Shown here one piece after another: positions 1 through 64,000 of a DNA stretch of 64,000 nt. The notes below the pieces were generated by a model that made no database searches, was not told where the DNA came from, and was given only the letters and a program-made list of their open reading frames with translations. A program made the position numbers and the translations under genes. Each line of letters opens with the position of its first letter. Position 1 is the stretch's first letter. The stretch is from Acinetobacter sp. YWS30-1 (GTDB lineage: Bacteria; Pseudomonadota; Gammaproteobacteria; Pseudomonadales; Moraxellaceae), in NCBI RefSeq assembly GCF_033558715.1, contig NZ_CP114606.1, positions 930,001 to 994,000 of the forward strand, written 5' to 3'.

Positions 1-1
1 C

Positions 2-661
2 AAAGACCTGATGGAATTGACAGAGCAAATGCTGGAAAAACTGGCAATTGATATTCTGGGTACCACTGATGTGCCTTATGGCGATGAAGTCTTTAGCTTC
101 AAAGGACCATTTAAAAAGATCTCAATGTTTGACGCCATTCTTGAGCACAATCCACAGTTCACTCCAGAAAATGTCAATGACCGTGAGTTCCTGGCGAAAT
201 TCATTCAGGAAGAACTGAAAGAACAGGTAAAACCAGGTTTTGGTCTGGGTAAACTGCAAACAATCGTATTTGAAGAAACGGTAGAAACTCAACTACGTCA
301 GCCTACATTCGTGACTGAATATCCAGCGGAAACTTCTCCACTAGCTCGCCGTAATGATCAAAATCCGCATATTACAGACCGTTTTGAATTCTTTATCGGT
401 GGTCGTGAACTGGCAAATGGCTTCTCAGAATTAAATGACCCGATTGATCAGGCTGAACGCTTCCAGGCACAGGTTGCTGAGAAAGATGCGGGTGATGATG
501 AAGCAATGCACTATGATGCTGACTTCATTGAAGCTCTGGAATATGGTCTGCCTCCTACAGCAGGTGAAGGGATCGGTATTGACCGTCTGGTGATGATCTT
601 TGCGAATGCACCAAGTATCCGTGATGTAATCTTATTCCCGCATATGCGTCATAAACACTAA
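2..661 (+). CDS. lysS: Lysine--tRNA ligase, C-terminal part (5' truncated by window)
   Basis: This is the last 219 codons of a class II lysyl-tRNA synthetase, which charges tRNA-Lys with lysine in the cytoplasm. The reading frame is open from base 2, so the start lies outside the window. The catalytic-core signatures are visible: the stretch [20 protein letters not shown] (about 370-430) and class II motif 3, [11 protein letters not shown] (about 565-597), which binds ATP. The protein ends [11 protein letters not shown] plus a short basic tail, as LysS proteins do. An intrinsic terminator follows 12 bases after the stop. Identity is secure from the motif 3 context; only the missing N-terminal half (anticodon-binding OB fold) cannot be checked. 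Confidence 0.96.
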
Positions 662-672
662 TGACTTATTCG

Positions 673-703
673 AAAAAAGGCAGTTTTTAAAACTGCCTTT
701 TTT
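673..703 (+). terminator. Intrinsic terminator of lysS
   Basis: The arms AAAGGCAGTTTT and AAAACTGCCTTT form a stem that is followed by a T run. It lies directly behind the lysS stop codon and its A/T tails would work on both strands. Confidence 0.85.
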
Positions 704-932
704 ATGTGTTCAGTATTTATTTTAAATAAAATTAAAACCCAGCATTATTTAATTCTATTTTTTACATTTGTAATTTCATTTTTGTATTTCTATCTCATTT
801 CTCGAAGCGATTTATTATTTTGAAAGTCAATTAAATCTAGGGTTTCATATTATACTGATACAGTTTCGCCATTGAATATTGTTTTTGAAATATCTATGGT
901 TAGGCAAAAATAAACTTGAGAATATTGATCCC

Positions 933-2384
933 ATGTTTCTAAAAAAACCATTATTAAGTGTACTTCTTACGACACTTTCACTTCCTGTTTTTGCTCAAGG
1001 GCTGGTTCTGAATGATGCAAATCTTCGTACTGACTTGAACTGGTTAAACCAGCAAGGGGTGATCCAGATCAGTACCTCGACCTGGCCGCTCAGTGGTGAT
1101 GAAATTCAACGTGCTCTATCCAATGCACAAGTGAGTAACAAAGTACAACAACGTGTTATTGATTCAGTTCTGGCAAAATTAACAGCAGACAATCAGCAGC
1201 TCAAAGTAGGCTTATTTGCGGAAAGTGATCCAAAAGATATTCCTCAAGCCTTTGGCGATCAGCAAAAGGCACAATTTCAGGCAGCTTTAGAGTTTAATGC
1301 AGGCGGCGAAAACTGGGATGCCAAACTCCGGGTTAATGCCGAAAAAGATCGACAAATTGAGAATGATCAGGATGTGAATCTGGAAGGATCTTATCTAGCA
1401 GGGAAACTCTGGAATCAATGGCTGATTGCCGGCCAAATTCCGACCTATTGGGGTCCAGGACATGATGGCAGCTTGATTCGTGGCGATGCTAGCCGCCCAG
1501 TATATGGCTTTATGGCACAGCGTGCAGAACAAACAGCTTTTGAAACTAAATGGCTGTCCTGGATTGGACCGTGGCAATATCAGGCTTTTGCAGGCCAATT
1601 GGATGATTATACTGCCGTTCCAGATGCCAAACTTATTGGCCTTCGTGTAACAGCACAACCTTTATCTTACCTGGAGCTAGGTGCTTCTCGTGCGATTCAA
1701 TGGGGTGGGGAAGGACGTCCTGAAAGCTTAAGTTCATTATGGGATGCTTTTGTCGGGAATAAAGATAACGGTGGTACGGGTGAACCTGACCCATCGAACC
1801 AGATCGCGGGTTTTGATGCACGCCTGAACCTGTTTCCTTTGACACAGGTACCTATGGGCTTCTATGGGCAATATGTAGGTGAAGATGAAGCGGGTGGTCT
1901 GCCTGCGAAGAAAATGTATCTGGCTGGAATAGACTATTCTTCGACTGTAAGAAATATGCCATATCAACTTTATACAGAATGGGCAGATACACGTACTAAC
2001 GGCAAGGTGCGAGGTATTTCTTATAACCATACCAATTATACTGATGGTTTTTATCAGCATGGTTATCCGCTGGCACATGCTTTAGGTGGTGATGCACAGA
2101 TGGTTTCAGTAGGTGGTGATATCCGTTTTGATCCGATGAACCGTTTATCTGGGCGGGTATTGTTTGCTGAAGTCAATCAGTCTGAGCGTGCAAGTGTAAA
2201 TAATGCTGCTTTTGCTTTTGATGATGAAATTAAAGCACTAGATGTCACCTGGTCGCATTATATTCGTCCAGAAATGCCACTTAAAATTAATGCCTGGATA
2301 AGTGACTCAGATGTAAATGGTCAGGATGGCGGTGCCTCTATTGGAATTGAAATTCCATTAGAAAAAGGCTTGTTCAAATATTAA
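933..2384 (+). CDS. Capsule-assembly Wzi-family outer-membrane protein
   Basis: The product is 483 aa with a signal peptide (MFLKKPLLSVLLTTLSLPVFA) and then a beta-rich sequence with alternating aromatic residues. In this family (Cap_assemb_Wzi) the protein forms an outer-membrane barrel; Wzi of Klebsiella and E. coli helps hold capsular polysaccharide on the surface. The stretch WLIAGQIPTYWGPGHDGSLI (about 1420-1480) is typical, and the chain ends with the aromatic-terminated strand LFKY. An upstream TTG at 879 is in frame, but only the ATG at 933 gives a clean signal peptide. No capsule genes lie nearby, so the Acinetobacter paralogue may have another surface role. The family call is good; the capsule role is inferred from the family. 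Confidence 0.85.
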   Translation: MFLKKPLLSVLLTTLSLPVFAQGLVLNDANLRTDLNWLNQQGVIQISTSTWPLSGDEIQRALSNAQVSNKVQQRVIDSVLAKLTADNQQLKVGLFAESDPKDIPQAFGDQQKAQFQAALEFNAGGENWDAKLRVNAEKDRQIENDQDVNLEGSYLAGKLWNQWLIAGQIPTYWGPGHDGSLIRGDASRPVYGFMAQRAEQTAFETKWLSWIGPWQYQAFAGQLDDYTAVPDAKLIGLRVTAQPLSYLELGASRAIQWGGEGRPESLSSLWDAFVGNKDNGGTGEPDPSNQIAGFDARLNLFPLTQVPMGFYGQYVGEDEAGGLPAKKMYLAGIDYSSTVRNMPYQLYTEWADTRTNGKVRGISYNHTNYTDGFYQHGYPLAHALGGDAQMVSVGGDIRFDPMNRLSGRVLFAEVNQSERASVNNAAFAFDDEIKALDVTWSHYIRPEMPLKINAWISDSDVNGQDGGASIGIEIPLEKGLFKY

Positions 2385-2398
2385 TATTCAAGACACAA

Positions 2399-2429
2399 CA
2401 AAATCCTGCTCATCTGGCAGGATTTTTTT
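2399..2429 (+). terminator. Intrinsic terminator of the Wzi-family gene
   Basis: The arms AAAATCCTGC and GCAGGATTTT with a 7-base loop are followed by a run of T. The element lies 15 bases after the stop codon. Confidence 0.85.
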
Positions 2430-2451
2430 ATATTTTCAAAAATTACAGACA

Positions 2452-2557
2452 AAAAAAACGCAATGATTGGGGTTGTCATTGCGTAGAAAAAGGAAGTTTC
2501 TTTCAAAACTAAATCAAGATTAACTGTGGAGAGAGTTAAATTTGATTCCTTACTGTA
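2452..2557 (-). ncRNA. Candidate small RNA downstream of trpS (Aar-like by position)
   Basis: Read on the minus strand, a perfect 8-bp hairpin (CGCAATGA / TCATTGCG, 2459-2483) is followed by eight T residues. That is a clean intrinsic terminator with no gene in front of it, because trpS already has its own terminator at 2686-2714. The terminator loop is C-rich (CAACCCCAA). Near the proposed 5' end is a small hairpin, CTTAC/GTAAG (2549-2563), and a TAATAT -10-like box lies at 2565-2570 with a poor -35. From memory, the Acinetobacter baylyi regulatory RNA Aar is encoded beside trpS, so this may be its counterpart. The 5' end is a guess; the terminator is solid. Confidence 0.5.
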
Positions 2558-2685
2558 TGTAAGTATATTAGGACTCATTCTCATGTGACTCATCAGTATT
2601 CATGTTAATAGATGTTAAGTAAGGTTAAAACTATGAAGAATCTGTGTGGAAACTTGCCTTATTTTTGCGCATTTTGGCCTTAAAT

Positions 2686-2714
2686 AAAAAAAGCCCTTTA
2701 TGAAGGGCTTTTTT
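2686..2714 (-). terminator. Intrinsic terminator of trpS
   Basis: The arms AAGCCCTT and AAGGGCTT form the stem, with an A run on one side and a T run on the other. It lies 15 bases past the trpS stop on the minus strand and could act in both directions. Confidence 0.85.
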
Positions 2715-2728
2715 AAATATTGTCTAGC

Positions 2729-3742
2729 TTAGAAATGGAAAACACCTAAGCCTGTTTTCACTTCATCTAAAGTGGCCTGTGTAATGTCACGGCATTTATC
2801 TGTACCCGTTTTCAAAATATCCATGATGTAATCCGGGTCTTTAGCCAGTTCCATACGACGTTCACGAATCGGACCGATTAGCTCTTTCAGAATACCTTCC
2901 AGACGTTTTTTTACTGTACCATCACCTAAACCACCACGGCGATAATGTGCTTTCAGTTCTTCCAGTTCTTCTTTATTGGTGTCGAATGCATCCAGGTAAG
3001 TAAATACCACATTGCCTTCAACTTGGCCTGGATCTTCGATGCGCAGGTGATTCGGATCGGTATACATCGCATTGACAGCTTTTTTGATGTCTTTGTCAGA
3101 GGCATCTAGAACAATAGTATTACCTAATGATTTAGACATTTTCGCTTTACCGTCAAAACCTGGTAAGCGTCCCACATTAGAAAGCAGCGCCTTACATTCA
3201 GGCAGTAATTCACGGCCAATCTGACGGTTAAGGCGACGTACAATCTCATTGGTCTGTTCGATCATTGGAATCTGGTCTTCGCCCACCGGAACTACAGTTG
3301 CTTTAAAGGCTGTGATATCTGCTGCTTGAGCCACTGGATAGCATAAGAAACCTGCAGGAATATCACGCTCAAAACCACGCATCTGAATTTCTGATTTAAT
3401 GGTCGGGTTGCGCTCTAGACGTGAAACTGTCACAAAGTTCAGATAGAGCATAGTCAGTTCGTTTAAGGCTGGCAGGCAAGACTGAACACAGATAGTAGTT
3501 TTGGTTGGATCAATACCGACAGCCAGATAATCTGTTGCTACTTCAATAATATTGCGACGTACTTTTTCAAAGTTGTCTGCATTATCTGTCAGGGCTTGAG
3601 CATCAGCGAGTAACAAATGTTGATGGTGAGAATCTTGTAAACCTACGCGAGAGCGTAATGAACCGACAAAATGGCCAAGGTGAAGCTGTCCGGTAGGACG
3701 GTCGCCAGTCAAGATTACTGGACGATTATCTTGATTACTCAT
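2729..3742 (-). CDS. trpS: Tryptophan--tRNA ligase
   Basis: This 337-aa class I aminoacyl-tRNA synthetase joins tryptophan to tRNA-Trp. The nucleotide-binding HIGH-type motif appears as HLGHFVGS (about residues 21-28), and the KMSKS loop is intact in GKAKMSKSLGN (about residues 203-213). The length fits bacterial TrpS. The start ATG at 3742 is preceded by a GGAAT sequence. It is a single-gene unit with its own terminator. Confidence is high because both catalytic signatures are exact. Confidence 0.97.
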   Translation of the reverse strand: MSNQDNRPVILTGDRPTGQLHLGHFVGSLRSRVGLQDSHHQHLLLADAQALTDNADNFEKVRRNIIEVATDYLAVGIDPTKTTICVQSCLPALNELTMLYLNFVTVSRLERNPTIKSEIQMRGFERDIPAGFLCYPVAQAADITAFKATVVPVGEDQIPMIEQTNEIVRRLNRQIGRELLPECKALLSNVGRLPGFDGKAKMSKSLGNTIVLDASDKDIKKAVNAMYTDPNHLRIEDPGQVEGNVVFTYLDAFDTNKEELEELKAHYRRGGLGDGTVKKRLEGILKELIGPIRERRMELAKDPDYIMDILKTGTDKCRDITQATLDEVKTGLGVFHF

Positions 3743-3932
3743 TATCTATTCCAAAAAGTAGTCTGTACTACATCTATATTTTAACGAATGGCCACATTGT
3801 ACGGCATTCTGTTTTTGAATGTCAGCCAGAAAAAAAGCCGCAGTAAAAAAATCTTATTAATTAAACAAGTGAATACAATATTTTTTAAATATTTTCATTA
3901 AAATATGTCTAAAGATGATAAGGATAACAAGA

Positions 3933-4859
3933 ATGGCGAGCAGCTTATTAATATTATTGGATGATATTGCGACTGTTTTAGACGATGTTGCCGTGATGAG
4001 CAAGATGGCTGCAAAAAAGACGGCAGGTGTCTTGGGGGATGACTTGGCATTAAATGCCCAGCAAGTCAGCGGTGTACGGGCAGAACGTGAACTTCCTGTG
4101 GTGTGGGGGGTAGCGAAAGGTTCTTTTATTAATAAGCTGATTCTTGTTCCTTTGGCTTTACTTATTAGTGTGGTTGCGCCTTGGTTAATCAATCCTTTAC
4201 TGATGATTGGCGGTTTATTTCTCTGTTATGAAGGCGTAGAAAAAGTTCTACATAGTTTAAAGCATAAGAAAGCCAAGACTGAAGAAGATGCTGAGGCTGA
4301 ATTCACTACGATCGAAACCGATTTGGCCACATTTGAAAAAGAGAAAATTAAGGGTGCGATCCGAACTGACTTTATTTTATCTGCGGAAATTGTGGTGATT
4401 TCTTTGGGCACGGTGGCAGCTGCAGCTTTTACCACCAAGGTCATCGTACTGGCAGGGATTGCTGTATTAATGACAGTCGGGGTGTACGGCTTCGTTGCCA
4501 TGATTGTTAAAATTGATGATTTAGGCTTATACCTGACTAAGCAGGCATCCAGCTTCAAACAAAGTATAGGCCGTGGATTACTGGCTTTTGCTCCTAAATT
4601 GATGAAAACCCTCACGATTGTAGGTACGATTGCGATGTTCCTGGTCGGAGGCGGGATTATTGCCCATACCATTCCATGGTTTCATCATTTTACTGAAGAT
4701 TCGGTTGAGTATGTAGAGCATATGCCTAGTCTGGGCAGTATCGTAGGGGCTGTTACGCCTACACTGATTAATCTGGTGATTGGTTTTGTGGCAGGGTTAA
4801 TTGTATTTATCTTGATTGGCTTTATTCAAAAAATCAGATCGAAACCAAAGCAAGTATAA
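3933..4859 (+). CDS. DUF808 / YedI-family inner-membrane protein
   Basis: The 308-aa protein matches the DUF808 family (E. coli YedI), whose function is unknown. The N-terminus [20 protein letters not shown] is characteristic. At least five hydrophobic segments are visible, for example [40 protein letters not shown] and [18 protein letters not shown]. The ATG at 3933 is chosen over an in-frame ATG at 3915 because AAGGA ends 9 bases before it. A 48-base gap separates it from the next gene on the same strand, so they may be co-transcribed. Confidence 0.88.
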
Positions 4860-4907
4860 ATCAGGCCCGTTAAAATAAGCTGAATTTAAACTATAAGGAA
4901 TCTCACT

Positions 4908-5810
4908 ATGCGCTGGAAAGGACGTCGTGTTAGTAGCAATGTAGAAGACCGTCGTGGCGGTGGTGCCAAAGCCGGTGGAATCAGTATTCTCGGGTTAATT
5001 ATTGCTTTCGTGGCCTGGAAATTTTTTGGTGTTGATCCACAGCAAGCCTATCAAACCACCAAGCAAGTTACGCAAGGTGTTTCTAGTGCAGAAACACGAG
5101 GTCTGGAAAATCCAACGCCAGAGCAGCAAGAAGCGATCGATTTTGTAGGAACTGTCCTTGCCGATACAGAAGATACCTGGTCTCAAGTATTTCAGCAGCA
5201 GCTGAACCAGCAATATACTCCGCCTAAACTGGTTCTATTTAGTGGGGTAGTAAATTCTGGTTGTGGTACAGCGCAATCGGCTATGGGACCTTTCTACTGT
5301 CCGGCAGACCAGAAAGTTTATATTGATACGGCATTCTTTAAAGATATGCGTACTCAAATGGGAATCAGCGGGGAACAGAACTCAACCGAGTTATCTCGCA
5401 ATGATCAGGCAGGCGATTTTGCTCAAGCCTATGTGGTAGCACATGAGGTGGGTCATCATATCCAGACCATTTTAGGTATTTCTTCAGAGGTACAGCAGGC
5501 ACGTCAACAAGCCACTCAAGCTCAGGGCAATCAGCTTTCTGTACGTCAAGAACTACAGGCGGATTGTCTGGCTGGGGTATGGGCTTATCATAACCATGAG
5601 CGTACGCAGTTCCTGGAGCAGGGTGATGTACAAGAAGCTATGGATGCGGCACACAAGATCGGTGATGACTATCTGCAGAAAAAGGCACAAGGCCATGTCG
5701 TGCCGGACAGCTTTACGCATGGTACCAGTGCACAGCGGGTAAAATGGTTTAATACCGGTCTGAAATCAGGTCAAATGTCTGCTTGTGATACTTTTAATCA
5801 AAATATCTAA
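4908..5810 (+). CDS. YpfJ-family neutral zinc metallopeptidase
   Basis: The 300-aa protein has a short cytoplasmic, Arg/Gly-rich N-terminus, one membrane anchor (GISILGLIIAFVAWKFFGV, about residues 25-43) and a large extracytoplasmic domain. A zinc-binding HEVGHH motif lies in AYVVAHEVGHHIQTI (around residue 180), followed by RQELQADCLAGVWAY, which supplies the likely third ligand. This arrangement is that of the putative neutral zinc metallopeptidase family that includes E. coli YpfJ; the substrate is unknown. The N-terminal signature MRWKGRRVSSNVEDRRGG is typical of the family. AAGGA precedes the start. Confidence 0.92.
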   Translation: MRWKGRRVSSNVEDRRGGGAKAGGISILGLIIAFVAWKFFGVDPQQAYQTTKQVTQGVSSAETRGLENPTPEQQEAIDFVGTVLADTEDTWSQVFQQQLNQQYTPPKLVLFSGVVNSGCGTAQSAMGPFYCPADQKVYIDTAFFKDMRTQMGISGEQNSTELSRNDQAGDFAQAYVVAHEVGHHIQTILGISSEVQQARQQATQAQGNQLSVRQELQADCLAGVWAYHNHERTQFLEQGDVQEAMDAAHKIGDDYLQKKAQGHVVPDSFTHGTSAQRVKWFNTGLKSGQMSACDTFNQNI

Positions 5811-5821
5811 AACTAAAGATC

Positions 5822-5846
5822 AAAAAAGGGGAGCAAATGCTCCCCT
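5822..5846 (-). terminator. Terminator for the minus-strand gene at 5860-6414
   Basis: The arms GGGGAGC and GCTCCCC enclose an AAAT loop. On the minus strand the stem is followed by six T residues. On the plus strand the tail is weak, but the hairpin also sits just after the metallopeptidase gene. Confidence 0.75.
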
Positions 5847-5859
5847 CATGATTGAATAG

Positions 5860-6414
5860 TTATTTTTCCAGAAAACGACGGAAGTTTTTCAAAATCTTGA
5901 TACTGACAAATAGGGCAGCCAAGGCAAATAGCGAAATCGCAAAGAGAATATATTTTAAATTGCTGATGTCATTATTATAAAATTGCTTCAATTCATTTTT
6001 GGAATAGCTGAGTGTAGTGATTTGACCAGTTCGACTATCTTGGAACTGAATATTTTCAATATAAAAATAATTTCTCGCTTTTAATAAATTAACATTTTGA
6101 ATCTGCCGGGTATGTGACTGGTTATAGTCATCAGTACATAGGGCAGCATAATGCTCACAGCTGATTTTTGCTACATAACCATTTCCGGCAATCAGGATAA
6201 ACAAGGCATTGTCTGGACGTTGATTATTAGACACTAGTACATATTGCGCTTTGGCGCTGCTTTTTAAAGGAATGCTCACGGCTTGCTGATAATGTTGATC
6301 TGCTTTCAGAATTTCCTGAACTTTGGCAACACAGGTGAACATCAAGGAAAGTGTGACCAGAAAAATGACAGCAGCGAGACACAGACGGAATATGGTTTTG
6401 ACAGTTTGATGCAT
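5860..6414 (-). CDS. Hypothetical two-pass membrane protein
   Basis: I do not recognise this 184-aa protein. It has an N-terminal hydrophobic segment (LCLAAVIFLVTLSLMFTCVA, about residues 11-30), a polar middle region of roughly 110 residues with two cysteines (CEHYAALCTDDYNQSH), and a C-terminal membrane segment (YILFAISLFALAALFVSI) before a basic tail. The topology suggests a periplasmic loop held between two helices. No clear Shine-Dalgarno is visible before the ATG at 6414. It stands alone on the minus strand between two plus-strand genes and has its own terminator. Confidence 0.65.
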   Translation of the reverse strand: MHQTVKTIFRLCLAAVIFLVTLSLMFTCVAKVQEILKADQHYQQAVSIPLKSSAKAQYVLVSNNQRPDNALFILIAGNGYVAKISCEHYAALCTDDYNQSHTRQIQNVNLLKARNYFYIENIQFQDSRTGQITTLSYSKNELKQFYNNDISNLKYILFAISLFALAALFVSIKILKNFRRFLEK

Positions 6415-6631
6415 GGGAGAAAATTTCTAAATATAAAGAAGAGGTGAGCAATAAAGTGCTTTAAGGCTGTATGTTAAATCATCAGTTGTGAATATTGAAA
6501 AGAAACTTAACTTAATTCGAAAAAAAATGGGACTAAACTTGATCCGCTAAAATATACTGTTTTTTTTAAATTTATATTTCAAGTAAATCTTTCAGCTCAC
6601 GGCTGCAAATTGCCAAATCTTAGGAAACCTA

Positions 6632-8131
6632 ATGGGAAGTTTCTTTTTTTTACAACTGTTGACGGTGGTCTTTGCTCTGTCAATTGCCACTACCATGTTC
6701 AACAAACGTGTTCTAAGTTTTCCTCAGGCCATTGGTGTGCCGATTGTTTCCGCTATTTTTGTTTTTATCCTGCAATGGTGCGCCAGCCTGTTACAGGGTA
6801 ATCCATTTTTTAGCATCAATATTGATAATATTGAGAAAGCAGTCCGCCATGTCGATTTTTATGACTTCCTGATTAATGGTGTGATCTGTTTCATTCTGAC
6901 ATCATCCGCATTGAAGTTTAAGGTTTCAGATTTACGCAATCACTGGCGGCCGATTGGTATTCTGGCCAGTCTGGCATTGGTTTTCTGTGCAGTTTTCTTT
7001 GGTATTGCGCTGTACGGTTATCAGTTCCTGATTGGTAACCACGTCGATATATTGGTTCTACTATTGCTGGGTGCTGCGCTCGGAGCAACGGATCCCATTG
7101 GGATTAAAGGTGTACTCAGTTCGGTACGCGCACCCCATCATTTGATCGTGAAGCTGGAAGGCGAGTCGCTGTTTAATGATGCGATGTGTATTGCATTATT
7201 TATGACCTTACTGAATGTACTGCAAGGTGAAAACTTTACCGTACTCGCTGTCCTGCAAACATTGCTTTATGAAATTGTCGTGGCAGTTTTGATCGGAATC
7301 GGTTTTGGTCTAGCGATTCTACGTATTCTGCGCGGTAAGCATGAAATGGAATCACTGATATTAACTACTGCACTGTTGGCTTGTGGTTCATATCTGGTTG
7401 CTTTACTGGCGCATGCTTCTGCACCAATTGCCTGTGTAATTGGCGGCTTGATTGTCGGTAATAAATGGAAAGAAATTCTGGCTGATGCAGACATCGGTGA
7501 TGTAAACCATTTCTGGCATACGGTAGAGGGGATTATCAATTCCTTCCTGTTCACCTTGATTGGTCTGGAACTGTTCATTATTGATCTAAGCACCAGTCTG
7601 GTTCTGGGCGGAATTGTTGCTTTCATAATTCTGCATTTGGCACGCTTCCTGGCCAACCATCTGTCTTTTGCATTATTCCCTAGAATGCGTAAGAAAAGTT
7701 ATAATGGCAGTTTAACCATTCTGTCTTGGGGTGGTGTACGTGGCGGAATTTCCTTAGCTCTGATTCTGGCGGTTGCCAATATTCCACAACTGGAAGCATA
7801 TAGCAGTATTCTGATTGGATATACCTTCATTGTGGTACTTCTTTCTGGGGTGGTTTGTGGCCTAGGTTTGCCAGCCGTAATGAATGCTTTCTATTACAAC
7901 CCGAATGAAGAAACTCAAGGCTTTAAAGGCTGGTATCAGCGGATGTGCCACAAGATGAACCGTCGCGGTTTTCAGTATATTGTGGGGGAGGATGCAAATG
8001 GAAATGAAACCATCACCATCTTCCAGCCTGAGATGCTGATTGATAAGAAAGATGCCGATGGTGTAGCAACCGTGCATCATCCTGACAAAGTACAAGAAGT
8101 GAAACGCTTAGAGAATCCGGAGAATTTCTAA
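6632..8131 (+). CDS. CPA1-family Na+(K+)/H+ antiporter
   Basis: This 499-aa polytopic inner-membrane protein has about 12 hydrophobic segments. It carries the cation:proton antiporter signatures ALGATDPIGIKGVL (about residues 150-163) and KLEGESLFNDAMCIA (about 178-192), in which the Asp residues and the ND pair line the ion path, and SWGGVRGGISLALILA near residue 365. Members exchange Na+ or K+ for protons and help control cytoplasmic pH and salt. A hydrophilic C-terminal tail of about 75 residues follows the last helix. TAGGA lies about 8 bases before the ATG. The ion specificity cannot be read from sequence. Confidence 0.9.
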   Translation: MGSFFFLQLLTVVFALSIATTMFNKRVLSFPQAIGVPIVSAIFVFILQWCASLLQGNPFFSINIDNIEKAVRHVDFYDFLINGVICFILTSSALKFKVSDLRNHWRPIGILASLALVFCAVFFGIALYGYQFLIGNHVDILVLLLLGAALGATDPIGIKGVLSSVRAPHHLIVKLEGESLFNDAMCIALFMTLLNVLQGENFTVLAVLQTLLYEIVVAVLIGIGFGLAILRILRGKHEMESLILTTALLACGSYLVALLAHASAPIACVIGGLIVGNKWKEILADADIGDVNHFWHTVEGIINSFLFTLIGLELFIIDLSTSLVLGGIVAFIILHLARFLANHLSFALFPRMRKKSYNGSLTILSWGGVRGGISLALILAVANIPQLEAYSSILIGYTFIVVLLSGVVCGLGLPAVMNAFYYNPNEETQGFKGWYQRMCHKMNRRGFQYIVGEDANGNETITIFQPEMLIDKKDADGVATVHHPDKVQEVKRLENPENF

Positions 8132-8163
8132 GCATTAGAATTTTCTATCAAGATTGAAAGCCT

Positions 8164-8493
8164 ATGACATCAAGTGCAAGCCAGGAAATGGCACAAATGA
8201 TTCTGAGTGTAGTCAGCCAGATTCCTTATGCGAAGGTAGCGACCTATGGACAGATCGCTAAGCTGGCTGGCTTGCCCAAACATGCACGTCTGGTAGGTAG
8301 GGTTTTAAGCCAGCTTGATACAGAAACCGATTTGCCTTGGCATCGTGTCCTGAACGCTCAAGGTAAGATCAGTCTCAATAAACTGGATGAATATGGACAT
8401 AATATTCAACAGCAAAAATTAGGCGCAGAAGGAATTCTATGTGTTGGAAATCGGGTCAGCTTAAAGCAGTATCAATGGGATGGATTTGTTTGA
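8164..8493 (+). CDS. Alkyltransferase-like (Atl/MGMT-fold) DNA-binding protein
   Basis: The 109-aa protein matches the DNA-binding domain of O6-alkylguanine-DNA alkyltransferases, including IPYAKVATYGQIAKLAGLPK and the helix-turn-helix RLVGRVLSQL. The active-site PCHRV is replaced by PWHRV (about residues 57-61), so the acceptor cysteine is a tryptophan. That is the hallmark of Atl proteins (E. coli YbaZ, S. pombe Atl1), which cannot remove the alkyl group but bind and flag O6-alkylguanine for nucleotide excision repair. The gene starts 32 bases after the antiporter and shares its strand; a terminator follows. Confidence 0.93.
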   Translation: MTSSASQEMAQMILSVVSQIPYAKVATYGQIAKLAGLPKHARLVGRVLSQLDTETDLPWHRVLNAQGKISLNKLDEYGHNIQQQKLGAEGILCVGNRVSLKQYQWDGFV

Positions 8494-8498
8494 AAGAG

Positions 8499-8531
8499 AA
8501 ATCCCCACTTGATTGAAGTGGGGATTTTTTT
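8499..8531. terminator. Bidirectional terminator
   Basis: The arms AAATCCCCACTT and AAGTGGGGATTT with a 5-base loop lie between two convergent genes. T runs occur on both sides, the longer one on the plus strand. Confidence 0.88.
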
Positions 8532-8532
8532 A

Positions 8533-8973
8533 TTATTTACGGATAACCATTACAGGAACATTGGCCTGTCCCAAGATGCTTTGCGCAACACTACCCAGGA
8601 ACAGTTTCTTGAAGCCAGTACGGCCATGTGAGCCAATCACAATCAGATCAGTATTCAAGGATTCTGCTGCTTTGACAATTTCACTATAAATCACCTGACC
8701 TTCGAGTAGCTGGGTCTCTGCATCAATACCTGCCGCAGCAAATTTCGCTTTCGCTTCATCAAGTGTCTTCAGAATTGCAGTACGGGCACGTTCAACCAGG
8801 TCATTGGTTTGAGCTGCTGTAATGTATTCAGCAGCGATATAGGGATCAAGTGCCAGCACCTGAACCACTGTCACTTTACTGTTAAATGCTTTGGCAATTT
8901 CGACAGCTTTATCGACTGCAGCGTAGGAAGTTTCTGAACCGTCAACGGGTACTAAAATATGTTCAAATGACAT
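8533..8973 (-). CDS. UspA-family universal stress protein
   Basis: The 146-aa single-domain Usp protein begins MSFEHILVPVDGSETSYAA. It contains the ATP-binding pattern G-x2-G-x9-G-S in GSHGRTGFKKLFLGS (about residues 113-127) and ends VPVMVIRK, all standard for this family. Usp proteins of this ATP-binding type accumulate under growth arrest or stress; the molecular activity is not settled. AAGGAG lies 8 bases upstream of the ATG (minus strand). The upstream region contains nested palindromes (9014-9064) that could be regulatory. Confidence 0.95.
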   Translation of the reverse strand: MSFEHILVPVDGSETSYAAVDKAVEIAKAFNSKVTVVQVLALDPYIAAEYITAAQTNDLVERARTAILKTLDEAKAKFAAAGIDAETQLLEGQVIYSEIVKAAESLNTDLIVIGSHGRTGFKKLFLGSVAQSILGQANVPVMVIRK

Positions 8974-9390
8974 TAGAATTCTCCTTATCGGAAATAAGTT
9001 TTATAAAAATATGACGCGTTAAAATCGTATACGAATTGTTGTTTATACTTTGATCATAACGCGTATTTTATAAAAATAAAACCAAGTAAATACCTCAGTA
9101 TTATGTTTAACAAAGCAATAATTTTTAATGGTTGGTATATTTTATAAGTTTTTGATTTATATTTATATTTTGAGATTAAAATAATATGATTTTAGAATAT
9201 TAATGAACTAACTTAAAAAAGCCATCTGATTTTAATACTGCGTTATTACCTGTAATTTTAGATTCAAAAAATCCCTGTTATATAAAACTATAGGAACAGG
9301 TTTAAAATTGAGATTTTAATAATGAAAAATCTATCAAACTGCATAAAGATAGACTGCTATTTCTAATAGTAACCTTCTATCAGCATAATT
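8974..9390. other. Intergenic region upstream of uspA-like gene
   Basis: No gene is visible in this AT-rich stretch. The only structure seen is near the usp promoter: an 8-bp inverted repeat, ACGCGTTA (9014-9021) / TAACGCGT (9057-9064), enclosing the 10-bp palindrome TCGTATACGA (9025-9034). Confidence 0.6.
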
Positions 9391-9804
9391 TTAGTGTTCT
9401 AAAACTTCCCTTTCCAAGGGTGGGTTAATACCGTTATTTTCTTTTTTAAATTGAGCACGATCTGTAATGGATTTCTCACATTCATTATAGTGATCAATTG
9501 CAAAGTTTTTAATTAAGGCGGAACGTCCAGACTGATCTTGGGGTATTTCATATTTAAACGCTTTTTCAGTAAGTTTTATACCAATCAGAGTATGGAGATC
9601 ATTCGCTGTACCGTAGTGCTGTTTTATTTGCTGAATCATCCATTTCTGTGGTGCACCTTTCAGTCTAAAGAGCATGACTTCTTGAGCCAAACTTTTCACA
9701 TCATCACATCCTGAAAATCTGCTGCTTGGATGAATAACAGTTGCATTGGCTAAACTTATAAAACTCAATAGGAGCAGGCTTAGGTATATTTTGAATTTCG
9801 TCAT
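9391..9804 (-). CDS. Small secreted hypothetical protein
   Basis: I do not recognise this 137-aa product. It has a clear signal peptide (MTKFKIYLSLLLLSFISLANA, cleavage after ANA). The mature part of about 116 residues has two cysteines (SGCDDVKSLAQEV and YNECEKSITD) that could form a disulfide. It ends with an acidic tail (EREVLEH). It is probably periplasmic. It stands alone on the minus strand in an AT-rich region. No domain can be named. Confidence 0.65.
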   Translation of the reverse strand: MTKFKIYLSLLLLSFISLANATVIHPSSRFSGCDDVKSLAQEVMLFRLKGAPQKWMIQQIKQHYGTANDLHTLIGIKLTEKAFKYEIPQDQSGRSALIKNFAIDHYNECEKSITDRAQFKKENNGINPPLEREVLEH

Positions 9805-10129
9805 CTTCAGTTTTGCTTTAATCCAGAGATACTATTGGCCATATTTGGAAAAGCATTATAGCGATAGGAAAAGGTCCTAGATTCACTTTTTATTTTTTTT
9901 CTTCAGCAAGTTATTCTTAAAATTAAATATTATGTGATACGACTTTGATTCAGATTTGGCTTTAAAAAAAGATACTAATTTTCATAGTATTTGCTAATAG
10001 GTTTCGAATTAAAGCATGATTTGTACAAAGTTTAAGAGTTTATGATTAATTTGCATAAAGACTGAACATTTGTGGTTTAAAATGCTTGACGATACAACCT
10101 GAAATTACGATAATGCGCACACAGTTTAC
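9805..10129. other. Intergenic region before tRNA-Met
   Basis: This AT-rich stretch has no coding frame of note. Its right end carries the tRNA-Met promoter (10086-10114). Nothing else was recognised. Confidence 0.55.
10086..10114 (+). promoter_or_regulatory. Sigma-70 promoter of tRNA-Met
   Basis: TTGACG (10086-10091) and GATAAT (10109-10114) are 17 bases apart, and transcription would start about 8 bases before the tRNA. Confidence 0.8.
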
Positions 10130-10206
10130 GGCTATGTAGCTCAGTTGGTTAGAGCACCGCACTCATAATGCGGGGGTCACAGGTTCAAGTCCCGTCATAG
10201 CCACCA
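10130..10206 (+). tRNA. tRNA-Met (CAT), elongator type
   Basis: The 77-nt cloverleaf has the acceptor pair GGCTATG / CATAGCC with encoded CCA, a D-arm AGCTCAGTTGGTTAGAGC, the anticodon stem-loop CCGCA-CTCATAA-TGCGG with anticodon CAT, and a T-arm containing GGTTCAAGTCC. The acceptor stem is fully paired at position 1-72, unlike initiator tRNA, and the sequence closely resembles E. coli elongator tRNA-Met. The same CAT anticodon could in principle be lysidine-modified for Ile, but the acceptor and D-arm fit Met. Confidence 0.95.
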
Positions 10207-10213
10207 TTTTTAA

Positions 10214-10244
10214 AGACCAAGCTCTCAGCTTGGTCTCTTTTTTT
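10214..10244 (+). terminator. Terminator of tRNA-Met
   Basis: The arms AGACCAAGCT and AGCTTGGTCT with a 3-base loop are followed by a T run, 8 bases after the CCA end. Confidence 0.88.
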
Positions 10245-10352
10245 GTGCCATAAAAATATCAATAAAAAATTAAGAGAAAGTTCTTCTAAATATCTGTCTG
10301 TTTAAATTTTTGAATCTTTTTTATTTTTTAACCCGAATCATTTTTTAAAGAT

Positions 10353-10383
10353 AAAAAATGCCCAAGCATTTACTTGGGCATTA
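10353..10383 (-). terminator. Terminator of nadE
   Basis: The arms AATGCCCAAG and CTTGGGCATT with a 6-base loop are followed by T residues on the minus strand, 25 bases past the nadE stop. Confidence 0.85.
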
Positions 10384-10407
10384 TGGCTGATCTGGTTTAG
10401 TTAAAAC

Positions 10408-12033
10408 TTAGATACCTGCTTTCCAACCATTAACGATCGGATAGCGACGTTCACGACCATAAGAACGCGAGCTAATACGTGGACCAATCGCACCCTGACG
10501 ACGTTTGTATTCGTTAATATCAACCAGACGAATCACTTTTTTCACGACTTCAGCTTCAAAACCTTTGGCAATGATGTCATCCTGGCTCAGATCTTCTTCA
10601 ATATAAGCATAAAGAATCGCATCAAGTACTTCATAAGCCGGTAATGAATCCTGATCGACCTGATCTGGACGAAGTTCTGCTGATGGTGGGCGAGTAATGA
10701 CACGCTCAGGAATCACAGGAGTTTCTGCGATGCTGTTACGGTATTTCGCCAGTTCAAACACAATGGTTTTATAAACATCTTTTAATACCGCGAAGCCGCC
10801 CACCATATCGCCGTATAGCGTACAGTAGCCAACGGCAAGTTCAGATTTATTACCAGTTGCCAGAACTAGATTGCCGAACTTGTTAGAAAGCGCCATTAAT
10901 AGCGTACCGCGTGCACGTGCTTGCAGGTTTTCTTCAGTGGCATCTACAGGGGCATTGCCAAAGAATGGATACAGCGTTTGCAAGAAGCCACTTACAATCG
11001 GGTTAATCTCGGCAATACCGAAAGTTACACCCATGGTTTTTGCCTGTTCAGTAGCATCTTCTACACTGATCTGAGCAGTATAGGTATAAGGCATCATCAC
11101 TGCTTGAACTTTGTCAGGGCCAATCGCATCTGCTGCGATGGCAAGAGTCAGGGCAGAGTCAATACCACCAGACAGACCCAGAATTACACCTGGGAAACCT
11201 GAACGCTGTACATAATCACGGGTTGCCATCACCAGACTTTGATAAATCTCGGCCATAGTTTCTAGGGCTGGAGTAATCGTACCTTTGCTGAACTCTAATT
11301 TTTCTGCATCATATTCAGCGATATACAGGCCTTTTTCAAAGCTAGGTGCTTGCAGAGCCACTTCGCCTGATTTATTGAGTACAAAGCTGGTACCATCAAA
11401 GATTAGATCATCTTGGCCACCTACCTGGTTGCAGTACACCAGATTGATATTCAACTGTTTGACCAGCGCAGCCATGGTATCGATACGGTGTTGCGGTTTG
11501 CCGACTTCATATGGAGAAGCATTCAGAACCAGTGCAGTATCAATATTCAATTGAGCCAGCTGTTGAACCGTAGATAATGACCAGACATCTTCACAGATCA
11601 GAACACCAAACTTGTGTCCCAGATATTCGAAGACCAGATGCTGATGTCCTTCACCAAAATAGCGTTTCTCATCAAATACACCATAGTTTGGCAGAGTCTG
11701 CTTATTATAAACCCCTAAAACTTCACCATCTTTCATGACGGCTGCTGAGTTATAACGTTCACCATCTTCAGTTTGATTGACAAAACCGAAGACCATGACG
11801 ATATCTTTTACTTCAGTCAGTTTCTCAAACGCCAGTTTTGTACGTTTAGCCAGACTTGGACGAATTAATAAATCTTCAGCCGGATAACCTAAAGTTGAAA
11901 GTTCAGGGAAAATAATAAGATCAGCATTAGCTTTTTTGGCCTGATTTGCCAAATCTATCATTGTCTGCGTATTTGCATCTAAATTGCCCACATGTGGAGA
12001 GAATTGAGCAATCGCAATTTTAAAACTTTTCAT
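10408..12033 (-). CDS. nadE: Glutamine-dependent NAD(+) synthetase
   Basis: The 541-aa two-domain enzyme makes NAD+ from deamido-NAD+, ATP and glutamine. The N-terminal nitrilase-type amidase domain (about residues 1-260) shows its catalytic Glu-Lys-Cys set in FPELSTLGYP, YNKQTLPNYGVFDE and VLICEDVW. The C-terminal synthetase domain has the PP-loop LGLSGGIDSALTLA (about residues 284-297) and LATGNKSELAVGYCTLYGD. It ends with the RRQGAIGPRISSRSYGRERR region typical of this form. The length matches proteobacterial two-domain NadE. The gene is monocistronic with its own terminator. Confidence 0.97.
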   Translation of the reverse strand: MKSFKIAIAQFSPHVGNLDANTQTMIDLANQAKKANADLIIFPELSTLGYPAEDLLIRPSLAKRTKLAFEKLTEVKDIVMVFGFVNQTEDGERYNSAAVMKDGEVLGVYNKQTLPNYGVFDEKRYFGEGHQHLVFEYLGHKFGVLICEDVWSLSTVQQLAQLNIDTALVLNASPYEVGKPQHRIDTMAALVKQLNINLVYCNQVGGQDDLIFDGTSFVLNKSGEVALQAPSFEKGLYIAEYDAEKLEFSKGTITPALETMAEIYQSLVMATRDYVQRSGFPGVILGLSGGIDSALTLAIAADAIGPDKVQAVMMPYTYTAQISVEDATEQAKTMGVTFGIAEINPIVSGFLQTLYPFFGNAPVDATEENLQARARGTLLMALSNKFGNLVLATGNKSELAVGYCTLYGDMVGGFAVLKDVYKTIVFELAKYRNSIAETPVIPERVITRPPSAELRPDQVDQDSLPAYEVLDAILYAYIEEDLSQDDIIAKGFEAEVVKKVIRLVDINEYKRRQGAIGPRISSRSYGRERRYPIVNGWKAGI

Positions 12034-12405
12034 TCCAATTAAGTCCTATTCCTATAGGTGAATACACTAAATCACTGATTTTTAAAATTCTAATTATCCA
12101 GCTGAGTGCAGTTTGATACGAACAAAATGCCAAATGGCCAAAATTAAAAAAGTCATGACCGCATGATCATTAAATCTTGATTTGCGAGCTAAAAATATCA
12201 TACTTGGCTTATTTTATCGAAATTTGAGGCAGATGCTAGAGCTGTTTCAGGAGAATTGAAACAGATGCAAAAGTTATGGTCAAAAATGACTTATTATGGT
12301 GCTTTTTTATTCTGATAAATGCACAAAAATACTCAATTGGATTTAAATAAGTTTATTTTTCATAAATAGAAATCAACAGAATACTTGAGTGAAAAGTATT
12401 CAATA
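12034..12405. other. Intergenic region upstream of nadE
   Basis: No gene is visible. One 7-bp inverted repeat, CTGTTTC/GAAACAG (12242-12264), lacks a T run and so is not a terminator. The right part is AT-rich 3' flank of the neighbouring minus-strand gene. Confidence 0.55.
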
Positions 12406-12909
12406 TCATCTGCTTATCTGATTTTTTAAAATAATATTGGGAATTTTTTTTAGAAAAATATCGCGTGCAATATCTCCCTGTTGTTCAATGTTATAGTCTA
12501 AAAAGGATTTGTTGGGATTAAATTGATATTTGTAAGGATTATATTTTCCCATACTTAAAAAATAAGCGGCTTGTAAAAAAGCGCCCTTAAACAACACATT
12601 AATATTCTGCTGATATTGATAAATATGCGCCATTTCATGAATGAAAAGCGCCTGATAAGAACGGCTTTCTTTAGAATAATCGTCCCGATAATTCAGGTTG
12701 CGGACGTGAATATAACCACTTGGTGCCATAATCACATGCTTGGATTGCCAAGGCAGGAAAGGGTGATTCATGACACGGACTGCTGAATAGTCAATCCGGT
12801 CAGCAAAGACTTGCTGGCAAAGCTTGATTTCCCCTGAAGTTAAGTTCCGGCTTTTAAACTGATCAAAACGAATCATTCTCAGGATGAAGGGAAGCAGGTA
12901 AAACAGCAT
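12406..12909 (-). CDS. HExxH-motif putative metallopeptidase-like protein
   Basis: The 167-aa protein is of unknown function. A zinc-protease-like motif HEMAHIYQYQ sits in QALFIHEMAHIYQYQQN (about residues 89-105), and a downstream acidic pair in DYNIEQQGDIARD (about 138-150) could give the third ligand. The HExxHxxQ form resembles DUF4157-type and Vgr-associated peptidase-like proteins. The N-terminus (MLFYLLPFILRMI) is hydrophobic but too short to be a sure anchor. Catalysis is inferred from the motif only. Confidence 0.65.
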   Translation of the reverse strand: MLFYLLPFILRMIRFDQFKSRNLTSGEIKLCQQVFADRIDYSAVRVMNHPFLPWQSKHVIMAPSGYIHVRNLNYRDDYSKESRSYQALFIHEMAHIYQYQQNINVLFKGAFLQAAYFLSMGKYNPYKYQFNPNKSFLDYNIEQQGDIARDIFLKKIPNIILKNQISR

Positions 12910-13027
12910 TAAAACTCAATCCTTAACGATATAAGAGTAATTTCTAGAAATTTGTAGAAATTGAAAATTCTTCAGGTTTACTATTTTAAGTTTTTCACAT
13001 CTTGGTTGTGTTGGTTTTTGTCAGTCA

Positions 13028-13057
13028 TAAAAAAACCACCCAGAAGGGTGGTTTTTA
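13028..13057 (-). terminator. Terminator of gltA
   Basis: The arms AAACCACCC and GGGTGGTTT with an AGAA loop are followed by T residues on the minus strand, 22 bases past the gltA stop. Confidence 0.87.
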
Positions 13058-13078
13058 CGTCTTTCAACGCTAACCGAA

Positions 13079-14353
13079 TTAACGGTTGATGTCGCGTTGA
13101 ACTTCACCAGTGTAAAGCTGACGAGGACGACCGATCTTGTAAGGACCGCTGTGCATTTCTAACCAGTGGCTGATCCAACCAACTGTACGTGCAAGCGCGA
13201 AGATCACAGTAAACATTTCTGTTGGGATACCAATCGCTTTAAGGATGATACCTGAGTAGAAGTCTACGTTAGGGTAAAGGTTACGTTTGATGAAGTATTC
13301 GTCAGAAAGCGCGATACGTTCAAGTTCCATAGCAAGAGCAAGCTGTGGATCGTTGATGCCAAGAGCACCAAGAACTTCGTCACAAGTTTCTTTCATTACT
13401 TTCGCACGTGGATCGAAGTTTTTGTACACACGGTGACCGAAGCCCATGAGTTTAACTTCTTTAGTTTTCACTTTTTCCATGAAGCCAGCAACGTTTTCTA
13501 CAGTGCCGATTTCATCAAGCATCTTAAGAACAGCTTCGTTCGCACCACCGTGAGCAGGACCCCAAAGTGCAGAGATACCAGCAGCGATACATGCATATGG
13601 GTTAGCGCCAGTAGAACCAGCTAAACGTACTGTAGACGTAGAAGCATTTTGTTCGTGGTCAGCGTGAAGCGTGAAGATACGGTCCATTGCTTTCGCAAGG
13701 ATTGGATCTACTTTGTAGTCACGGTCTGCAGGAGTTGCAAACATCATGTACAGGAAGTTTTCAGCGTAAGTCAAATCGTTACGTGGGTAAACGAATGGTT
13801 GACCAACAGTGTATTTGTAGCTCCAAGCTGCCAAAGTAGGAATCTTAGCGATTAAACGAATCGCAGTGATTTCACGATGGTTAACATCTTCGATGTCCAG
13901 ATTGTTGTGATAGAACGCAGACAACGCACCAACAACACCAACCATGATTGCCATAGGGTGAGCATCACGACGGAAACCGTTATAGAAGCGGCTTACTTGA
14001 TCGTGAACCATAGTGTGGTTACGAACTTTAGCGTCGAATTCTTCTTTTTGCTCAGCTGTTGGAAGCTCGCCATTAAGAAGTAAGTAGCAAGTTTCTAGGT
14101 AATCAGCTTTAGTTGCTAACTGGTCAATTGGGTAGCCACGGTGTAAAAGAACACCTTTATTACCATCGATGAAAGTGATTTTAGACTCGCATGCAGCTGT
14201 TGCCATAAAACCAGGATCAAAAGTAAAGTGACCTGCAGCCAACACATCTTTAACGTCGATTACATCTGGGCCCAATGTGCCGCTGTAAATTGGTAATTCA
14301 ATTTCTTTGCCATCAAGCTGTAAAACGGCTTTCTTGCCAGTTGCTTCAGACAT
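13079..14353 (-). CDS. gltA: Citrate synthase
   Basis: The 424-aa enzyme condenses acetyl-CoA and oxaloacetate into citrate, the entry step of the TCA cycle. The catalytic regions are intact: the active-site His in [16 protein letters not shown] (about residues 229-244) and [14 protein letters not shown] (about 303-316) with the His and Asp. The length and the N-terminal zinc-finger-like extension before the core fit the NADH-sensitive type found in Gram-negative bacteria. AGGAG lies about 9 bases before the ATG. It is divergent from sdhC across a 1-kb gap, and a minus-strand promoter is visible at 14443-14470. Confidence 0.98.
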
Positions 14354-14442
14354 TCAATAGATCTCCTGTCCTGGTGAATGTATATCCGAGTTGCCTATCA
14401 ATCTTTTAATGCACAAAACGGACGGATCAAAAATTTGCTATA

Positions 14443-14470
14443 AGATTAGTGGCTACTGAAATTTTGTCAA
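14443..14470 (-). promoter_or_regulatory. Putative gltA promoter
   Basis: On the minus strand TTGACA (14465-14470) and TAATCT (14443-14448) are 16 bases apart, about 90 bases before the gltA start codon. The -35 box is a perfect consensus. Confidence 0.6.
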
Positions 14471-15230
14471 TTATACTTATGGATGAAAAATGACATTCTC
14501 ACAGTGGTTTAGTCATTTATCTTGGTATAAAAAGTTTAATAAAATCACAGTACCAAACCTCTATAATAAGTCAAATTGAACAGAAGGTGCAGAAAAAAAT
14601 ATAGTCTTTGCCGTATTTGTAAGCGTTTTTTCCTAGCAAAAAATAAAGGAGAAATTGAGAAAATATTCTAAGACTGCAACTTAAAATTATATAAATCTCG
14701 TAACTTACATCGATTTCCTTAAGTTTTTACTTCAAACTTGAATTATAAATAAAAGCAATAAATTTTCTTTTTGGCTCTGTTTAATCGGCTAAAAAATAGC
14801 TCGTAAATTTGCTTCACTTTGTTTAATACAACTTAAACAAAAATAAATAAGTGTTTTTTTGAATATAAAATGTCTAAAAACATTAAAAAAACTATGATCT
14901 ACAAAGAGATAAGTAGGTTTTAGTATAAAAATTCTAAATTGAGATGCCTTTATATAAATAGTCATTATTTATTTGTGAAATATATCCTTATGATTTTACT
15001 TGGGATTAATAAGGACTTAGGATCGAAATTATATTTTTGCTGTTCATCTTTAGTCTAAATCTACTTAGTCAAAGCTTGGCTAGATAACAGACTAAATTAA
15101 TCAAGTTAATTATTAAAAAACAAATATCTAGAATGAGAATATGAAGATAAAGTAAGTGGGGGAGAACTTAAAGTTGTTGTTAATGATTCTTATTTAAAGG
15201 TTTTTTGTTCAAAAAGCCAAATACAGTTGT

Positions 15231-15259
15231 TTGTATTTTAATAGTTCACGTTTTATAAT
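15231..15259 (+). promoter_or_regulatory. Putative sdhCDAB promoter
   Basis: TTGTAT (15231-15236) and a perfect TATAAT (15254-15259) are 17 bases apart. A start near 15266 gives a leader of about 92 bases that contains two hairpins. Confidence 0.65.
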
Positions 15260-15328
15260 TCAGTGTCGTTTTATGTTTAGGCATGTATTTGCCTGATAAT
15301 GCCAGCTTTCCTTCGAATTAATTCCAAC

Positions 15329-15348
15329 AAACTCCGGATGGAGTTTTT
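15329..15348 (+). promoter_or_regulatory. Terminator-like hairpin in sdhC leader
   Basis: AAACTCC (15329-15335) and GGAGTTT (15340-15346) form a stem with a GGAT loop and are followed by T residues, 9 bases before the sdhC ATG. The short stem with a T run resembles a weak intrinsic terminator and could also mask the start region. Confidence 0.5.
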
Positions 15349-15357
15349 AACTACAGG

Positions 15358-15756
15358 ATGCCCGCTGTGAAAAGCAACAGACCTGTCAATTTGTCCATGG
15401 GTCAAGTTTTAGAAGTAAACTTAAAATCACCCGTGGCTATTGCATCAATTCTACACCGTCTTTCAGGTGTCATCGTATTTTTACTCGTACCGGTCCTTTT
15501 GTGGCTGTTGGATAAATCATTGTCTTCAGCAGAAGGTTTTGCTGAAGTGCAGGAAATCTTTAACGGTTTCTTTGTCCGCTTTATCGTATGGGTATTTGTA
15601 GCCGGCTTAATTTATCATTTGTTCACTGGTATTAAGCACTTACTTGCAGATATCGGCGTTGCAGAAGAACTGCAAAGCGGTCGTACTGCAGCTACTATTT
15701 CATTAATCTTGTCTGCAATCGGTATTGTTGCAGCATTTGTATGGATCGTACTCTAA
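15358..15756 (+). CDS. sdhC: Succinate dehydrogenase cytochrome b556 subunit
   Basis: The 132-aa membrane anchor of succinate dehydrogenase (complex II) holds heme b and part of the quinone site with SdhD. Three transmembrane helices are visible: VIVFLLVPVLLWLLD, FIVWVFVAGLIYHLFTGIKH and ISLILSAIGIVAAFVWIV. The early motif ILHRLSG and the helix-2 His residues (YHLFTGIKHLLADIG) fit quinone and heme ligands of the family. A GTG at 15364, six bases downstream and with CAGGA at better spacing, could be the real start. The stop overlaps the sdhD start (TAATG). Confidence 0.95.
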   Translation: MPAVKSNRPVNLSMGQVLEVNLKSPVAIASILHRLSGVIVFLLVPVLLWLLDKSLSSAEGFAEVQEIFNGFFVRFIVWVFVAGLIYHLFTGIKHLLADIGVAEELQSGRTAATISLILSAIGIVAAFVWIVL

Positions 15757-16121
15757 TGAAAAGTGCTACTGGTTTAACAGGTTCAGGTTCTCGTGATTGG
15801 TTTGTCCAACGCATCAGTGCTGTAGTTCTAGCTGTTTATACCGTTGTGGTGTTTGGTTGGATCCTACTGAATGGTGGCTTCAACTACGAGCAATGGTACG
15901 GCTTTATGATGACAGTTCCAATGAAGATCATGTCTTTGTTGGCAGTCTTATCTCTTGTTGCGCATGCATGGATCGGTATGTGGCAGGTATTCACTGACTA
16001 TGTGACTACTCGTCAAATGGGTCCATCAGCATCAGGTTTACGCCTTGTACTGACTTCAGCAGTGATTATTGCTGTATTTGCATATGCGATCTGGGCAATC
16101 CAGATTTTTTGGGCGAATTGA
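15756..16121 (+). CDS. sdhD: Succinate dehydrogenase membrane anchor subunit
   Basis: The 121-aa second membrane anchor of complex II has three hydrophobic segments (VVLAVYTVVVFGWILL, IMSLLAVLSLVAHAWIGMW and LVLTSAVIIAVFAYAIWAI). The HAWIGMWQVFTDYV stretch carries the conserved His and Asp-Tyr found near the heme and quinone sites. The start at 15756 is chosen because its ATG overlaps the sdhC TAA, giving translational coupling; an in-frame ATG at 15741 would lie inside sdhC. sdhA begins 12 bases downstream. Confidence 0.95.
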   Translation: MKSATGLTGSGSRDWFVQRISAVVLAVYTVVVFGWILLNGGFNYEQWYGFMMTVPMKIMSLLAVLSLVAHAWIGMWQVFTDYVTTRQMGPSASGLRLVLTSAVIIAVFAYAIWAIQIFWAN

Positions 16122-16133
16122 TAGGAAACAATC

Positions 16134-18032
16134 ATGGGCGCTATAACCCCTAAAGAAGATTACACAAATATTCCACACGAAACTTTCGATGCAGTTATCG
16201 TTGGTGGTGGTGGTTCTGGTATGCGCGCTTCTTACCAACTTGCTCAAGCAGGTTTGAAAGTTGCGGTACTGACTAAAGTATTCCCAACACGTTCTCACAC
16301 TGTAGCAGCGCAGGGTGGTATCGGTGCATCTCTTGGTAACATGCAAGAAGATAACTGGCACTACCACTTCTACGACACAGTTAAAGGTTCTGACTGGTTA
16401 GGTGACCAAGACGCGATCGAGTTCATGACTCGCGAAGCACCGCAAGTGGTATACGAATTAGAACATTTAGGTATGCCATTTGACCGTAACGCAGACGGTA
16501 CGATTTATCAACGTCCATTTGGTGGCCACTCTGCAAACTACGGTGAAAAAGCAGTTCCACGTGCATGTGCTGCAGCCGACCGTACAGGTCACGCTCTTCT
16601 TCATACGCTTTATCAAAGCAACGTGAAAATGGGTACTCAGTTCTTCGTTGAATGGATCGCGCTTGACCTGATCCGTAACGAAGCTGGTGATGTACTGGGT
16701 GTGACAGCAATCGATCAGGAAACTGGTAAAATTGCTGTATTCCAGGCGAAAGCTACATTATTCGCTACAGGTGGTGCTGGTCGTGTTTACCGTGCATCTA
16801 CTAATGCTTATATCAATACTGGTGATGGTCTTGGTATGGCAGCTCGTGCAGGCATTCCATTACAAGATATGGAATTCTGGCAATTCCACCCTACAGGTGT
16901 TGCGGGCGCAGGCGTACTGTTAACTGAAGGTTGTCGTGGTGAAGGTGCAATCCTTCGTAACAAAGACGGCGAACCGTTCATGGAACGTTATGCACCCACT
17001 CTGAAAGACTTGGCTCCTCGTGACTTCGTATCACGTTCTATGGACCAGGAAATCAAAGAAGGTCGTGGTTGTGGTCCTAAAGGCGATTATATCCTTCTTG
17101 ATATGACTCACTTGGGTGCTGACACCATCATGAAACGTCTGCCATCTGTATTCGAGATTGGCAAGAAATTCGCGAACGTTGACATTACTAAAGAGCCAAT
17201 TCCTGTAGTACCAACAATCCATTACCAAATGGGTGGTATTCCTACGAATATTCATGGTCAGGTAGTTGTTCCTGAGTCTCCAGAATCTGAAGCTCTAGTA
17301 ACGAACTACGACAAGAATACTGATACCTATTCTACTAACCAAGAAGGTCGCAACTTCACGAAACCAGTGAAAGGCTTCTATGCGATCGGTGAATGTTCAT
17401 GTGTATCTGTACACGGTGCAAACCGTTTAGGTACAAACTCACTGCTTGATTTGGTTGTATTTGGTAAGGCTGCTGGCCAGCACATCATCGACTACGTGAC
17501 TAAACACCACGGTGATGAGTATGAACCGCTTCCTACAACTGTGCTTGAAAACACAATTAAGCGTGTTCGTAAGCTGGATGAATCAACAACTGGTGAGAAT
17601 GCTCAAGAAGTTGCTGATGCAATCCGTGACATCGTTCAAGACCACGCGGGTGTATTCCGTACAACTGCGCTGCTTGAAGAAGGTGTAAAACAAATTCTTG
17701 CAATTGAGCCGCGTGTTCGCAACATTCACTTGAAAGACAAATCTAAAGTATTCAATACTGCACGTATTGAAGCTCTAGAAGTTGAAAACCTGTATGAAGT
17801 TGCTAAAGCGACCTTGATTTCAGCTGCTGCACGTAAAGAATGTCGTGGTGCTCACACTGTGGTAGATTTCGAATTACCACCAGATCACCCAGAGTATCCA
17901 TATGGCCGTCGTGACGACGAGTGGATGAAACACACCTTGTGGTTCTCTGCTGATAACCGTCTTGAGTACAAGCCAGTGCGTTACAAACCACTTTCGGTTG
18001 ATGCAATTCCACCGAAACCACGTACATTCTAA
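16134..18032 (+). CDS. sdhA: Succinate dehydrogenase flavoprotein subunit
   Basis: The 632-aa FAD-containing subunit oxidises succinate to fumarate on the cytoplasmic face of the inner membrane. The N-terminal Rossmann motif is VIVGGGGSGMRASYQLAQAG (about residues 21-40). The covalent-FAD histidine lies in RSHTVAAQGGI (about residues 53-63). The conserved HPTG in WQFHPTGVAGAG and the SVHGANRLGTNSLLDL motif near residue 425 are both present. Length and operon position (third in sdhCDAB) are standard. AGGAA lies 5 bases before the ATG. Confidence 0.98.
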   Translation: MGAITPKEDYTNIPHETFDAVIVGGGGSGMRASYQLAQAGLKVAVLTKVFPTRSHTVAAQGGIGASLGNMQEDNWHYHFYDTVKGSDWLGDQDAIEFMTREAPQVVYELEHLGMPFDRNADGTIYQRPFGGHSANYGEKAVPRACAAADRTGHALLHTLYQSNVKMGTQFFVEWIALDLIRNEAGDVLGVTAIDQETGKIAVFQAKATLFATGGAGRVYRASTNAYINTGDGLGMAARAGIPLQDMEFWQFHPTGVAGAGVLLTEGCRGEGAILRNKDGEPFMERYAPTLKDLAPRDFVSRSMDQEIKEGRGCGPKGDYILLDMTHLGADTIMKRLPSVFEIGKKFANVDITKEPIPVVPTIHYQMGGIPTNIHGQVVVPESPESEALVTNYDKNTDTYSTNQEGRNFTKPVKGFYAIGECSCVSVHGANRLGTNSLLDLVVFGKAAGQHIIDYVTKHHGDEYEPLPTTVLENTIKRVRKLDESTTGENAQEVADAIRDIVQDHAGVFRTTALLEEGVKQILAIEPRVRNIHLKDKSKVFNTARIEALEVENLYEVAKATLISAAARKECRGAHTVVDFELPPDHPEYPYGRRDDEWMKHTLWFSADNRLEYKPVRYKPLSVDAIPPKPRTF

Positions 18033-18046
18033 TCAGGAGATTAAAG

Positions 18047-18757
18047 ATGAGTAGAGGTACTCGTACATTTCATATCTACCGCTACGATCCTGATAAGGAT
18101 AAAGCACCGTATATGCAAACTTTTAAGCTTGAACTGACTGATAAGCACCGTATGTTGCTTGATGCGCTTCTTGCATTAAAAGTACAGGACGAATCTTTGA
18201 CATTCCGTCGTTCATGCCGTGAAGGGATCTGTGGTTCTGATGGTGTGAACATTAATGGTAAAAACGGTTTGGCGTGTCTTTGGAACCTGAACGATTTACC
18301 AAATGAAATCACGATTCGTCCACTACCTGGTCTTCCAGTAATCAAAGACCTTGTAGTTGACATGAACCAGTTCTACGACCAGTACAACAAGATTCATCCG
18401 TTCTTGATCAACAACCAGCCTGCACCTCCTAAAGAGCGTCTGCAGTCTCCTGAAGAACGTGAACACTTGAATGGTCTGTATGAATGTATTCTTTGTGCAT
18501 GTTGTTCAACTTCATGCCCATCATTCTGGTGGAACCCAGACAAGTTCTTGGGTCCTTCAGCATTATTGAATGCATACCGTTTCATCATCGATTCGCGTGA
18601 TACAGGTACTCAAGAGCGTCTGGCTCGTCTTGACGATCCGTTCTCTCTGTTCCGTTGTAAAGGTATCATGAACTGTGTATCTGTATGTCCTAAAGGCTTG
18701 AACCCTACTAAAGCAATCGGTCACATCCGTAACATGCTTCTAGATATGGCTGGCTAA
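18047..18757 (+). CDS. sdhB: Succinate dehydrogenase iron-sulfur subunit
   Basis: The 236-aa electron-transfer subunit of complex II has an N-terminal ferredoxin domain with the [2Fe-2S] cysteines in SCREGICGSDGVNINGKNGLAC (shown by residues at about 57-78). The C-terminal domain has CILCACCSTSCPS and CVSVCPKGLNP for the [4Fe-4S] and [3Fe-4S] clusters. As in other complex II enzymes, electrons pass from FAD to quinone. It is the last gene of the operon, 14 bases after sdhA with AGGAG in front, and a strong terminator follows. Confidence 0.98.
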   Translation: MSRGTRTFHIYRYDPDKDKAPYMQTFKLELTDKHRMLLDALLALKVQDESLTFRRSCREGICGSDGVNINGKNGLACLWNLNDLPNEITIRPLPGLPVIKDLVVDMNQFYDQYNKIHPFLINNQPAPPKERLQSPEEREHLNGLYECILCACCSTSCPSFWWNPDKFLGPSALLNAYRFIIDSRDTGTQERLARLDDPFSLFRCKGIMNCVSVCPKGLNPTKAIGHIRNMLLDMAG

Positions 18758-18782
18758 TTTAGACTGCAATAAACAGTTTTTT

Positions 18783-18810
18783 AAAAAGCACACCACTTGG
18801 TGTGCTTTTT
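18783..18810 (+). terminator. Terminator of sdhCDAB
   Basis: The arms AAAAAGCACACC and GGTGTGCTTTTT with a 4-base loop form a 12-bp stem ending in T residues, 25 bases past the sdhB stop. Confidence 0.9.
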
Positions 18811-19567
18811 GCTTTATAGGGCTCCATAAACGAACAGTGGTCGTGAAAACTGCTGTTATTGGTGCTGTATCTCATATGATCAAATCGGGTAATGAATCAT
18901 TGCAGAACATTTTGGTCGGATTTATGCACTATTATGACGTTGTTTGAGGTATTTATGATTTTTAGATGTAATTCTGGACTGAAAAAGGTTTTCAATAATG
19001 TTATTATATAACGCAAAGTTGCAAAGGGAGTGGATTGGAAGATTTACTCTCTTTTTGTTTATCAAAAAGATGTAGGACTTTGGTCTACGCTGAATGTGTT
19101 TTTCATTTAAAGCTCCCTATGTTAGAGTAATTTCTGATAGAAGTATTTGACTAAAAAACATGCGTTCCTCGTCAAAAAAATCAATTGATTAGTCGAGATC
19201 GTGATAGCATTTAGCACAAGACTATATTTAAAAAATGTGTGGGCCGATGTACATTTTTTAAACACGGAAGAGGTTGAGAATAGTATATAAGTGTAAGTCA
19301 AAGTCGCTTTAGAAAAAATATAGTTTAAATCTTTGTTTTTTCTAAGTCGATTTGCAAAAAATTGCTCGGTCACGATCGGGTATTCAATGAGTGATGATGC
19401 CGCTGAGGGGCGTTATTGTTCATTAAACATATCAAGAATTTTCTTGGTGTGGTGATAACGCCTCATGGCTTATGCCTTATGGGGGACTAATGTTGAATTA
19501 TCAATTTGACATTACTAATCCTGGGTTTTGCTTAAAAAGCATCCTGAAAATGTTTTTGCAATAGGAA
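18811..19567. other. sdhB-sucA intergenic region rich in inverted repeats
   Basis: There are 757 bases without a credible gene. From about 19227 onward the stretch is full of inverted repeats: TTTAAAAAATGT/ACATTTTTTAAA (19227-19262), TTAGAAAAAA/TTTTTTCTAA (19309-19345), the branched element at 19399-19469, TAATGT/ACATTA (about 19490-19515) and TGCTT/AAGCA (about 19527-19540). A 83-codon minus-strand frame here is a by-product of AT-rich DNA. A TTGACA (about 19507) is the best -35 close to sucA, but its -10 is poor. Confidence 0.6.
19399..19469 (+). promoter_or_regulatory. Branched RNA structure candidate in sucA leader
   Basis: GCCGCTGAGGGGCGTTAT (19399-19416) can pair with ATAACGCCTCATGGC (19455-19469), leaving a two-base bulge and one mismatched step. 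The enclosed segment contains TGTT/AACA and the perfect hairpin CAAGAA-TT-TTCTTG (about 19433-19446), so a three-way junction is possible. It ends 98 bases before sucA. Conserved leader motifs named sucA-II and sucA-III are known from Pseudomonadales; I recall them only by name and cannot confirm a match. Confidence 0.5.
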
Positions 19568-22402
19568 ATGGGTCCACAAATGCAAGAAGTTGCTGACGCT
19601 CTGCGTCTTGACACTGAACTTTCCGCTGATAGTGCAGCGTATATTGAAGAACTTTATGAGCAGTACCTCACTGCTCCAGACTCAGTGGGTGCTGACTGGA
19701 GAGCGTACTTCGATAAATTCCCAAAAGGTGATCAACCACACAGTAATGTACGTGAGCAATTCCTACTTTTAGGTCGCAATTCAAGCCGTATTCAGCCTGT
19801 TATCCAATCGACAGTAAGTTCAGAGCATGAACGTCGTCAAATTGGCGTTTTACAGCTGATTGCTGCGTACCGTAACCGTGGCCACCAAAAAGCAAAATTG
19901 GATCCATTAGGTCTGGCTAAACGCGAAGTTGTGCCAGATCTTGATCTTTCTGCGCACGGTTTAACTCAGTCTGATCTGGACACTATATTCAATACCGGTA
20001 ACCTTGCGATTGGTAAGGAAGCAGCGACTTTGGGCGAAATGGTCCAAGCGATGGAAGCGACTTACTGTAGCTCTATCGGTGCTGAATACATGCACATCGT
20101 GGATACCAAAGAAAAACGCTGGATCCAGCAACGTCTTGAAAGCGCACGTGGTCAATATGGCCTGAGTGCTGATCAGAAAAAACATGTTCTTGAACGTTTA
20201 ACTGCGGCTGAAGGTCTGGAAAAATACCTCGGTAATAAATTCGTGGGTGCAAAACGTTTTGGTGTTGAAGGTGGTGAGTCTTTCATTCCTATGGTGAATG
20301 AATTGATCCAGCGTGCCGGTTCTGTAGGCTGTAAAGAAGTCGTAATCGGTATGCCACACCGTGGTCGTCTGAACCTTCTGGTTAACATCATGGGTAAAAA
20401 CCCGGCTGACCTGTTCGGTGAGTTCGAAGGCAAATCACTACACAAGAAAGGTTCTGGTGACGTTAAGTATCACCAAGGTTTCTCTTCTAACGTGATGACT
20501 CCAGGTGGTGAAGTTCACTTGGCATTGGCGTTTAACCCATCTCACCTTGAAATCGTTGGACCTGTAGTTGAAGGTTCTGTACGTGCACGTCAAGTCCGTC
20601 GTAAAGACATTGGCGGTGATGACGTATTGCCAGTCATTGTTCACGGTGATGCTGCATTTGCAGGTCAGGGCGTAAACCAAGAAACCTTCCAGATGTCACA
20701 GACTCGTGGTTACACAGTAGGTGGTACAGTTCATATCGTAGTGAACAACCAGGTTGGTTTCACCACATCTGATCCACGTGATGCGCGTTCTACAGAATAC
20801 TGTACTGATATCGCGAAAATGATTCAGGCGCCGATCTTCCATGTAAATGGTGATGATCCTGAAGCTGTGTTGTTTGTTGCTCAGCTTGCCCACGATTTCC
20901 GTCATACTTTCCGTAAAGACGTTGTGATCGACATGTTCTGTTACCGTCGTCGTGGTCATAACGAAGCGGACGAACCAGCTGCAACTCAGCCAATGATGTA
21001 CCAAGTGATCAGCAAAAAAGCGACAACTCGTACGCTTTATGCTGACAAACTGGTTCAAGAAGGTGTACTTGATCGTGCTACTGCAGATCAAATGGTTGAA
21101 CAATACCGTTCTGATCTTGAAGCAGGTAAACATGTTGCCAATGCACTGGTTCTAGAACCGAACAAAAAAATGTTTGTAGACTGGACACCCTACCTGGGTC
21201 ATGAATACACAGACGAGTGGGATACTACTTGCGATCTAGAACGTCTTAAAGAGCTTGGCCGCAAAATGCGTGAGCTTCCAGAAGGCTTCGTGATGCAGCG
21301 TCAGGTATCTAAAGTAATTGACGACCGTCTGAAAATGCAAACTGGTGAAATGCCGCTGAACTGGGGTGCTGCTGAAACTCTAGCCTATGCATCACTGCTA
21401 GATGATGGTTATCTGGTCCGTTTAACTGGTGAAGACGTGGGTCGTGGTACATTCTCACACCGTCATGCAAAACTGCATAACCAGGTAGATGGCTCAACTT
21501 ATATTCCACTTTGCCATATTAAAGAGAACCAACCGCGTGTTGCGATCTATGACTCTTTATTGTCTGAAATGGCAGTACTGGCATTTGAATACGGTTACGC
21601 GACTACTCTTCCTAAGAGCCTGATCATCTGGGAAGCTCAGTTCGGTGACTTTGCAAACTGTGCACAGGTGGTGATCGACCAGTTCATCTCATCTGGTGAA
21701 ACCAAATGGGAACGTGTATGTGGTCTGACTATGCTTCTGCCACACGGCTTCGAAGGCCAAGGTCCTGAGCATTCATCTGCACGTCTGGAACGTTTCTTGC
21801 AGCTATGTGCTGAAGACAATATGCAAGTGATGACTCCAACTACACCTGCACAGATCTTCCACGCGTTACGTCGTCAGGCAATCCGCCCGATCCGTAAACC
21901 AATGATCATCATGTCACCTAAATCATTGCTTCGTCACAAATTGGCGGTGTCTAACCTGGAAGAACTGGCTAACGGTACATTCCAGACTGTGATCGACGAA
22001 GTAGACAACATCAGCAAAGCAGACGTAACCCGTCTGGTATTGTGTGGTGGTAAGGTTTACTACGATCTGGTTGAAAAACGTCGTGAAAAAGAATTGAACA
22101 ACACTGCAATTGTACGTATTGAACAATTGTATCCGTACCCAGAAGCACGTCTTGCAGAAGTTCTTGCTCAGTATCCAAACGTGAAAGAACTGGTTTGGGC
22201 ACAAGAAGAACCGAAAAACCAAGGTGCTTGGTTGTTCATCGCGCCTCGTTTATATGACGATGTGATGAAAGCGGGCAAACAAATCCGTATTAGTTACGCA
22301 GGCCGTGAAGCTTCAGCTGCACCGGCGTGTGGTTCACCATACTTGCATGCAAAACAACAAGCTCAGCTCGTTAACGACGCTCTAGCGATCGATGCTGAAT
22401 AA
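19568..22402 (+). CDS. sucA: 2-Oxoglutarate dehydrogenase E1 component
   Basis: The 944-aa thiamine-diphosphate enzyme decarboxylates 2-oxoglutarate as E1 of the 2-oxoglutarate dehydrogenase complex. The N-terminal E2-binding segment (SAAYIEELYEQYL) is present. The active core has IGMPHRGRLNLLVNIMGK (about residues 260-277), HGDAAFAGQGVNQETFQMS (about 360-378) and YRRRGHNEADEPA. The C-terminal transketolase-like part includes LPHGFEGQGPEHSSARLERF. An ATG at 19580 (MQEVADAL) is four codons in and may be the true start, since AGGA is only one base from the 19568 ATG. sucB follows after 18 bases. Confidence 0.97.
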   Translation: MGPQMQEVADALRLDTELSADSAAYIEELYEQYLTAPDSVGADWRAYFDKFPKGDQPHSNVREQFLLLGRNSSRIQPVIQSTVSSEHERRQIGVLQLIAAYRNRGHQKAKLDPLGLAKREVVPDLDLSAHGLTQSDLDTIFNTGNLAIGKEAATLGEMVQAMEATYCSSIGAEYMHIVDTKEKRWIQQRLESARGQYGLSADQKKHVLERLTAAEGLEKYLGNKFVGAKRFGVEGGESFIPMVNELIQRAGSVGCKEVVIGMPHRGRLNLLVNIMGKNPADLFGEFEGKSLHKKGSGDVKYHQGFSSNVMTPGGEVHLALAFNPSHLEIVGPVVEGSVRARQVRRKDIGGDDVLPVIVHGDAAFAGQGVNQETFQMSQTRGYTVGGTVHIVVNNQVGFTTSDPRDARSTEYCTDIAKMIQAPIFHVNGDDPEAVLFVAQLAHDFRHTFRKDVVIDMFCYRRRGHNEADEPAATQPMMYQVISKKATTRTLYADKLVQEGVLDRATADQMVEQYRSDLEAGKHVANALVLEPNKKMFVDWTPYLGHEYTDEWDTTCDLERLKELGRKMRELPEGFVMQRQVSKVIDDRLKMQTGEMPLNWGAAETLAYASLLDDGYLVRLTGEDVGRGTFSHRHAKLHNQVDGSTYIPLCHIKENQPRVAIYDSLLSEMAVLAFEYGYATTLPKSLIIWEAQFGDFANCAQVVIDQFISSGETKWERVCGLTMLLPHGFEGQGPEHSSARLERFLQLCAEDNMQVMTPTTPAQIFHALRRQAIRPIRKPMIIMSPKSLLRHKLAVSNLEELANGTFQTVIDEVDNISKADVTRLVLCGGKVYYDLVEKRREKELNNTAIVRIEQLYPYPEARLAEVLAQYPNVKELVWAQEEPKNQGAWLFIAPRLYDDVMKAGKQIRISYAGREASAAPACGSPYLHAKQQAQLVNDALAIDAE

Positions 22403-22420
22403 TCCAGGAGATTCTAAATA

Positions 22421-23641
22421 ATGGCAACCGAAATTAAAGCACCGGTATTTCCAGAGTCAGTTGCGGACGGTACGATCGCAACTTGGCACAAACAACCAGG
22501 TGAAGCAGTATCACGTGATGAAGTGATCTGTGATATTGAAACTGATAAAGTTGTTTTAGAAGTTGTTGCTCCTGCAGACGGTACAATTGCATCAATCGTT
22601 AAAAATGAAGGCGATACAGTGCTTTCTGCTGAAGTGATTGCACAGTTTGAAGAGGGTGCCGTATCTGGCGCAACTCAAACTCAAGCAGTTCAATCTGAAA
22701 CTGAAGCATCAGTAGAGCAAGCTGCTGCAAAAACTGAAGCGGGTAATGCACCGATCGTTGAGCGTCAACAGGTTCAAGACCAAGCTCCAGCAGTACGTAA
22801 AGCATTGACTGAATCTGGTATCAATGCTGCTGACGTATCTGGTACAGGTCGTGGCGGTCGCATTACTAAAGAAGATGTTGCGAACCATCAGTCTAAACCT
22901 GCAGCGCCTGCTGCTGCACCGTTAAGCGTTGCGGTTGGCGAACGTATTGAAAAACGCGTTCCAATGACTCGTCTGCGTAAACGTGTTGCTGAACGTCTGC
23001 TTGCTGCAACTCAAGAAACAGCAATGTTGACTACGTTCAACGAAGTAAACATGAAACCAATCATGGAAATGCGTAACCAGTACAAAGAAGCGTTTGAAAA
23101 ACGTCATGGTGCACGTCTAGGCTTCATGTCATTCTTCGTTAAAGCTGCGACTGAAGCACTGAAACGCTATCCAGCAGTGAATGCGTCTATCGATGGCGAT
23201 GACATCGTTTACCATGGTTACTATGACATCGGTGTAGCAGTTTCTTCTGACCGTGGTCTAGTGGTTCCTGTACTTCGTGATACAGACCGTATGAACTATG
23301 CTGAAGTTGAAAATGGTATCCGTGCATACGCTGGTAAAGCGCGTGAAGGTAAACTTGCGATTGAAGACATGACTGGTGGTACTTTCACAATTACCAACGG
23401 TGGTACTTTCGGTTCATTGCTTTCAACTCCAATCTTGAACACTCCACAAACTGCGATTCTGGGTATGCATAAAATCCAGGAACGTCCTATGGCAGTGAAT
23501 GGTCAGGTTGAAATCTTGCCAATGATGTACCTAGCGCTTTCTTATGACCACCGTCTAATCGATGGTAAAGAAGCTGTAGGTTTCCTTGTAACAATCAAAG
23601 AATTGTTAGAAGAACCAGCTCGTCTGATCCTTGATCTTTAA
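22421..23641 (+). CDS. sucB: Dihydrolipoyl succinyltransferase, E2 of 2-oxoglutarate dehydrogenase
   Basis: The 406-aa E2 core passes the succinyl group to CoA. Domains in order are a lipoyl domain (about 1-77) with the lipoylated Lys in [12 protein letters not shown], a Gln/Ala-rich linker, a peripheral-subunit-binding domain ([19 protein letters not shown], about 124-142) and the catalytic acyltransferase domain ending [14 protein letters not shown], where His and Asp are catalytic. CCAGGAGA lies before the ATG. A terminator-like hairpin separates it from lpdA. Confidence 0.97.
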
Positions 23642-23658
23642 TTCTAAAGAATAAATCC

Positions 23659-25135
<1,477 letters not shown>

Positions 25136-25142
25136 TTCTTCG

Positions 25143-25167
25143 AAGAGCGGCTCAGGCCGCTCTTTTT
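25143..25167 (+). terminator. Terminator of sucAB-lpdA
   Basis: The arms AAGAGCGGC and GCCGCTCTT with a TCAG loop are followed by T residues, 7 bases after the lpdA stop. Confidence 0.88.
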
Positions 25168-25319
25168 ACATTTGGTGGTTGTTTTTGAATGAATAATCAT
25201 CTAAAAATAAAGATAAGTAAAATCTAAGATCCAAAAATACCAATATTGATTGATGTGAACCAAGAAATATTGGGAAAACGTGTAATAACAAAGTCAAATA
25301 AGTAGTAAAAGGTTAATCA

Positions 25320-26486
25320 ATGAATTTACATGAGTATCAAGCAAAAGCGTTATTAAAAAAATATGGGATGCCTGTACAAGAAGGTATTCTTGCTACCAAT
25401 GCTGAAGAAACAGTACATGCTTTTGAGCAGCTTGGTGGGAAGTTTGCAGTATTAAAAGCGCAGGTTCACGCAGGTGGTCGTGGCAAAGCGGGTGGGGTAA
25501 AAGTGGTAAAGTCGGCTGAAGAAGCAGCTGAATATGCCAATCAGATTATTGGTTCACGTTTAGTGACCTATCAAACCGATGCAAATGGTCAACCAGTCAA
25601 TAGTATTTTGGTTTCTGAAGATGTTTATCCGGTCGAGCGTGAACTCTATTTAGGTGCAGTGGTAGACCGTTCTAGCCGTCGTATTACTTTCATGGCATCC
25701 ACTGAAGGTGGTGTCGAAATTGAAAAAGTTGCAGAAGAAAATCCTGAAAAAATCATTAAAGTCGAAGTTGATCCTTTAGTAGGATTATTGCCATTTCAGG
25801 CGCGTGAAGTGGCGTTTGCACTTAAGTTAAAAGATAGCCAGATCAATCAATTTGTTAAAGTCATGACAGCTGCTTACCAAGCCTTTGTCGAAAATGATTT
25901 TGCTTTATTTGAAATTAACCCACTCTCTGTTCGTGAAAATGGTGACATTCTCTGTGTCGATGCCAAAGTCGGTATTGATTCAAATGCGCTATACCGTCTG
26001 CCTGAAGTTGCTGCTTTACGTGATAAATCACAAGAAAATGAGCGTGAGCTGAAAGCATCTGAATTTGACCTGAATTATGTTGCTTTAGAGGGTAATATTG
26101 GTTGTATGGTCAATGGTGCCGGTCTTGCGATGGCAACCATGGACATTATCAAGCTTTATGGTGGTCAACCAGCTAACTTCCTGGATGTAGGTGGTGGTGC
26201 AACCAAAGAGCGTGTCATCGAAGCATTTAAAATTATCTTGGCAGATTCTTCTGTACAAGGTGTCTTGATTAATATTTTTGGTGGAATTGTACGTTGTGAC
26301 ATGATTGCTGAGGCAATTATTGCAGCGGTTCAGGAGGTAAATGTCACTGTACCTGTAGTCGTTCGTCTTGAAGGGAACAATGCAGAGCTTGGTGCCAAGT
26401 TACTGGATGAATCTGGTTTGAAATTGATTTCTGCAAATGGCTTGGCCGATGCTGCAGAAAAAATTGTTGCTGCAGTAAAAGCTTAA
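25320..26486 (+). CDS. sucC: Succinate--CoA ligase (ADP-forming) subunit beta
   Basis: The 388-aa ATP-grasp subunit of succinyl-CoA synthetase couples succinyl-CoA cleavage to nucleotide triphosphate formation. It begins [19 protein letters not shown], as nearly all SucC proteins do, and contains [18 protein letters not shown] (about residues 44-61), FEINPLSV, and the [16 protein letters not shown] stretch near residue 320. sucD begins 11 bases downstream. A lone AAAAGG lies 7 bases before the ATG. It is separated from lpdA by a terminator, so it likely has its own promoter in the 150-base gap. Confidence 0.97.
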
Positions 26487-26497
26487 GGAGTATCACA

Positions 26498-27388
26498 ATG
26501 AGCGTATTAATTAATAAAGACACCAAAGTTTTAGTCCAAGGCTTTACAGGCAAGAACGGTACATTCCACTCTGAACAGGCTATTGCCTACGGCACTAAAG
26601 TTGTTGGTGGAGTAACACCGGGTAAAGGTGGTCAATCACATCTGGATCTGCCAGTATTTAATACTATGCGTGAAGCGGTGCAAGAAACTCAAGCTGATGC
26701 TTCTGTGATTTATGTGCCTGCACCTTTTGTCCTCGATTCTATTGTAGAAGCTGTTGACTCAGGTATTGAGCTGATTGTTGTGATTACTGAAGGTGTACCA
26801 ACACTGGATATGCTAAAAGCTAAACGTTATCTGGAAACCAATGGTAATGGTACGCGTCTGATCGGTCCAAACTGTCCGGGTATCATTACGCCAGGCGAGT
26901 GTAAGATCGGGATTATGCCGGGTCATATTCATCAGCCAGGTAAGATCGGCATTATCTCACGTTCAGGTACTTTGACTTATGAAGCGGTTGCACAAACCAC
27001 TAAATTAGGTCTTGGACAGTCAACCTGTATCGGAATCGGTGGTGATCCGATTCCAGGCATGAATCAGATTGATTGCTTGAAACTGTTCCAGGAAGACCCG
27101 CAAACTGAAGCCATTATCATGATTGGTGAAATTGGCGGTACTGCGGAAGAAGAAGCAGCTGAGTATATCCAGTCGCATGTGACCAAGCCGGTGGTAGGTT
27201 ATATCGCTGGTGTAACAGCGCCGAAAGGTAAGCGTATGGGTCACGCAGGTGCCATCATTTCTGGCGGTAAAGGAACTGCTGAAGAGAAGTTTGCAGCTTT
27301 TGAACGCGCGGGAATGGCGTATACACGTAGTCCTGCAGAGTTGGGTTCAACCATGCTTGAGGTTTTGAAAGAAAAAGGTTTGGCTTAA
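26498..27388 (+). CDS. sucD: Succinate--CoA ligase (ADP-forming) subunit alpha
   Basis: The 296-aa alpha subunit of succinyl-CoA synthetase binds CoA through its N-terminal Rossmann domain ([20 protein letters not shown], about residues 13-32). It carries the phosphohistidine in [20 protein letters not shown] (His at about residue 248). The [19 protein letters not shown] motif near residue 125 is also typical. AAGGAG lies 8 bases upstream of the ATG. It closes the TCA cluster, and a strong terminator follows. Confidence 0.97.
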
Positions 27389-27402
27389 TTTATTAAGCTG
27401 AT

Positions 27403-27431
27403 AAAAAGCCCTCAATATTGAGGGCTTTTTT
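27403..27431 (+). terminator. Terminator of sucCD
   Basis: The arms AAAAAGCCCTC and GAGGGCTTTTT with a 6-base loop lie 14 bases past the sucD stop. Confidence 0.9.
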
Positions 27432-27489
27432 ATAATTGTTGCAAAAGGAGATTAAAGTCTAACTAAATGATAATTCGAAAATTGAGTAT

Positions 27490-29208
27490 TTAGTTATCTA
27501 TACCAGCTTTAGCTTTCAGGCTTTGAGTCATCCCATTGATGTCACCACCCTGAATGCCTAATTCATTCATCAGGCTATCAATCAAAGGTGCCTGGCTACG
27601 ATAACGCAAAGCACTATTCACCACCTGATCGGAGAGGGCAACATTGCCGCCTTCATGATGGGCATCTGCTTGGCAAGAACCCGCATATGTGCCATGTAGG
27701 CCATTGACTTGCAGAATCTTGATGTCATCAATGTTTTCCATCGGCTTAACACTTTCACGAATGATTTCAGGTAAGTATTTCAGCATGGCTAGCCGGATTT
27801 GCATTTCCACCTGTTCAGATGACAGTACATTATTTGCTTCATTCACTGCGCGAGTACCTTCAGCATCGACTTGATACTGTTTCTCCATCGCTTGAGCAAG
27901 TAATACTTTGGCATCCGCTTCACCTTTAGCTTTCAGGCGAACTTTTTCAGCTTCGGCTTCAGCGGCAATACGAACCGCTTCTGCATCATCAGCTGCTGCC
28001 TGTTTGCCAGCTTCTGCTGCAACGGTAATGGCAATTGCATCTTTCTCAGCCTGTTCTTTCGCTGCAACCAGTTCAACCGCTTTTTGACGTTCTGCTTGCT
28101 GGATCTGGCGGACAGTGACGACTTCTTCTTCCGCTTTAACCGCTTGAGCACGTGCCTGATCAGCTAAAGCTTTGGCTTCAGATTCAGCACGGGATTTTTC
28201 TGCAATCGCAATTGCACGATCCTGTTCAGCCAGTTCAATCGTTTTCTTCTGTTCAACTTGGGCTTTTTGAATAAGCTGAGCTTTCTGAATGTTTTCATTT
28301 TCAACATCACGAGCTGCCAGAATGCGTTTCAGTTCTACTTCACGTTCAGCAGCAATACGGGCTTCTTCCGCTTCACGTTTTTTTGCAGCTTCCTGAGCTG
28401 CAATTTCAGCTAACTGTTCAGCGCGGCGAATCGAAATTTCACGTTCCTGTTGCAGTTTGGCATATTCTTCTTCACGGATAATTTGTAGACGTGCTTGCTC
28501 AGCTTCCAGATTTTTGGCTTTAATGGCCAGATCTGTATCCTGTTCAATATGATTACGCTTACGGCGACGATCTTCAATCGTTTCAGTGAGTTTGGTTAAA
28601 CCTTCAGCATCGAAAGCATTTTGTGGATTGAAATATTTAAAGCCGGTTTGATCCAGACCTGTTAAAGAAACAGTTTCCAGTTCCAGACCATTTTTGTGCA
28701 GATCTTCAGACACCACTTGCTGTACTTTTTGTACGAAGTCGACCCGTTTTTCATGTAATTCTTCCATGGCCATTTCAGCGGCAACGGCGCGTAAAGAGTC
28801 GACAAATTTCCCTTCAACCAGATTCTTTAATTCATTTGGCGACATGGTCTTTTGACCAAGAGTTTGTGCTGCCGTAGCAATCGAATCAGCCGTTGGTTTC
28901 ACACGTACATAGAATTCAGCCATGACATCGACACGCATGCGATCACGGGTAATCAGTGCCTGATCATCGGCACGACGGACTTCCAGACGCAAGGTATTCA
29001 TATTGACTGGAATGATTTCATGTAGCACCGGTAGCACCAAAGCCCCGCCGCCTAAAATCACTTTTTCACCACCCCAACCGGTACGTACAAAGGAAATCTC
29101 TTTACTGGAACGACGGTATAAACGCGCAATGATTAATCCGAAGGTGACTAGGCCAACGAATATAATCCCCGCAATAATCAAAACATTATATAAATCAAAA
29201 TTTAGCAT
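27490..29208 (-). CDS. Flotillin-family (YqiK-like) membrane protein
   Basis: The 572-aa protein has one N-terminal membrane helix (VLIIAGIIFVGLVTFGLIIA, about residues 9-28) and a SPFH/band-7 domain (about 35-220). A long Ala/Glu/Lys/Arg-rich coiled coil follows (about 225-440; for example KREAEEARIAAEREVELKR), and then a flotillin C-terminal region. Flotillins form oligomeric scaffolds in membrane microdomains. The layout and the partner upstream match E. coli yqiJ-yqiK. It starts 51 bases after the partner gene on the minus strand, so an operon is likely. No terminator was identified after it. Confidence 0.92.
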   Translation of the reverse strand: MLNFDLYNVLIIAGIIFVGLVTFGLIIARLYRRSSKEISFVRTGWGGEKVILGGGALVLPVLHEIIPVNMNTLRLEVRRADDQALITRDRMRVDVMAEFYVRVKPTADSIATAAQTLGQKTMSPNELKNLVEGKFVDSLRAVAAEMAMEELHEKRVDFVQKVQQVVSEDLHKNGLELETVSLTGLDQTGFKYFNPQNAFDAEGLTKLTETIEDRRRKRNHIEQDTDLAIKAKNLEAEQARLQIIREEEYAKLQQEREISIRRAEQLAEIAAQEAAKKREAEEARIAAEREVELKRILAARDVENENIQKAQLIQKAQVEQKKTIELAEQDRAIAIAEKSRAESEAKALADQARAQAVKAEEEVVTVRQIQQAERQKAVELVAAKEQAEKDAIAITVAAEAGKQAAADDAEAVRIAAEAEAEKVRLKAKGEADAKVLLAQAMEKQYQVDAEGTRAVNEANNVLSSEQVEMQIRLAMLKYLPEIIRESVKPMENIDDIKILQVNGLHGTYAGSCQADAHHEGGNVALSDQVVNSALRYRSQAPLIDSLMNELGIQGGDINGMTQSLKAKAGIDN

Positions 29209-29259
29209 TGTTATAAAGTCTCTTTGGGCAAGCTTGATTTTTATAGGAAATTGGTTTAA

Positions 29260-29895
29260 TTAAAGTTCAATAGCCTGAAAGCCATTTTTAGTTTTTTGAG
29301 TCAAAACCACTGTCTGACCTTGATTAAATATTTCATTGCGTTCAGGTTCGACCAGCACATAATGGGTCTTACCATGCTGATCCTGAACTTTGGCCTGAGC
29401 AGGGGAGTTAGCTTTGGCATCTCCCAGAATAATCGTGGCGGTTCGTCCGATCAGTTCATCGCTATAGATCGCGATGGTTTCATCCTGAGGCAGAATTTTG
29501 GCAGCAAGCACGGACAGCCCACGTACAATCGGCATGCATAAAAATAAACAGGCAGGGGAAATAATCCATGCATTTAAAAGCTGACTGGTAAATCGTTCGA
29601 ACAGGCCTTGGATCAATAAACCGCTCAGACCATAACTGGTCAGGAAAATAATGAGCCAGATAAAGAGAGGCAGGCGACCCAGATAAAGCCAGTCGAATAC
29701 TTTATTGAACAGGCCGGTCTGCTGATCAATACCTACTTCCGGATGAAGCGGTTCTTCAGGCAGAAATTGTTCGAACATATTCTGGGAACCACCTCCTAGC
29801 ATCAGCAAGACACATTCCAAGGCAGCAAACATCAGCATCAGGCTTAAACTGATACTAAATACAATGTTGGAAGGATGAATGAACAGTTCCCACAT
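29260..29895 (-). CDS. YqiJ-like OB-fold membrane protein
   Basis: The 211-aa protein has an N-terminal helix (IVFSISLSLMLMFAALECVLL), further hydrophobic segments in the middle (LPLFIWLIIFLTSYGLSGLL and LNAWIISPACLFLCMPIV) and a C-terminal NfeD/OB-like domain (GRTATIILGDAKANSPAQAK, then HYVLVEPERNEIFNQGQTVV). NfeD-type OB domains commonly pair with SPFH proteins, and the flotillin gene follows directly. The pair probably acts together in the inner membrane; the exact role is unknown. Confidence 0.87.
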   Translation of the reverse strand: MWELFIHPSNIVFSISLSLMLMFAALECVLLMLGGGSQNMFEQFLPEEPLHPEVGIDQQTGLFNKVFDWLYLGRLPLFIWLIIFLTSYGLSGLLIQGLFERFTSQLLNAWIISPACLFLCMPIVRGLSVLAAKILPQDETIAIYSDELIGRTATIILGDAKANSPAQAKVQDQHGKTHYVLVEPERNEIFNQGQTVVLTQKTKNGFQAIEL

Positions 29896-30164
29896 GAGTT
29901 TCTGTCTCTAATTATGGTTTTATAGAAATTTTATGACCCTGTTAAAGATAACAGTTATTAATAAAATTGTAAGCAAAAAACAACAAAAATCCCAATCGGG
30001 ATAGCTTGATAAAATCCAAAATTTAACAATATGTGATGAGCTTTTCTTAGCTGCAAATAAATGTCGACTATTTTATAGGTGGGCGAATCTGAGGTTTTAT
30101 CTCAAGAATAGAAAAGCAATTGTGTACATTTGCTTTTCTGTCCCTAGGTAGATGTATAAAAGCA

Positions 30165-30707
30165 TTAAAGGATGGCGGTCTGGATACGGACTTTCATTTC
30201 TAGGGCTTGTTGCAGGATATAGTTCTTCATCCATTGCACCTGTTCGCCCATTGGATTGGTTTTTACTGCAGTCTCCAGAAATTTAAGTTCAGGCTGATTA
30301 AATAGTTGTTCATCGAGAGCCTGTTCCAATGCCTGAGTATTTGCAGACAAAGGAAGGGCCACCAAGAAAAAGGCTTTAGGATAGTTATAGAAAGCATAAA
30401 GCAGATTGAAAGCTTTTTGATCACTTCTCAGATTGCCGGCACCTATTTCGTAACCTGCCTGCTGGTTGCTATAAGTCATACCGAGCAGGTATTCCCATTG
30501 ACCGTTCAGCTTACGCAGGCCAAACTGCAGGCCAATCTGATCCGCGGTCAATTCATGCTGGATATAAATGTTTAAAGGACTGCCATCTTCAGTATAGGGT
30601 TCCTGAAGAACCAAAATATGTTGCTGGTGCTGGTAAATAAAACCGGCAAGTTTTGCCTGTTCCAGACGGGATTTTAAAGTATCTAAATCAAATTCGTTAT
30701 AAGGCAT
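30165..30707 (-). CDS. Hypothetical cytoplasmic protein
   Basis: I do not recognise this 180-aa protein. It has no signal peptide or membrane helix, is rich in Gln, Leu and Tyr, and contains EYLLGMTYSNQQAGYEIGAG in the middle. It looks like a globular soluble protein. The ATG at 30707 has little Shine-Dalgarno support, but the composition and codon use are like its neighbours. It stands alone between the yqiJ-like gene and cysD on opposite strands. Confidence 0.6.
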   Translation of the reverse strand: MPYNEFDLDTLKSRLEQAKLAGFIYQHQQHILVLQEPYTEDGSPLNIYIQHELTADQIGLQFGLRKLNGQWEYLLGMTYSNQQAGYEIGAGNLRSDQKAFNLLYAFYNYPKAFFLVALPLSANTQALEQALDEQLFNQPELKFLETAVKTNPMGEQVQWMKNYILQQALEMKVRIQTAIL

Positions 30708-31024
30708 ACATAGTTTATAAATTGGAAGAACTAATCCTACTCTAATTTTTTTTCACCACGATGTGAACTGTCCGTTTAGATGATTAATATATCATTTCAT
30801 TGCTAAAAGTAATCTTCCAGAGTGCTTTGACTAAACAATCAATTGTCTTTATTTAGCTAAGCTATCAGATTCATAAAAACTGATAGTTGATATTAGTGAA
30901 TTTTTATATGACGTTTTAATATATGAATATCACAAAACAAGCAATCGTTATGAAAAGTTAATCACTATAATGAATATAAATTTTATAAAGTGTAATAAGT
31001 ACACGTGTAATACGCAGGTTGTCC
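30708..31024. other. cysD upstream region
   Basis: No gene is visible. It contains the inverted repeat CTATCAG/CTGATAG (30862-30886) and a perfect TATAAT (30966-30971) with no matching -35, which would suit an activator-dependent promoter such as a CysB-controlled one. The CysB link is inference from the gene function. Confidence 0.5.
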
Positions 31025-31939
31025 ATGTCATTAAATGAGGAAAGACTTACTCATCTTAAACAGCTTGAAGCTGAGAGTATTCACATCATTCGCGAAGTTG
31101 CTGCCGAGTTTGAAAATCCGGTTATGCTTTATTCAATCGGTAAAGATTCAGCAGTCATGCTGCATTTAGCACTGAAAGCGTTTTATCCTGCAAAACTTCC
31201 ATTCCCGCTACTTCATGTAGATACCGGCTGGAAATTCAAAGACATGATCAAGTTCCGTGACAACATGGCCAAAGAACATGGCTTTGATCTGATCGTGCAT
31301 CAGAACAAAGAAGGTCGTGATGCGGGCGTAAACCCATTCGACTATGGTAGCTCTAAATATACTGACATTATGAAAACCCAAGGCTTGAAACAGGCACTGG
31401 ATAAATATCAGTTTGATGCTGCTTTCGGTGGTGCACGTCGTGACGAAGAAAAATCACGTGCCAAAGAACGTGTTTATTCATTCCGTGATTCTAAACACCG
31501 TTGGGATCCGAAAAACCAGCGTCCAGAACTTTGGAACCTTTACAATGGTAAAGTGAACAAAGGCGAAAGTATTCGTGTATTCCCGCTGTCTAACTGGACT
31601 GAGCTGGACATCTGGCAATATATCTACCTAGAAAATATCAAACTTGTTCCATTGTACTTAGCTGCTGAACGTCCAGTCGTTGAGCGTAATGGTACACTGA
31701 TCATGGTTGATGATGAGCGTATGCGCCTGAATCCAGGCGAAGTGCCACAAATGAAATCGGTTCGTTTCCGTACTTTAGGTTGTTACCCATTAACGGGTGC
31801 GGTTGAATCAACTGCAACAACTTTACCGGAAATTATCCAGGAAATGCTTTTAGCGACCACATCTGAACGTCAAGGCCGTATGATCGATCATGACGAAGCA
31901 GGTTCGATGGAAAAGAAAAAGCAGGAAGGTTACTTCTAA
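31025..31939 (+). CDS. cysD: Sulfate adenylyltransferase subunit 2
   Basis: The 304-aa small subunit of ATP sulfurylase activates sulfate to adenosine 5'-phosphosulfate for cysteine synthesis. It begins [20 protein letters not shown] and has a PP-loop in [18 protein letters not shown] (about residues 38-55), [16 protein letters not shown] (about 139-154) and a C-terminal [17 protein letters not shown], all conserved in CysD. The ATG at 31025 is preferred to an upstream TTG. The partner cysN follows 169 bases later, with a palindromic repeat between them. Confidence 0.97.
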
Positions 31940-31940
31940 G

Positions 31941-32072
31941 AATCTTAAGAAATCTCCTCCTAAGAATCTCCTTGCGCAGCAGTGCTGCTCACCCTCTTTA
32001 CCAAAGAGGGGCTTAAAAAAGCGGAGGAAAGTCCTCCTTTAGTAAAGGAGGATTTAGGTGGATTTGAAGATT
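31941..32072. repeat. Palindromic intergenic repeat between cysD and cysN
   Basis: An imperfect terminal inverted repeat of about 30 bases (left 31941-31973, right 32044-32072) frames two perfect hairpins: CCCTCTTT/AAAGAGGG (31992-32010) and TCCTCCTTT/AAAGGAGGA (32032-32052). The composition and the CCTCTTT/AAAGAGG core resemble dispersed palindromic elements that I know from Acinetobacter genomes. No coding frame is present. Confidence 0.75.
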
Positions 32073-32108
32073 AGAAACGATTTCAACGTATTTGTGGAGC
32101 TATGAGCG

Positions 32109-33722
32109 ATGTCTCACCAATCAGAACTTATTAGCCAAGACATTTTGGCTTATTTGAAACAGCACGAAAATAAAGACTTATTGCGTTTCCTGACTTGCGG
32201 TAATGTGGATGATGGTAAATCAACCCTGATCGGCCGTCTGCTTTATGATTCAAAACTGATTTATGAAGATCAGCTGCAAGCGGTTACCCGTGACTCTAAA
32301 AAAGTAGGTACCACAGGCGATGCACCTGACTTGGCGCTGCTTGTCGATGGTCTGCAAGCTGAACGTGAGCAAGGTATTACCATTGACGTAGCTTACCGTT
32401 ATTTCTCTACTGAAAAACGTAAGTTCATCATTGCCGACACCCCAGGGCACGAACAGTACACTCGTAACATGGCCACTGGTGCGTCTACTGCGGATCTTGC
32501 AATTATCCTGATCGATGCGCGTTACGGTGTTCAGACTCAAACACGTCGTCACTCATTTATTGCGAGCCTGTTAGGTATTCGTAATATCGTGGTTGCAGTG
32601 AACAAAATGGACTTGGTTGAATTCTCTGAAGCACGCTTCAATGAAATTCAGGCTGAATACAACGAGTTCGTGAACCAGTTGGGTGATCGTAAGCCGGAAA
32701 ACATTGTGTTTACACCGATTTCTGCGTTAAACGGTGATAACGTTGTAAACAAATCACCAAATACGCCGTGGTACCAAGGTCAAACCTTAATGGAGACTCT
32801 GGAAACTGTAGAAATTACACGTAATACCAGCAAAGATGAATTCCGTTTCCCAGTTCAATACGTTAACCGTCCTAACCTCGATTTCCGTGGTTTCTGCGGT
32901 ACCATCGCACTGGGTAAAGTGAAAGTTGGTGATGAAATTGTTGCGCTGCCATCTGGCAAGAAATCAACAGTAAAAGAAATTGTCACTTTTGATGGCAATC
33001 TGGATCATGCTGTAGCTGGTCAAGCTGTTACGTTAACACTGAATGATGAGATCGATATTTCACGTGGTAACGTGTTGGTAAAAGCTGGCGAACAACCACT
33101 GATTTCACGTTCTGCACGTGCGTCTGTAGTGTGGATGAACGATCAACCGCTCGTGGTTGGCAAACTTTATAATGTGAAGTTTGGTACTCAAACTATTCCA
33201 GCGAAAGTTGCGAAAATTAACTACCGTACCAATGTCAATACATTGGAAAAACTACAAGTAGAGCAGCTGGATCTGAATGCAATTGCTGATGTGACCATCG
33301 AATTTGATGCGCCAGTGGTATTTGACCGTTATCAAGACAGCCGTTACACCGGTTCATTCATCTTCATCGACCGTCTAAGCAACGTGACTGTTGGTGCGGG
33401 TATGGTTGAAGTTGCAGTGGAATGGACTGCACACAACGAGCCTGTAACTGCCGAAGCACGTGCTGCACGTTTAGGTCAAAAACCTGCTGCGGTCACTGTA
33501 ACTGCGAAAGCACTGGAAAATGCTCAAGCACTTGAAAGCCTGTTGATTCAGCAAGGTGTAGTTGCAATTGCGAAAGCGGGTCTGACTGCTGAACAGGTTG
33601 CACTTGTTCGTGAAACTGGTGTGGTAGTGATTACTGACCTTGCAGAAGGTACAGATGTGACTTACACAGCCGATGCAGTTGAAGAACTGGCTGAGAAAAT
33701 TGTGGAATTGGTTCGTCTATAA
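32109..33722 (+). CDS. cysN: Sulfate adenylyltransferase subunit 1 (GTPase)
   Basis: The 537-aa GTPase subunit of ATP sulfurylase drives sulfate activation with CysD. It shows the G1 motif [19 protein letters not shown] (about residues 31-49), the G3 motif [16 protein letters not shown] (about 109-124) and the G4 motif NKMDLV, then EF-Tu-like beta-barrel domains. The final about 80 residues ([20 protein letters not shown] and on) are extra to the GTPase core and look like a degenerate or vestigial APS-kinase-region extension; the APS-kinase P-loop is not visible there. GGAGC precedes the start. Confidence 0.95.
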
Positions 33723-33740
33723 GACTGGACTGATTTTAAG

Positions 33741-33768
33741 AAAAACCCGCTGTAAGGCGGGTTTTTTT
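33741..33768 (+). terminator. Terminator of cysN
   Basis: The arms AACCCGC and GCGGGTT with a 6-base loop are followed by seven T residues, about 20 bases past the stop. Confidence 0.88.
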
Positions 33769-33870
33769 ATTGCCTGAATTTTGAATGTTTGAAAATCATT
33801 CGGTTATTCAAAATGTGATCTTTCAATTTATATGTAGCTTTATACAATGCTCCGTAGATGGGGGGAATGT

Positions 33871-34137
33871 ATGAAAAAATTATTATTACTAGTTGGACTA
33901 TGTGTAGCTTTTGGAGCAGAAGCCAAGCAGAGCAGCCAAAGTACGGAAGCAATTAAACAGAAGATTATTCAACAGTCGATTGAAAGCTATCCGGGAAATT
34001 GTCCTTGTCCATACAATACAGCGCGTAATGGTAGTCGTTGCGGCAAGCGTAGTGCTTATAACCGTGCTGGTGGTTATGCACCGTTTTGCTATCCGGAAGA
34101 TGTCAGTGATCGGATGGTGCGAGAATATAAAAGTTAA
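33871..34137 (+). CDS. Small secreted cysteine-containing protein
   Basis: The 88-aa protein has a signal peptide (MKKLLLLVGLCVAFGAEA). Its mature domain ends in a compact motif with spaced Cys, Arg and Gly (SYPGNCPCPYNTARNGSRCG, then KRSAYNRAGGYAPFCYPEDV). This Cys-rich pattern occurs in many small exported or domain-tail proteins of Proteobacteria, but I know no function for it. Four cysteines in the mature part could form two disulfides in the periplasm. The ATG at 33871 is preferred to an upstream start at 33847 because GGGGGAA lies just before it and it gives the signal peptide. Confidence 0.75.
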   Translation: MKKLLLLVGLCVAFGAEAKQSSQSTEAIKQKIIQQSIESYPGNCPCPYNTARNGSRCGKRSAYNRAGGYAPFCYPEDVSDRMVREYKS

Positions 34138-34325
34138 AATTTAAGTTGAGGGACTAAGATTATAAATCATCTATTTTTATACATTTAGATAAGACAGTAA
34201 CTATAAAAAAAGTTCCTAGTTAATTGTTGTAATCTCCACTGAGAAAATGGCTTTATAAGGAAGGATTTTTTCACAAGTATTTCGTGCCTATTTTTTCTTC
34301 TTAAATTTAACTTTTATTGCTTCAC

Positions 34326-34353
34326 TTGAAATAAATTCAATATTATCTATGAT
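34326..34353 (+). promoter_or_regulatory. Putative promoter of the PadR operon
   Basis: TTGAAA (34326-34331) and TATGAT (34348-34353) are 16 bases apart and lie immediately before and against the first palindrome of the operator. Confidence 0.55.
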
Positions 34354-34387
34354 AAGATATATCTTAATTAAATTTAAGATATATCTT
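34354..34387 (+). promoter_or_regulatory. Tandem palindromic operator for the PadR regulator
   Basis: The perfect 12-bp palindrome AAGATATATCTT occurs twice (34354-34365 and 34376-34387), with centres 22 bp apart, that is about two helical turns. It lies between the promoter and the start codon of the PadR-type gene. The layout strongly suggests autorepression by two dimers on one DNA face. Confidence 0.75.
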
Positions 34388-34391
34388 TTGT

Positions 34392-34907
34392 ATGTCTAGA
34401 ACTTCTGATTCTGCATTAAAAGAAGAGCGAAAAAACTCTCCAAAACCTCGTAGACGGCTCTTTGAAGCAGGTGAAATGAAACTGCTCATGCTGCATTTTA
34501 TTGCTCAAGCGCCCAAGTTTAGCTATGACATTATTAAAGATGTAGCTGCGCTGGTTGGAGGTAACTATAAACCGAGTACAGGTACGATCTGCCCAACAAT
34601 TAGCTATCTTGAAGAACAGCAATATACCCAAGTGATCATGAGTGCTGATGAGCGTAAGCAATACCACATTACAGACAAAGGTCGTGAGCATCTTAAAGAT
34701 AGTCAGGAAACTCTACAAAGAGTTCTTAGCCGTTTTGAAACCCGTCGCCGCATTCAAGAAGATGAGCGCTATATCGATATCCATAATTCAATGGAAAGCC
34801 TGAAAGCTTCACTACGATTCAAACTGCAAAATGAACTTCGTCCAGAGCAGATCAGTGATATTGCTGCCCAGATTGAACAGGCTGCAATTAATATCCGTCA
34901 ACTGTAG
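34392..34907 (+). CDS. PadR-family transcriptional regulator
   Basis: The 171-aa protein has a winged-helix PadR domain (about residues 25-100): EAGEMKLLMLHFIAQAPKFS, then YDIIKDVAALVGGNYKPSTG and the wing region YHITDKGREHL. A C-terminal helical part (about 110-171) would provide dimerisation. PadR proteins are usually repressors that release DNA on binding a small molecule. The two identical palindromes 5-38 bases upstream are its probable binding sites. It leads a three-gene operon with a DUF3861-like and a DUF2798-like gene (gaps of 9 and 18 bases). Confidence 0.9.
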   Translation: MSRTSDSALKEERKNSPKPRRRLFEAGEMKLLMLHFIAQAPKFSYDIIKDVAALVGGNYKPSTGTICPTISYLEEQQYTQVIMSADERKQYHITDKGREHLKDSQETLQRVLSRFETRRRIQEDERYIDIHNSMESLKASLRFKLQNELRPEQISDIAAQIEQAAINIRQL

Positions 34908-34916
34908 GAGCAGGAC

Positions 34917-35228
34917 ATGAAACAACATCTCTATGAAGTGACTGTTCAACATCTGGCTGATGCCCAAGGTAATCCATCAACCTATACTGAGGAGCTACAG
35001 TTTCAGGTGGGTAATCACGATGACATCTTTAAAATACTGGAAAAACTTCAAGCCAGTCAGTTGCTAGATGAGGAAAGTACCAAAGCATTTGTTATCGGCT
35101 TAAAACTGTTTAGTGAAGTCATGCTGGAAAATAAAGAGTTGCCACTCTTCAAGGAATTCATGCCGCAATTTGCCCAGTTTATGAAATCCTTAAAACAGAC
35201 AGTGAAAGCCCAAAGTGAAGAACAGTAA
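34917..35228 (+). CDS. DUF3861-like small protein
   Basis: The 103-aa soluble protein of unknown function begins MKQHLYEVTVQHLADAQGNP, a pattern I associate with DUF3861. The N-terminal half looks beta-rich and the C-terminal half helical (FKILEKLQASQLLDEESTK, then LFKEFMPQFAQFMKSL). GGAGCAGG lies directly before the ATG, 9 bases after the PadR stop, so it is co-expressed with the regulator. Confidence 0.75.
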   Translation: MKQHLYEVTVQHLADAQGNPSTYTEELQFQVGNHDDIFKILEKLQASQLLDEESTKAFVIGLKLFSEVMLENKELPLFKEFMPQFAQFMKSLKQTVKAQSEEQ

Positions 35229-35246
35229 GTATTCTAAAGGTCATTT

Positions 35247-35507
35247 ATGAAAAAGAATCTCCCAAAATTTCACCCAAAACATCTGAACTGGTTAATGCCC
35301 TTAATCCTTTCCGGCATTATGAGCGGTGCGATTTCCTGCTTTAATATGCTGCTGAATAAAGGTTGGAGCGATGCGTTTATCTCGCTATGGTTACATGCTT
35401 GGGGGCTGTCATGGCTGGTGGCATTTCCACTGATTCTGCTTGTATTGCCGCTGGTACGCAAATTCCTGATGCAGTTTGTGCAGATGTCAGATCAATCTGC
35501 TAAATAA
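35247..35507 (+). CDS. DUF2798-family small membrane protein
   Basis: The 86-aa protein has two hydrophobic helices (WLMPLILSGIMSGAISCFNM and WLVAFPLILLVLPLVRKFLM) separated by a short loop with WLHAWGLSW. This two-helix form with the loop tryptophans is that of the DUF2798 family of unknown function. It is the third gene of the PadR operon, so it may be the effector of a small-molecule response. It is convergent with the thioredoxin-like gene 18 bases away. Confidence 0.82.
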   Translation: MKKNLPKFHPKHLNWLMPLILSGIMSGAISCFNMLLNKGWSDAFISLWLHAWGLSWLVAFPLILLVLPLVRKFLMQFVQMSDQSAK

Positions 35508-35525
35508 AAGATTGATTCGCTTGAA

Positions 35526-35876
35526 TCAGCCGGAATCGGATGATTTATTTAGAACTTGAGATAAAATAGATTTCATTTCAGTTAGGCTTTTCACACCAGC
35601 AATACGATGAATGATCTGCCCATTTTTAAAGATCAGGGTAGAGGGCAAGCCATAGACGTTATAGCGTAAGGTCAGAATCGGTGATTGATCGACATTGATT
35701 TTACCGAACTTAATTTCTGGGTTGTGCCCAGCATATTGTGCTGCCAGTTCCTCAAAAACCGGAAAATTCTGTACACAGGGCTTGCACCAGTCAGCATAGA
35801 ACCGGATCACAGCAAGGCCTTCAAACCATTCGAAGTCACTGTAATTATCTTCATTGTAGGTGATGACTGCTGACAT
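35526..35876 (-). CDS. Thioredoxin-family protein
   Basis: The 116-aa single-domain thioredoxin fold has the redox motif WCKPC in FYADWCKPCVQNFPVFEEL (about residues 27-45) and a cis-Pro in YGLPSTLIFKNGQ (about 75-87). There is no signal peptide, so it should act in the cytoplasm as a disulfide reductase. Canonical Trx has WCGPC; the Gly to Lys change would alter the redox potential. It follows the acetyltransferase gene by 24 bases on the same strand. Confidence 0.92.
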   Translation of the reverse strand: MSAVITYNEDNYSDFEWFEGLAVIRFYADWCKPCVQNFPVFEELAAQYAGHNPEIKFGKINVDQSPILTLRYNVYGLPSTLIFKNGQIIHRIAGVKSLTEMKSILSQVLNKSSDSG

Positions 35877-35900
35877 GAATTTGCTCTCATCATTTCAAAA

Positions 35901-36341
35901 TTAAGATTTAAACCAGCTCATAGTAAGTTCAGCTTGACCGGTATTCTCATCGATTCCTTGATTGATAATCTTAAAACCTTGCTTCTGATAAAAGCTGACT
36001 GCTGATGTATTTGCAGCATAGACATTTAAATGCAGCTGATTACATTGCTGTTTTAAGAAATTAACTAAACGGCGACCATAGCCAGCACCTTGCTGCTCAG
36101 GATCAATGAAAAGTGCAGCTAATACATTTTCCGATTTTAATAATGAAACAAAGCCAAGTACCGTATGATTTTCTTTAAGGACATAGTTTTCTGCTAAGGG
36201 TAAATATACATCTCGCATTGGAAGTAGCTGATTTTCCCAATAACTAGCAGGAATAAAATCATGCGCCTTTAAAGAAGCCTGGAACCAGATTTCAAGAATA
36301 GCGTCGATATCCTCGGTTTTCGCTTTTGTAATTATTGTCAT
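35901..36341 (-). CDS. GNAT-family N-acetyltransferase
   Basis: The 146-aa protein has the acetyl-CoA-binding signature in DPEQQGAGYGRRLVNFLKQ (Q/R-x-x-G-x-G/A, about residues 81-99) and a C-terminal NTSAVSFYQKQGFKI typical of GNAT enzymes. The N-terminal region (ILEIWFQASLKAHDFIPASY) resembles the YiaC-like subgroup of E. coli. The substrate is unknown. It leads the thioredoxin-like gene on the minus strand. Confidence 0.88.
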   Translation of the reverse strand: MTIITKAKTEDIDAILEIWFQASLKAHDFIPASYWENQLLPMRDVYLPLAENYVLKENHTVLGFVSLLKSENVLAALFIDPEQQGAGYGRRLVNFLKQQCNQLHLNVYAANTSAVSFYQKQGFKIINQGIDENTGQAELTMSWFKS

Positions 36342-36470
36342 CAGTGGTCTTATATCAATTTACTAAATAGGCAGCTGATTATACATAAGTCCATGCTGCT
36401 TCAATCCATAGCATTTCTATGTTCAAATAAGTTCGAAAAATATGAAACGTGAATATTAGGGAAAGAATCC

Positions 36471-37463
36471 ATGACGCAACACAGCATGCAACAAGTCATC
36501 ATTACAGAACCGGGTGGTGTAGAGAAACTCGCATATGAAACCGTTGCCATTCCAGAAGCAAAAGCAGATGAAGTTCTGGTTAAGGTTCATGCTTTTGGGA
36601 TTAACCGTCCGGATATCTTGCAGCGTCAGGGTTTGTATCCAATGCCTAAGGGTGTGACTCCGGTACCGGGTCTGGAAGTTGCCGGTGAAGTGGTTGCAGT
36701 CGGAAGTGAAGTAAGTCAGTTTAAAGTGGGTGATAAGGTTTGTGGCCTGACCAATGGTGGTGGTTATGCAGAATATTGCGTTGTGCCAGAGAGCCAGACT
36801 TTAAACATTCCTGAAGGCGTGAGCTTTGTACAGGCTGCAGCGATTCCTGAAACCTTTTTCACTGTATGGGCAAATGTGTTCCAGATGGGTAAGGCTAAGG
36901 CAGGAGAGACTGTGCTGATTCATGGCGGAACTAGCGGAATCGGAACCACGGCCTTAATGCTGTGCAAATCTCTAGGCATCAAAACCTTTGCGACAGCAGG
37001 CAGTGATGAAAAAATCCAGGCGATTTCACACCTGACCACTGGAATCAATTACAAGACCCAAGACTTTGAGCAGGTCATCAATGAAGCCACGGATAATGCT
37101 GGTGTAGATGTGATCTTGGATATGGTAGGTGCACCGTACCTGGAGAAAAACCTGAATCTGCTGCGTCGCGATGGCCGCCTGGTTTATATCGCTTTCCTGG
37201 GCGGTGCTAAGGCTAAGGAGGTAAAACTGGGTCAAATCATGATGAAGCGTTTGACCATTACCGGTTCCACCATGCGTGCACGCAATACGGCTGAGAAAGC
37301 TGGAATTGCCCAGGGCCTGAAAGAGCATGTGGCACCACTCTGGGCAACAGGTGAATGTTTACCGATGATCTATAAAACCTTCAAGTTTGACCAGATTCAG
37401 GATGCGCATGCAGCGATGGATACAGGTGAACATATCGGTAAGATTGTGGTGGAAATCATCTAA
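36471..37463 (+). CDS. NAD(P)H-quinone oxidoreductase, zinc-independent MDR family
   Basis: The 330-aa medium-chain reductase resembles the PIG3/QOR group. The N-terminal GroES-like domain contains FGINRPDILQRQGLYPMPKG (about residues 42-61). The NADP(H)-binding Rossmann motif is VLIHGGTSGIGTTALMLCKS (about 144-163). The cysteines that bind structural zinc in alcohol dehydrogenases are missing, as expected for quinone reductases. It would reduce quinones or reactive carbonyls in the cytoplasm. GGGAAAG lies before the ATG; a terminator follows. Confidence 0.92.
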   Translation: MTQHSMQQVIITEPGGVEKLAYETVAIPEAKADEVLVKVHAFGINRPDILQRQGLYPMPKGVTPVPGLEVAGEVVAVGSEVSQFKVGDKVCGLTNGGGYAEYCVVPESQTLNIPEGVSFVQAAAIPETFFTVWANVFQMGKAKAGETVLIHGGTSGIGTTALMLCKSLGIKTFATAGSDEKIQAISHLTTGINYKTQDFEQVINEATDNAGVDVILDMVGAPYLEKNLNLLRRDGRLVYIAFLGGAKAKEVKLGQIMMKRLTITGSTMRARNTAEKAGIAQGLKEHVAPLWATGECLPMIYKTFKFDQIQDAHAAMDTGEHIGKIVVEII

Positions 37464-37485
37464 TTATTCTTGTGATAGAAATATT

Positions 37486-37514
37486 AAAAGCCAACTTTTG
37501 TTGGCTTTTATTTT
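37486..37514 (+). terminator. Terminator of the quinone oxidoreductase gene
   Basis: The arms AAAAGCCAA and TTGGCTTTT are followed by an ATTTT tract, 23 bases past the stop. Confidence 0.82.
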
Positions 37515-37700
37515 GCATAAAAAACGATAACTAATTTAAATTAATTGCTTGAAATAGGAGTATAAATTTTAAAAAACGGTAAAAAGTGTCGATTGTTCGA
37601 CACAACCTGTCAAAACTGAGGAGTAAATTAGCGCTTAAATATAATCTGACTAAATTGTTTGGTATTTGATGAAATGTCACGTATTAAAAGGAAGTATATT

Positions 37701-37901
37701 ATGAAGATAGTGTCGGCCCCTTATACGCATGAACATGGCTTTCGTGCATTGAAGCGTTTGCATAAAGCGATTATCCGTAATCAGTTACTTCGTTCCGATT
37801 TACACAAGCTGTATCAAGCCATGTTGCATCTGGAACGCTATATGGAACGGCTGAGCCACTCAGCACCAAAACCTCACTACAAACGTCGTAAAAAATCTTA
37901 A
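37701..37901 (+). CDS. Small basic protein of unknown function
   Basis: The 66-aa protein is strongly basic and His-rich and begins MKIVSAPYTHEHGFRALKRL. It is probably helical in the middle (LRSDLHKLYQAMLHLERYME) and ends in PHYKRRKKS. It has no signal peptide or membrane helix. AAGGAAG lies 9 bases before the ATG at 37701, which is better than the upstream in-frame start at 37659. The basic tail could bind nucleic acid, but that is a guess. It lies alone before the WYL regulator. Confidence 0.68.
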   Translation: MKIVSAPYTHEHGFRALKRLHKAIIRNQLLRSDLHKLYQAMLHLERYMERLSHSAPKPHYKRRKKS

Positions 37902-38040
37902 AAAACATCTTGCCTATTAGCCTTAAGTTGAAGTGAATAACTCTAATCTTGTTTTTATTTGGCTGTATAATTTTCCCATAATTTAAAAATTCTAAGCAAA
38001 TGATTCATTGTGCTGCACAAGCGGCACGAAGAGGGTATTT

Positions 38041-38946
38041 ATGAAGGGCAATGCGTCAACGCATGAGCGCCTCGCAGACCGTTTGGCAAATATTTTAACC
38101 AAACTTAATATAGGGCATCAGTTAAGTGTACAGGAGCTGGCACGAGAATTTCAGGTCAGCACCCGTACCATTGAGCGTGATTTTGTTCGTCTGAATGCGT
38201 ATTTACCGCTCATGCAGGATCAAAATACCAAACGCTATTATCTTGAGCCTTCATATTTAGGGCGTTTCAAGTTGCAGGATATCCAGAATTTTGCACAGTT
38301 GTCCGGAATCAGTGAGCTGTATCCGGCACTGGATATGTCTTTTATTCGTGAATTGCTGGATGAGCGGGCAAATCAGGTATTTTCGGCAAAAGGCTATTAT
38401 TTTGAAGATGCCAAACAGTTTGCCGAGCATTTCAAGCTGCTTGCAGGGGCGATCTATAAACGGCAGCAGGTTGAGCTGCAATATTCCGATCAAGCACGAA
38501 TCATCCAGCCATACCGGTTGATTCATCATCATGGCATCTGGTATCTGGCCGGTGTCACTGAAGCTGAGCTCAAAACCTATCGTTTAAGTCAGTTGCAGGA
38601 AGTCAAACTGGTTTTTGAAAATGAAAGCTTTGAGCATGATCCTGAAGTTCTGAAAATGCTGGCAGATGAAGACAGCATCTGGTTTGGTCAGCAAAAACAG
38701 CAGGTTTTGATGAAGGTGCAACCTGAAGTCACGGTATTTTTTAAAGAGCGCCGTTTATTTCCGGAACAGCAGATCGAACAGGAATCAGAGTCTGGAGAAT
38801 TGTTAATTAGTTGTCAGATTCGTCATGAAATGCAGTTATTGCCACTGGTACGTTACTGGCTACCGTATGTAAAGATCATTGAGCCGATTCATTTTCAGGA
38901 AAAACTGGAACAGGATCTGGAAGGTTATTTACGCTCTGCTGGATAA
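38041..38946 (+). CDS. WYL-domain transcriptional regulator
   Basis: The 301-aa protein has an N-terminal helix-turn-helix (LSVQELAREFQVSTRTIERD, about residues 26-45) and a central WYL domain with the diagnostic tract PYRLIHHHGIWYLAGV (about residues 158-173) and Arg in TYRLSQL. A C-terminal WCX-like region follows. WYL proteins sense nucleic acid or nucleotide ligands, and several control DNA-damage or defence genes; no such gene is adjacent here. The ATG at 38041 has AGAGGG upstream and is preferred to a TTG at 38008. Confidence 0.9.
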   Translation: MKGNASTHERLADRLANILTKLNIGHQLSVQELAREFQVSTRTIERDFVRLNAYLPLMQDQNTKRYYLEPSYLGRFKLQDIQNFAQLSGISELYPALDMSFIRELLDERANQVFSAKGYYFEDAKQFAEHFKLLAGAIYKRQQVELQYSDQARIIQPYRLIHHHGIWYLAGVTEAELKTYRLSQLQEVKLVFENESFEHDPEVLKMLADEDSIWFGQQKQQVLMKVQPEVTVFFKERRLFPEQQIEQESESGELLISCQIRHEMQLLPLVRYWLPYVKIIEPIHFQEKLEQDLEGYLRSAG

Positions 38947-39021
38947 TATTTTGAAAGCAGAGCAGGTTGGCGAATGCTTATAGAATTCTATTGAGAATTA
39001 GATTTAGCAAATTACAGGCAT

Positions 39022-39045
39022 AAAAAAACCAGCTTTCGCTGGGTT
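39022..39045 (-). terminator. Terminator of the tRNA-Leu/tRNA-Cys unit
   Basis: On the minus strand CCAGC-GAAA-GCTGG, a tetraloop hairpin, is followed by a T run. It lies 33 bases beyond the tRNA-Leu 3' end. Confidence 0.82.
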
Positions 39046-39077
39046 CTTTATTTGCACCATCTTCAGTAGTAGAAGAA

Positions 39078-39163
39078 TGGTGCCCGAGGCCAGACTCGAA
39101 CTGGCACGCTTTGTGGGCGGGGGATTTTAAATCCCCTGTGTCTACCGATTTCACCACTCGGGC
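39078..39163 (-). tRNA. tRNA-Leu (TAA)
   Basis: The 86-nt long-variable-arm tRNA on the minus strand has the acceptor GCCCGAG / CTCGGGC with encoded CCA, the anticodon stem-loop GGGGA-TTTAAAA-TCCCC with anticodon TAA, a variable-arm hairpin, and a T-arm with GTTCGAGTC. It lies 11 bases behind tRNA-Cys and shares its promoter. Confidence 0.95.
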
Positions 39164-39174
39164 TTTAACAAGAT

Positions 39175-39248
39175 TGGAGGCGGAGGTCGGAATCGAACCG
39201 GCGTCCACGGAGTTGCAGTCCGCTGCATGACCACTCTGCCACCCCGCC
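39175..39248 (-). tRNA. tRNA-Cys (GCA)
   Basis: The 74-nt tRNA on the minus strand has the acceptor GGCGGGG paired to CTCCGCC with one mismatch-tolerant position and encoded TCCA end, the anticodon loop CT-GCA-AC giving anticodon GCA, and a T-loop GGTTCGATTCC. A clear promoter lies immediately upstream at 39266-39293. Confidence 0.93.
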
Positions 39249-39265
39249 GCGTCTTGTTGATGCGT

Positions 39266-39293
39266 ATATTATCAAGCTCTGAAAAAAAAACAA
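39266..39293 (-). promoter_or_regulatory. Promoter of tRNA-Cys/tRNA-Leu
   Basis: On the minus strand TTGTTT (39288-39293) and TAATAT (39266-39271) are 16 bases apart, and transcription would start about 10 bases before tRNA-Cys. Confidence 0.7.
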
Positions 39294-39401
39294 TAGGATA
39301 TTCATTTGTATGCGCATAAAAACAGCATATGGCGGAAAATATTCAGAATTATCATGTAGAATGTGCAAAATTGATTCATATCAACACTTGGGAGAAGTGC
39401 C

Positions 39402-40250
39402 GTGGCATTAGTTCTAGACGGTCGTGCATTAGCGAAGCAAATTGAAGCTGACTTGTTAACTCGCGTAGAAGCGCTGAAAGCAAAGTCAGGTCGTACTCCA
39501 ATTCTTGCGACTATTTTGGTGGGTGACGATGGCGCATCTGCAACTTATGTACGTATGAAAGGTAATGCTTGCCGCCGTGTTGGTATGGATTCATTAAAAG
39601 TTGAGCTTCCAAAAGAAACGACTACTGAAGAATTGCTGGCTGAAATTGAAAAATTGAATGCAAATCCGAATGTTCACGGTATTCTGTTACAACATCCGGT
39701 TCCTGCACAAATTGATGAACGTGCTTGTTTCGATGCAATCTCGCTTGAAAAAGATGTAGATGGTGTGACTTGCCTGGGTTATGGTCGTATGGCGATGGGT
39801 GAAGCAGCTTACGGTTCTGCTACTCCTGCAGGTATCATGACCATCCTGAAAGAAAACAATATTGAAATCGCAGGTAAACATGCGGTAGTGGTTGGTCGTT
39901 CTGCGATTCTAGGTAAACCAATGGCAGCAATGTTGCTTGAAGCGAATGCTACAGTGACTATTTGCCATTCACGTACTCAAAACCTTCCAGAATTTGTAAA
40001 ACAAGCTGACATTATCGTGGGTGCGGTGGGTAAAGCTGAACTGATCCAGAAAGACTGGATTAAACTAGGTGCAGTGGTTGTTGATGCTGGCTTCCACCCA
40101 CGTGATGGCGGTGGTGTGGGTGATATTCAATTAGTCGGTATCGAAGAAATCGCTTCTGCTTATACCCCAGTTCCGGGTGGTGTAGGTCCTATGACAATCA
40201 CTACGCTGATTCGTCAAACTGTAGAAGCTGCTGAGAAGGCTTTGGGTTAA
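39402..40250 (+). CDS. folD: Methylenetetrahydrofolate dehydrogenase / cyclohydrolase
   Basis: The 282-aa bifunctional enzyme interconverts 5,10-methylene- and 10-formyl-tetrahydrofolate with NADP+. It shows [17 protein letters not shown] with the catalytic Lys (about residues 48-64), [12 protein letters not shown] (about 96-107), [14 protein letters not shown] and the Rossmann signature [19 protein letters not shown] (about 166-184), ending [15 protein letters not shown]. It starts at a GTG (39402) with GGAGAAG 5-11 bases upstream; no ATG is available nearby. Its length and motifs are standard. Confidence 0.97.
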
Positions 40251-40314
40251 TTGAAATTTTAATTAGTTACGGCGGAGTTGTATCGTTGTGACTATAGATG
40301 TAAGAAGCTCATTC

Positions 40315-40449
40315 GTTACTTTTGTTTCGGCAAAAGTAACCAAAACCATTTGTCATTCGCAGAACTCGTCATATTTCTTTTGCGTGGTTGATGTGTCGCA
40401 AAAACAGGACGAATTAGATTTCAGTCTGCCTCGAACAGCTGCGAATGAC
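40315..40449. repeat. Nested inverted-repeat element downstream of folD
   Basis: GTTACTTTTG/CAAAAGTAAC (40315-40340) is a 10-bp hairpin. It is followed by the 11-bp perfect inverted repeat GTCATTCGCAG (40352-40362) / CTGCGAATGAC (40439-40449), which encloses TTTTGCG/CGCAAAA (about 40378-40403). A 62-codon frame (40288-40476) runs through it, but it looks like translated repeat, not a gene. The GTTACTTTTG/CAAAAGTAACCAAAA type of sequence recurs in Acinetobacter intergenic DNA in my recollection. Confidence 0.65.
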
Positions 40450-40513
40450 GTGGTCATGTATCCGATTAATGTATAAATTCCAATAAAGATATTTTCGCAT
40501 CAAGGCTTTCTTC

Positions 40514-41182
40514 ATGAGCTGTACTTTCCAATTTCCTAAAGCCCCTGAGCATTTACTTCAAGCCTTACACCAAGTTATTCCTAATTGTGAACTGATGGCA
40601 CAGCAGCTACCAGAAACACCGATTTCACTCTGGCTGATTCCACCAGTCTTTCCGACAGACAAACTAGATGATGAAGTGATTCGTCGTATCTGGAATGATA
40701 CGCCGTACTGGATCTTCTGCTGGGCATCAGGATTGGCCATGGCACAGTGGTTGCTGGCTGAACCGCATCATGTCAAAGACAAAGTGGTACTAGATTTTGG
40801 TGCAGGATCAGGTGTTGTTGCTATTGCAGCGAAAATGGCAGGAGCCAAACGTGTGATCTGTTGTGATATCGATCAGGTCAGTCTGAATGCCTGTCGTGCC
40901 AATGCTGAGTTAAATGATGTTGAGCTGGAATATCTGGATGATCTCTATAAAGCAGAACAGGTGGATATACTGCTAGCGGCAGATGTGCTTTATGATCAGT
41001 GTAACCGTTTCTTCCTGGATGAATTCCTGAAATTTGCACCAGAAGTCTGGGTCGCAGATAGTCGGGTGAAAAATTTTAGTCATCCGCAATATCTCAAACT
41101 GGATGAACGTAGTGCGACTACCTGGCCAGATCTGGATGAATCACCAGAATTCCGTAATGTCAGCTTCTATCGAACTAAATAA
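40514..41182 (+). CDS. METTL-type (ETFB-lysine-methyltransferase-like) SAM methyltransferase
   Basis: The 222-aa class I methyltransferase has motif I VLDFGAGSGVVAIAAKMAGA (about residues 92-111), the acidic motif II VICCDIDQVSLNAC (about 114-127) and the substrate-side motif AADVLYD (about 155-161) that replaces the NPPF-type motif. This D-x-x-Y/F form and the N-terminal WIFCWASGLAMAQWLL fit the family of protein-lysine methyltransferases that includes METTL20 and its bacterial homologues acting on electron-transfer-flavoprotein beta. The substrate here is inferred only from the family. Confidence 0.82.
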   Translation: MSCTFQFPKAPEHLLQALHQVIPNCELMAQQLPETPISLWLIPPVFPTDKLDDEVIRRIWNDTPYWIFCWASGLAMAQWLLAEPHHVKDKVVLDFGAGSGVVAIAAKMAGAKRVICCDIDQVSLNACRANAELNDVELEYLDDLYKAEQVDILLAADVLYDQCNRFFLDEFLKFAPEVWVADSRVKNFSHPQYLKLDERSATTWPDLDESPEFRNVSFYRTK

Positions 41183-41201
41183 CATCCAAGAATTGAAAAA
41201 G

Positions 41202-41227
41202 AAAAAAAGGGCATCAAGCCCTTTTTT
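41202..41227. terminator. Bidirectional terminator
   Basis: The arms AAAAAAGGGC and GCCCTTTTTT with a 5-base loop lie between convergent genes, with A and T runs suited to both strands. Confidence 0.9.
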
Positions 41228-41237
41228 ATGCTCTGTT

Positions 41238-41663
41238 TTATGAGCAGGTATAGCGAATCACACGTACAGTGGTAGGGCGAGCTTCTAATGCCTCTCGGGC
41301 ACCCGGATTTTCACTGTTATATAAATCAGGTGTATTACTCAAACTGATTTGGGTGCGGCTATCCCCGAGTTGACGGCCATACTGAACCTGTTCAGGAGTT
41401 GGGTTAACTATTTCCTGACTATTAATAATCTGGATATTATAACTTTTAGAGGTTCCAAGAACTTGTCTGCAAGCAGCCTGTAACCTGTTTTCATCCTGAC
41501 TTGGTCGTCCTGCTAATGTATAGCTTAAGGTTGCGGAATTTTCTGAACGTTCCAGAATTTCATAACCGGTCTGACCGTTAAATTGTTGAGGTGCCGTCTG
41601 ACATGCTGTCAGGCCTAAAGTGCCGATAGTTAAGCCGAGTAAAAAAACTGTTTTTTTCATCAT
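41238..41663 (-). CDS. Putative lipoprotein of unknown function
   Basis: The 141-aa protein has a lipoprotein signal peptide (MMKKTVFLLGLTIGTLGLTAC, lipobox LTAC) followed by a mature domain that starts QTAPQQFNGQTGYEILERSE. There are two further Cys (QAACRQVLG and the terminal YTCS) that may pair. I know no named family. The ATG at 41663 has GGGA 7 bases upstream; the longer in-frame start at 41741 would add a nonsense leader. It probably lies in the outer or inner membrane periplasmic face. Confidence 0.75.
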   Translation of the reverse strand: MMKKTVFLLGLTIGTLGLTACQTAPQQFNGQTGYEILERSENSATLSYTLAGRPSQDENRLQAACRQVLGTSKSYNIQIINSQEIVNPTPEQVQYGRQLGDSRTQISLSNTPDLYNSENPGAREALEARPTTVRVIRYTCS

Positions 41664-41742
41664 GATGATTTCCCGTATTTTTATCAGACAAGTATGCCAT
41701 AGCAACGAAATAGCGGAATGGCAGTAAACATAAAATTCCAAT

Positions 41743-41777
41743 AAAAAAGCTTTCCGAATGTTTCCATCCGGAAAGCT
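41743..41777 (-). terminator. Terminator of the MHS transporter gene
   Basis: The arms AGCTTTCCG and CGGAAAGCT are followed by T residues on the minus strand, 20 bases past the transporter stop. Confidence 0.85.
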
Positions 41778-41796
41778 CCTAAAGCAATACAGTTAC

Positions 41797-43116
41797 TTAG
41801 TCATCAGTAATCATGCTGTGCTTTTTAGTGTCTTTCATAAAGACATAAGTGAGCAGCGACAGGCCAATCATAAAAGTAATGTAATAGAAGAAGTAGTTTT
41901 CATGGCCGGCATTTTTAAAACTTAAAGCTACCAGTTCTGCTGTACCGCCAAACAGGGTGTTAGCAATTGCATAAGGTAAAGCTACACCTAGGGCACGAAT
42001 GTGTGCAGGGAATAGCTCAGCTTTTACCACTGCATTAATCGCTGTATAACCAGTTACAATTACCATACCGCTCATACACAGCATGAATGCAGTTGTTGGG
42101 TTGGTAGTTGAGCCTAAGCCATTAAAGATAGGAATGGTAAATAGTACACCAAGCACACCAAAAGCAATCATGATTGGCTTGCGGCCAATTTTGTCAGAAA
42201 GTGCACCCACAACTGGTTGCAATAACATGAATACAAAGATCGCAAGGGTAGTAATTTCAGTAGCAGTAGTTTTTTCAAAACCTGAAGTGTTCACCAGATA
42301 TTTCTGCAGATAGGTAGTGAAAGTATTGAAAGCTAAAGTACCACCTGCGGTCAGCATGATCACGGTAAATGCCTGTTTAGGGTATTTGGTGAATAATGCT
42401 AAGGCACCGGATTTAGGACCACCTTTTTTCGCCTGTTCAACAGCCTGTTTTGAAGATTGTGTTTCTACCAGACCGCGACGGATCCAGAACACTACAATTG
42501 CCAGGAATGCACCGATCAGGAAGGGAATACGCCAGCCCCATTCAGTGAGTTGTGCTTCAGTCAAAGTGCGTTGTAGGAAAATCAAGACACAGAGTGCCAA
42601 TAGTTGACCTGAAATCAGGGTCACATACTGGAAGCTTGAGTAGAAACCACGGTGATTTTTACCTGCCATTTCGGTCAAGTAAGTGGCACTTGAACCGTAT
42701 TCACCCCCCACACTCAGACCTTGCAATAAGCGAGCAAATAACAGCAGCGCAGGGGCGAGCATGCCCACTGAATCATAGGTGGGTGCACAGGCAATAATCA
42801 AGGAACCTACACACATTAGAGAAACGGATAGGGTCAAACCTGCTTTACGACCTTTGCGGTCAGCGTAAATTCCCATAATCCATGCGCCAATCGGACGCAT
42901 CAAGAAACCAAGTGCGAATACAGCAGCAGCCTGAAGAAGTTTGACGGTATTGTCGCCATCAGGGAAGAACTGTGAAGCGAAATATAAGGTAAAGGCTGCA
43001 TAAACATACCAGTCGTACCATTCGACCAGGTTACCTGCAGAACCACCGAGAATAGATTTAACCCGCGTTTTACGGTCAAGCTGCGGTGTAGCAGCTTCAG
43101 GAAGTGGCTGATTCAC
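41797..43116 (-). CDS. MHS-family MFS transporter (KgtP/CitA-like)
   Basis: The 439-aa protein has about 12 membrane helices and the metabolite:H+ symporter signatures GNLVEWYDWYVYAAF (near residue 28), DRKGRK (loop 2-3, about residue 85) and LLQGLSVGGEYGSSATYLTE (about residues 129-148). It resembles 2-oxoglutarate and citrate carriers, so it likely imports a di- or tricarboxylate with protons. I place the start at a GTG (43116) because GGAG lies 7 bases before it; the ATG at 43149 has no such site. Next door lies pckG, which would use such acids for gluconeogenesis. Confidence 0.88.
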   Translation of the reverse strand: MNQPLPEAATPQLDRKTRVKSILGGSAGNLVEWYDWYVYAAFTLYFASQFFPDGDNTVKLLQAAAVFALGFLMRPIGAWIMGIYADRKGRKAGLTLSVSLMCVGSLIIACAPTYDSVGMLAPALLLFARLLQGLSVGGEYGSSATYLTEMAGKNHRGFYSSFQYVTLISGQLLALCVLIFLQRTLTEAQLTEWGWRIPFLIGAFLAIVVFWIRRGLVETQSSKQAVEQAKKGGPKSGALALFTKYPKQAFTVIMLTAGGTLAFNTFTTYLQKYLVNTSGFEKTTATEITTLAIFVFMLLQPVVGALSDKIGRKPIMIAFGVLGVLFTIPIFNGLGSTTNPTTAFMLCMSGMVIVTGYTAINAVVKAELFPAHIRALGVALPYAIANTLFGGTAELVALSFKNAGHENYFFYYITFMIGLSLLTYVFMKDTKKHSMITDD

Positions 43117-43515
43117 AACATTGCTCCAAAGGAATGCTGTAAAACACATCTTTTTTAAATTTTCATTGCTATAAAATCTAAAAAGTTATGTTTTAGTGAG
43201 AGAGAAAGTGAGGAAATTTCATATACTTATACGCCTCCAAGTTTTCTCTTTTTATAGGACTTTAGTCTTAATAAATAATGTAGTTTTCAAATATTTTTAT
43301 AAAACATAAATTTACCATTTGTTTAGAGTAATTGCTTGATTTTTATATTGGATTAACTGGTTAAATGCTGTTCTTTAAGGAGATTAATGAACAGTAAATG
43401 TGGTTTTTATTTAGTTTTTATTTAGATGTAAAACAGATTAAACGATTGGCTTTAACCTTATCTTAAGGTAATAAAAAAGGCCGCTTACGCGACCTTTTTA
43501 AAATTAAATCAGCAA
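43117..43515. other. Region between the MHS transporter and pckG
   Basis: No gene is visible. The stretch carries the transporter's upstream DNA and, at 43473-43499, the pckG terminator. It is AT-rich elsewhere with no clear operator. Confidence 0.55.
43473..43499 (-). terminator. Terminator of pckG
   Basis: On the minus strand GGTCGC-GTAA-GCGGCC, with one internal mismatch, is followed by six T residues, 17 bases past the pckG stop. Confidence 0.83.
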
Positions 43516-45345
43516 TTAAGCAGATTTAACCGCTTCAAGAAGTTCAGCTTGGCGTTTTTTCAACGCTTCTGGCAGACGATCACCTAATTTGTTGAACAAT
43601 TCAGTGTGGCTTTCAAGTTCTTTGATCCATTGATCTTTGTCTTGAGAGGTTACCAGGTCAAATTGTTCTTTAGTGAAATCAGAACCAGTCCAGTTTAGCT
43701 GTTCGTAAGTAGGTACACGGCCGATTGGAGTTTCAACAGCATCAGCACGACCTTCACAACGATCGATGATCCACTCAAGAACACGCATGTTTTGACCGAA
43801 ACCAGGCCATACGAAGTTACCTTCAGCATCACGACGGAACCAGTTCACGTTGTAGATACCAGGAAGCTTGTTACCAGCAGCAGCAGCTTTCTCGCCAACT
43901 TTCTCACCCATTTCTAACCAGTGAGTGAAGTAGTCAGCCATGTTGTAGCCAGCAAATGGAAGCATCGCAAATGGGTCGCGACGAACGATACCTTGTTGAC
44001 CAACAGCAGCAGCAGTTGTTTCAGAACCCATGGTTGCAGCTTTATAAACACCATCAACCCAGTCAAATGCTTCTGAAATCAGAGGCACTGTGTCTGCACG
44101 GCGACCACCGAAGATGAACGCAGAAATTGGAACACCTGCTGGATTTTCCCAATCCGCATCGATAGAAGGGCATTGACCAGCAGAAACTGTGAAACGAGCG
44201 TTCGGATGAGCCGCTTTTTCTTCGCCAGTGTGTGGTTGACCTTTCCAGTTAGTCAGATTCGCAGGTGCTTCTTTAGTCAGACCTTCCCACCAAACTTCAC
44301 CGTTGTCAGTCACAGCAACGTTTGTATAGATTACGTCTTTATGAAGAGTTGCCATACAGTTCGGGTTAGTTTTGGTATTTGTACCAGGAGCTACACCGAA
44401 GAAACCAGCTTCAGGGTTGATTGCATATAAGCGACCATCTTCACCTGGTTTGATCCAGGCAATATCGTCACCTACAGTTTCAATTTTCCAACCTTCATAA
44501 CCTGCTGGTGGAATCAGCATCGCAAAGTTTGTTTTACCACAAGCAGATGGGAATGCAGCTGCGATGTAGTGTTTTTCGCCTTTAGGGCTAGTCACGCCAA
44601 GGATTAGCATATGTTCAGCTAACCAGCCTTGTTGACGACCCATATAAGATGCAATACGTAAAGCCAGGCATTTTTTACCTAACAATGCGTTACCGCCGTA
44701 ACCAGAACCAAATGACCAGATTTCACGAGTTTCTGGGTAGTGCACGATGTATTTTTCTTTGTTGCAAGGCCAAGCAACATCTTTTTGACCTTCTTCAAGT
44801 GGTGCACCCACAGTGTGTACGCAAGGGACAAATTCGCCATCTGTACCTAGAACGTCATAAACAGCTTTACCCATACGAGCCATTTTAGACATGCTGACTG
44901 CCACATAAGGAGAGTCAGTTAATTCGATACCGATGTGCGCAATGTGTGAACCCAAAGGACCCATAGAGAATGGAACCACATACAGGGTACGACCTTTCAT
45001 TGAACCGTCAAACAGACCATTCAATTTTTCGCGCATAACTGCTGGATCTTCCCAGTTATTGGTCGCGCCAGCGTCTTCTTTATTTGCAGAACAGATAAAA
45101 GTACGGTCTTCAACACGAGCAACGTCAGAAGGATCAGAATTTGCAAGATAAGAACCAGGATGTTTCTCTTGGTTAAGCGCTTGCATTGTGCCGTTAGCGA
45201 TCATCAAGTCGATATAACGTTGATATTCTTCTGCGCTACCGTCACACCATTCAATTTTTGCTGGTTTTGTTAATTTAGCAATTTCTTCCACCCATGCAAT
45301 AAGCTTAGGGTGACGAACGAATTCTGGTGCGTTCACTTGGGTCAT
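43516..45345 (-). CDS. pckG: Phosphoenolpyruvate carboxykinase (GTP)
   Basis: The 609-aa GTP-dependent enzyme converts oxaloacetate to PEP, the first committed step of gluconeogenesis. It contains the P-loop-like kinase motif [13 protein letters not shown] (about residues 268-280), [25 protein letters not shown] signature (about 410-430, quoted in part as [11 protein letters not shown]) and [13 protein letters not shown]. The GTP form differs from the ATP form of E. coli and is typical of Acinetobacter. The ATG at 45345 (MTQVNAPEF) is preferred; an upstream in-frame ATG at 45384 would run through the 18-bp palindrome. Confidence 0.96.
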
Positions 45346-45365
45346 GGTGAGGCCTATCTCAAATG

Positions 45366-45383
45366 TGTACAAAATTTTGTACA
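45366..45383. promoter_or_regulatory. 18-bp palindrome upstream of pckG
   Basis: TGTACAAAATTTTGTACA is a perfect 18-bp palindrome that ends 20 bases before the pckG ATG. Next to it lies an inverted repeat ATCTGG/CCAGAT (45391-45417). The position suits an operator that a repressor would use to control pckG. Confidence 0.65.
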
Positions 45384-45759
45384 AAGTACAATCTGGTCAA
45401 TAAAATACTGGCCAGATGAAATATGAAAAAAAGTGGCTGTATTAAAGCATAAAATCATCAAAAAAATAAGACTAAAGAAGTGCTGGATTTTATTTGGAAT
45501 ATTATGCTATTTTCTGTTTAAATTTATATAAAACAATAAGATATAAATAAATTCAAAATCTTAAATATGTATTTATTAACTTTATGTGTGGTATTTATTT
45601 TAATTATTTTTATTTAAATCAAACCTTTAAATAAAATTGTTCAGTTATATTTGTTATTGATTAAATAAATGGTCGCCATTCGAATTTTACATAAAGCAAC
45701 TATTAATTGTTTATGAATTGGACAAAATGCCAATAGGTGTGCATCAATCTGTGTAAAAA
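45384..45759. other. pckG / lipid kinase divergent intergenic region
   Basis: No gene is visible. This very AT-rich stretch carries the two divergent promoters. Apart from the ATCTGG/CCAGAT repeat near pckG I see no marked structure. Confidence 0.55.
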
Positions 45760-46698
45760 ATGTCTAATCAATCTAAACCCTTATCCATTATTTATAATCA
45801 TAATTCTGGTTTCCGTCTATTCGACCAACAAGAAAAATATGAGCAATTACTAGATATTTTTGCAGCGCATGATTTTGAGACTAAAGCCTTTGAAATCAAC
45901 GATCCAGAACAGTTCAAAAAAGTCATTGCTGAAGTGCTGCAACGGCATCAACAATCGCCGGATCATGGTGTGGTCGTGGCAGCAGGAGGAGATGGAACGC
46001 TCAATTCAGTCGCCAAACACCTGCTTGAAACTGATATTCCAGTCGGCATATTGCCTCTAGGTACTTTTAACTATGCGGCAAGATTGCTGGATATTCCCTT
46101 AGATTTGGTTGAAGCCGCACAAGTCATTGCAACGGGTCAAACCAAACGTATCCATGTGGCACGCATCAATCAGGAAATCTACCTGAACAATGCTAGTCTG
46201 GGCTTATATCCCTTATTTATTAAAAAACGTGAAGACTATAACCGTATTTTTGGTCGACTACCTTTACATGCCTATACCTCAGCACTCGATGTTTTGATTC
46301 GTGACCGTAAAGAATTAAAACTAGAAATCTGGGTAGACCAAAAGAAATATCCGGTCAAAACTCCACTGATTTTCTTTGGTAATAATCCACTTCAATTGGC
46401 TGATATGAAAATGCGGATTGCCCAAGCTGCTGAGCAAGGGAAGGTGGCTGGGGTTGTGGTCTCTAAAAGTGACAAGCTGACGTTATTCAAGCTGGTATAT
46501 CAGTTAATTCGGGGCAAAATTGATGAAGCCTCCGATGTCTATAGTTTTGCTGCAGATCAGGTGCGAATTGAGTCTAAACGCAAAAAATTAATGATTGCCA
46601 TAGATGGGGAAACGGTAGAAATGACACCACCGTTAAATATTTCAGTTTTAAAAAATAGTTTAAGTGTAATGGTGCCGCATGATTCTGCATCTCTCTGA
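45760..46698 (+). CDS. Diacylglycerol-kinase-like lipid kinase (YegS/BmrU family)
   Basis: The 312-aa protein has a DAG-kinase catalytic domain: the N-terminal IIYNHNSGFRLF, the nucleotide motif VVAAGGDGTLNSVAKHLLET (about residues 68-87) and LPLGTFNYAARLLDIP (about 95-110). Such kinases phosphorylate lipids such as diacylglycerol with ATP at the inner membrane. Its stop overlaps the next gene by 20 bases. The Shine-Dalgarno is weak. The true lipid is unknown. Confidence 0.88.
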   Translation: MSNQSKPLSIIYNHNSGFRLFDQQEKYEQLLDIFAAHDFETKAFEINDPEQFKKVIAEVLQRHQQSPDHGVVVAAGGDGTLNSVAKHLLETDIPVGILPLGTFNYAARLLDIPLDLVEAAQVIATGQTKRIHVARINQEIYLNNASLGLYPLFIKKREDYNRIFGRLPLHAYTSALDVLIRDRKELKLEIWVDQKKYPVKTPLIFFGNNPLQLADMKMRIAQAAEQGKVAGVVVSKSDKLTLFKLVYQLIRGKIDEASDVYSFAADQVRIESKRKKLMIAIDGETVEMTPPLNISVLKNSLSVMVPHDSASL

Positions 46699-47455
46699 TC
46701 TACATTTTGGTACAGAAAGACCTGAATGTTTGGAAGCCATCCAGCAATTTTGTCGGGATCATGCACTGGAAGCGGTGGTAGTCAGCGGCGATCTCACCCA
46801 GCGAGCACGTTTAGGGCAGTTCTTTGCATGTAAACGGTTTCTGGATCAGTTGAATACGCCTTATCTGGTGATCCCGGGGAATCATGACATTCCGCTTTAT
46901 CATTTATGGAATCGGCTATTTACTCCATTTACCCGTTATCAATTGTTTTTCGGTGAACTCGAGCCTGTTTTAGAAACTGAACATTTTTATCTGATTGGGG
47001 TAAATTCAATTAGACGTCGATATCATACCAAAGGCCATTTATCCCTTGAGCAGATTCAAAGGATTGACCTAAAACTACAGCAGGCACCTGCTTCCAAAAT
47101 TAAGATTATTGTCAGTCATCAACCTTTTTATGTGCCATTTCAGAATAGGCGGGGGTTTAAGGATATTCCCCTGATGGCCAAAATTGCATTGGAGTCTTGG
47201 TCGCAACATGGTCTGTTTGCTGTATTGCATGGGCATTTGCATCATACCGCAGTCTATGATTTGAACCGTATATTCGAATTGGGAGGAGATCATCCGGTTT
47301 ATGATGTACATGCCGGGACTTCTGCCTCGCATCGACTACATAAGAATCAGCCGAATAGCTTTAATGCAATTGATGCAACAGGAAAAATTACGCAATATTG
47401 TTTTGATGAACAGTTAAAAACCTTTGTTCCACAGCCTGATTCCATAAATAAATAG
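46679..47455 (+). CDS. Calcineurin-like metallophosphoesterase
   Basis: The 258-aa protein has the metal-binding blocks in order: LHLSDLHFG (about residues 3-11), VVSGDLTQRA (about 34-43), VIPGNHDIPLYH (about 64-75) and HGHLHHTAV (about 180-188). This set marks the class III phosphodiesterase/CpdA-like group, which can cleave phosphodiester or phosphomonoester bonds. The ATG lies within the 3' end of the lipid-kinase gene, a 20-base overlap that points to translational coupling and a shared lipid or signalling pathway. Confidence 0.9.
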   Translation: MILHLSDLHFGTERPECLEAIQQFCRDHALEAVVVSGDLTQRARLGQFFACKRFLDQLNTPYLVIPGNHDIPLYHLWNRLFTPFTRYQLFFGELEPVLETEHFYLIGVNSIRRRYHTKGHLSLEQIQRIDLKLQQAPASKIKIIVSHQPFYVPFQNRRGFKDIPLMAKIALESWSQHGLFAVLHGHLHHTAVYDLNRIFELGGDHPVYDVHAGTSASHRLHKNQPNSFNAIDATGKITQYCFDEQLKTFVPQPDSINK

Positions 47456-47515
47456 ACAAAAAATACGCAATCCATCAAAAAATTAAAAAAAAACCAATTT
47501 TTTTTCATTTTTGCC

Positions 47516-47543
47516 CTTGAAGCGTTTTATTCCATCTCCATAA
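47516..47543 (+). promoter_or_regulatory. Sigma-32-like heat-shock promoter of groESL
   Basis: CTTGAA (47516-47521) and CTCCATAA (47536-47543) are 14 bases apart, close to the sigma-32 pattern CTTGAAA-n-CCCCATNT. The groES start follows 90 bases later. Confidence 0.72.
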
Positions 47544-47549
47544 AAAGGA

Positions 47550-47596
47550 CATCAAAAAATTTTGATGATGACCAATGGAATAAATAAGTCGTCATC
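47550..47596 (+). promoter_or_regulatory. Two-hairpin groES leader
   Basis: CATCAAAA/TTTTGATG (47550-47567) and GATGATGAC/GTCGTCATC (47564-47572 and 47588-47596, one G-T pair) share bases 47564-47567, so the two hairpins are mutually exclusive in part. They lie in the 5' leader between the heat-shock promoter and groES. Confidence 0.5.
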
Positions 47597-47633
47597 GGTG
47601 ATCTAAAAAAGACTTAGTCTGATGGAGTTATTT

Positions 47634-47924
47634 ATGAGCAACATTCGTCCATTACATGACCGCGTTGTTATTCGTCGTGTTGAAGAAGAAACAAAAACAG
47701 CTGGGGGCATCTTACTTCCAGGTTCTGCTGCTGAAAAACCTGCACAAGGTGAAATCATTGCAGTTGGTAATGGTCAAATCACTGACAATGGCGTACGCGC
47801 GTTAGACGTAAAAGTTGGCGACAAAGTATTGTTCGGTACTTATGCAGGTACAACTGTCAAAGTAAACGGCGAAGAACTTTTAATCATGAAAGAGTCTGAC
47901 ATTCTGGCAGTATTAGAAGCTTAA
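47634..47924 (+). CDS. groES: Co-chaperonin GroES
   Basis: The 96-aa co-chaperonin forms the heptameric lid of GroEL. It contains [20 protein letters not shown] near the N-terminus, the mobile-loop tract [20 protein letters not shown] (about residues 24-43) and the C-terminal [20 protein letters not shown]. The ATG at 47634 with GGAG 6-10 bases upstream is chosen; an in-frame start at 47622 would put that site inside the gene. groEL follows after 69 bases. Confidence 0.98.
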
Positions 47925-49628
<1,704 letters not shown>

Positions 49629-49650
49629 TTCATTACCCGATTATATGCTC

Positions 49651-49681
49651 AAAAAATCCCCGCTTTTGCGGGGATTTTTTT
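49651..49681 (+). terminator. Terminator of groESL
   Basis: The arms AAATCCCCGC and GCGGGGATTT with a TTTT loop are followed by T residues, 25 bases past the groEL stop. The same arms occur in the terminator after the adhesin gene at 53739-53769. Confidence 0.9.
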
Positions 49682-49906
49682 AATTTTAAATAAAATAAAA
49701 GTGAGATTTTCATGAAAAATATAGTAGAATTTGAGACTTAAGTTGACTTATAGTCATAAATGATTGATGAAGTATTCAATTTTTTTTAAATAAATGAAAA
49801 ATGTTTACTTTTGTAATATTTTTAGGCTTGGTTTTTGTAAAGTTTTGATTTATTATTTGATCAAAATATAATTGATATATATGGCAATATGAGCAATACA
49901 GGGCGA

Positions 49907-49912
49907 ATTCAA
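49907..49912 (-). promoter_or_regulatory. Outward -35 box of the IS element
   Basis: TTGAAT on the minus strand faces out of the left end. In ISAba125 this box is known to form hybrid promoters. Here a 17-base spacer would place TATTGC at the -10, so activity would be weak, and it would run antisense toward groEL. Confidence 0.55.
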
Positions 49913-50934
49913 ACATGAGGTGCGACAGTTTCAAAAGCCTTATGATAATCAACAAGCTGAGCAAATTTCTCTAATGGTGTAAGCCAATCTAAAGCTTTTC
50001 TAGGACGAGTATTCAGTGACATGGCGACTTGATTTAAATAATGCTGATCTGCCTGATTTAAATCAATCCCTTTAGGTAAATATTGCCTAATTAAACCATT
50101 CATATTTTCGCATGTACCTTTCTGCCATGGCGAATGTGGGTCACAGAAATATACATCTATGCCTAAATCTTCTTCGAGGATTTTATGTTCTGACATCTCA
50201 CGTCCACGGTCATAGGTCAACGTTTTACGTAGTTCTGCAGGTAAATATTTCAGAGCTTCAGTTAAAGCCTTGCGCACTGATTCTGCCTTTGCATCAGGTA
50301 ATGTTGCCAAGATACAGAGCCGTGTATTTCGTTCAATAAGTGTTGCTATCGAACTTTTATTGTCTTTACCTTTAATTAAATCGGCTTCCCAATGACCCGG
50401 TATTTTTCTTTCTTGAACTTCGGCTGGGCGCTCATGAATAGTTTTAATATCCTGTAATATAGAATCTTTTTTAGGTTCACCGTTAGCTTTTCGCTTTTTA
50501 TTTTCATGACGCAGACAGGATAATAAGTCTTTTTTCAACTCACCCTTTGGTAATGCTCGTATAGTTGAATAAATCGTTGTATGGCTTACATTCATTGTTT
50601 GATCCAAATCAGGAAATGTCTTTAAACGCTTTGCTATTTGCTGAGGAGACCATAAACAACGGATCGCTTCAACAATAAATCTCCAGAGAATTGAGTCGAT
50701 TTTGAGTTTTCTGTGACCGCGTCTACGTCTAGCGAAGGTGTTATCAGAAGCATATTGAGCTTGATAAACGTCATTGATGCTATTTCTTTTAAGCTCACGA
50801 TAGATCGTACTAGGATGTCTTTTAATGAGTTCAGCAAATTTTCTGGCTGAAAAGCCTTCTTTTCTTGACTCAAGCATTAATGCAGTACGATCTTCAAAGT
50901 TAAGATGATGGTATGACAATTTTATATACTCCAT
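49909..50934 (-). CDS. IS30-family transposase (ISAba125 type)
   Basis: The 341-aa DDE transposase has an N-terminal helix-turn-helix (KEGFSARKFAELIKRHPSTI, about residues 25-44) that includes a TIYREL-type recognition helix, and an rve-type catalytic core with the three acidic residues in GHWEADLIKG (about 176-185), LTYDRGREM (about 237-245) and GTCENMNGLIRQYLP (about 268-282). The stop codon lies in the left inverted repeat. The frame is intact, so the element is probably active. Confidence 0.95.
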   Translation of the reverse strand: MEYIKLSYHHLNFEDRTALMLESRKEGFSARKFAELIKRHPSTIYRELKRNSINDVYQAQYASDNTFARRRRGHRKLKIDSILWRFIVEAIRCLWSPQQIAKRLKTFPDLDQTMNVSHTTIYSTIRALPKGELKKDLLSCLRHENKKRKANGEPKKDSILQDIKTIHERPAEVQERKIPGHWEADLIKGKDNKSSIATLIERNTRLCILATLPDAKAESVRKALTEALKYLPAELRKTLTYDRGREMSEHKILEEDLGIDVYFCDPHSPWQKGTCENMNGLIRQYLPKGIDLNQADQHYLNQVAMSLNTRPRKALDWLTPLEKFAQLVDYHKAFETVAPHV

Positions 50935-51150
50935 AAACCCTTTAAATTAATTAGGTGGTTTATGTCGCACTTCAAGTTTTACTCTGCCCAGTTATAAATG
51001 AGGGTGAGAATTCAGATGATCAATCTAAACTTGTATTGGTGAGTAAGGATGAATTAAAATCTTTATACCGAAAATTAAGAGAGTATGAAGATCGTTTAAA
51101 GAAAAGTGAATATGAACATAGAAAGCTATTAGCTTACTTCACTCAAAAGA

Positions 51151-51528
51151 TTACAATTGATTAAATTCATCAATCAACTTTTTAATAATATCTTTCTGGG
51201 TATTTTTTAAAGAGCGAAACTTTAAATAATAATCCAAATCTTCAGTATCATGTTCTGAAACTTGAGGGGCAGGATTAAAATCATGGTCTCCAAATCTTAA
51301 CCATTGGTTGGAAACATTAAGCCAAATTGCGAGTATTGCCAATTTATCTTGGCTAGGAATTGCCTTTCCTAACAACCAGTTATTTGCTGACTGTACTGAA
51401 ATAGCTGGACCGTCATAACGATAATTAAATTCTTTTGATAAATAAGTAGGACTTATAGGATGTCTTGCATTTGTTAAAGCACTTTTCAGCCGTTCAGCAA
51501 ATAGATTTTTTTCTTTTTGGCTGCTCAT
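51151..51528 (-). CDS. XRE-type / phage repressor-like DNA-binding protein
   Basis: The 125-aa protein has a helix-turn-helix domain in the first 75 residues (LFAERLKSALTNARHPISPT, then SVQSANNWLLGKAIPSQDKL). The pattern S-x2-S/A-x3-W-x3-G-x2-P-x4-L is that of lambda-Cro/CI-type regulators. The tail is short and acidic (VSEHDTEDLDYY), without a peptidase domain. It may control the adjacent small gene or the adhesin region to its right. It is convergent with, and overlaps by 14 bases, the IS-split ORF. Confidence 0.8.
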   Translation of the reverse strand: MSSQKEKNLFAERLKSALTNARHPISPTYLSKEFNYRYDGPAISVQSANNWLLGKAIPSQDKLAILAIWLNVSNQWLRFGDHDFNPAPQVSEHDTEDLDYYLKFRSLKNTQKDIIKKLIDEFNQL

Positions 51529-51876
51529 AAATTCCTTCTATCTATTCCTATACTTTTAAGCCTAGCCTTAAAAAGTATTTTAAATACTACAATGTTTCAG
51601 AGCCTAATTTTAAGAAAACTTCGAAAATATTTCAATTGTAACAACTTTATTTAAGATAACTTGTTGTAATTATTTGTAATGAATTTTCTTTATTTCTTAA
51701 ATCAAATTTATTTAGCTCAGCTTAATTCAAATATTAGTAAATAATTCTAACAACATAAACTTTTAGTTGATGATTATAATCCAATTATATATGCAATAAA
51801 AACATAAAGTTATACATATAAATTAATATTAAACATAATAGATAAATTAATATTTAAAAAATAAATCAAATTTTGA

Positions 51877-51904
51877 TTGATAAATTTGTTATGTTTTGTA
51901 TATT
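51877..51904 (+). promoter_or_regulatory. Putative promoter of the adhesin gene
   Basis: TTGATA (51877-51882) and TATATT (51899-51904) are 16 bases apart. A start near 51911 gives a leader of about 128 bases. Confidence 0.6.
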
Positions 51905-51910
51905 ATTGCC

Positions 51911-52016
51911 TCAGGACCGCGGTGGCGGTGGGGTATGAATGGCGTAATTCCCTTTTAACCACGCATTCGTAACAGTTTTGCTGGTTTACATGATCCTAGG
52001 GTAGGCCAGTCTTTTT
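51911..52016 (+). promoter_or_regulatory. Structured leader with terminator-like hairpin before the adhesin gene
   Basis: GC-rich DNA (ACCGCGGTGGCGGTGGGG) opens the leader. ATGAATGGCGT and ACGCATTCGT (about 51935-51970) can form a bulged hairpin. GCTGGTTTAC (51980-51989) pairs over 10 bp with GTAGGCCAGT (52001-52010) and is followed by CTTTTT. GTAAC (51969-51973) could instead pair with GTTTAC, breaking the terminator stem. The layout resembles a cis-acting riboregulator. Confidence 0.5.
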
Positions 52017-52038
52017 ATAAAAATTGAAGGAAATTTAT

Positions 52039-53715
52039 ATGAAATTTCAAAAAACCTTATTGGCAGCTGCATTAGCAGCAGTAAGTTTTGGTGCGCTAGC
52101 AGCAGTGAACCAAGCAGATGTAGTAAAATACGCAAATGCTGAAGGTGATGTTCTTGTTAAAGTAGAAGATGCTAATGACAGCAATGGGGTTGTTCAAAAT
52201 GGTTGGTATAAGCTTGAAGGCAATAAGCTAACAGCATTTACAGGTGAAACAAAAGATTACACAATCGTAGTGTCTGCTGGTCAAGTCCAAATTACAGAAT
52301 CAACTCCATCTACAACAGGTGGTACTACAACAGGTGGTTTAAGCTTTGATGGTAATGTAGACCAAAATAATTATTGGTCTTTTGGTGGATCAACCACCAC
52401 CACAACAACAACAACAGCCGGAACTTATACTCTTGAAGGTCAGTTAGTAAATACTGACTGGCATGGTAATAATGGTCTAGTTGATGAGAAAATCACTTTT
52501 ACAGGTGAAACATCACCAGCAACTACTGCAACTGATGTAGTTTCAGTTAAAAAAGATGTTCAAATTGGTAACATTACTGAAGAAGATCGTGATACAGCTG
52601 GTAAAGCTAAATACGATTTCACTTTAGCTGGAAAAAATGTTCAAGGTACTCTTGCAACAATTAAAACTGAAGCTGATGCCAATACTGCTGTAGCTGGTGT
52701 TACAGGCAATGGTTTAGCTGTCTTGGATGTGGCGAAAGGTGGAGTGGTTGATCTTGAGAAAGGTACAGTAACTACAACTTCAGTTACAGGCACTACTACA
52801 ACTGCACCAACAGCAGTACTAAATGCTTACGATGATAAAGATGGTAATCGTGTAGTTGAATTTAATGGTAAATATTTCAAAGCAACTGATAATACTTTGA
52901 CTGCTTACACTGGCGATACTAGTGATGCTAACTTAACTAAAGTAGGTAAAGGTACACCTGATGAAACAACTGGTGGCGATCGTACTACTACAGTAAATAC
53001 TGGTTTAGTATCAAATCTAAACGTTACCTATGGTGAGTCTGTTTCTAAAGCCCCAAATGCTGGTGAAATCAAAATTTCTAGTACAGACCCATTAGTTGCA
53101 AATGATACAAGTGGTAATAAATATACAGTAACTTCTAATGCTCCAGTATCTACATCAACTAAGGATGTAAAAACTGGCATTATTGCAGTAGATGAAGCAG
53201 GTAATAAAACTTACGGTTTACAAGCTACAAATACTACAGATGGTAAAGTTACAGCGCAAACTACAGTAACTGCAGCTGGTATTGAAACCACTGGTGACAT
53301 CGCTTTTGTTGACGCTGCTACTGGTTCAAAAACTTCTGTGAAAGGCTACTTAGAAGAAACTTCTAAAGCTGTTGATGCTAAAGTTGATGCTGCTCTAGTG
53401 GAAGTTGATTCTCGTTTAACTCAATTCAATTCTACAGCAGCTCGTTTGAACAGCCGTATTGATGACGTAGAGCAAACTGCTTACCGTGGTGTTGCAATTG
53501 CTTTAGCTGCTCAACAACAAATTCCTAACATCGGTGCTGGTCAATTCGCAGTATTCGGTGGTGTAGGTCACTATGAAGGTGAAACTGCCGGTGCTTTAGG
53601 TGTTGCAAGCGTATTCGCTGATGGCCGTACTTCTCTAAGTGCTGCTCTTGGTTTCGCTGGCGGTAACGAAGTTGGTGGCCGTGTAGGTGTTTCATATGTG
53701 TTTGGCGGTAAATAA
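52039..53715 (+). CDS. Compact trimeric autotransporter-like adhesin (YadA-type anchor)
   Basis: The 558-aa surface protein starts with a signal peptide (MKFQKTLLAAALAAVSFGALA). A Thr/Gly/Asp-rich passenger includes a run of eight Thr (near residue 118). It ends in a YadA-like anchor: a coiled-coil neck (VDAALVEVDSRLTQFNSTAA, then RLNSRIDDVEQTAYRGVAIA) and a four-strand barrel terminating GGRVGVSYVFGGK. Trimers of this class export their own passenger and mediate adhesion. The passenger is short and lacks the long stalk and head repeats of Ata or YadA. Residues 54-73 (NGWYKLEGNKLTAFTGETKD) recur at about 278-297 as NGKYFKATDNTLTAYTGDTS. AAGGAA precedes the start. Confidence 0.85.
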   Translation: MKFQKTLLAAALAAVSFGALAAVNQADVVKYANAEGDVLVKVEDANDSNGVVQNGWYKLEGNKLTAFTGETKDYTIVVSAGQVQITESTPSTTGGTTTGGLSFDGNVDQNNYWSFGGSTTTTTTTTAGTYTLEGQLVNTDWHGNNGLVDEKITFTGETSPATTATDVVSVKKDVQIGNITEEDRDTAGKAKYDFTLAGKNVQGTLATIKTEADANTAVAGVTGNGLAVLDVAKGGVVDLEKGTVTTTSVTGTTTTAPTAVLNAYDDKDGNRVVEFNGKYFKATDNTLTAYTGDTSDANLTKVGKGTPDETTGGDRTTTVNTGLVSNLNVTYGESVSKAPNAGEIKISSTDPLVANDTSGNKYTVTSNAPVSTSTKDVKTGIIAVDEAGNKTYGLQATNTTDGKVTAQTTVTAAGIETTGDIAFVDAATGSKTSVKGYLEETSKAVDAKVDAALVEVDSRLTQFNSTAARLNSRIDDVEQTAYRGVAIALAAQQQIPNIGAGQFAVFGGVGHYEGETAGALGVASVFADGRTSLSAALGFAGGNEVGGRVGVSYVFGGK

Positions 53716-53738
53716 TTTACCCTCAACATAGTTGAAAT

Positions 53739-53769
53739 AAAAAATCCCCGCATTTGCGGGGATTTTTTA
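53739..53769. terminator. Bidirectional terminator after the adhesin gene
   Basis: The arms AAATCCCCGC and GCGGGGATTT with an ATTT loop have A and T runs on both sides. It serves the adhesin gene and the convergent NlpE-like gene. Confidence 0.9.
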
Positions 53770-53785
53770 TTAAGTTAGAAAATGA

Positions 53786-54292
53786 TTAAGGTGATTTTTT
53801 AACTAATTTATAATTCAGATTACTCTGTATTTCCTTACCTGTTTCTATATCACGAGCTTCAACGAAATTATCACCTACATAAAACTTCCGGTTTTCAGCT
53901 TTTCCATCTAGGACGATAATAGAAGGTTGTTGAGAATCGAAAGTGAAGCTACCTTTGGTCTCAGTTTCATTATTTCCAGTTTTACCTAAATATTCCTCAC
54001 TCAATTCATAAGTTTTGTCAGGATTAAGATCTAGTTCAACTTTAATCCCTTCGCAGTCAGCACACGGGAAAACACCCTCATATTCGCCTGCCCAGTTTGA
54101 GTTGACAGTAGCATTACTGCTCATCTCAGTACTCATATTGCTTTGACTATTTGTAGTCTCTGTAGTAACAGGAGCATTTGTGGTATTAGATTGAGTATCT
54201 GCACTGGCCATATCGCGGTCATTCTGTTTAGAACATGCACTTAAACTAGTAACTGTTACTACCAATAAAGCAGGCCATAATATTTTTTTCAT
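53786..54292 (-). CDS. NlpE-like copper-resistance/stress lipoprotein
   Basis: The 168-aa lipoprotein has the signal peptide MKKILWPALLVVTVTSLSAC (lipobox SLSAC), then a long Ser/Thr/Asn-rich linker of about 45 residues, and an NlpE N-terminal-type domain. The hallmark CxxC is in YEGVFPCADCEGIKVELDL (about residues 71-89). In E. coli NlpE senses surface contact and envelope stress and relates to copper tolerance. This protein has only the N-terminal domain. It sits in the outer membrane lipoprotein class by inference. Confidence 0.87.
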   Translation of the reverse strand: MKKILWPALLVVTVTSLSACSKQNDRDMASADTQSNTTNAPVTTETTNSQSNMSTEMSSNATVNSNWAGEYEGVFPCADCEGIKVELDLNPDKTYELSEEYLGKTGNNETETKGSFTFDSQQPSIIVLDGKAENRKFYVGDNFVEARDIETGKEIQSNLNYKLVKKSP

Positions 54293-54522
54293 TGAAGATC
54301 ATCCTCTTGTTCTTCTGTATTAGGATTTACATTAAAAGTATGAGCTATCAATATACAGAGAGATCTTGTTAAAAATTGATTCGTTAAGTGAAACGGATTA
54401 AATATATGTAGATGAGAAACTAAGATAATTAAAATACAAAATAAGCGATAGGTTTTCTTTAGTTTTATTTTATAAACCTTAAGGTTATGATTTGATAGAA
54501 ATAATTATTAATAAGAGCGGTC

Positions 54523-55677
54523 ATGAAAGCAGAACAGGAAAATAATATCATCGCGAAAATATATGATGCTGCTTTATTGCCTGCTTTATGGCTAGAGGTC
54601 ATTCAGGATATTGTGCAATATACCCAGAGTCATAGTGCAATTTTTACCGGTCTTGATCAATTCAATCCCGCCTATGACTTTGTTTATACTTACAATATCC
54701 CGGAAGAAAGTCTGGCTGCTTATCAGGATGAACGGATTCGGGTCATTGACATGAAGCTGCATATGCCTTTATGGAATGAAATTGATATGGGGGAGGCACT
54801 TAATCAGGACTGCCGTCATTATGCAGATCAACCTGGAACAGAACAGTATATCTTTTATGAAAAATGCCTTAAGCCTACAGGGATAGGATATATGGCGGGA
54901 GTATTGCTGGACAGAGGAAACTATCGCTGGGCAGTCATGGGACTACATCGTGCTCCACACACTCAAGGTTTTGAAGCAGCTGAACTGAATTTTCTCAAAC
55001 GGATCGGCATACATTTGCGTCGCTCTTTACAGATTCATCGGCAAATCAGTTTGGTACAACAAGACAATATCAGCTTATATACCGTATTAGACTGTTTAAA
55101 AATCGGTATTATTTTGCTGGATCAGGATCTCAAGTTATCTTATTCAAATCCACTAGCACAAAGCATGATTGAAGCTTCAACATGTCTGGAAATGGATATG
55201 CATAACCGGCTGAAAACACCGGTAGGTGATCAGGAACGTCTGGAAAGATTGCTATCGAGTGCTTTGCTGGAAGATACCAGTATGTCGAGTGAAATAGGCG
55301 GGGTCTTGGCTTTGCAGGATTCTAAAGGACAGCAATTGATGCTCACTGTTGTGCCTTTTAAAAGGTTGAGAAAAATGCAGCAATTTTCTGAAGCTCAGCA
55401 TCAGATTGCTGTATTTATGACAGACAAAAACCGGCATTATTCATTATCTAGAGCTTATTTGCAGCAAGCATATCAACTGTCAAAACGTGAATTTGATTTG
55501 TGTGAACTTTTAATCAATGGCTATAAATTAGAAGAAATTGCAGTGAAATGTGGGATCACTTTAAGTTCAGTACGCACTTATTTTAAAAATATTTATGAAA
55601 AAACTGACTGCACTTCACAAATTGAACTGATGCACTTATTGATGGGATGTACGATTCATTTTGAACATATTGATTAA
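54523..55677 (+). CDS. LuxR-family transcriptional regulator
   Basis: The 384-aa protein has a long N-terminal sensor region (about residues 1-310, with an FLKRIGIHLRRSLQIHRQIS helical connector near 170) and a C-terminal LuxR-type helix-turn-helix (LSKREFDLCELLINGYKLEE, then IAVKCGITLSSVRTYFKNIY, about residues 321-360). The N-terminal part may hold PAS/GAF-like folds but shows no named motif. It has no response-regulator receiver domain. Its targets are unknown; the divergent NlpE-like gene upstream is a candidate. Confidence 0.88.
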   Translation: MKAEQENNIIAKIYDAALLPALWLEVIQDIVQYTQSHSAIFTGLDQFNPAYDFVYTYNIPEESLAAYQDERIRVIDMKLHMPLWNEIDMGEALNQDCRHYADQPGTEQYIFYEKCLKPTGIGYMAGVLLDRGNYRWAVMGLHRAPHTQGFEAAELNFLKRIGIHLRRSLQIHRQISLVQQDNISLYTVLDCLKIGIILLDQDLKLSYSNPLAQSMIEASTCLEMDMHNRLKTPVGDQERLERLLSSALLEDTSMSSEIGGVLALQDSKGQQLMLTVVPFKRLRKMQQFSEAQHQIAVFMTDKNRHYSLSRAYLQQAYQLSKREFDLCELLINGYKLEEIAVKCGITLSSVRTYFKNIYEKTDCTSQIELMHLLMGCTIHFEHID

Positions 55678-55715
55678 ACCTACCTAAAGATAATTCTTTA
55701 GGTAGGCAGTGCTCA

Positions 55716-56900
55716 TTATCTAACGCGCTGTAATGTTACAGGACCTTCACCTTGTGGATGCAAGATCAGAGTTTCAGCCGATACATTGATGTTTGCAATG
55801 GTCTTGCTGCCATCGGAACTGTCTTGTAATCCGCCACATTCATTGGTATCGAATAAAACTTCAGTGGTCGTAAGTGTATTACCTGAGAGGATAAATTTGC
55901 CATATTCAATACCAGGCCAGCCACAATCATCTCCGCCTTCAGTGTCCAGGAAGAAATAATAGTTTGTGTCAAAGAAGGCAAATAAATGGGTGTCACTAAA
56001 TCTCCATGCACCTACCAGACCATTAGTAGACTGTTTGACGCGGCTTAAACGGTATTCGGTATTGATCCCCGGTTCTGTCAGAATTAAGGTCGTTCCATCA
56101 TAGTTTAACGTATAAGGTTTGCCTCCTGCAGGATGTGAGAGTCCCCATTCACCATTACTGTCTTGAATAATACGCGGTGAAATTACACTGGTAGTTGCAT
56201 TCCAGTTTAACTCTCCAGTTTCAATGCCAGGCGTTCCATCACCATCAGCAGCTTCTGCTTGACCTAAGGCATAACGGCCATCTTCTAAAATATGGATTAG
56301 AACAGCGCTGTTTGCATTACGGCCAATTTCCCAAGTACCGGCAATATCTTTATAGAAAGTTGACTGGAAGTTTTCTGCAGCTTTTTCAGGTGTAATCAAT
56401 TTTTCTGTGGTAACTACGCCTGTTGATACCACGTCTGTAGCAAATGCTGTAGGGGCCTTAGAAAAATCTAAACTTTTATTAAGAAGGGCATTAGCAGCTT
56501 CAGTACTGATGCTAATCCCATTGTCATGATTACTATCTGTATCTAAAGACTGTAAAAGCACCATCAGATTGGTACGTGCATTTTCAGTTTGTGCTAAATC
56601 TAACGGAGTAACACGTTCTTTCGCTTCAATTTCTTGACCTAGTTGTACGTCACCAATCAGGAATTTAACCTTTTCTCCATCATTAAATTTAAATTCACCT
56701 TTTTCATTAGTAACCCCTTCCGCACCGCTGCTGGTGATATATGTTACCCCTGAGATAATTCCATCTGTCAGTACACCAGTTTCGGTCCCGACCGGAGCTG
56801 TAGGTGGAACAGGTGATGAACCCTCTGTACGATCATTATCTGAACCGCCACATGCTGTAAGTAACCCCGCTAAGGCAAGACAAATTAAAGTCTTTTTCAT
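55716..56900 (-). CDS. Large hypothetical lipoprotein
   Basis: The 394-aa protein has a lipoprotein signal peptide (MKKTLICLALAGLLTACGG, lipobox LTAC) and an Asp/Ser/Pro-rich linker. The first domain contains GEFKFNDGEKVKFLIGDVQL, then RVTPLDLAQTENARTNLMVL and LLQSLDTDSNHDNGISISTE, a pattern I associate with lipoproteins of Acinetobacter and Shewanella with no known function. The C-terminal half (about residues 190-394) holds beta-rich repeats such as GTWEIGRNANSAVLIHILED and GAWRFSDTHLFAFFDTNYYF, each beginning with a G-x-W motif. The ATG at 56900 gives the signal peptide; a start at 56960 would not. Confidence 0.78.
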   Translation of the reverse strand: MKKTLICLALAGLLTACGGSDNDRTEGSSPVPPTAPVGTETGVLTDGIISGVTYITSSGAEGVTNEKGEFKFNDGEKVKFLIGDVQLGQEIEAKERVTPLDLAQTENARTNLMVLLQSLDTDSNHDNGISISTEAANALLNKSLDFSKAPTAFATDVVSTGVVTTEKLITPEKAAENFQSTFYKDIAGTWEIGRNANSAVLIHILEDGRYALGQAEAADGDGTPGIETGELNWNATTSVISPRIIQDSNGEWGLSHPAGGKPYTLNYDGTTLILTEPGINTEYRLSRVKQSTNGLVGAWRFSDTHLFAFFDTNYYFFLDTEGGDDCGWPGIEYGKFILSGNTLTTTEVLFDTNECGGLQDSSDGSKTIANINVSAETLILHPQGEGPVTLQRVR

Positions 56901-57209
56901 GAAAATCTTCCTGAAATTTATTATGTCAGCGAAGTATAGAAAGAAAGCCAAAATCGACATATCCTAAAATTAGGATGGAAAAATATATAAATCAGTAAAA
57001 TAAATTGAACTCACTATTTGCTTAAAAGAACGAACTTGTTATAAGAAGTGAAAGAAGAAATATTCAAATAACAATAAATTGAAAATTCTTCCTAAAATTT
57101 AAAAATACAAATATATATTAATTGGTGCTTTATTGATCAGTATGCACTATCTATATTCTGCTGCATTGTTAGACTGTGGCGAAATTTTGATAATGATTGT
57201 GATGTAGCT
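56901..57209. other. Region upstream of the large lipoprotein gene
   Basis: No gene is visible. An inverted repeat ATCCTAA-AA-TTAGGAT (56962-56977) lies 62 bases before the lipoprotein ATG and could be an operator. The rest is AT-rich. Confidence 0.5.
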
Positions 57210-57788
57210 GTGTTTGAAAATTTAGCTGAGAAAACTTTAAATTTAATGGGCTGGAAAACCGATGACCAATGGCCCGAAGACCTTGATCAATGTGTGATGA
57301 TTGCAGCGCCACATACCAGTAACTGGGATGCACTATATGCACGTTTGGCCTTAAAGGCATTAAAAGTGAATGTGCGTCTGACCATTAAAGACAGCTATAT
57401 GAAATTTCCATTTGGGCCTTTTGTACGTGCAATGGGTGGAATTGGTATTGACCGTCGTCCCAAACAACCGGGTGAGCCACGTCCAAGCATGGTTCAGGTC
57501 ATGACAGGTCTATTTAAAGAGCATCCTAAACTAGTCATGCTGGTTACGCCGGAAGGCACACGCGCCCGTCAGGAACAATGGAAAACTGGTTTTTATCATG
57601 TGGCGATCAATGCGGGTGTGCCAATTGCGCTGGCTTATATGGATTATGCAAAAAAAGAAGCGGGCGTAGGTAAAATCATTTATCCAACAGGAAATTATGA
57701 ACAGGATATGGCTGAGATCATGACGTTCTATGCCAATATTGAACCTAAATTTCCTGAAAAATTCAGTATTGATCAACGCTATTTTTAA
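57210..57788 (+). CDS. Lysophospholipid-acyltransferase-like protein
   Basis: The 192-aa protein has the PlsC-type acyltransferase pattern. The HxxxxD motif is in AAPHTSNWDALYARL (about residues 32-46), and the glycerophosphate-binding-like block is in LVTPEGTRARQEQWKTGFYH (about 111-130). It is likely cytoplasmic or peripheral at the inner membrane, since no long helix is seen. It starts at a GTG (57210) with weak ribosome-binding support. The acyl acceptor is unknown. Confidence 0.88.
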   Translation: MFENLAEKTLNLMGWKTDDQWPEDLDQCVMIAAPHTSNWDALYARLALKALKVNVRLTIKDSYMKFPFGPFVRAMGGIGIDRRPKQPGEPRPSMVQVMTGLFKEHPKLVMLVTPEGTRARQEQWKTGFYHVAINAGVPIALAYMDYAKKEAGVGKIIYPTGNYEQDMAEIMTFYANIEPKFPEKFSIDQRYF

Positions 57789-57801
57789 TTTCAGGAAAAA
57801 T

Positions 57802-57829
57802 AAAAGCAGAGGGATGGACTCTGCTTTTC
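57802..57829. terminator. Bidirectional terminator
   Basis: The arms AAAAGCAGAG and CTCTGCTTTT with a 7-base loop lie between convergent genes. Confidence 0.85.
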
Positions 57830-57852
57830 TGTACGATATATAAATACCGAAT

Positions 57853-58176
57853 TTAATTTTGATTCTCTTCAGATAAAATTCCCCCCAGATTCTGGCAGGC
57901 ATCTTTATAAAGATTGTATTGCTGTTCTACCACTTCATATAAAGGCAGGTCAAAAAGCTCTTCTCCTTGATGATATTGCTCAATATAAGATTCGACCTTG
58001 GTTTTGCTGCTGTATAGCATGTGTTGATAATAATCCGTCATACTACTGTGTGGCATTTGCGCTGTATCAATCTTGGCACAATTGAAGTTTCGCAGAAGCT
58101 GTTCTGACTTTTTAAGATCATTGGACATACAACCTGCCAGTAACATGCTACTGAGCAATGCCGTTAGGAGTTTCAT
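57853..58176 (-). CDS. Small hypothetical lipoprotein
   Basis: The 107-aa lipoprotein has the signal MKLLTALLSSMLLAGCMSND (lipobox LAGC). The mature part has two further Cys (NFNCAKIDTA and DACQNLGG) and a helical, Tyr-rich middle (YYQHMLYSSKTKVESYIEQY). I know no family for it. It stands alone on the minus strand before the SDR gene. Confidence 0.75.
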   Translation of the reverse strand: MKLLTALLSSMLLAGCMSNDLKKSEQLLRNFNCAKIDTAQMPHSSMTDYYQHMLYSSKTKVESYIEQYHQGEELFDLPLYEVVEQQYNLYKDACQNLGGILSEENQN

Positions 58177-58308
58177 AGAAAATAGATGAACTTTGATGGG
58201 GAGCGCACTATTGTAGAAGTAAATGCGCTATGCAAAAGTAGTTTTATTCAACAACTGGTCAAAAAATAGAAGAATAAAATTCAGAATCTCATTCTTCCTT
58301 GGCGATCT

Positions 58309-59070
58309 TTAACCTTTAACCAGTCCGCCATCGACAATCAGGTTTTGACCTGTCACTGCACGTGAATAAGGTGACAGGAACATTAAAATAGCAGACGCAA
58401 ATTCTTCAGGTGTAATCACGCGACGTAAAGGAGTGGATTGAGCAATCAGGTCAAAGACAAAGTCAGGCGTTGCTTTACTTGCATCTGTAGTTTGCAGTAA
58501 TCCGCCTGAAAGCATGTTCACGTTAATCCCATACTGACCCAGGTCTTGCGCAGTAGTTCGGGTAAAGGCCAATAGCGCCGCTTTCCCAGTCGTATAATCA
58601 TGATAAGGAACGACAGGGTTTTGAACCAGGTTAGTCCCAATATTCACGATACGACCAAAATGTGCCTGTTTCATATCTTCTAATGCAGCTTGCGTCGTAT
58701 TTAAACAGGCTTGAACTGCTCCACTAAACTGACGGGCCATGCTTTCCCAGGTCAGATCTTCAACTTTAGGTCGCTCATCGCCATTAAACTCAAACTGCAC
58801 CAGCGCATTATTAATGACGGAATGGATGGCTTCTCCAAAATGGGCCTTGCTGGCAGTGAATAAAGCTTTTACCTGATCAGCTTGTGTTACATCTGCCTGA
58901 CAGGCAAAGACCTGATCAGGATACTGATTTTGCAAAGCTTCAGCTTGGGTTTTGCTGCTATGGTAATTTACTACCACACGTGCACCTTTCTGAATCAGGA
59001 GCTGGGTAATGGCTAGTCCCAATCCACGAGCACCACCAGTCACAAGGACAATTTGATCACGAATTTGCAT
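58309..59070 (-). CDS. SDR-family oxidoreductase (3-oxoacyl-ACP reductase-like)
   Basis: The 253-aa Rossmann-fold enzyme has the cofactor motif VTGGARGLGLAITQLL (about residues 10-25) and the NADPH-preferring basic pair VVNYHSSKTQ. The active-site Tyr/Lys is in YHDYTTGKAALLAF (about residues 157-170). At the usual Ser position, 13 residues before the Tyr, the sequence has Thr (NIGTNLVQN). The C-terminus MFLSPYSRAVTGQNLIVDGG is typical of FabG-like proteins. The substrate is unknown. Confidence 0.88.
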   Translation of the reverse strand: MQIRDQIVLVTGGARGLGLAITQLLIQKGARVVVNYHSSKTQAEALQNQYPDQVFACQADVTQADQVKALFTASKAHFGEAIHSVINNALVQFEFNGDERPKVEDLTWESMARQFSGAVQACLNTTQAALEDMKQAHFGRIVNIGTNLVQNPVVPYHDYTTGKAALLAFTRTTAQDLGQYGINVNMLSGGLLQTTDASKATPDFVFDLIAQSTPLRRVITPEEFASAILMFLSPYSRAVTGQNLIVDGGLVKG

Positions 59071-59154
59071 TGCTTATATCCGCCTGAGAATCATTCGGGC
59101 TAACATAACAGCAATAGGGCTGAAAGCAAAGTGATGTAAGGTTTTAGAGCTGCT

Positions 59155-59904
59155 CTATCGCGCAAATGAGTCAATGCCTTCCTTGATCAGGAGAAAGCAG
59201 CCCGAGCTGAAGAGCAAGCTTAAGACAATCTGTTTAAAACGTAATTCTGATATTCGATGAAACAGACGTGCGCCTAAAATAGCGGGAATACTTACAGCCA
59301 GAATGAGTACCGCCATATAGGGGAGGTGAGTCTGATTTAAGGTCCCTTGCAGTAAATAGGCGGCTAAGGTAAACACCTGTATGGCAAAATTAAAATGACG
59401 CAATATATAGCGCTGCTGTTCTTTCGGCAGCTGTTTCAGCATCAGCCAGGCAGATGGCACAGAACCGCAGAATCCCCCTAAACCTCCTAAAATACCACCG
59501 ATCAAACCAATGCCTACGTCCGCAGTTTTGCCTGAATGCTGAATCAATTTAACCTGTGGATTAAGCAACATCAGTGGACACCAGATCACGAGAAATATAC
59601 CAAGCAAAATACGAAAAGTACTCGCCTCAACGATATTCAGTAACCAGGTGCCGAGTGGGACACCGATCAGACCAGCAATTAAATAAGGTAGATATAAGGT
59701 TCGGTGCAGATGAGGAAGTCTAGGTTCATTGGATAATGAAATGAGGTGACTCCACACCGAGGCAAAAACCACTAAGGGCGCAGCAAGTTGAGGACTTAAT
59801 CCCCATACCCAGAATGACATGGCAATTAATGCAAAAGCAAAACCGGTAAGTCCCTGTACAAATCCTGCGATAATTGCACCAAGAATAAAGAGTAGCCAGG
59901 TCAT
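59155..59904 (-). CDS. TauE/SafE-family permease
   Basis: The 249-aa polytopic protein of about 8 helices has the family's N-terminal GAIIAGFVQGLTGFAFALIA (about residues 8-27) and the internal repeat GIGLIGGILGGLGGFCGSVP (about 133-152). TauE/SafE proteins move sulfonates, sulfite or sulfoacetate-type anions across the inner membrane. The ATG at 59904 is preferred to an in-frame TTG at 59940; neither has a strong ribosome-binding site. It follows the SDR gene's promoter side by 84 bases on the same strand. Confidence 0.85.
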   Translation of the reverse strand: MTWLLFILGAIIAGFVQGLTGFAFALIAMSFWVWGLSPQLAAPLVVFASVWSHLISLSNEPRLPHLHRTLYLPYLIAGLIGVPLGTWLLNIVEASTFRILLGIFLVIWCPLMLLNPQVKLIQHSGKTADVGIGLIGGILGGLGGFCGSVPSAWLMLKQLPKEQQRYILRHFNFAIQVFTLAAYLLQGTLNQTHLPYMAVLILAVSIPAILGARLFHRISELRFKQIVLSLLFSSGCFLLIKEGIDSFAR

Positions 59905-60148
59905 AAAAATCAGGATATTGGAAAAGTTTGTAGTATTCAAAATATGGCTAGAAAAACCAAGCAGATCCTTAGCTGTATTTATGCGAATCTAAGTGTAAAT
60001 ATGCATAAATGATTTTTATTAAATCCGAGACAAATCCTTTAATTAAGTATGGAAAATGAACAAAATCATACAAGAGTGCAACAATGGCTCCGCGTACTCT
60101 TCATGAAATCACTTGATACTAATTGAGTGCGGTATAGAGGTGATGAAA

Positions 60149-60355
60149 ATGAAAAAAATGATATTACTGTCATCTGTATTGGCAGTAGCGCTAACAGGCT
60201 GTGTGGTTGATCCTTGGGATGAAGGTTATCGCGGTCATCATGATCGTAATGGACATTATGATCGGGATCGTGGTGATAAGGACTGGAAAAAACATAAAGA
60301 TCATCGTGACTGGAAACGTGACAGAGGCGATCGGGACTGGCGTCGTAATCGTTAA
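60149..60355 (+). CDS. Small lipoprotein with charged Asp/Arg/Lys/His tail
   Basis: The 68-aa lipoprotein has the signal MKKMILLSSVLAVALTGC (lipobox LTGC) followed by a short linker (VVDPWDEGYRGHH). It ends in a repetitive tail of Asp, Arg, Lys and Trp (DRDRGDKDWKKHKDHRDWKR, then DRGDRDWRRNR). Such tails may bind metals or anionic surfaces; that is inference. AGAGG lies 8 bases before the ATG at 60149, which is better than the ATG at 60143. A terminator follows. Confidence 0.75.
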   Translation: MKKMILLSSVLAVALTGCVVDPWDEGYRGHHDRNGHYDRDRGDKDWKKHKDHRDWKRDRGDRDWRRNR

Positions 60356-60373
60356 CCGTTACCTTCTATTTAT

Positions 60374-60404
60374 AAAAAAGGATTCCTTTAAGGAGTCCTT
60401 TTTT
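60374..60404. terminator. Bidirectional terminator
   Basis: The arms AAAAAAGGA and TCCTTTTTT, with CCT/AGG pairing inside, lie between the small lipoprotein gene and the convergent rsmD. Confidence 0.8.
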
Positions 60405-60430
60405 ATTTGAATATTTAATATAAGTAGGTC

Positions 60431-60988
60431 TTAAGCTGCTTTTTTTTGATACAGCCCTGCGCGTACTGTACCGGCTTTGGTATTTTTAACTAAACGCCAT
60501 GAACTTGGTAACTTCAATGTACTCAGTTCACGATCGGCTTCTACATAGATAAAACCATCTTCTTTAATCAGTGAATCAGCCTGAGTAGCCAGAGTTTCCC
60601 ATAGGTCCAGACTATAAGGCGGGTCTAGAAAGACCAGATCAAACTGCTGTTTCAGGCTGGTTAATGCTTGTTGTGCTGTCGCAATTTTAAGTTGCGCACG
60701 TGCTTTGGTGACTTTGAGTAATTCCAGATTTTGGGTGAGGAATTGCGCCTGAGTACGATCCGGCTCAATCATCACCACTGAAGCTGCACCACGTGATAAT
60801 GCTTCAAAAGATAAAGCACCTGAACCGGTACACAGATCCAAGACACAGGCATTCTGGACATCCCACATCAGCCAGTTAAATAAAGTTTCACGCACACGAT
60901 CAGGTGTGGGGCGTAATCCTTCGATACTGGCAAAAGCCAATTGACGGCGTTTCCAGTCACCCCCAATAATTCTAAGTTGATTTTTCAT
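60431..60988 (-). CDS. rsmD: 16S rRNA (guanine(966)-N2)-methyltransferase
   Basis: The 185-aa SAM-dependent enzyme methylates G966 of 16S rRNA. It begins with the basic RIIGGDWKRRQLAF and has RPTPDRVRETLFNWLMWDVQ (about residues 26-45), motif I LDLCTGSGALSFEALSRGA (about 51-69) and the catalytic DPPY in LVFLDPPYSLDLWETLA (about 117-133). The length is standard. It follows mrdA by only 3 bases on the minus strand, so the two are co-transcribed. Confidence 0.96.
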   Translation of the reverse strand: MKNQLRIIGGDWKRRQLAFASIEGLRPTPDRVRETLFNWLMWDVQNACVLDLCTGSGALSFEALSRGAASVVMIEPDRTQAQFLTQNLELLKVTKARAQLKIATAQQALTSLKQQFDLVFLDPPYSLDLWETLATQADSLIKEDGFIYVEADRELSTLKLPSSWRLVKNTKAGTVRAGLYQKKAA

Positions 60989-60991
60989 GAA

Positions 60992-63034
60992 TTATTCCTG
61001 ATCGTCATTGGCTGAAGGGGTAGAGCGAGAAGTTGCAGGTTGCGGATTGTTTGGCTGTGCGTGGGTCGCCTGACCGCCTTCTTGGGTTGGGGTCGCATTC
61101 GGATCAGCACTTAACAGGTTTGGTCCACTTGGCAATTCGCCTGGTTTAATACCTGCTGTCATGAGACCGCCACTAATTTGATGGCCGGCAGGGTGAATCG
61201 GATTTTTATCGCGAGACAGTAACCAGTAGTCAAATAACGGTTTAGCCAGTTGCGCAGCAGAACCCCCATGTCGGCCATTTTCCCAGACAACGACTACTGC
61301 AATTTCAGGGGCTTCAGCAGGTGCAAAACCAACAAATAGACCATGATCCAGCTGGCGTTCAGTCAGCAGGGCTTCATTATAGCGCTTACCTTGGGCAATA
61401 CTTTTTACCTGTGCCGTACCGGTTTTACCTGCGATTTGATACATCGGCGTGCGGATTCCGCGACCTGTCCCTGACTGAACCACATCGATCATCGCATCAC
61501 GCATTTTGATCCAGTCATCTGGTTGACCATTAAAGTCGATTTTACCATTAGGGGCATTATGTACGGTGAAAGGTTTGGCACCTTTACTTTCACGCAGTAC
61601 GTGAGGCGTAACATGTGAGCCTTGATTTGCTGTAATAGCAGTTGCCATGGCGAGCTGTAATGGTGTGGCGGTAAAGGCACCCTGACCAATACTCACCGAG
61701 ATGGTTTCACCACGTGACCATTTAGATTTACGGGTACGCATTTTCCATTCCGGACTTGGGTAAAGTCCTGAGCTTTCACTTGGCAGATCGACACCAGTTT
61801 TTTCGCCAAAGCCGAACTGGCGCATCCAGCTATTCATTTTTTCAATGCCCATACGGAACGACAAAATGTAGAAGAAGGTATCGCACGAGACCACTTGCGA
61901 TTTATGCAAGTTGACTACGCCGTGTCCTGACTTTTTCCAGTCGCGGAATTTATGCGAATCGCCCGGAAGTGTGAAATAGCCGGGATCGGAAATTGCTGTA
62001 TCCCAATCGACCAGTCCATAATGCAGACCACCCATACCAAACATCGGTTTGATCGTTGAACCTGGAGGATAAGCCCCTTGAACAGCACGGTTATAGAGTG
62101 GTTGATCTAAACTGTCACGAAGGCCTGAATAGTCTTTGCTACTAATCCCGGTGACAAATAAATTAGGGTTAAAACTTGGACTGGAAACCAGCGCCAGAAT
62201 TTCACCTGTACGTGGGTCAATCGCGACAATAGCACCACGACGACCGGCCAGTTGTTCAGTGGCAATGGTTTGTAGACCATAATCTAGTGACAAATACAGA
62301 TCATTACCGCGTACCGGTTCTTTACGGCCTAAGTGGCGCAGGACATTACCGAAAGCATCAGCCTCAACAGATTCATTACCCGGTACACCATGTAAGAGAT
62401 CTTCATAGTATTTTTCTACCCCTATTTTCCCGATCAGGTTAGACCCGGCATAGAGGTCCTTATCAATTTCTTTGAGTTCTTTGTCATTAATACGGCCGAC
62501 ATAACCAATCACATGCGCGAAGAGTTCACCATGTGGATAGTAACGCGTCATCTGGGTTTCAATATTGACGCCTGGAAATAGATATTTTACTTCACTAAAA
62601 CGGGCAATATCATTTTCATTCAGATTCAGCTTGATCGATACCCGCTCAGTTTTACGCGCCGTCTTGATTCGTGCCTGAAAACGTTCAATATCTTCTTCGG
62701 TTAACTCCAGAATCGGTGTAAGACGTTTCAGCGTATCATCAATATCCTGCACATCGGCGCGGCTTAAGGTAGCTGTGAAAACAGGATAATTATCGGCAAG
62801 TAAAATACCGTTACGATCGTAAATATAACCGCGTGCTGGCGCTAAAGGCTGCAGACGAATACGGTTCTGGTCAGAAGCCGTAGAGAAGGTTTCAAAATTA
62901 AAAATTTGCAAATAGGCATAGCGGCTGACCAGCAGCAGCATAAAGAAAACCACAATACCGACAGAGATCCAGACCCGACTGCTATAGATGCGCTTTTCTT
63001 GTTGTGCATTTTTTAAAGGAAAGTGCTGCTTCAT
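60992..63034 (-). CDS. mrdA: Peptidoglycan transpeptidase PBP2
   Basis: The 680-aa class B penicillin-binding protein builds the cell wall during elongation with RodA. A single membrane anchor (VGIVVFFMLLLVSRYAYLQI, about residues 24-43) is followed by a dimerisation/pedestal domain and a transpeptidase domain with the SxxK serine in AYPPGSTIKPMFGM (about residue 327), the SxD motif in VVSCDTFFYIL and KTGTAQ near residue 540. A proline/asparagine-rich tail ends the protein. The ATG at 63034 (MKQHFPLK) is used; an upstream in-frame start at 63160 has no matching family sequence. Confidence 0.96.
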   Translation of the reverse strand: MKQHFPLKNAQQEKRIYSSRVWISVGIVVFFMLLLVSRYAYLQIFNFETFSTASDQNRIRLQPLAPARGYIYDRNGILLADNYPVFTATLSRADVQDIDDTLKRLTPILELTEEDIERFQARIKTARKTERVSIKLNLNENDIARFSEVKYLFPGVNIETQMTRYYPHGELFAHVIGYVGRINDKELKEIDKDLYAGSNLIGKIGVEKYYEDLLHGVPGNESVEADAFGNVLRHLGRKEPVRGNDLYLSLDYGLQTIATEQLAGRRGAIVAIDPRTGEILALVSSPSFNPNLFVTGISSKDYSGLRDSLDQPLYNRAVQGAYPPGSTIKPMFGMGGLHYGLVDWDTAISDPGYFTLPGDSHKFRDWKKSGHGVVNLHKSQVVSCDTFFYILSFRMGIEKMNSWMRQFGFGEKTGVDLPSESSGLYPSPEWKMRTRKSKWSRGETISVSIGQGAFTATPLQLAMATAITANQGSHVTPHVLRESKGAKPFTVHNAPNGKIDFNGQPDDWIKMRDAMIDVVQSGTGRGIRTPMYQIAGKTGTAQVKSIAQGKRYNEALLTERQLDHGLFVGFAPAEAPEIAVVVVWENGRHGGSAAQLAKPLFDYWLLSRDKNPIHPAGHQISGGLMTAGIKPGELPSGPNLLSADPNATPTQEGGQATHAQPNNPQPATSRSTPSANDDQE

Positions 63035-63268
63035 ACGCGATCGACTTAAGACCAGAGGGAAAGGAATCAAAGTGGAGTATTCTAGCGCAACTGTACGGGA
63101 TTTGATAATGGAAAACTGGCTGTAGCAATTCCTGTGTTTAAACTTTGACTTTGCAGACATGAAAATTGTAAAGTGCTGTATACAAGAGTTTTAATAATTC
63201 TGATAAAGTCAAAATTAAATAAAAATAGGACTCTACCAAAAACTATAATTAAGGAAGATGGTGAAGGA

Positions 63269-63787
63269 ATGAACAAAGTTTACCCTTTGTTGGCATTTGC
63301 ATTCTTTGCAAATGGGGTATATGCACATGATCAAGTGAATAATACGACAAACAGAACTGAGGATCGTGAGCCTAAAGCATTTAATGTTGGGGTCGGTTTT
63401 ACCCAGAAACTTATCCATCTAAACACTGAATGGGTGAATCCTTATGGGATTGCTTATGTGAAAGGTGGTGCTTTTCTCAACGATGATCGTACAGTTGGAG
63501 CACAAGTTGGCTTTCGTTATCCTGCACACCTCACCGGCAAGGACAAAAATGGTTATTATGTAGGGGCTTATGCCGGTCATATCGATAGCAAACAGGTTGA
63601 TGGCAAATACGAAAGCCGTTTAGGTGGGGGCATTGATCTGGCGTATGTTTTGCTTAGTTCAGAACGGATCAGCAGTTTTAGTATCGGTATTGGGGCGGGG
63701 GAGAAATTACAGGACAGTAATGGTCGCGTTGTAGCCAAAACTGAACCCAGACTACAATTCTCCTATACTTTAAGTATCGGTTTATAG
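63269..63787 (+). CDS. Small secreted barrel-like hypothetical protein
   Basis: The 172-aa protein has a signal peptide (MNKVYPLLAFAFFANGVYAH) and then beta-strand-like segments such as FNVGVGFTQKLIHLNTEWVN, YYVGAYAGHI, GGGIDLAYVLL and FSYTLSIGL. It ends in an aromatic/hydrophobic strand, a feature of outer-membrane barrels. The size would fit an 8-strand barrel. I cannot name it. It is divergent from mrdA. The ATG at 63269 is preceded by AAGGAAG 11 bases upstream and gives the signal peptide. Confidence 0.72.
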   Translation: MNKVYPLLAFAFFANGVYAHDQVNNTTNRTEDREPKAFNVGVGFTQKLIHLNTEWVNPYGIAYVKGGAFLNDDRTVGAQVGFRYPAHLTGKDKNGYYVGAYAGHIDSKQVDGKYESRLGGGIDLAYVLLSSERISSFSIGIGAGEKLQDSNGRVVAKTEPRLQFSYTLSIGL

Positions 63788-63852
63788 ACAAAATATTCAA
63801 CTTTATTAATACCTGTATTCTGTGAACAAAAAATTAAATATGGAATTTATGC

Positions 63853-64000
63853 ATGCTTGAGTACGTCAATGAATTGTGGCAAGCCTTCTTGAATCGCCCA
63901 GATTTTTGGGCAGTGCTCAGCATTATCCCGGTGACCGCATTCGTAACATGGGCTCACGTGTGGATGGCGCTAAAAATGGTGTTTTATCCAATTAATTTTT
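63853..64000 (+). CDS. DUF445-family membrane protein, N-terminal part (cut by window end)
   Basis: The 49 visible codons read MLEYVNELWQAFLNRPDFWA, then VLSIIPVTAFVTWAHVWMAL and KMVFYPINF. The MALKMVFYPINF tract is the start signature of DUF445 proteins, which are inner-membrane proteins of unknown function. The frame is open to the end of the window. The ATG at 63853 is the first usable start; an ATG at 63849 is followed at once by a stop. Confidence 0.72.
   Translation, partial: MLEYVNELWQAFLNRPDFWAVLSIIPVTAFVTWAHVWMALKMVFYPINF

Follow-up and report, generated by a model that had tools for sequence, protein, structure and literature searches.

A conserved structured leader RNA upstream of a YadA-type adhesin gene in Acinetobacter

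The window analysed here is a stretch of 64,000 nucleotides from the chromosome of Acinetobacter sp. YWS30-1 (NZ_CP114606.1, positions 930,001 to 994,000 of the forward strand), in which a gene for an adhesin with a YadA-type membrane anchor follows a short structured leader. The features of this locus, numbered from the first nucleotide of the window, are:

51151..51528, minus strand: divergent HTH-like regulator of 125 aa with weak resemblance to DicA, candidate partner of the palindrome
51864..51878, no strand assigned: palindrome AATCAA-ATT-TTGATT over the -35 box, probable operator (AATCAAWWWTTGATT occurs once in the genome)
51877..51906, plus strand: sigma-70-type promoter, TTGATA - 18 bp - TATTAT, from a consensus scan
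51916..51929, plus strand: P1, a hairpin near the RNA 5' end, ACCGC / GCGGT, in nine class I leaders
51937..51968, plus strand: P2, a variable bulged hairpin, GAAUG(G)CG / CGCAUUC, with 85% of cells paired
51973..52026, plus strand: outer extension of P3, CAGUUUU (51973-51979) with AAAAUUG (52020-52026), 90.5% of cells paired
51980..52010, plus strand: P3, a stem-loop of 10 pairs, 129 of 130 cells paired, with AUCCUAGGG (51993-52001) as its conserved loop motif
52011..52018, plus strand: U-tract CTTTTTAT; in 13 of the 16 leaders the stem is followed by CTTTTT or TTTTTT
52026..52031, plus strand: Shine-Dalgarno sequence GAAGGA, read from the sequence, with the ATG at 52039
52039..53715, plus strand: adhesin of 558 aa with a YadA-type membrane anchor (Pfam PF03895 YadA_anchor, E 1.4e-9)

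Adhesins of the YadA type are expected to act in attachment and in the formation of biofilms. An earlier note on this DNA had described a leader that is sharply GC-rich within AT-rich surroundings and that precedes an adhesin gene, and both parts of this description hold: GC content is 49.1% in the leader (51911-52016) against 17.8% in 51540-51904, and the product encoded downstream carries the YadA anchor. Promoter matches of the quality found by the consensus scan are no less frequent in shuffled sequence, and the -10 region aligns in all nine class I leaders. Judging from the sequence, RNA synthesis would start near 51912-51914, which would give a terminated RNA a length of about 105 nt. 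Elsewhere in the window, an IS30-family transposase gene (NCBIfam, 335 bits) lies at 49909-50934, between groEL and the HTH-like gene, an interval that has no transposase-sized ORF at two other loci (L102 and L092), and the Aar sRNA (Rfam RF02375, 66 bits) is encoded at 2435-2629 on the minus strand.

To describe the distribution of the leader, we searched 149 Acinetobacter genomes at the DNA level and obtained some match in 23, of which the window and 12 others were retained, each sited before an adhesin gene. Ten matches (L020, L021 and L023-L030) were dropped as chance similarity or as belonging to other genes. In addition, a covariance model of P3 (R1, 13 sequences) was run over 175 Acinetobacter genomes and gave strong matches, at 62.7 bits and above, in 14 of them and weak matches in three others. 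An adhesin match lies downstream on the same strand in 13 of the strong genomes, the fourteenth (G157, leader L065) also has the adhesin, and every one of the 14 holds a single strong P3 match. The weak matches in G143 and G074 were taken as chance, there being no adhesin ORF in the stretches read, and genome G035 carries diverged leader copies, L075 and, recognized by eye, L086a. The set described below thus comprises 16 leaders from 15 genomes. G035 also shows a third match (L078), at a contig end between adhesin fragments, as well as tandem adhesin paralogs (L086 and L087) with diverged leaders that have no U-tract.

A search of 348 genomes of the bacterial family, Acinetobacter included, returned at E 0.01 only two weak matches outside the genus (G274 and G313, 32 bits), and the seven element loci found on GTDB contigs are all from Acinetobacter. 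Plasmid sequences held no match to the element and viral sequences none to its exact pattern. We rejected a mobile repeat on the grounds that the genome itself holds a single full copy; at two other sites of the loop sequence ATCCTAGGG in this genome, the ORF lists show nothing related. Adhesin homologs are present in 38 of the 149 genomes, with long alignments reaching only about 40-50% protein identity. The groEL tree, with stars on 4 of its 17 inner branches, had weak resolution and does not tell gain of the element from loss.

We examined P3 in the most detail. Its arms, 51980-51989 and 52001-52010, pair with each other and are followed by CTTTTTAT at 52011-52018, in agreement with the 10-bp stem and CTTTTT described in the earlier note. 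P3 is more stable than shuffled sequence (z -2.0, with 10 of 300 shuffles equally stable); for the entire leader, stability is not out of the ordinary (z -0.82, 33 of 200). Two P3 pairs show changes on both sides, and the observed values were reached by 4 or 5 of 500 shuffles for four measures and by 65 of 500 for a fifth. Of the paired cells, 20 hold G-U, which read from the minus strand would give A-C mismatches; this indicates selection on the plus-strand RNA rather than on a DNA palindrome. The distance from the end of the P3 stem to the ATG is 26-32 nt in all 16 leaders, and conservation extends beyond the U-tract into an A-rich stretch ahead of the Shine-Dalgarno sequence.

Sequence identity was compared over 12 genomes (66 pairs) with motif-bearing leaders, a comparison from which G126 was left out and in which G157 and G035 lie outside the alignment. 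On average, the loop ATCCTAGG was 95.8% identical, the U-tract 94.1% and the stem 87.3%, whereas fourfold sites of groEL reached 61.9%; the alignment overall was 86.8% identical, compared to 85.9% over all groEL sites. Identity of the loop drops to 88.5% once G126 is included (78 pairs). The exact loop occurs in 11 of the 16 leaders and differs by one change in L013 and L016. It is absent from L022 (G126) and from L075 and L086a (both G035), the same three leaders that have no U-tract. L022 and L075 are diverged leaders that retain the stem without either element, and L086a, which resembles P3 by eye, has a predicted stem probability of 0.00 and is counted merely as a possible relic. Comparison between genomes shows the loop and the U-rich stretch downstream of it to be under strong selection, and this last hairpin of the leader has stayed nearly the same between distant species.

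Upstream of P3, the nine class I leaders share two further hairpins. In P1, four of five pairs show double changes and 100% of cells are paired, the hairpin thus retaining its pairing and not its sequence. P2, whose arms are 51937-51944 and 51962-51968, corresponds to the bulged hairpin that had been noticed earlier and has two of seven pairs changed on both sides; the sequence AACCA (51957-51961) in its loop region is invariant in all nine. The outer extension of P3, with changes on both sides in one of seven pairs, is weak in class II leaders and is present in the minimum-energy fold and absent from the centroid; if it forms, the U-tract of the read-through RNA would become an internal bulge. 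Taken together, P1, P2, the outer extension and P3 have 94.2% of 258 cells paired in the class I leaders, compared to 31-45% in slid controls, and double changes in 8 of 29 pairs, a number that none of 500 shuffles attained; for further pair types, 86 of 500 shuffles reach the observed value. The GC-richness and the hairpins of the leader are real and selected, and the comparison shows P1 and P3 to be maintained as RNA on the plus strand. Ahead of P3, class I, class II (L016, L018 and L019), L017 and G035 each have a 5' part of a different kind. The class I leader L013 (G002) stands before a different signal peptide, MKLNTAFKLS..., as does the class II leader L016, and leader and passenger thus seem to have been exchanged between species.

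The promoter region has a conserved feature of its own. The palindrome, AATCAAnnnTTGATT with an AT-rich spacer, has a single occurrence in its own genome, and the pattern AATCAANNNTTGATTGAT has 48 exact matches in 39 of 149 Acinetobacter genomes, compared to one match in total for a reversed control pattern. Twenty-two of the 48 sites lie within 5 kb upstream of adhesin matches on the same strand, in 20 of the 38 adhesin genomes, and their spacers are ATA (9), GTT (7), ATT (5) and AAA (1). The other 26 sites lie in other places, and in 18 adhesin genomes no exact match adjoins the gene. The palindrome over the -35 box, AATCAAnnnTTGATTGAT, recurs upstream of YadA-anchor adhesins across Acinetobacter.

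The product of the HTH-like gene scores 26.3 bits against NCBIfam DicA, for which the cut-off is 101, and has no Pfam match. Homologs 46-80% identical to it adjoin the adhesin gene in all 15 leader-bearing genomes and at all six palindrome-bearing loci without P3 (L088, L094, L095, L096, L100 and L101), and at none of four adhesin loci without the palindrome (L093, L097, L098 and L099). Wherever ORFs were listed (the window, L086, L089, L090, L092 and L102), the gene is divergent from the adhesin gene. Its presence at 21 of 21 palindrome- or leader-bearing loci, and at 0 of 4 without the palindrome, makes the protein a candidate regulator; we infer that it may bind the palindrome, and initiation seems to be governed by the palindrome over the -35 box. 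In five of the palindrome-bearing loci without P3 (L088, L094, L095, L096 and L101), the leaders are unrelated in sequence and all fold somewhat better than shuffles (z -1.2 to -2.9), compared to z -0.1 to -3.1 for the 16 P3-bearing leaders. This mildly suggests that structured leaders have a general role in these adhesin genes.

Its covarying stems, kept ahead of a single gene family, make the leader a cis-regulatory structured RNA, and it probably controls the amount of adhesin, more as a binding or translation element than as a riboswitch. In our model, the leader would act in cis to set adhesin output once transcription has begun. P3 and its U-rich flank would form a docking site beside the ribosome-binding site for a partner in trans. 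Candidates are RNA-binding proteins, for instance Hfq or ribosomal protein S1, at the U-rich part, a factor that recognizes the loop, or another copy of the leader pairing through the self-complementary CCUAGG. Binding of the partner would change ribosome access or RNase entry, and P1 would shield the RNA 5' end. As a separate layer, the palindrome over the -35 box would govern initiation, probably through the divergent HTH-like gene. We favour this reading, a post-transcriptional leader element with its loop bound in trans by such a partner, at a probability of about 0.45.

Several results argue for this post-transcriptional reading, namely the occurrence of P3 in 14 of 175 genomes, all 14 with the adhesin, the near-complete pairing of its stem, the covariation of P1, the identity of loop and U-tract, and the nearly constant spacing to the ATG. 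Further support comes from conservation beyond the U-tract, which a terminator does not need, from the stems kept without U-tract or loop motif in L022 and L075, and from a poor terminator score (see below). Other results count against it. Accessibility of the Shine-Dalgarno sequence is mixed among leaders (0.11-0.78), which also led us to reject its occlusion by the leader fold. Complementarity of the loop to the ribosome-binding site or the 5' leader is at shuffle level in most leaders, with P <= 0.05 in 1 of 16 for the former (L075, where the motif is absent) and in 2 of 16 for the latter (L013 and L014). In 13 of the 16 leaders the stem runs directly into the U-tract, which is the textbook shape of a terminator, and the U-tract is conserved like the loop; L086a is predicted to be without P3, and the joint loss of loop motif and U-tract fits a joint role in termination too. 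As to an sRNA partner encoded in trans, the full 9-nt complement of the loop, ACCCTAGGA, matches in its own genome only the other strand of the element itself, shorter seeds aside; over 13 genomes this 9-mer has 39 matches, of which 11 are the element and 28 are other sites in 12 genomes.

The earlier note had taken P3 for an intrinsic terminator by shape, and we scored it with a measure of the d'Aubenton-Carafa type, which penalises a long loop and a C at the start of the U-tract. In 464 kb of the same genome, used for calibration, d exceeded 0 for 98 of 308 windows at gene ends and for 15 of 308 placed upstream, but for none of the 309 in mid-gene. The P3 of the window has d = -29.7, just above the mid-gene 95th percentile of -30.8. 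The shape therefore stands, with the stem and the run of U's in place, but the score does not bear out an intrinsic terminator. A leaky attenuator, in which P3 and CUUUUU form a weak terminator and read-through into the adhesin gene depends on a loop-binding factor or on P2 refolding (AACCA with UGGUU), is accordingly our second explanation, one that we hold to be doubtful. It would account for the shape, for the joint loss of U-tract and loop motif and for the 94.1% identity of the U-tract over 66 genome pairs, and it gains from L010 (d +6.4) and L013 (d +18.1), both with TTTTTTT, and from L018 (G083), where a second terminator-like hairpin (d -5.2) precedes P3 so that two stand in tandem; yet d is negative in 11 of the 13 leaders with a U-tract, the loop is 11-12 nt long, and L022 and L075 keep the stem without a U-tract. 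As to what might open P3, the alternative stem GTAAC/GTTTAC proposed earlier is present in the window, but is not conserved among the nine aligned class I leaders, where the counterparts of GTAAC in the other eight are GTCTC, ATCTC, GTCTC, AAATC, AACTC, AAAAA, ATCAG and GCTTG. A better candidate for this attenuator is the pairing of AACCA (51957-51961) with UGGUU (51982-51986) in the P3 arm, which is invariant in 9 of 9 and hence without variation; the class II leaders L016 and L018 carry ACCAG. Against it, complementarity of the leader to the P3 arm did not exceed the level of shuffles (combined over 13 of 16 leaders, Fisher's P was 0.22 by run length and 0.86 by duplex energy; L010, L013 and L065 were left out as near relatives of others, and L013 had a run P of 0.043). 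Antitermination of the RfaH/LoaP type finds no RfaH-like factor, as the genome encodes only one NusG-domain protein.

The remaining explanations fare less well. It is unlikely that P1 and P3 are passive, protecting the mRNA and holding upstream RNA off the ribosome-binding site with no factor in trans, as the hairpins of ompA-type leaders do: P1 keeps its pairing and not its sequence, and all five palindrome-bearing leaders without P3 fold somewhat better than shuffles, but the almost invariant loop and U-tract are left unexplained. The earlier suggestion of a riboswitch, with P1 and P2 as the aptamer and P3 as the expression platform, agrees with the position and overall build of the leader and with the maintenance of P1 and P2 in class I. 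We nevertheless consider it very improbable. A conserved aptamer would be expected upstream of a variable platform, and we found the reverse, the platform being constant: in L016, L018, L019, L017 and G035, P3 or its relic stands behind different 5' parts. In addition, no family of Rfam release 15, c-di-GMP and other riboswitch classes included, matches the leader at gathering score, the three matches below gathering scores in 51700-52200 having E 0.49-9.2; the earlier statement that no named class was known for it thus holds. That note had also reasoned that its proposal would fall if no terminated RNA were found and if the stems were not conserved in orthologous leaders, and the half that concerns the stems did not occur, since they are conserved among these leaders.

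An attenuator with a leader peptide, in which translation of a short ORF ending at UAA, UAG or UGA inside P3 would open the hairpin, is the least credible of the readings. Several leaders (L009, L010, L012, L014 and L015) do have ORFs from ATG, GTG or TTG that end in ...ILG-stop inside P3, but these stop codons largely follow from the pairing of the stem with U's. The only listed ORF over P3 in the window starts with TTG 3 nt before the first C of the stem and has no evident Shine-Dalgarno sequence, and the ORFs of L009 and L010 are set apart by substitutions that change the amino acid and by one exchange of stop codons, no codon having changed synonymously. A more speculative variant, to which we attach very little weight, is that the loop would be a kissing element whose self-complementary CCUAGG joins adhesin mRNAs loop to loop, so that the chains of a trimeric adhesin would be made and assembled next to one another and the U-rich flank would control how ribosomes load onto the joined mRNAs.

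Whichever mechanism applies, a leader hairpin as conserved as groEL DNA beside an adhesin of far lower protein identity marks a control point outside Rfam. The palindrome and HTH-like gene, together with the leader, suggest two-layer control, at the DNA and at the RNA, of one surface protein across the genus. No description of this adhesin leader was found in Rfam or in the literature searches, and the main text of PMC5094136 has no occurrence of adhesin or autotransporter. The leader is ordinary in kind, being a cis-acting leader RNA, and is a new family as far as Rfam shows.

Among known systems, attenuators of the trp/pyrBI type in Gram-negative bacteria have a leader between promoter and gene and a hairpin followed by a U-tract. 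The adhesin leader has the same arrangement but, unlike these, a weak terminator score, a long conserved loop and no conserved leader peptide or statistically supported antiterminator. The ompA-type 5' UTR of enterobacteria has one hairpin near the 5' end, a second near the ribosome-binding site and an adjoining A/U-rich stretch; the adhesin leader shares all three and likewise precedes an outer-membrane protein gene, a likeness of description and not of sequence, and differs in that its loop near the ribosome-binding site is almost invariant. In protein-binding leader hairpins, the stem is kept by compensatory change and the loop sequence is fixed, and P3 shows both features. Beside such hairpins, P3 stands out in that each of the 14 genomes with a strong match has only that one, so that an experiment to find its partner would be a clean one.
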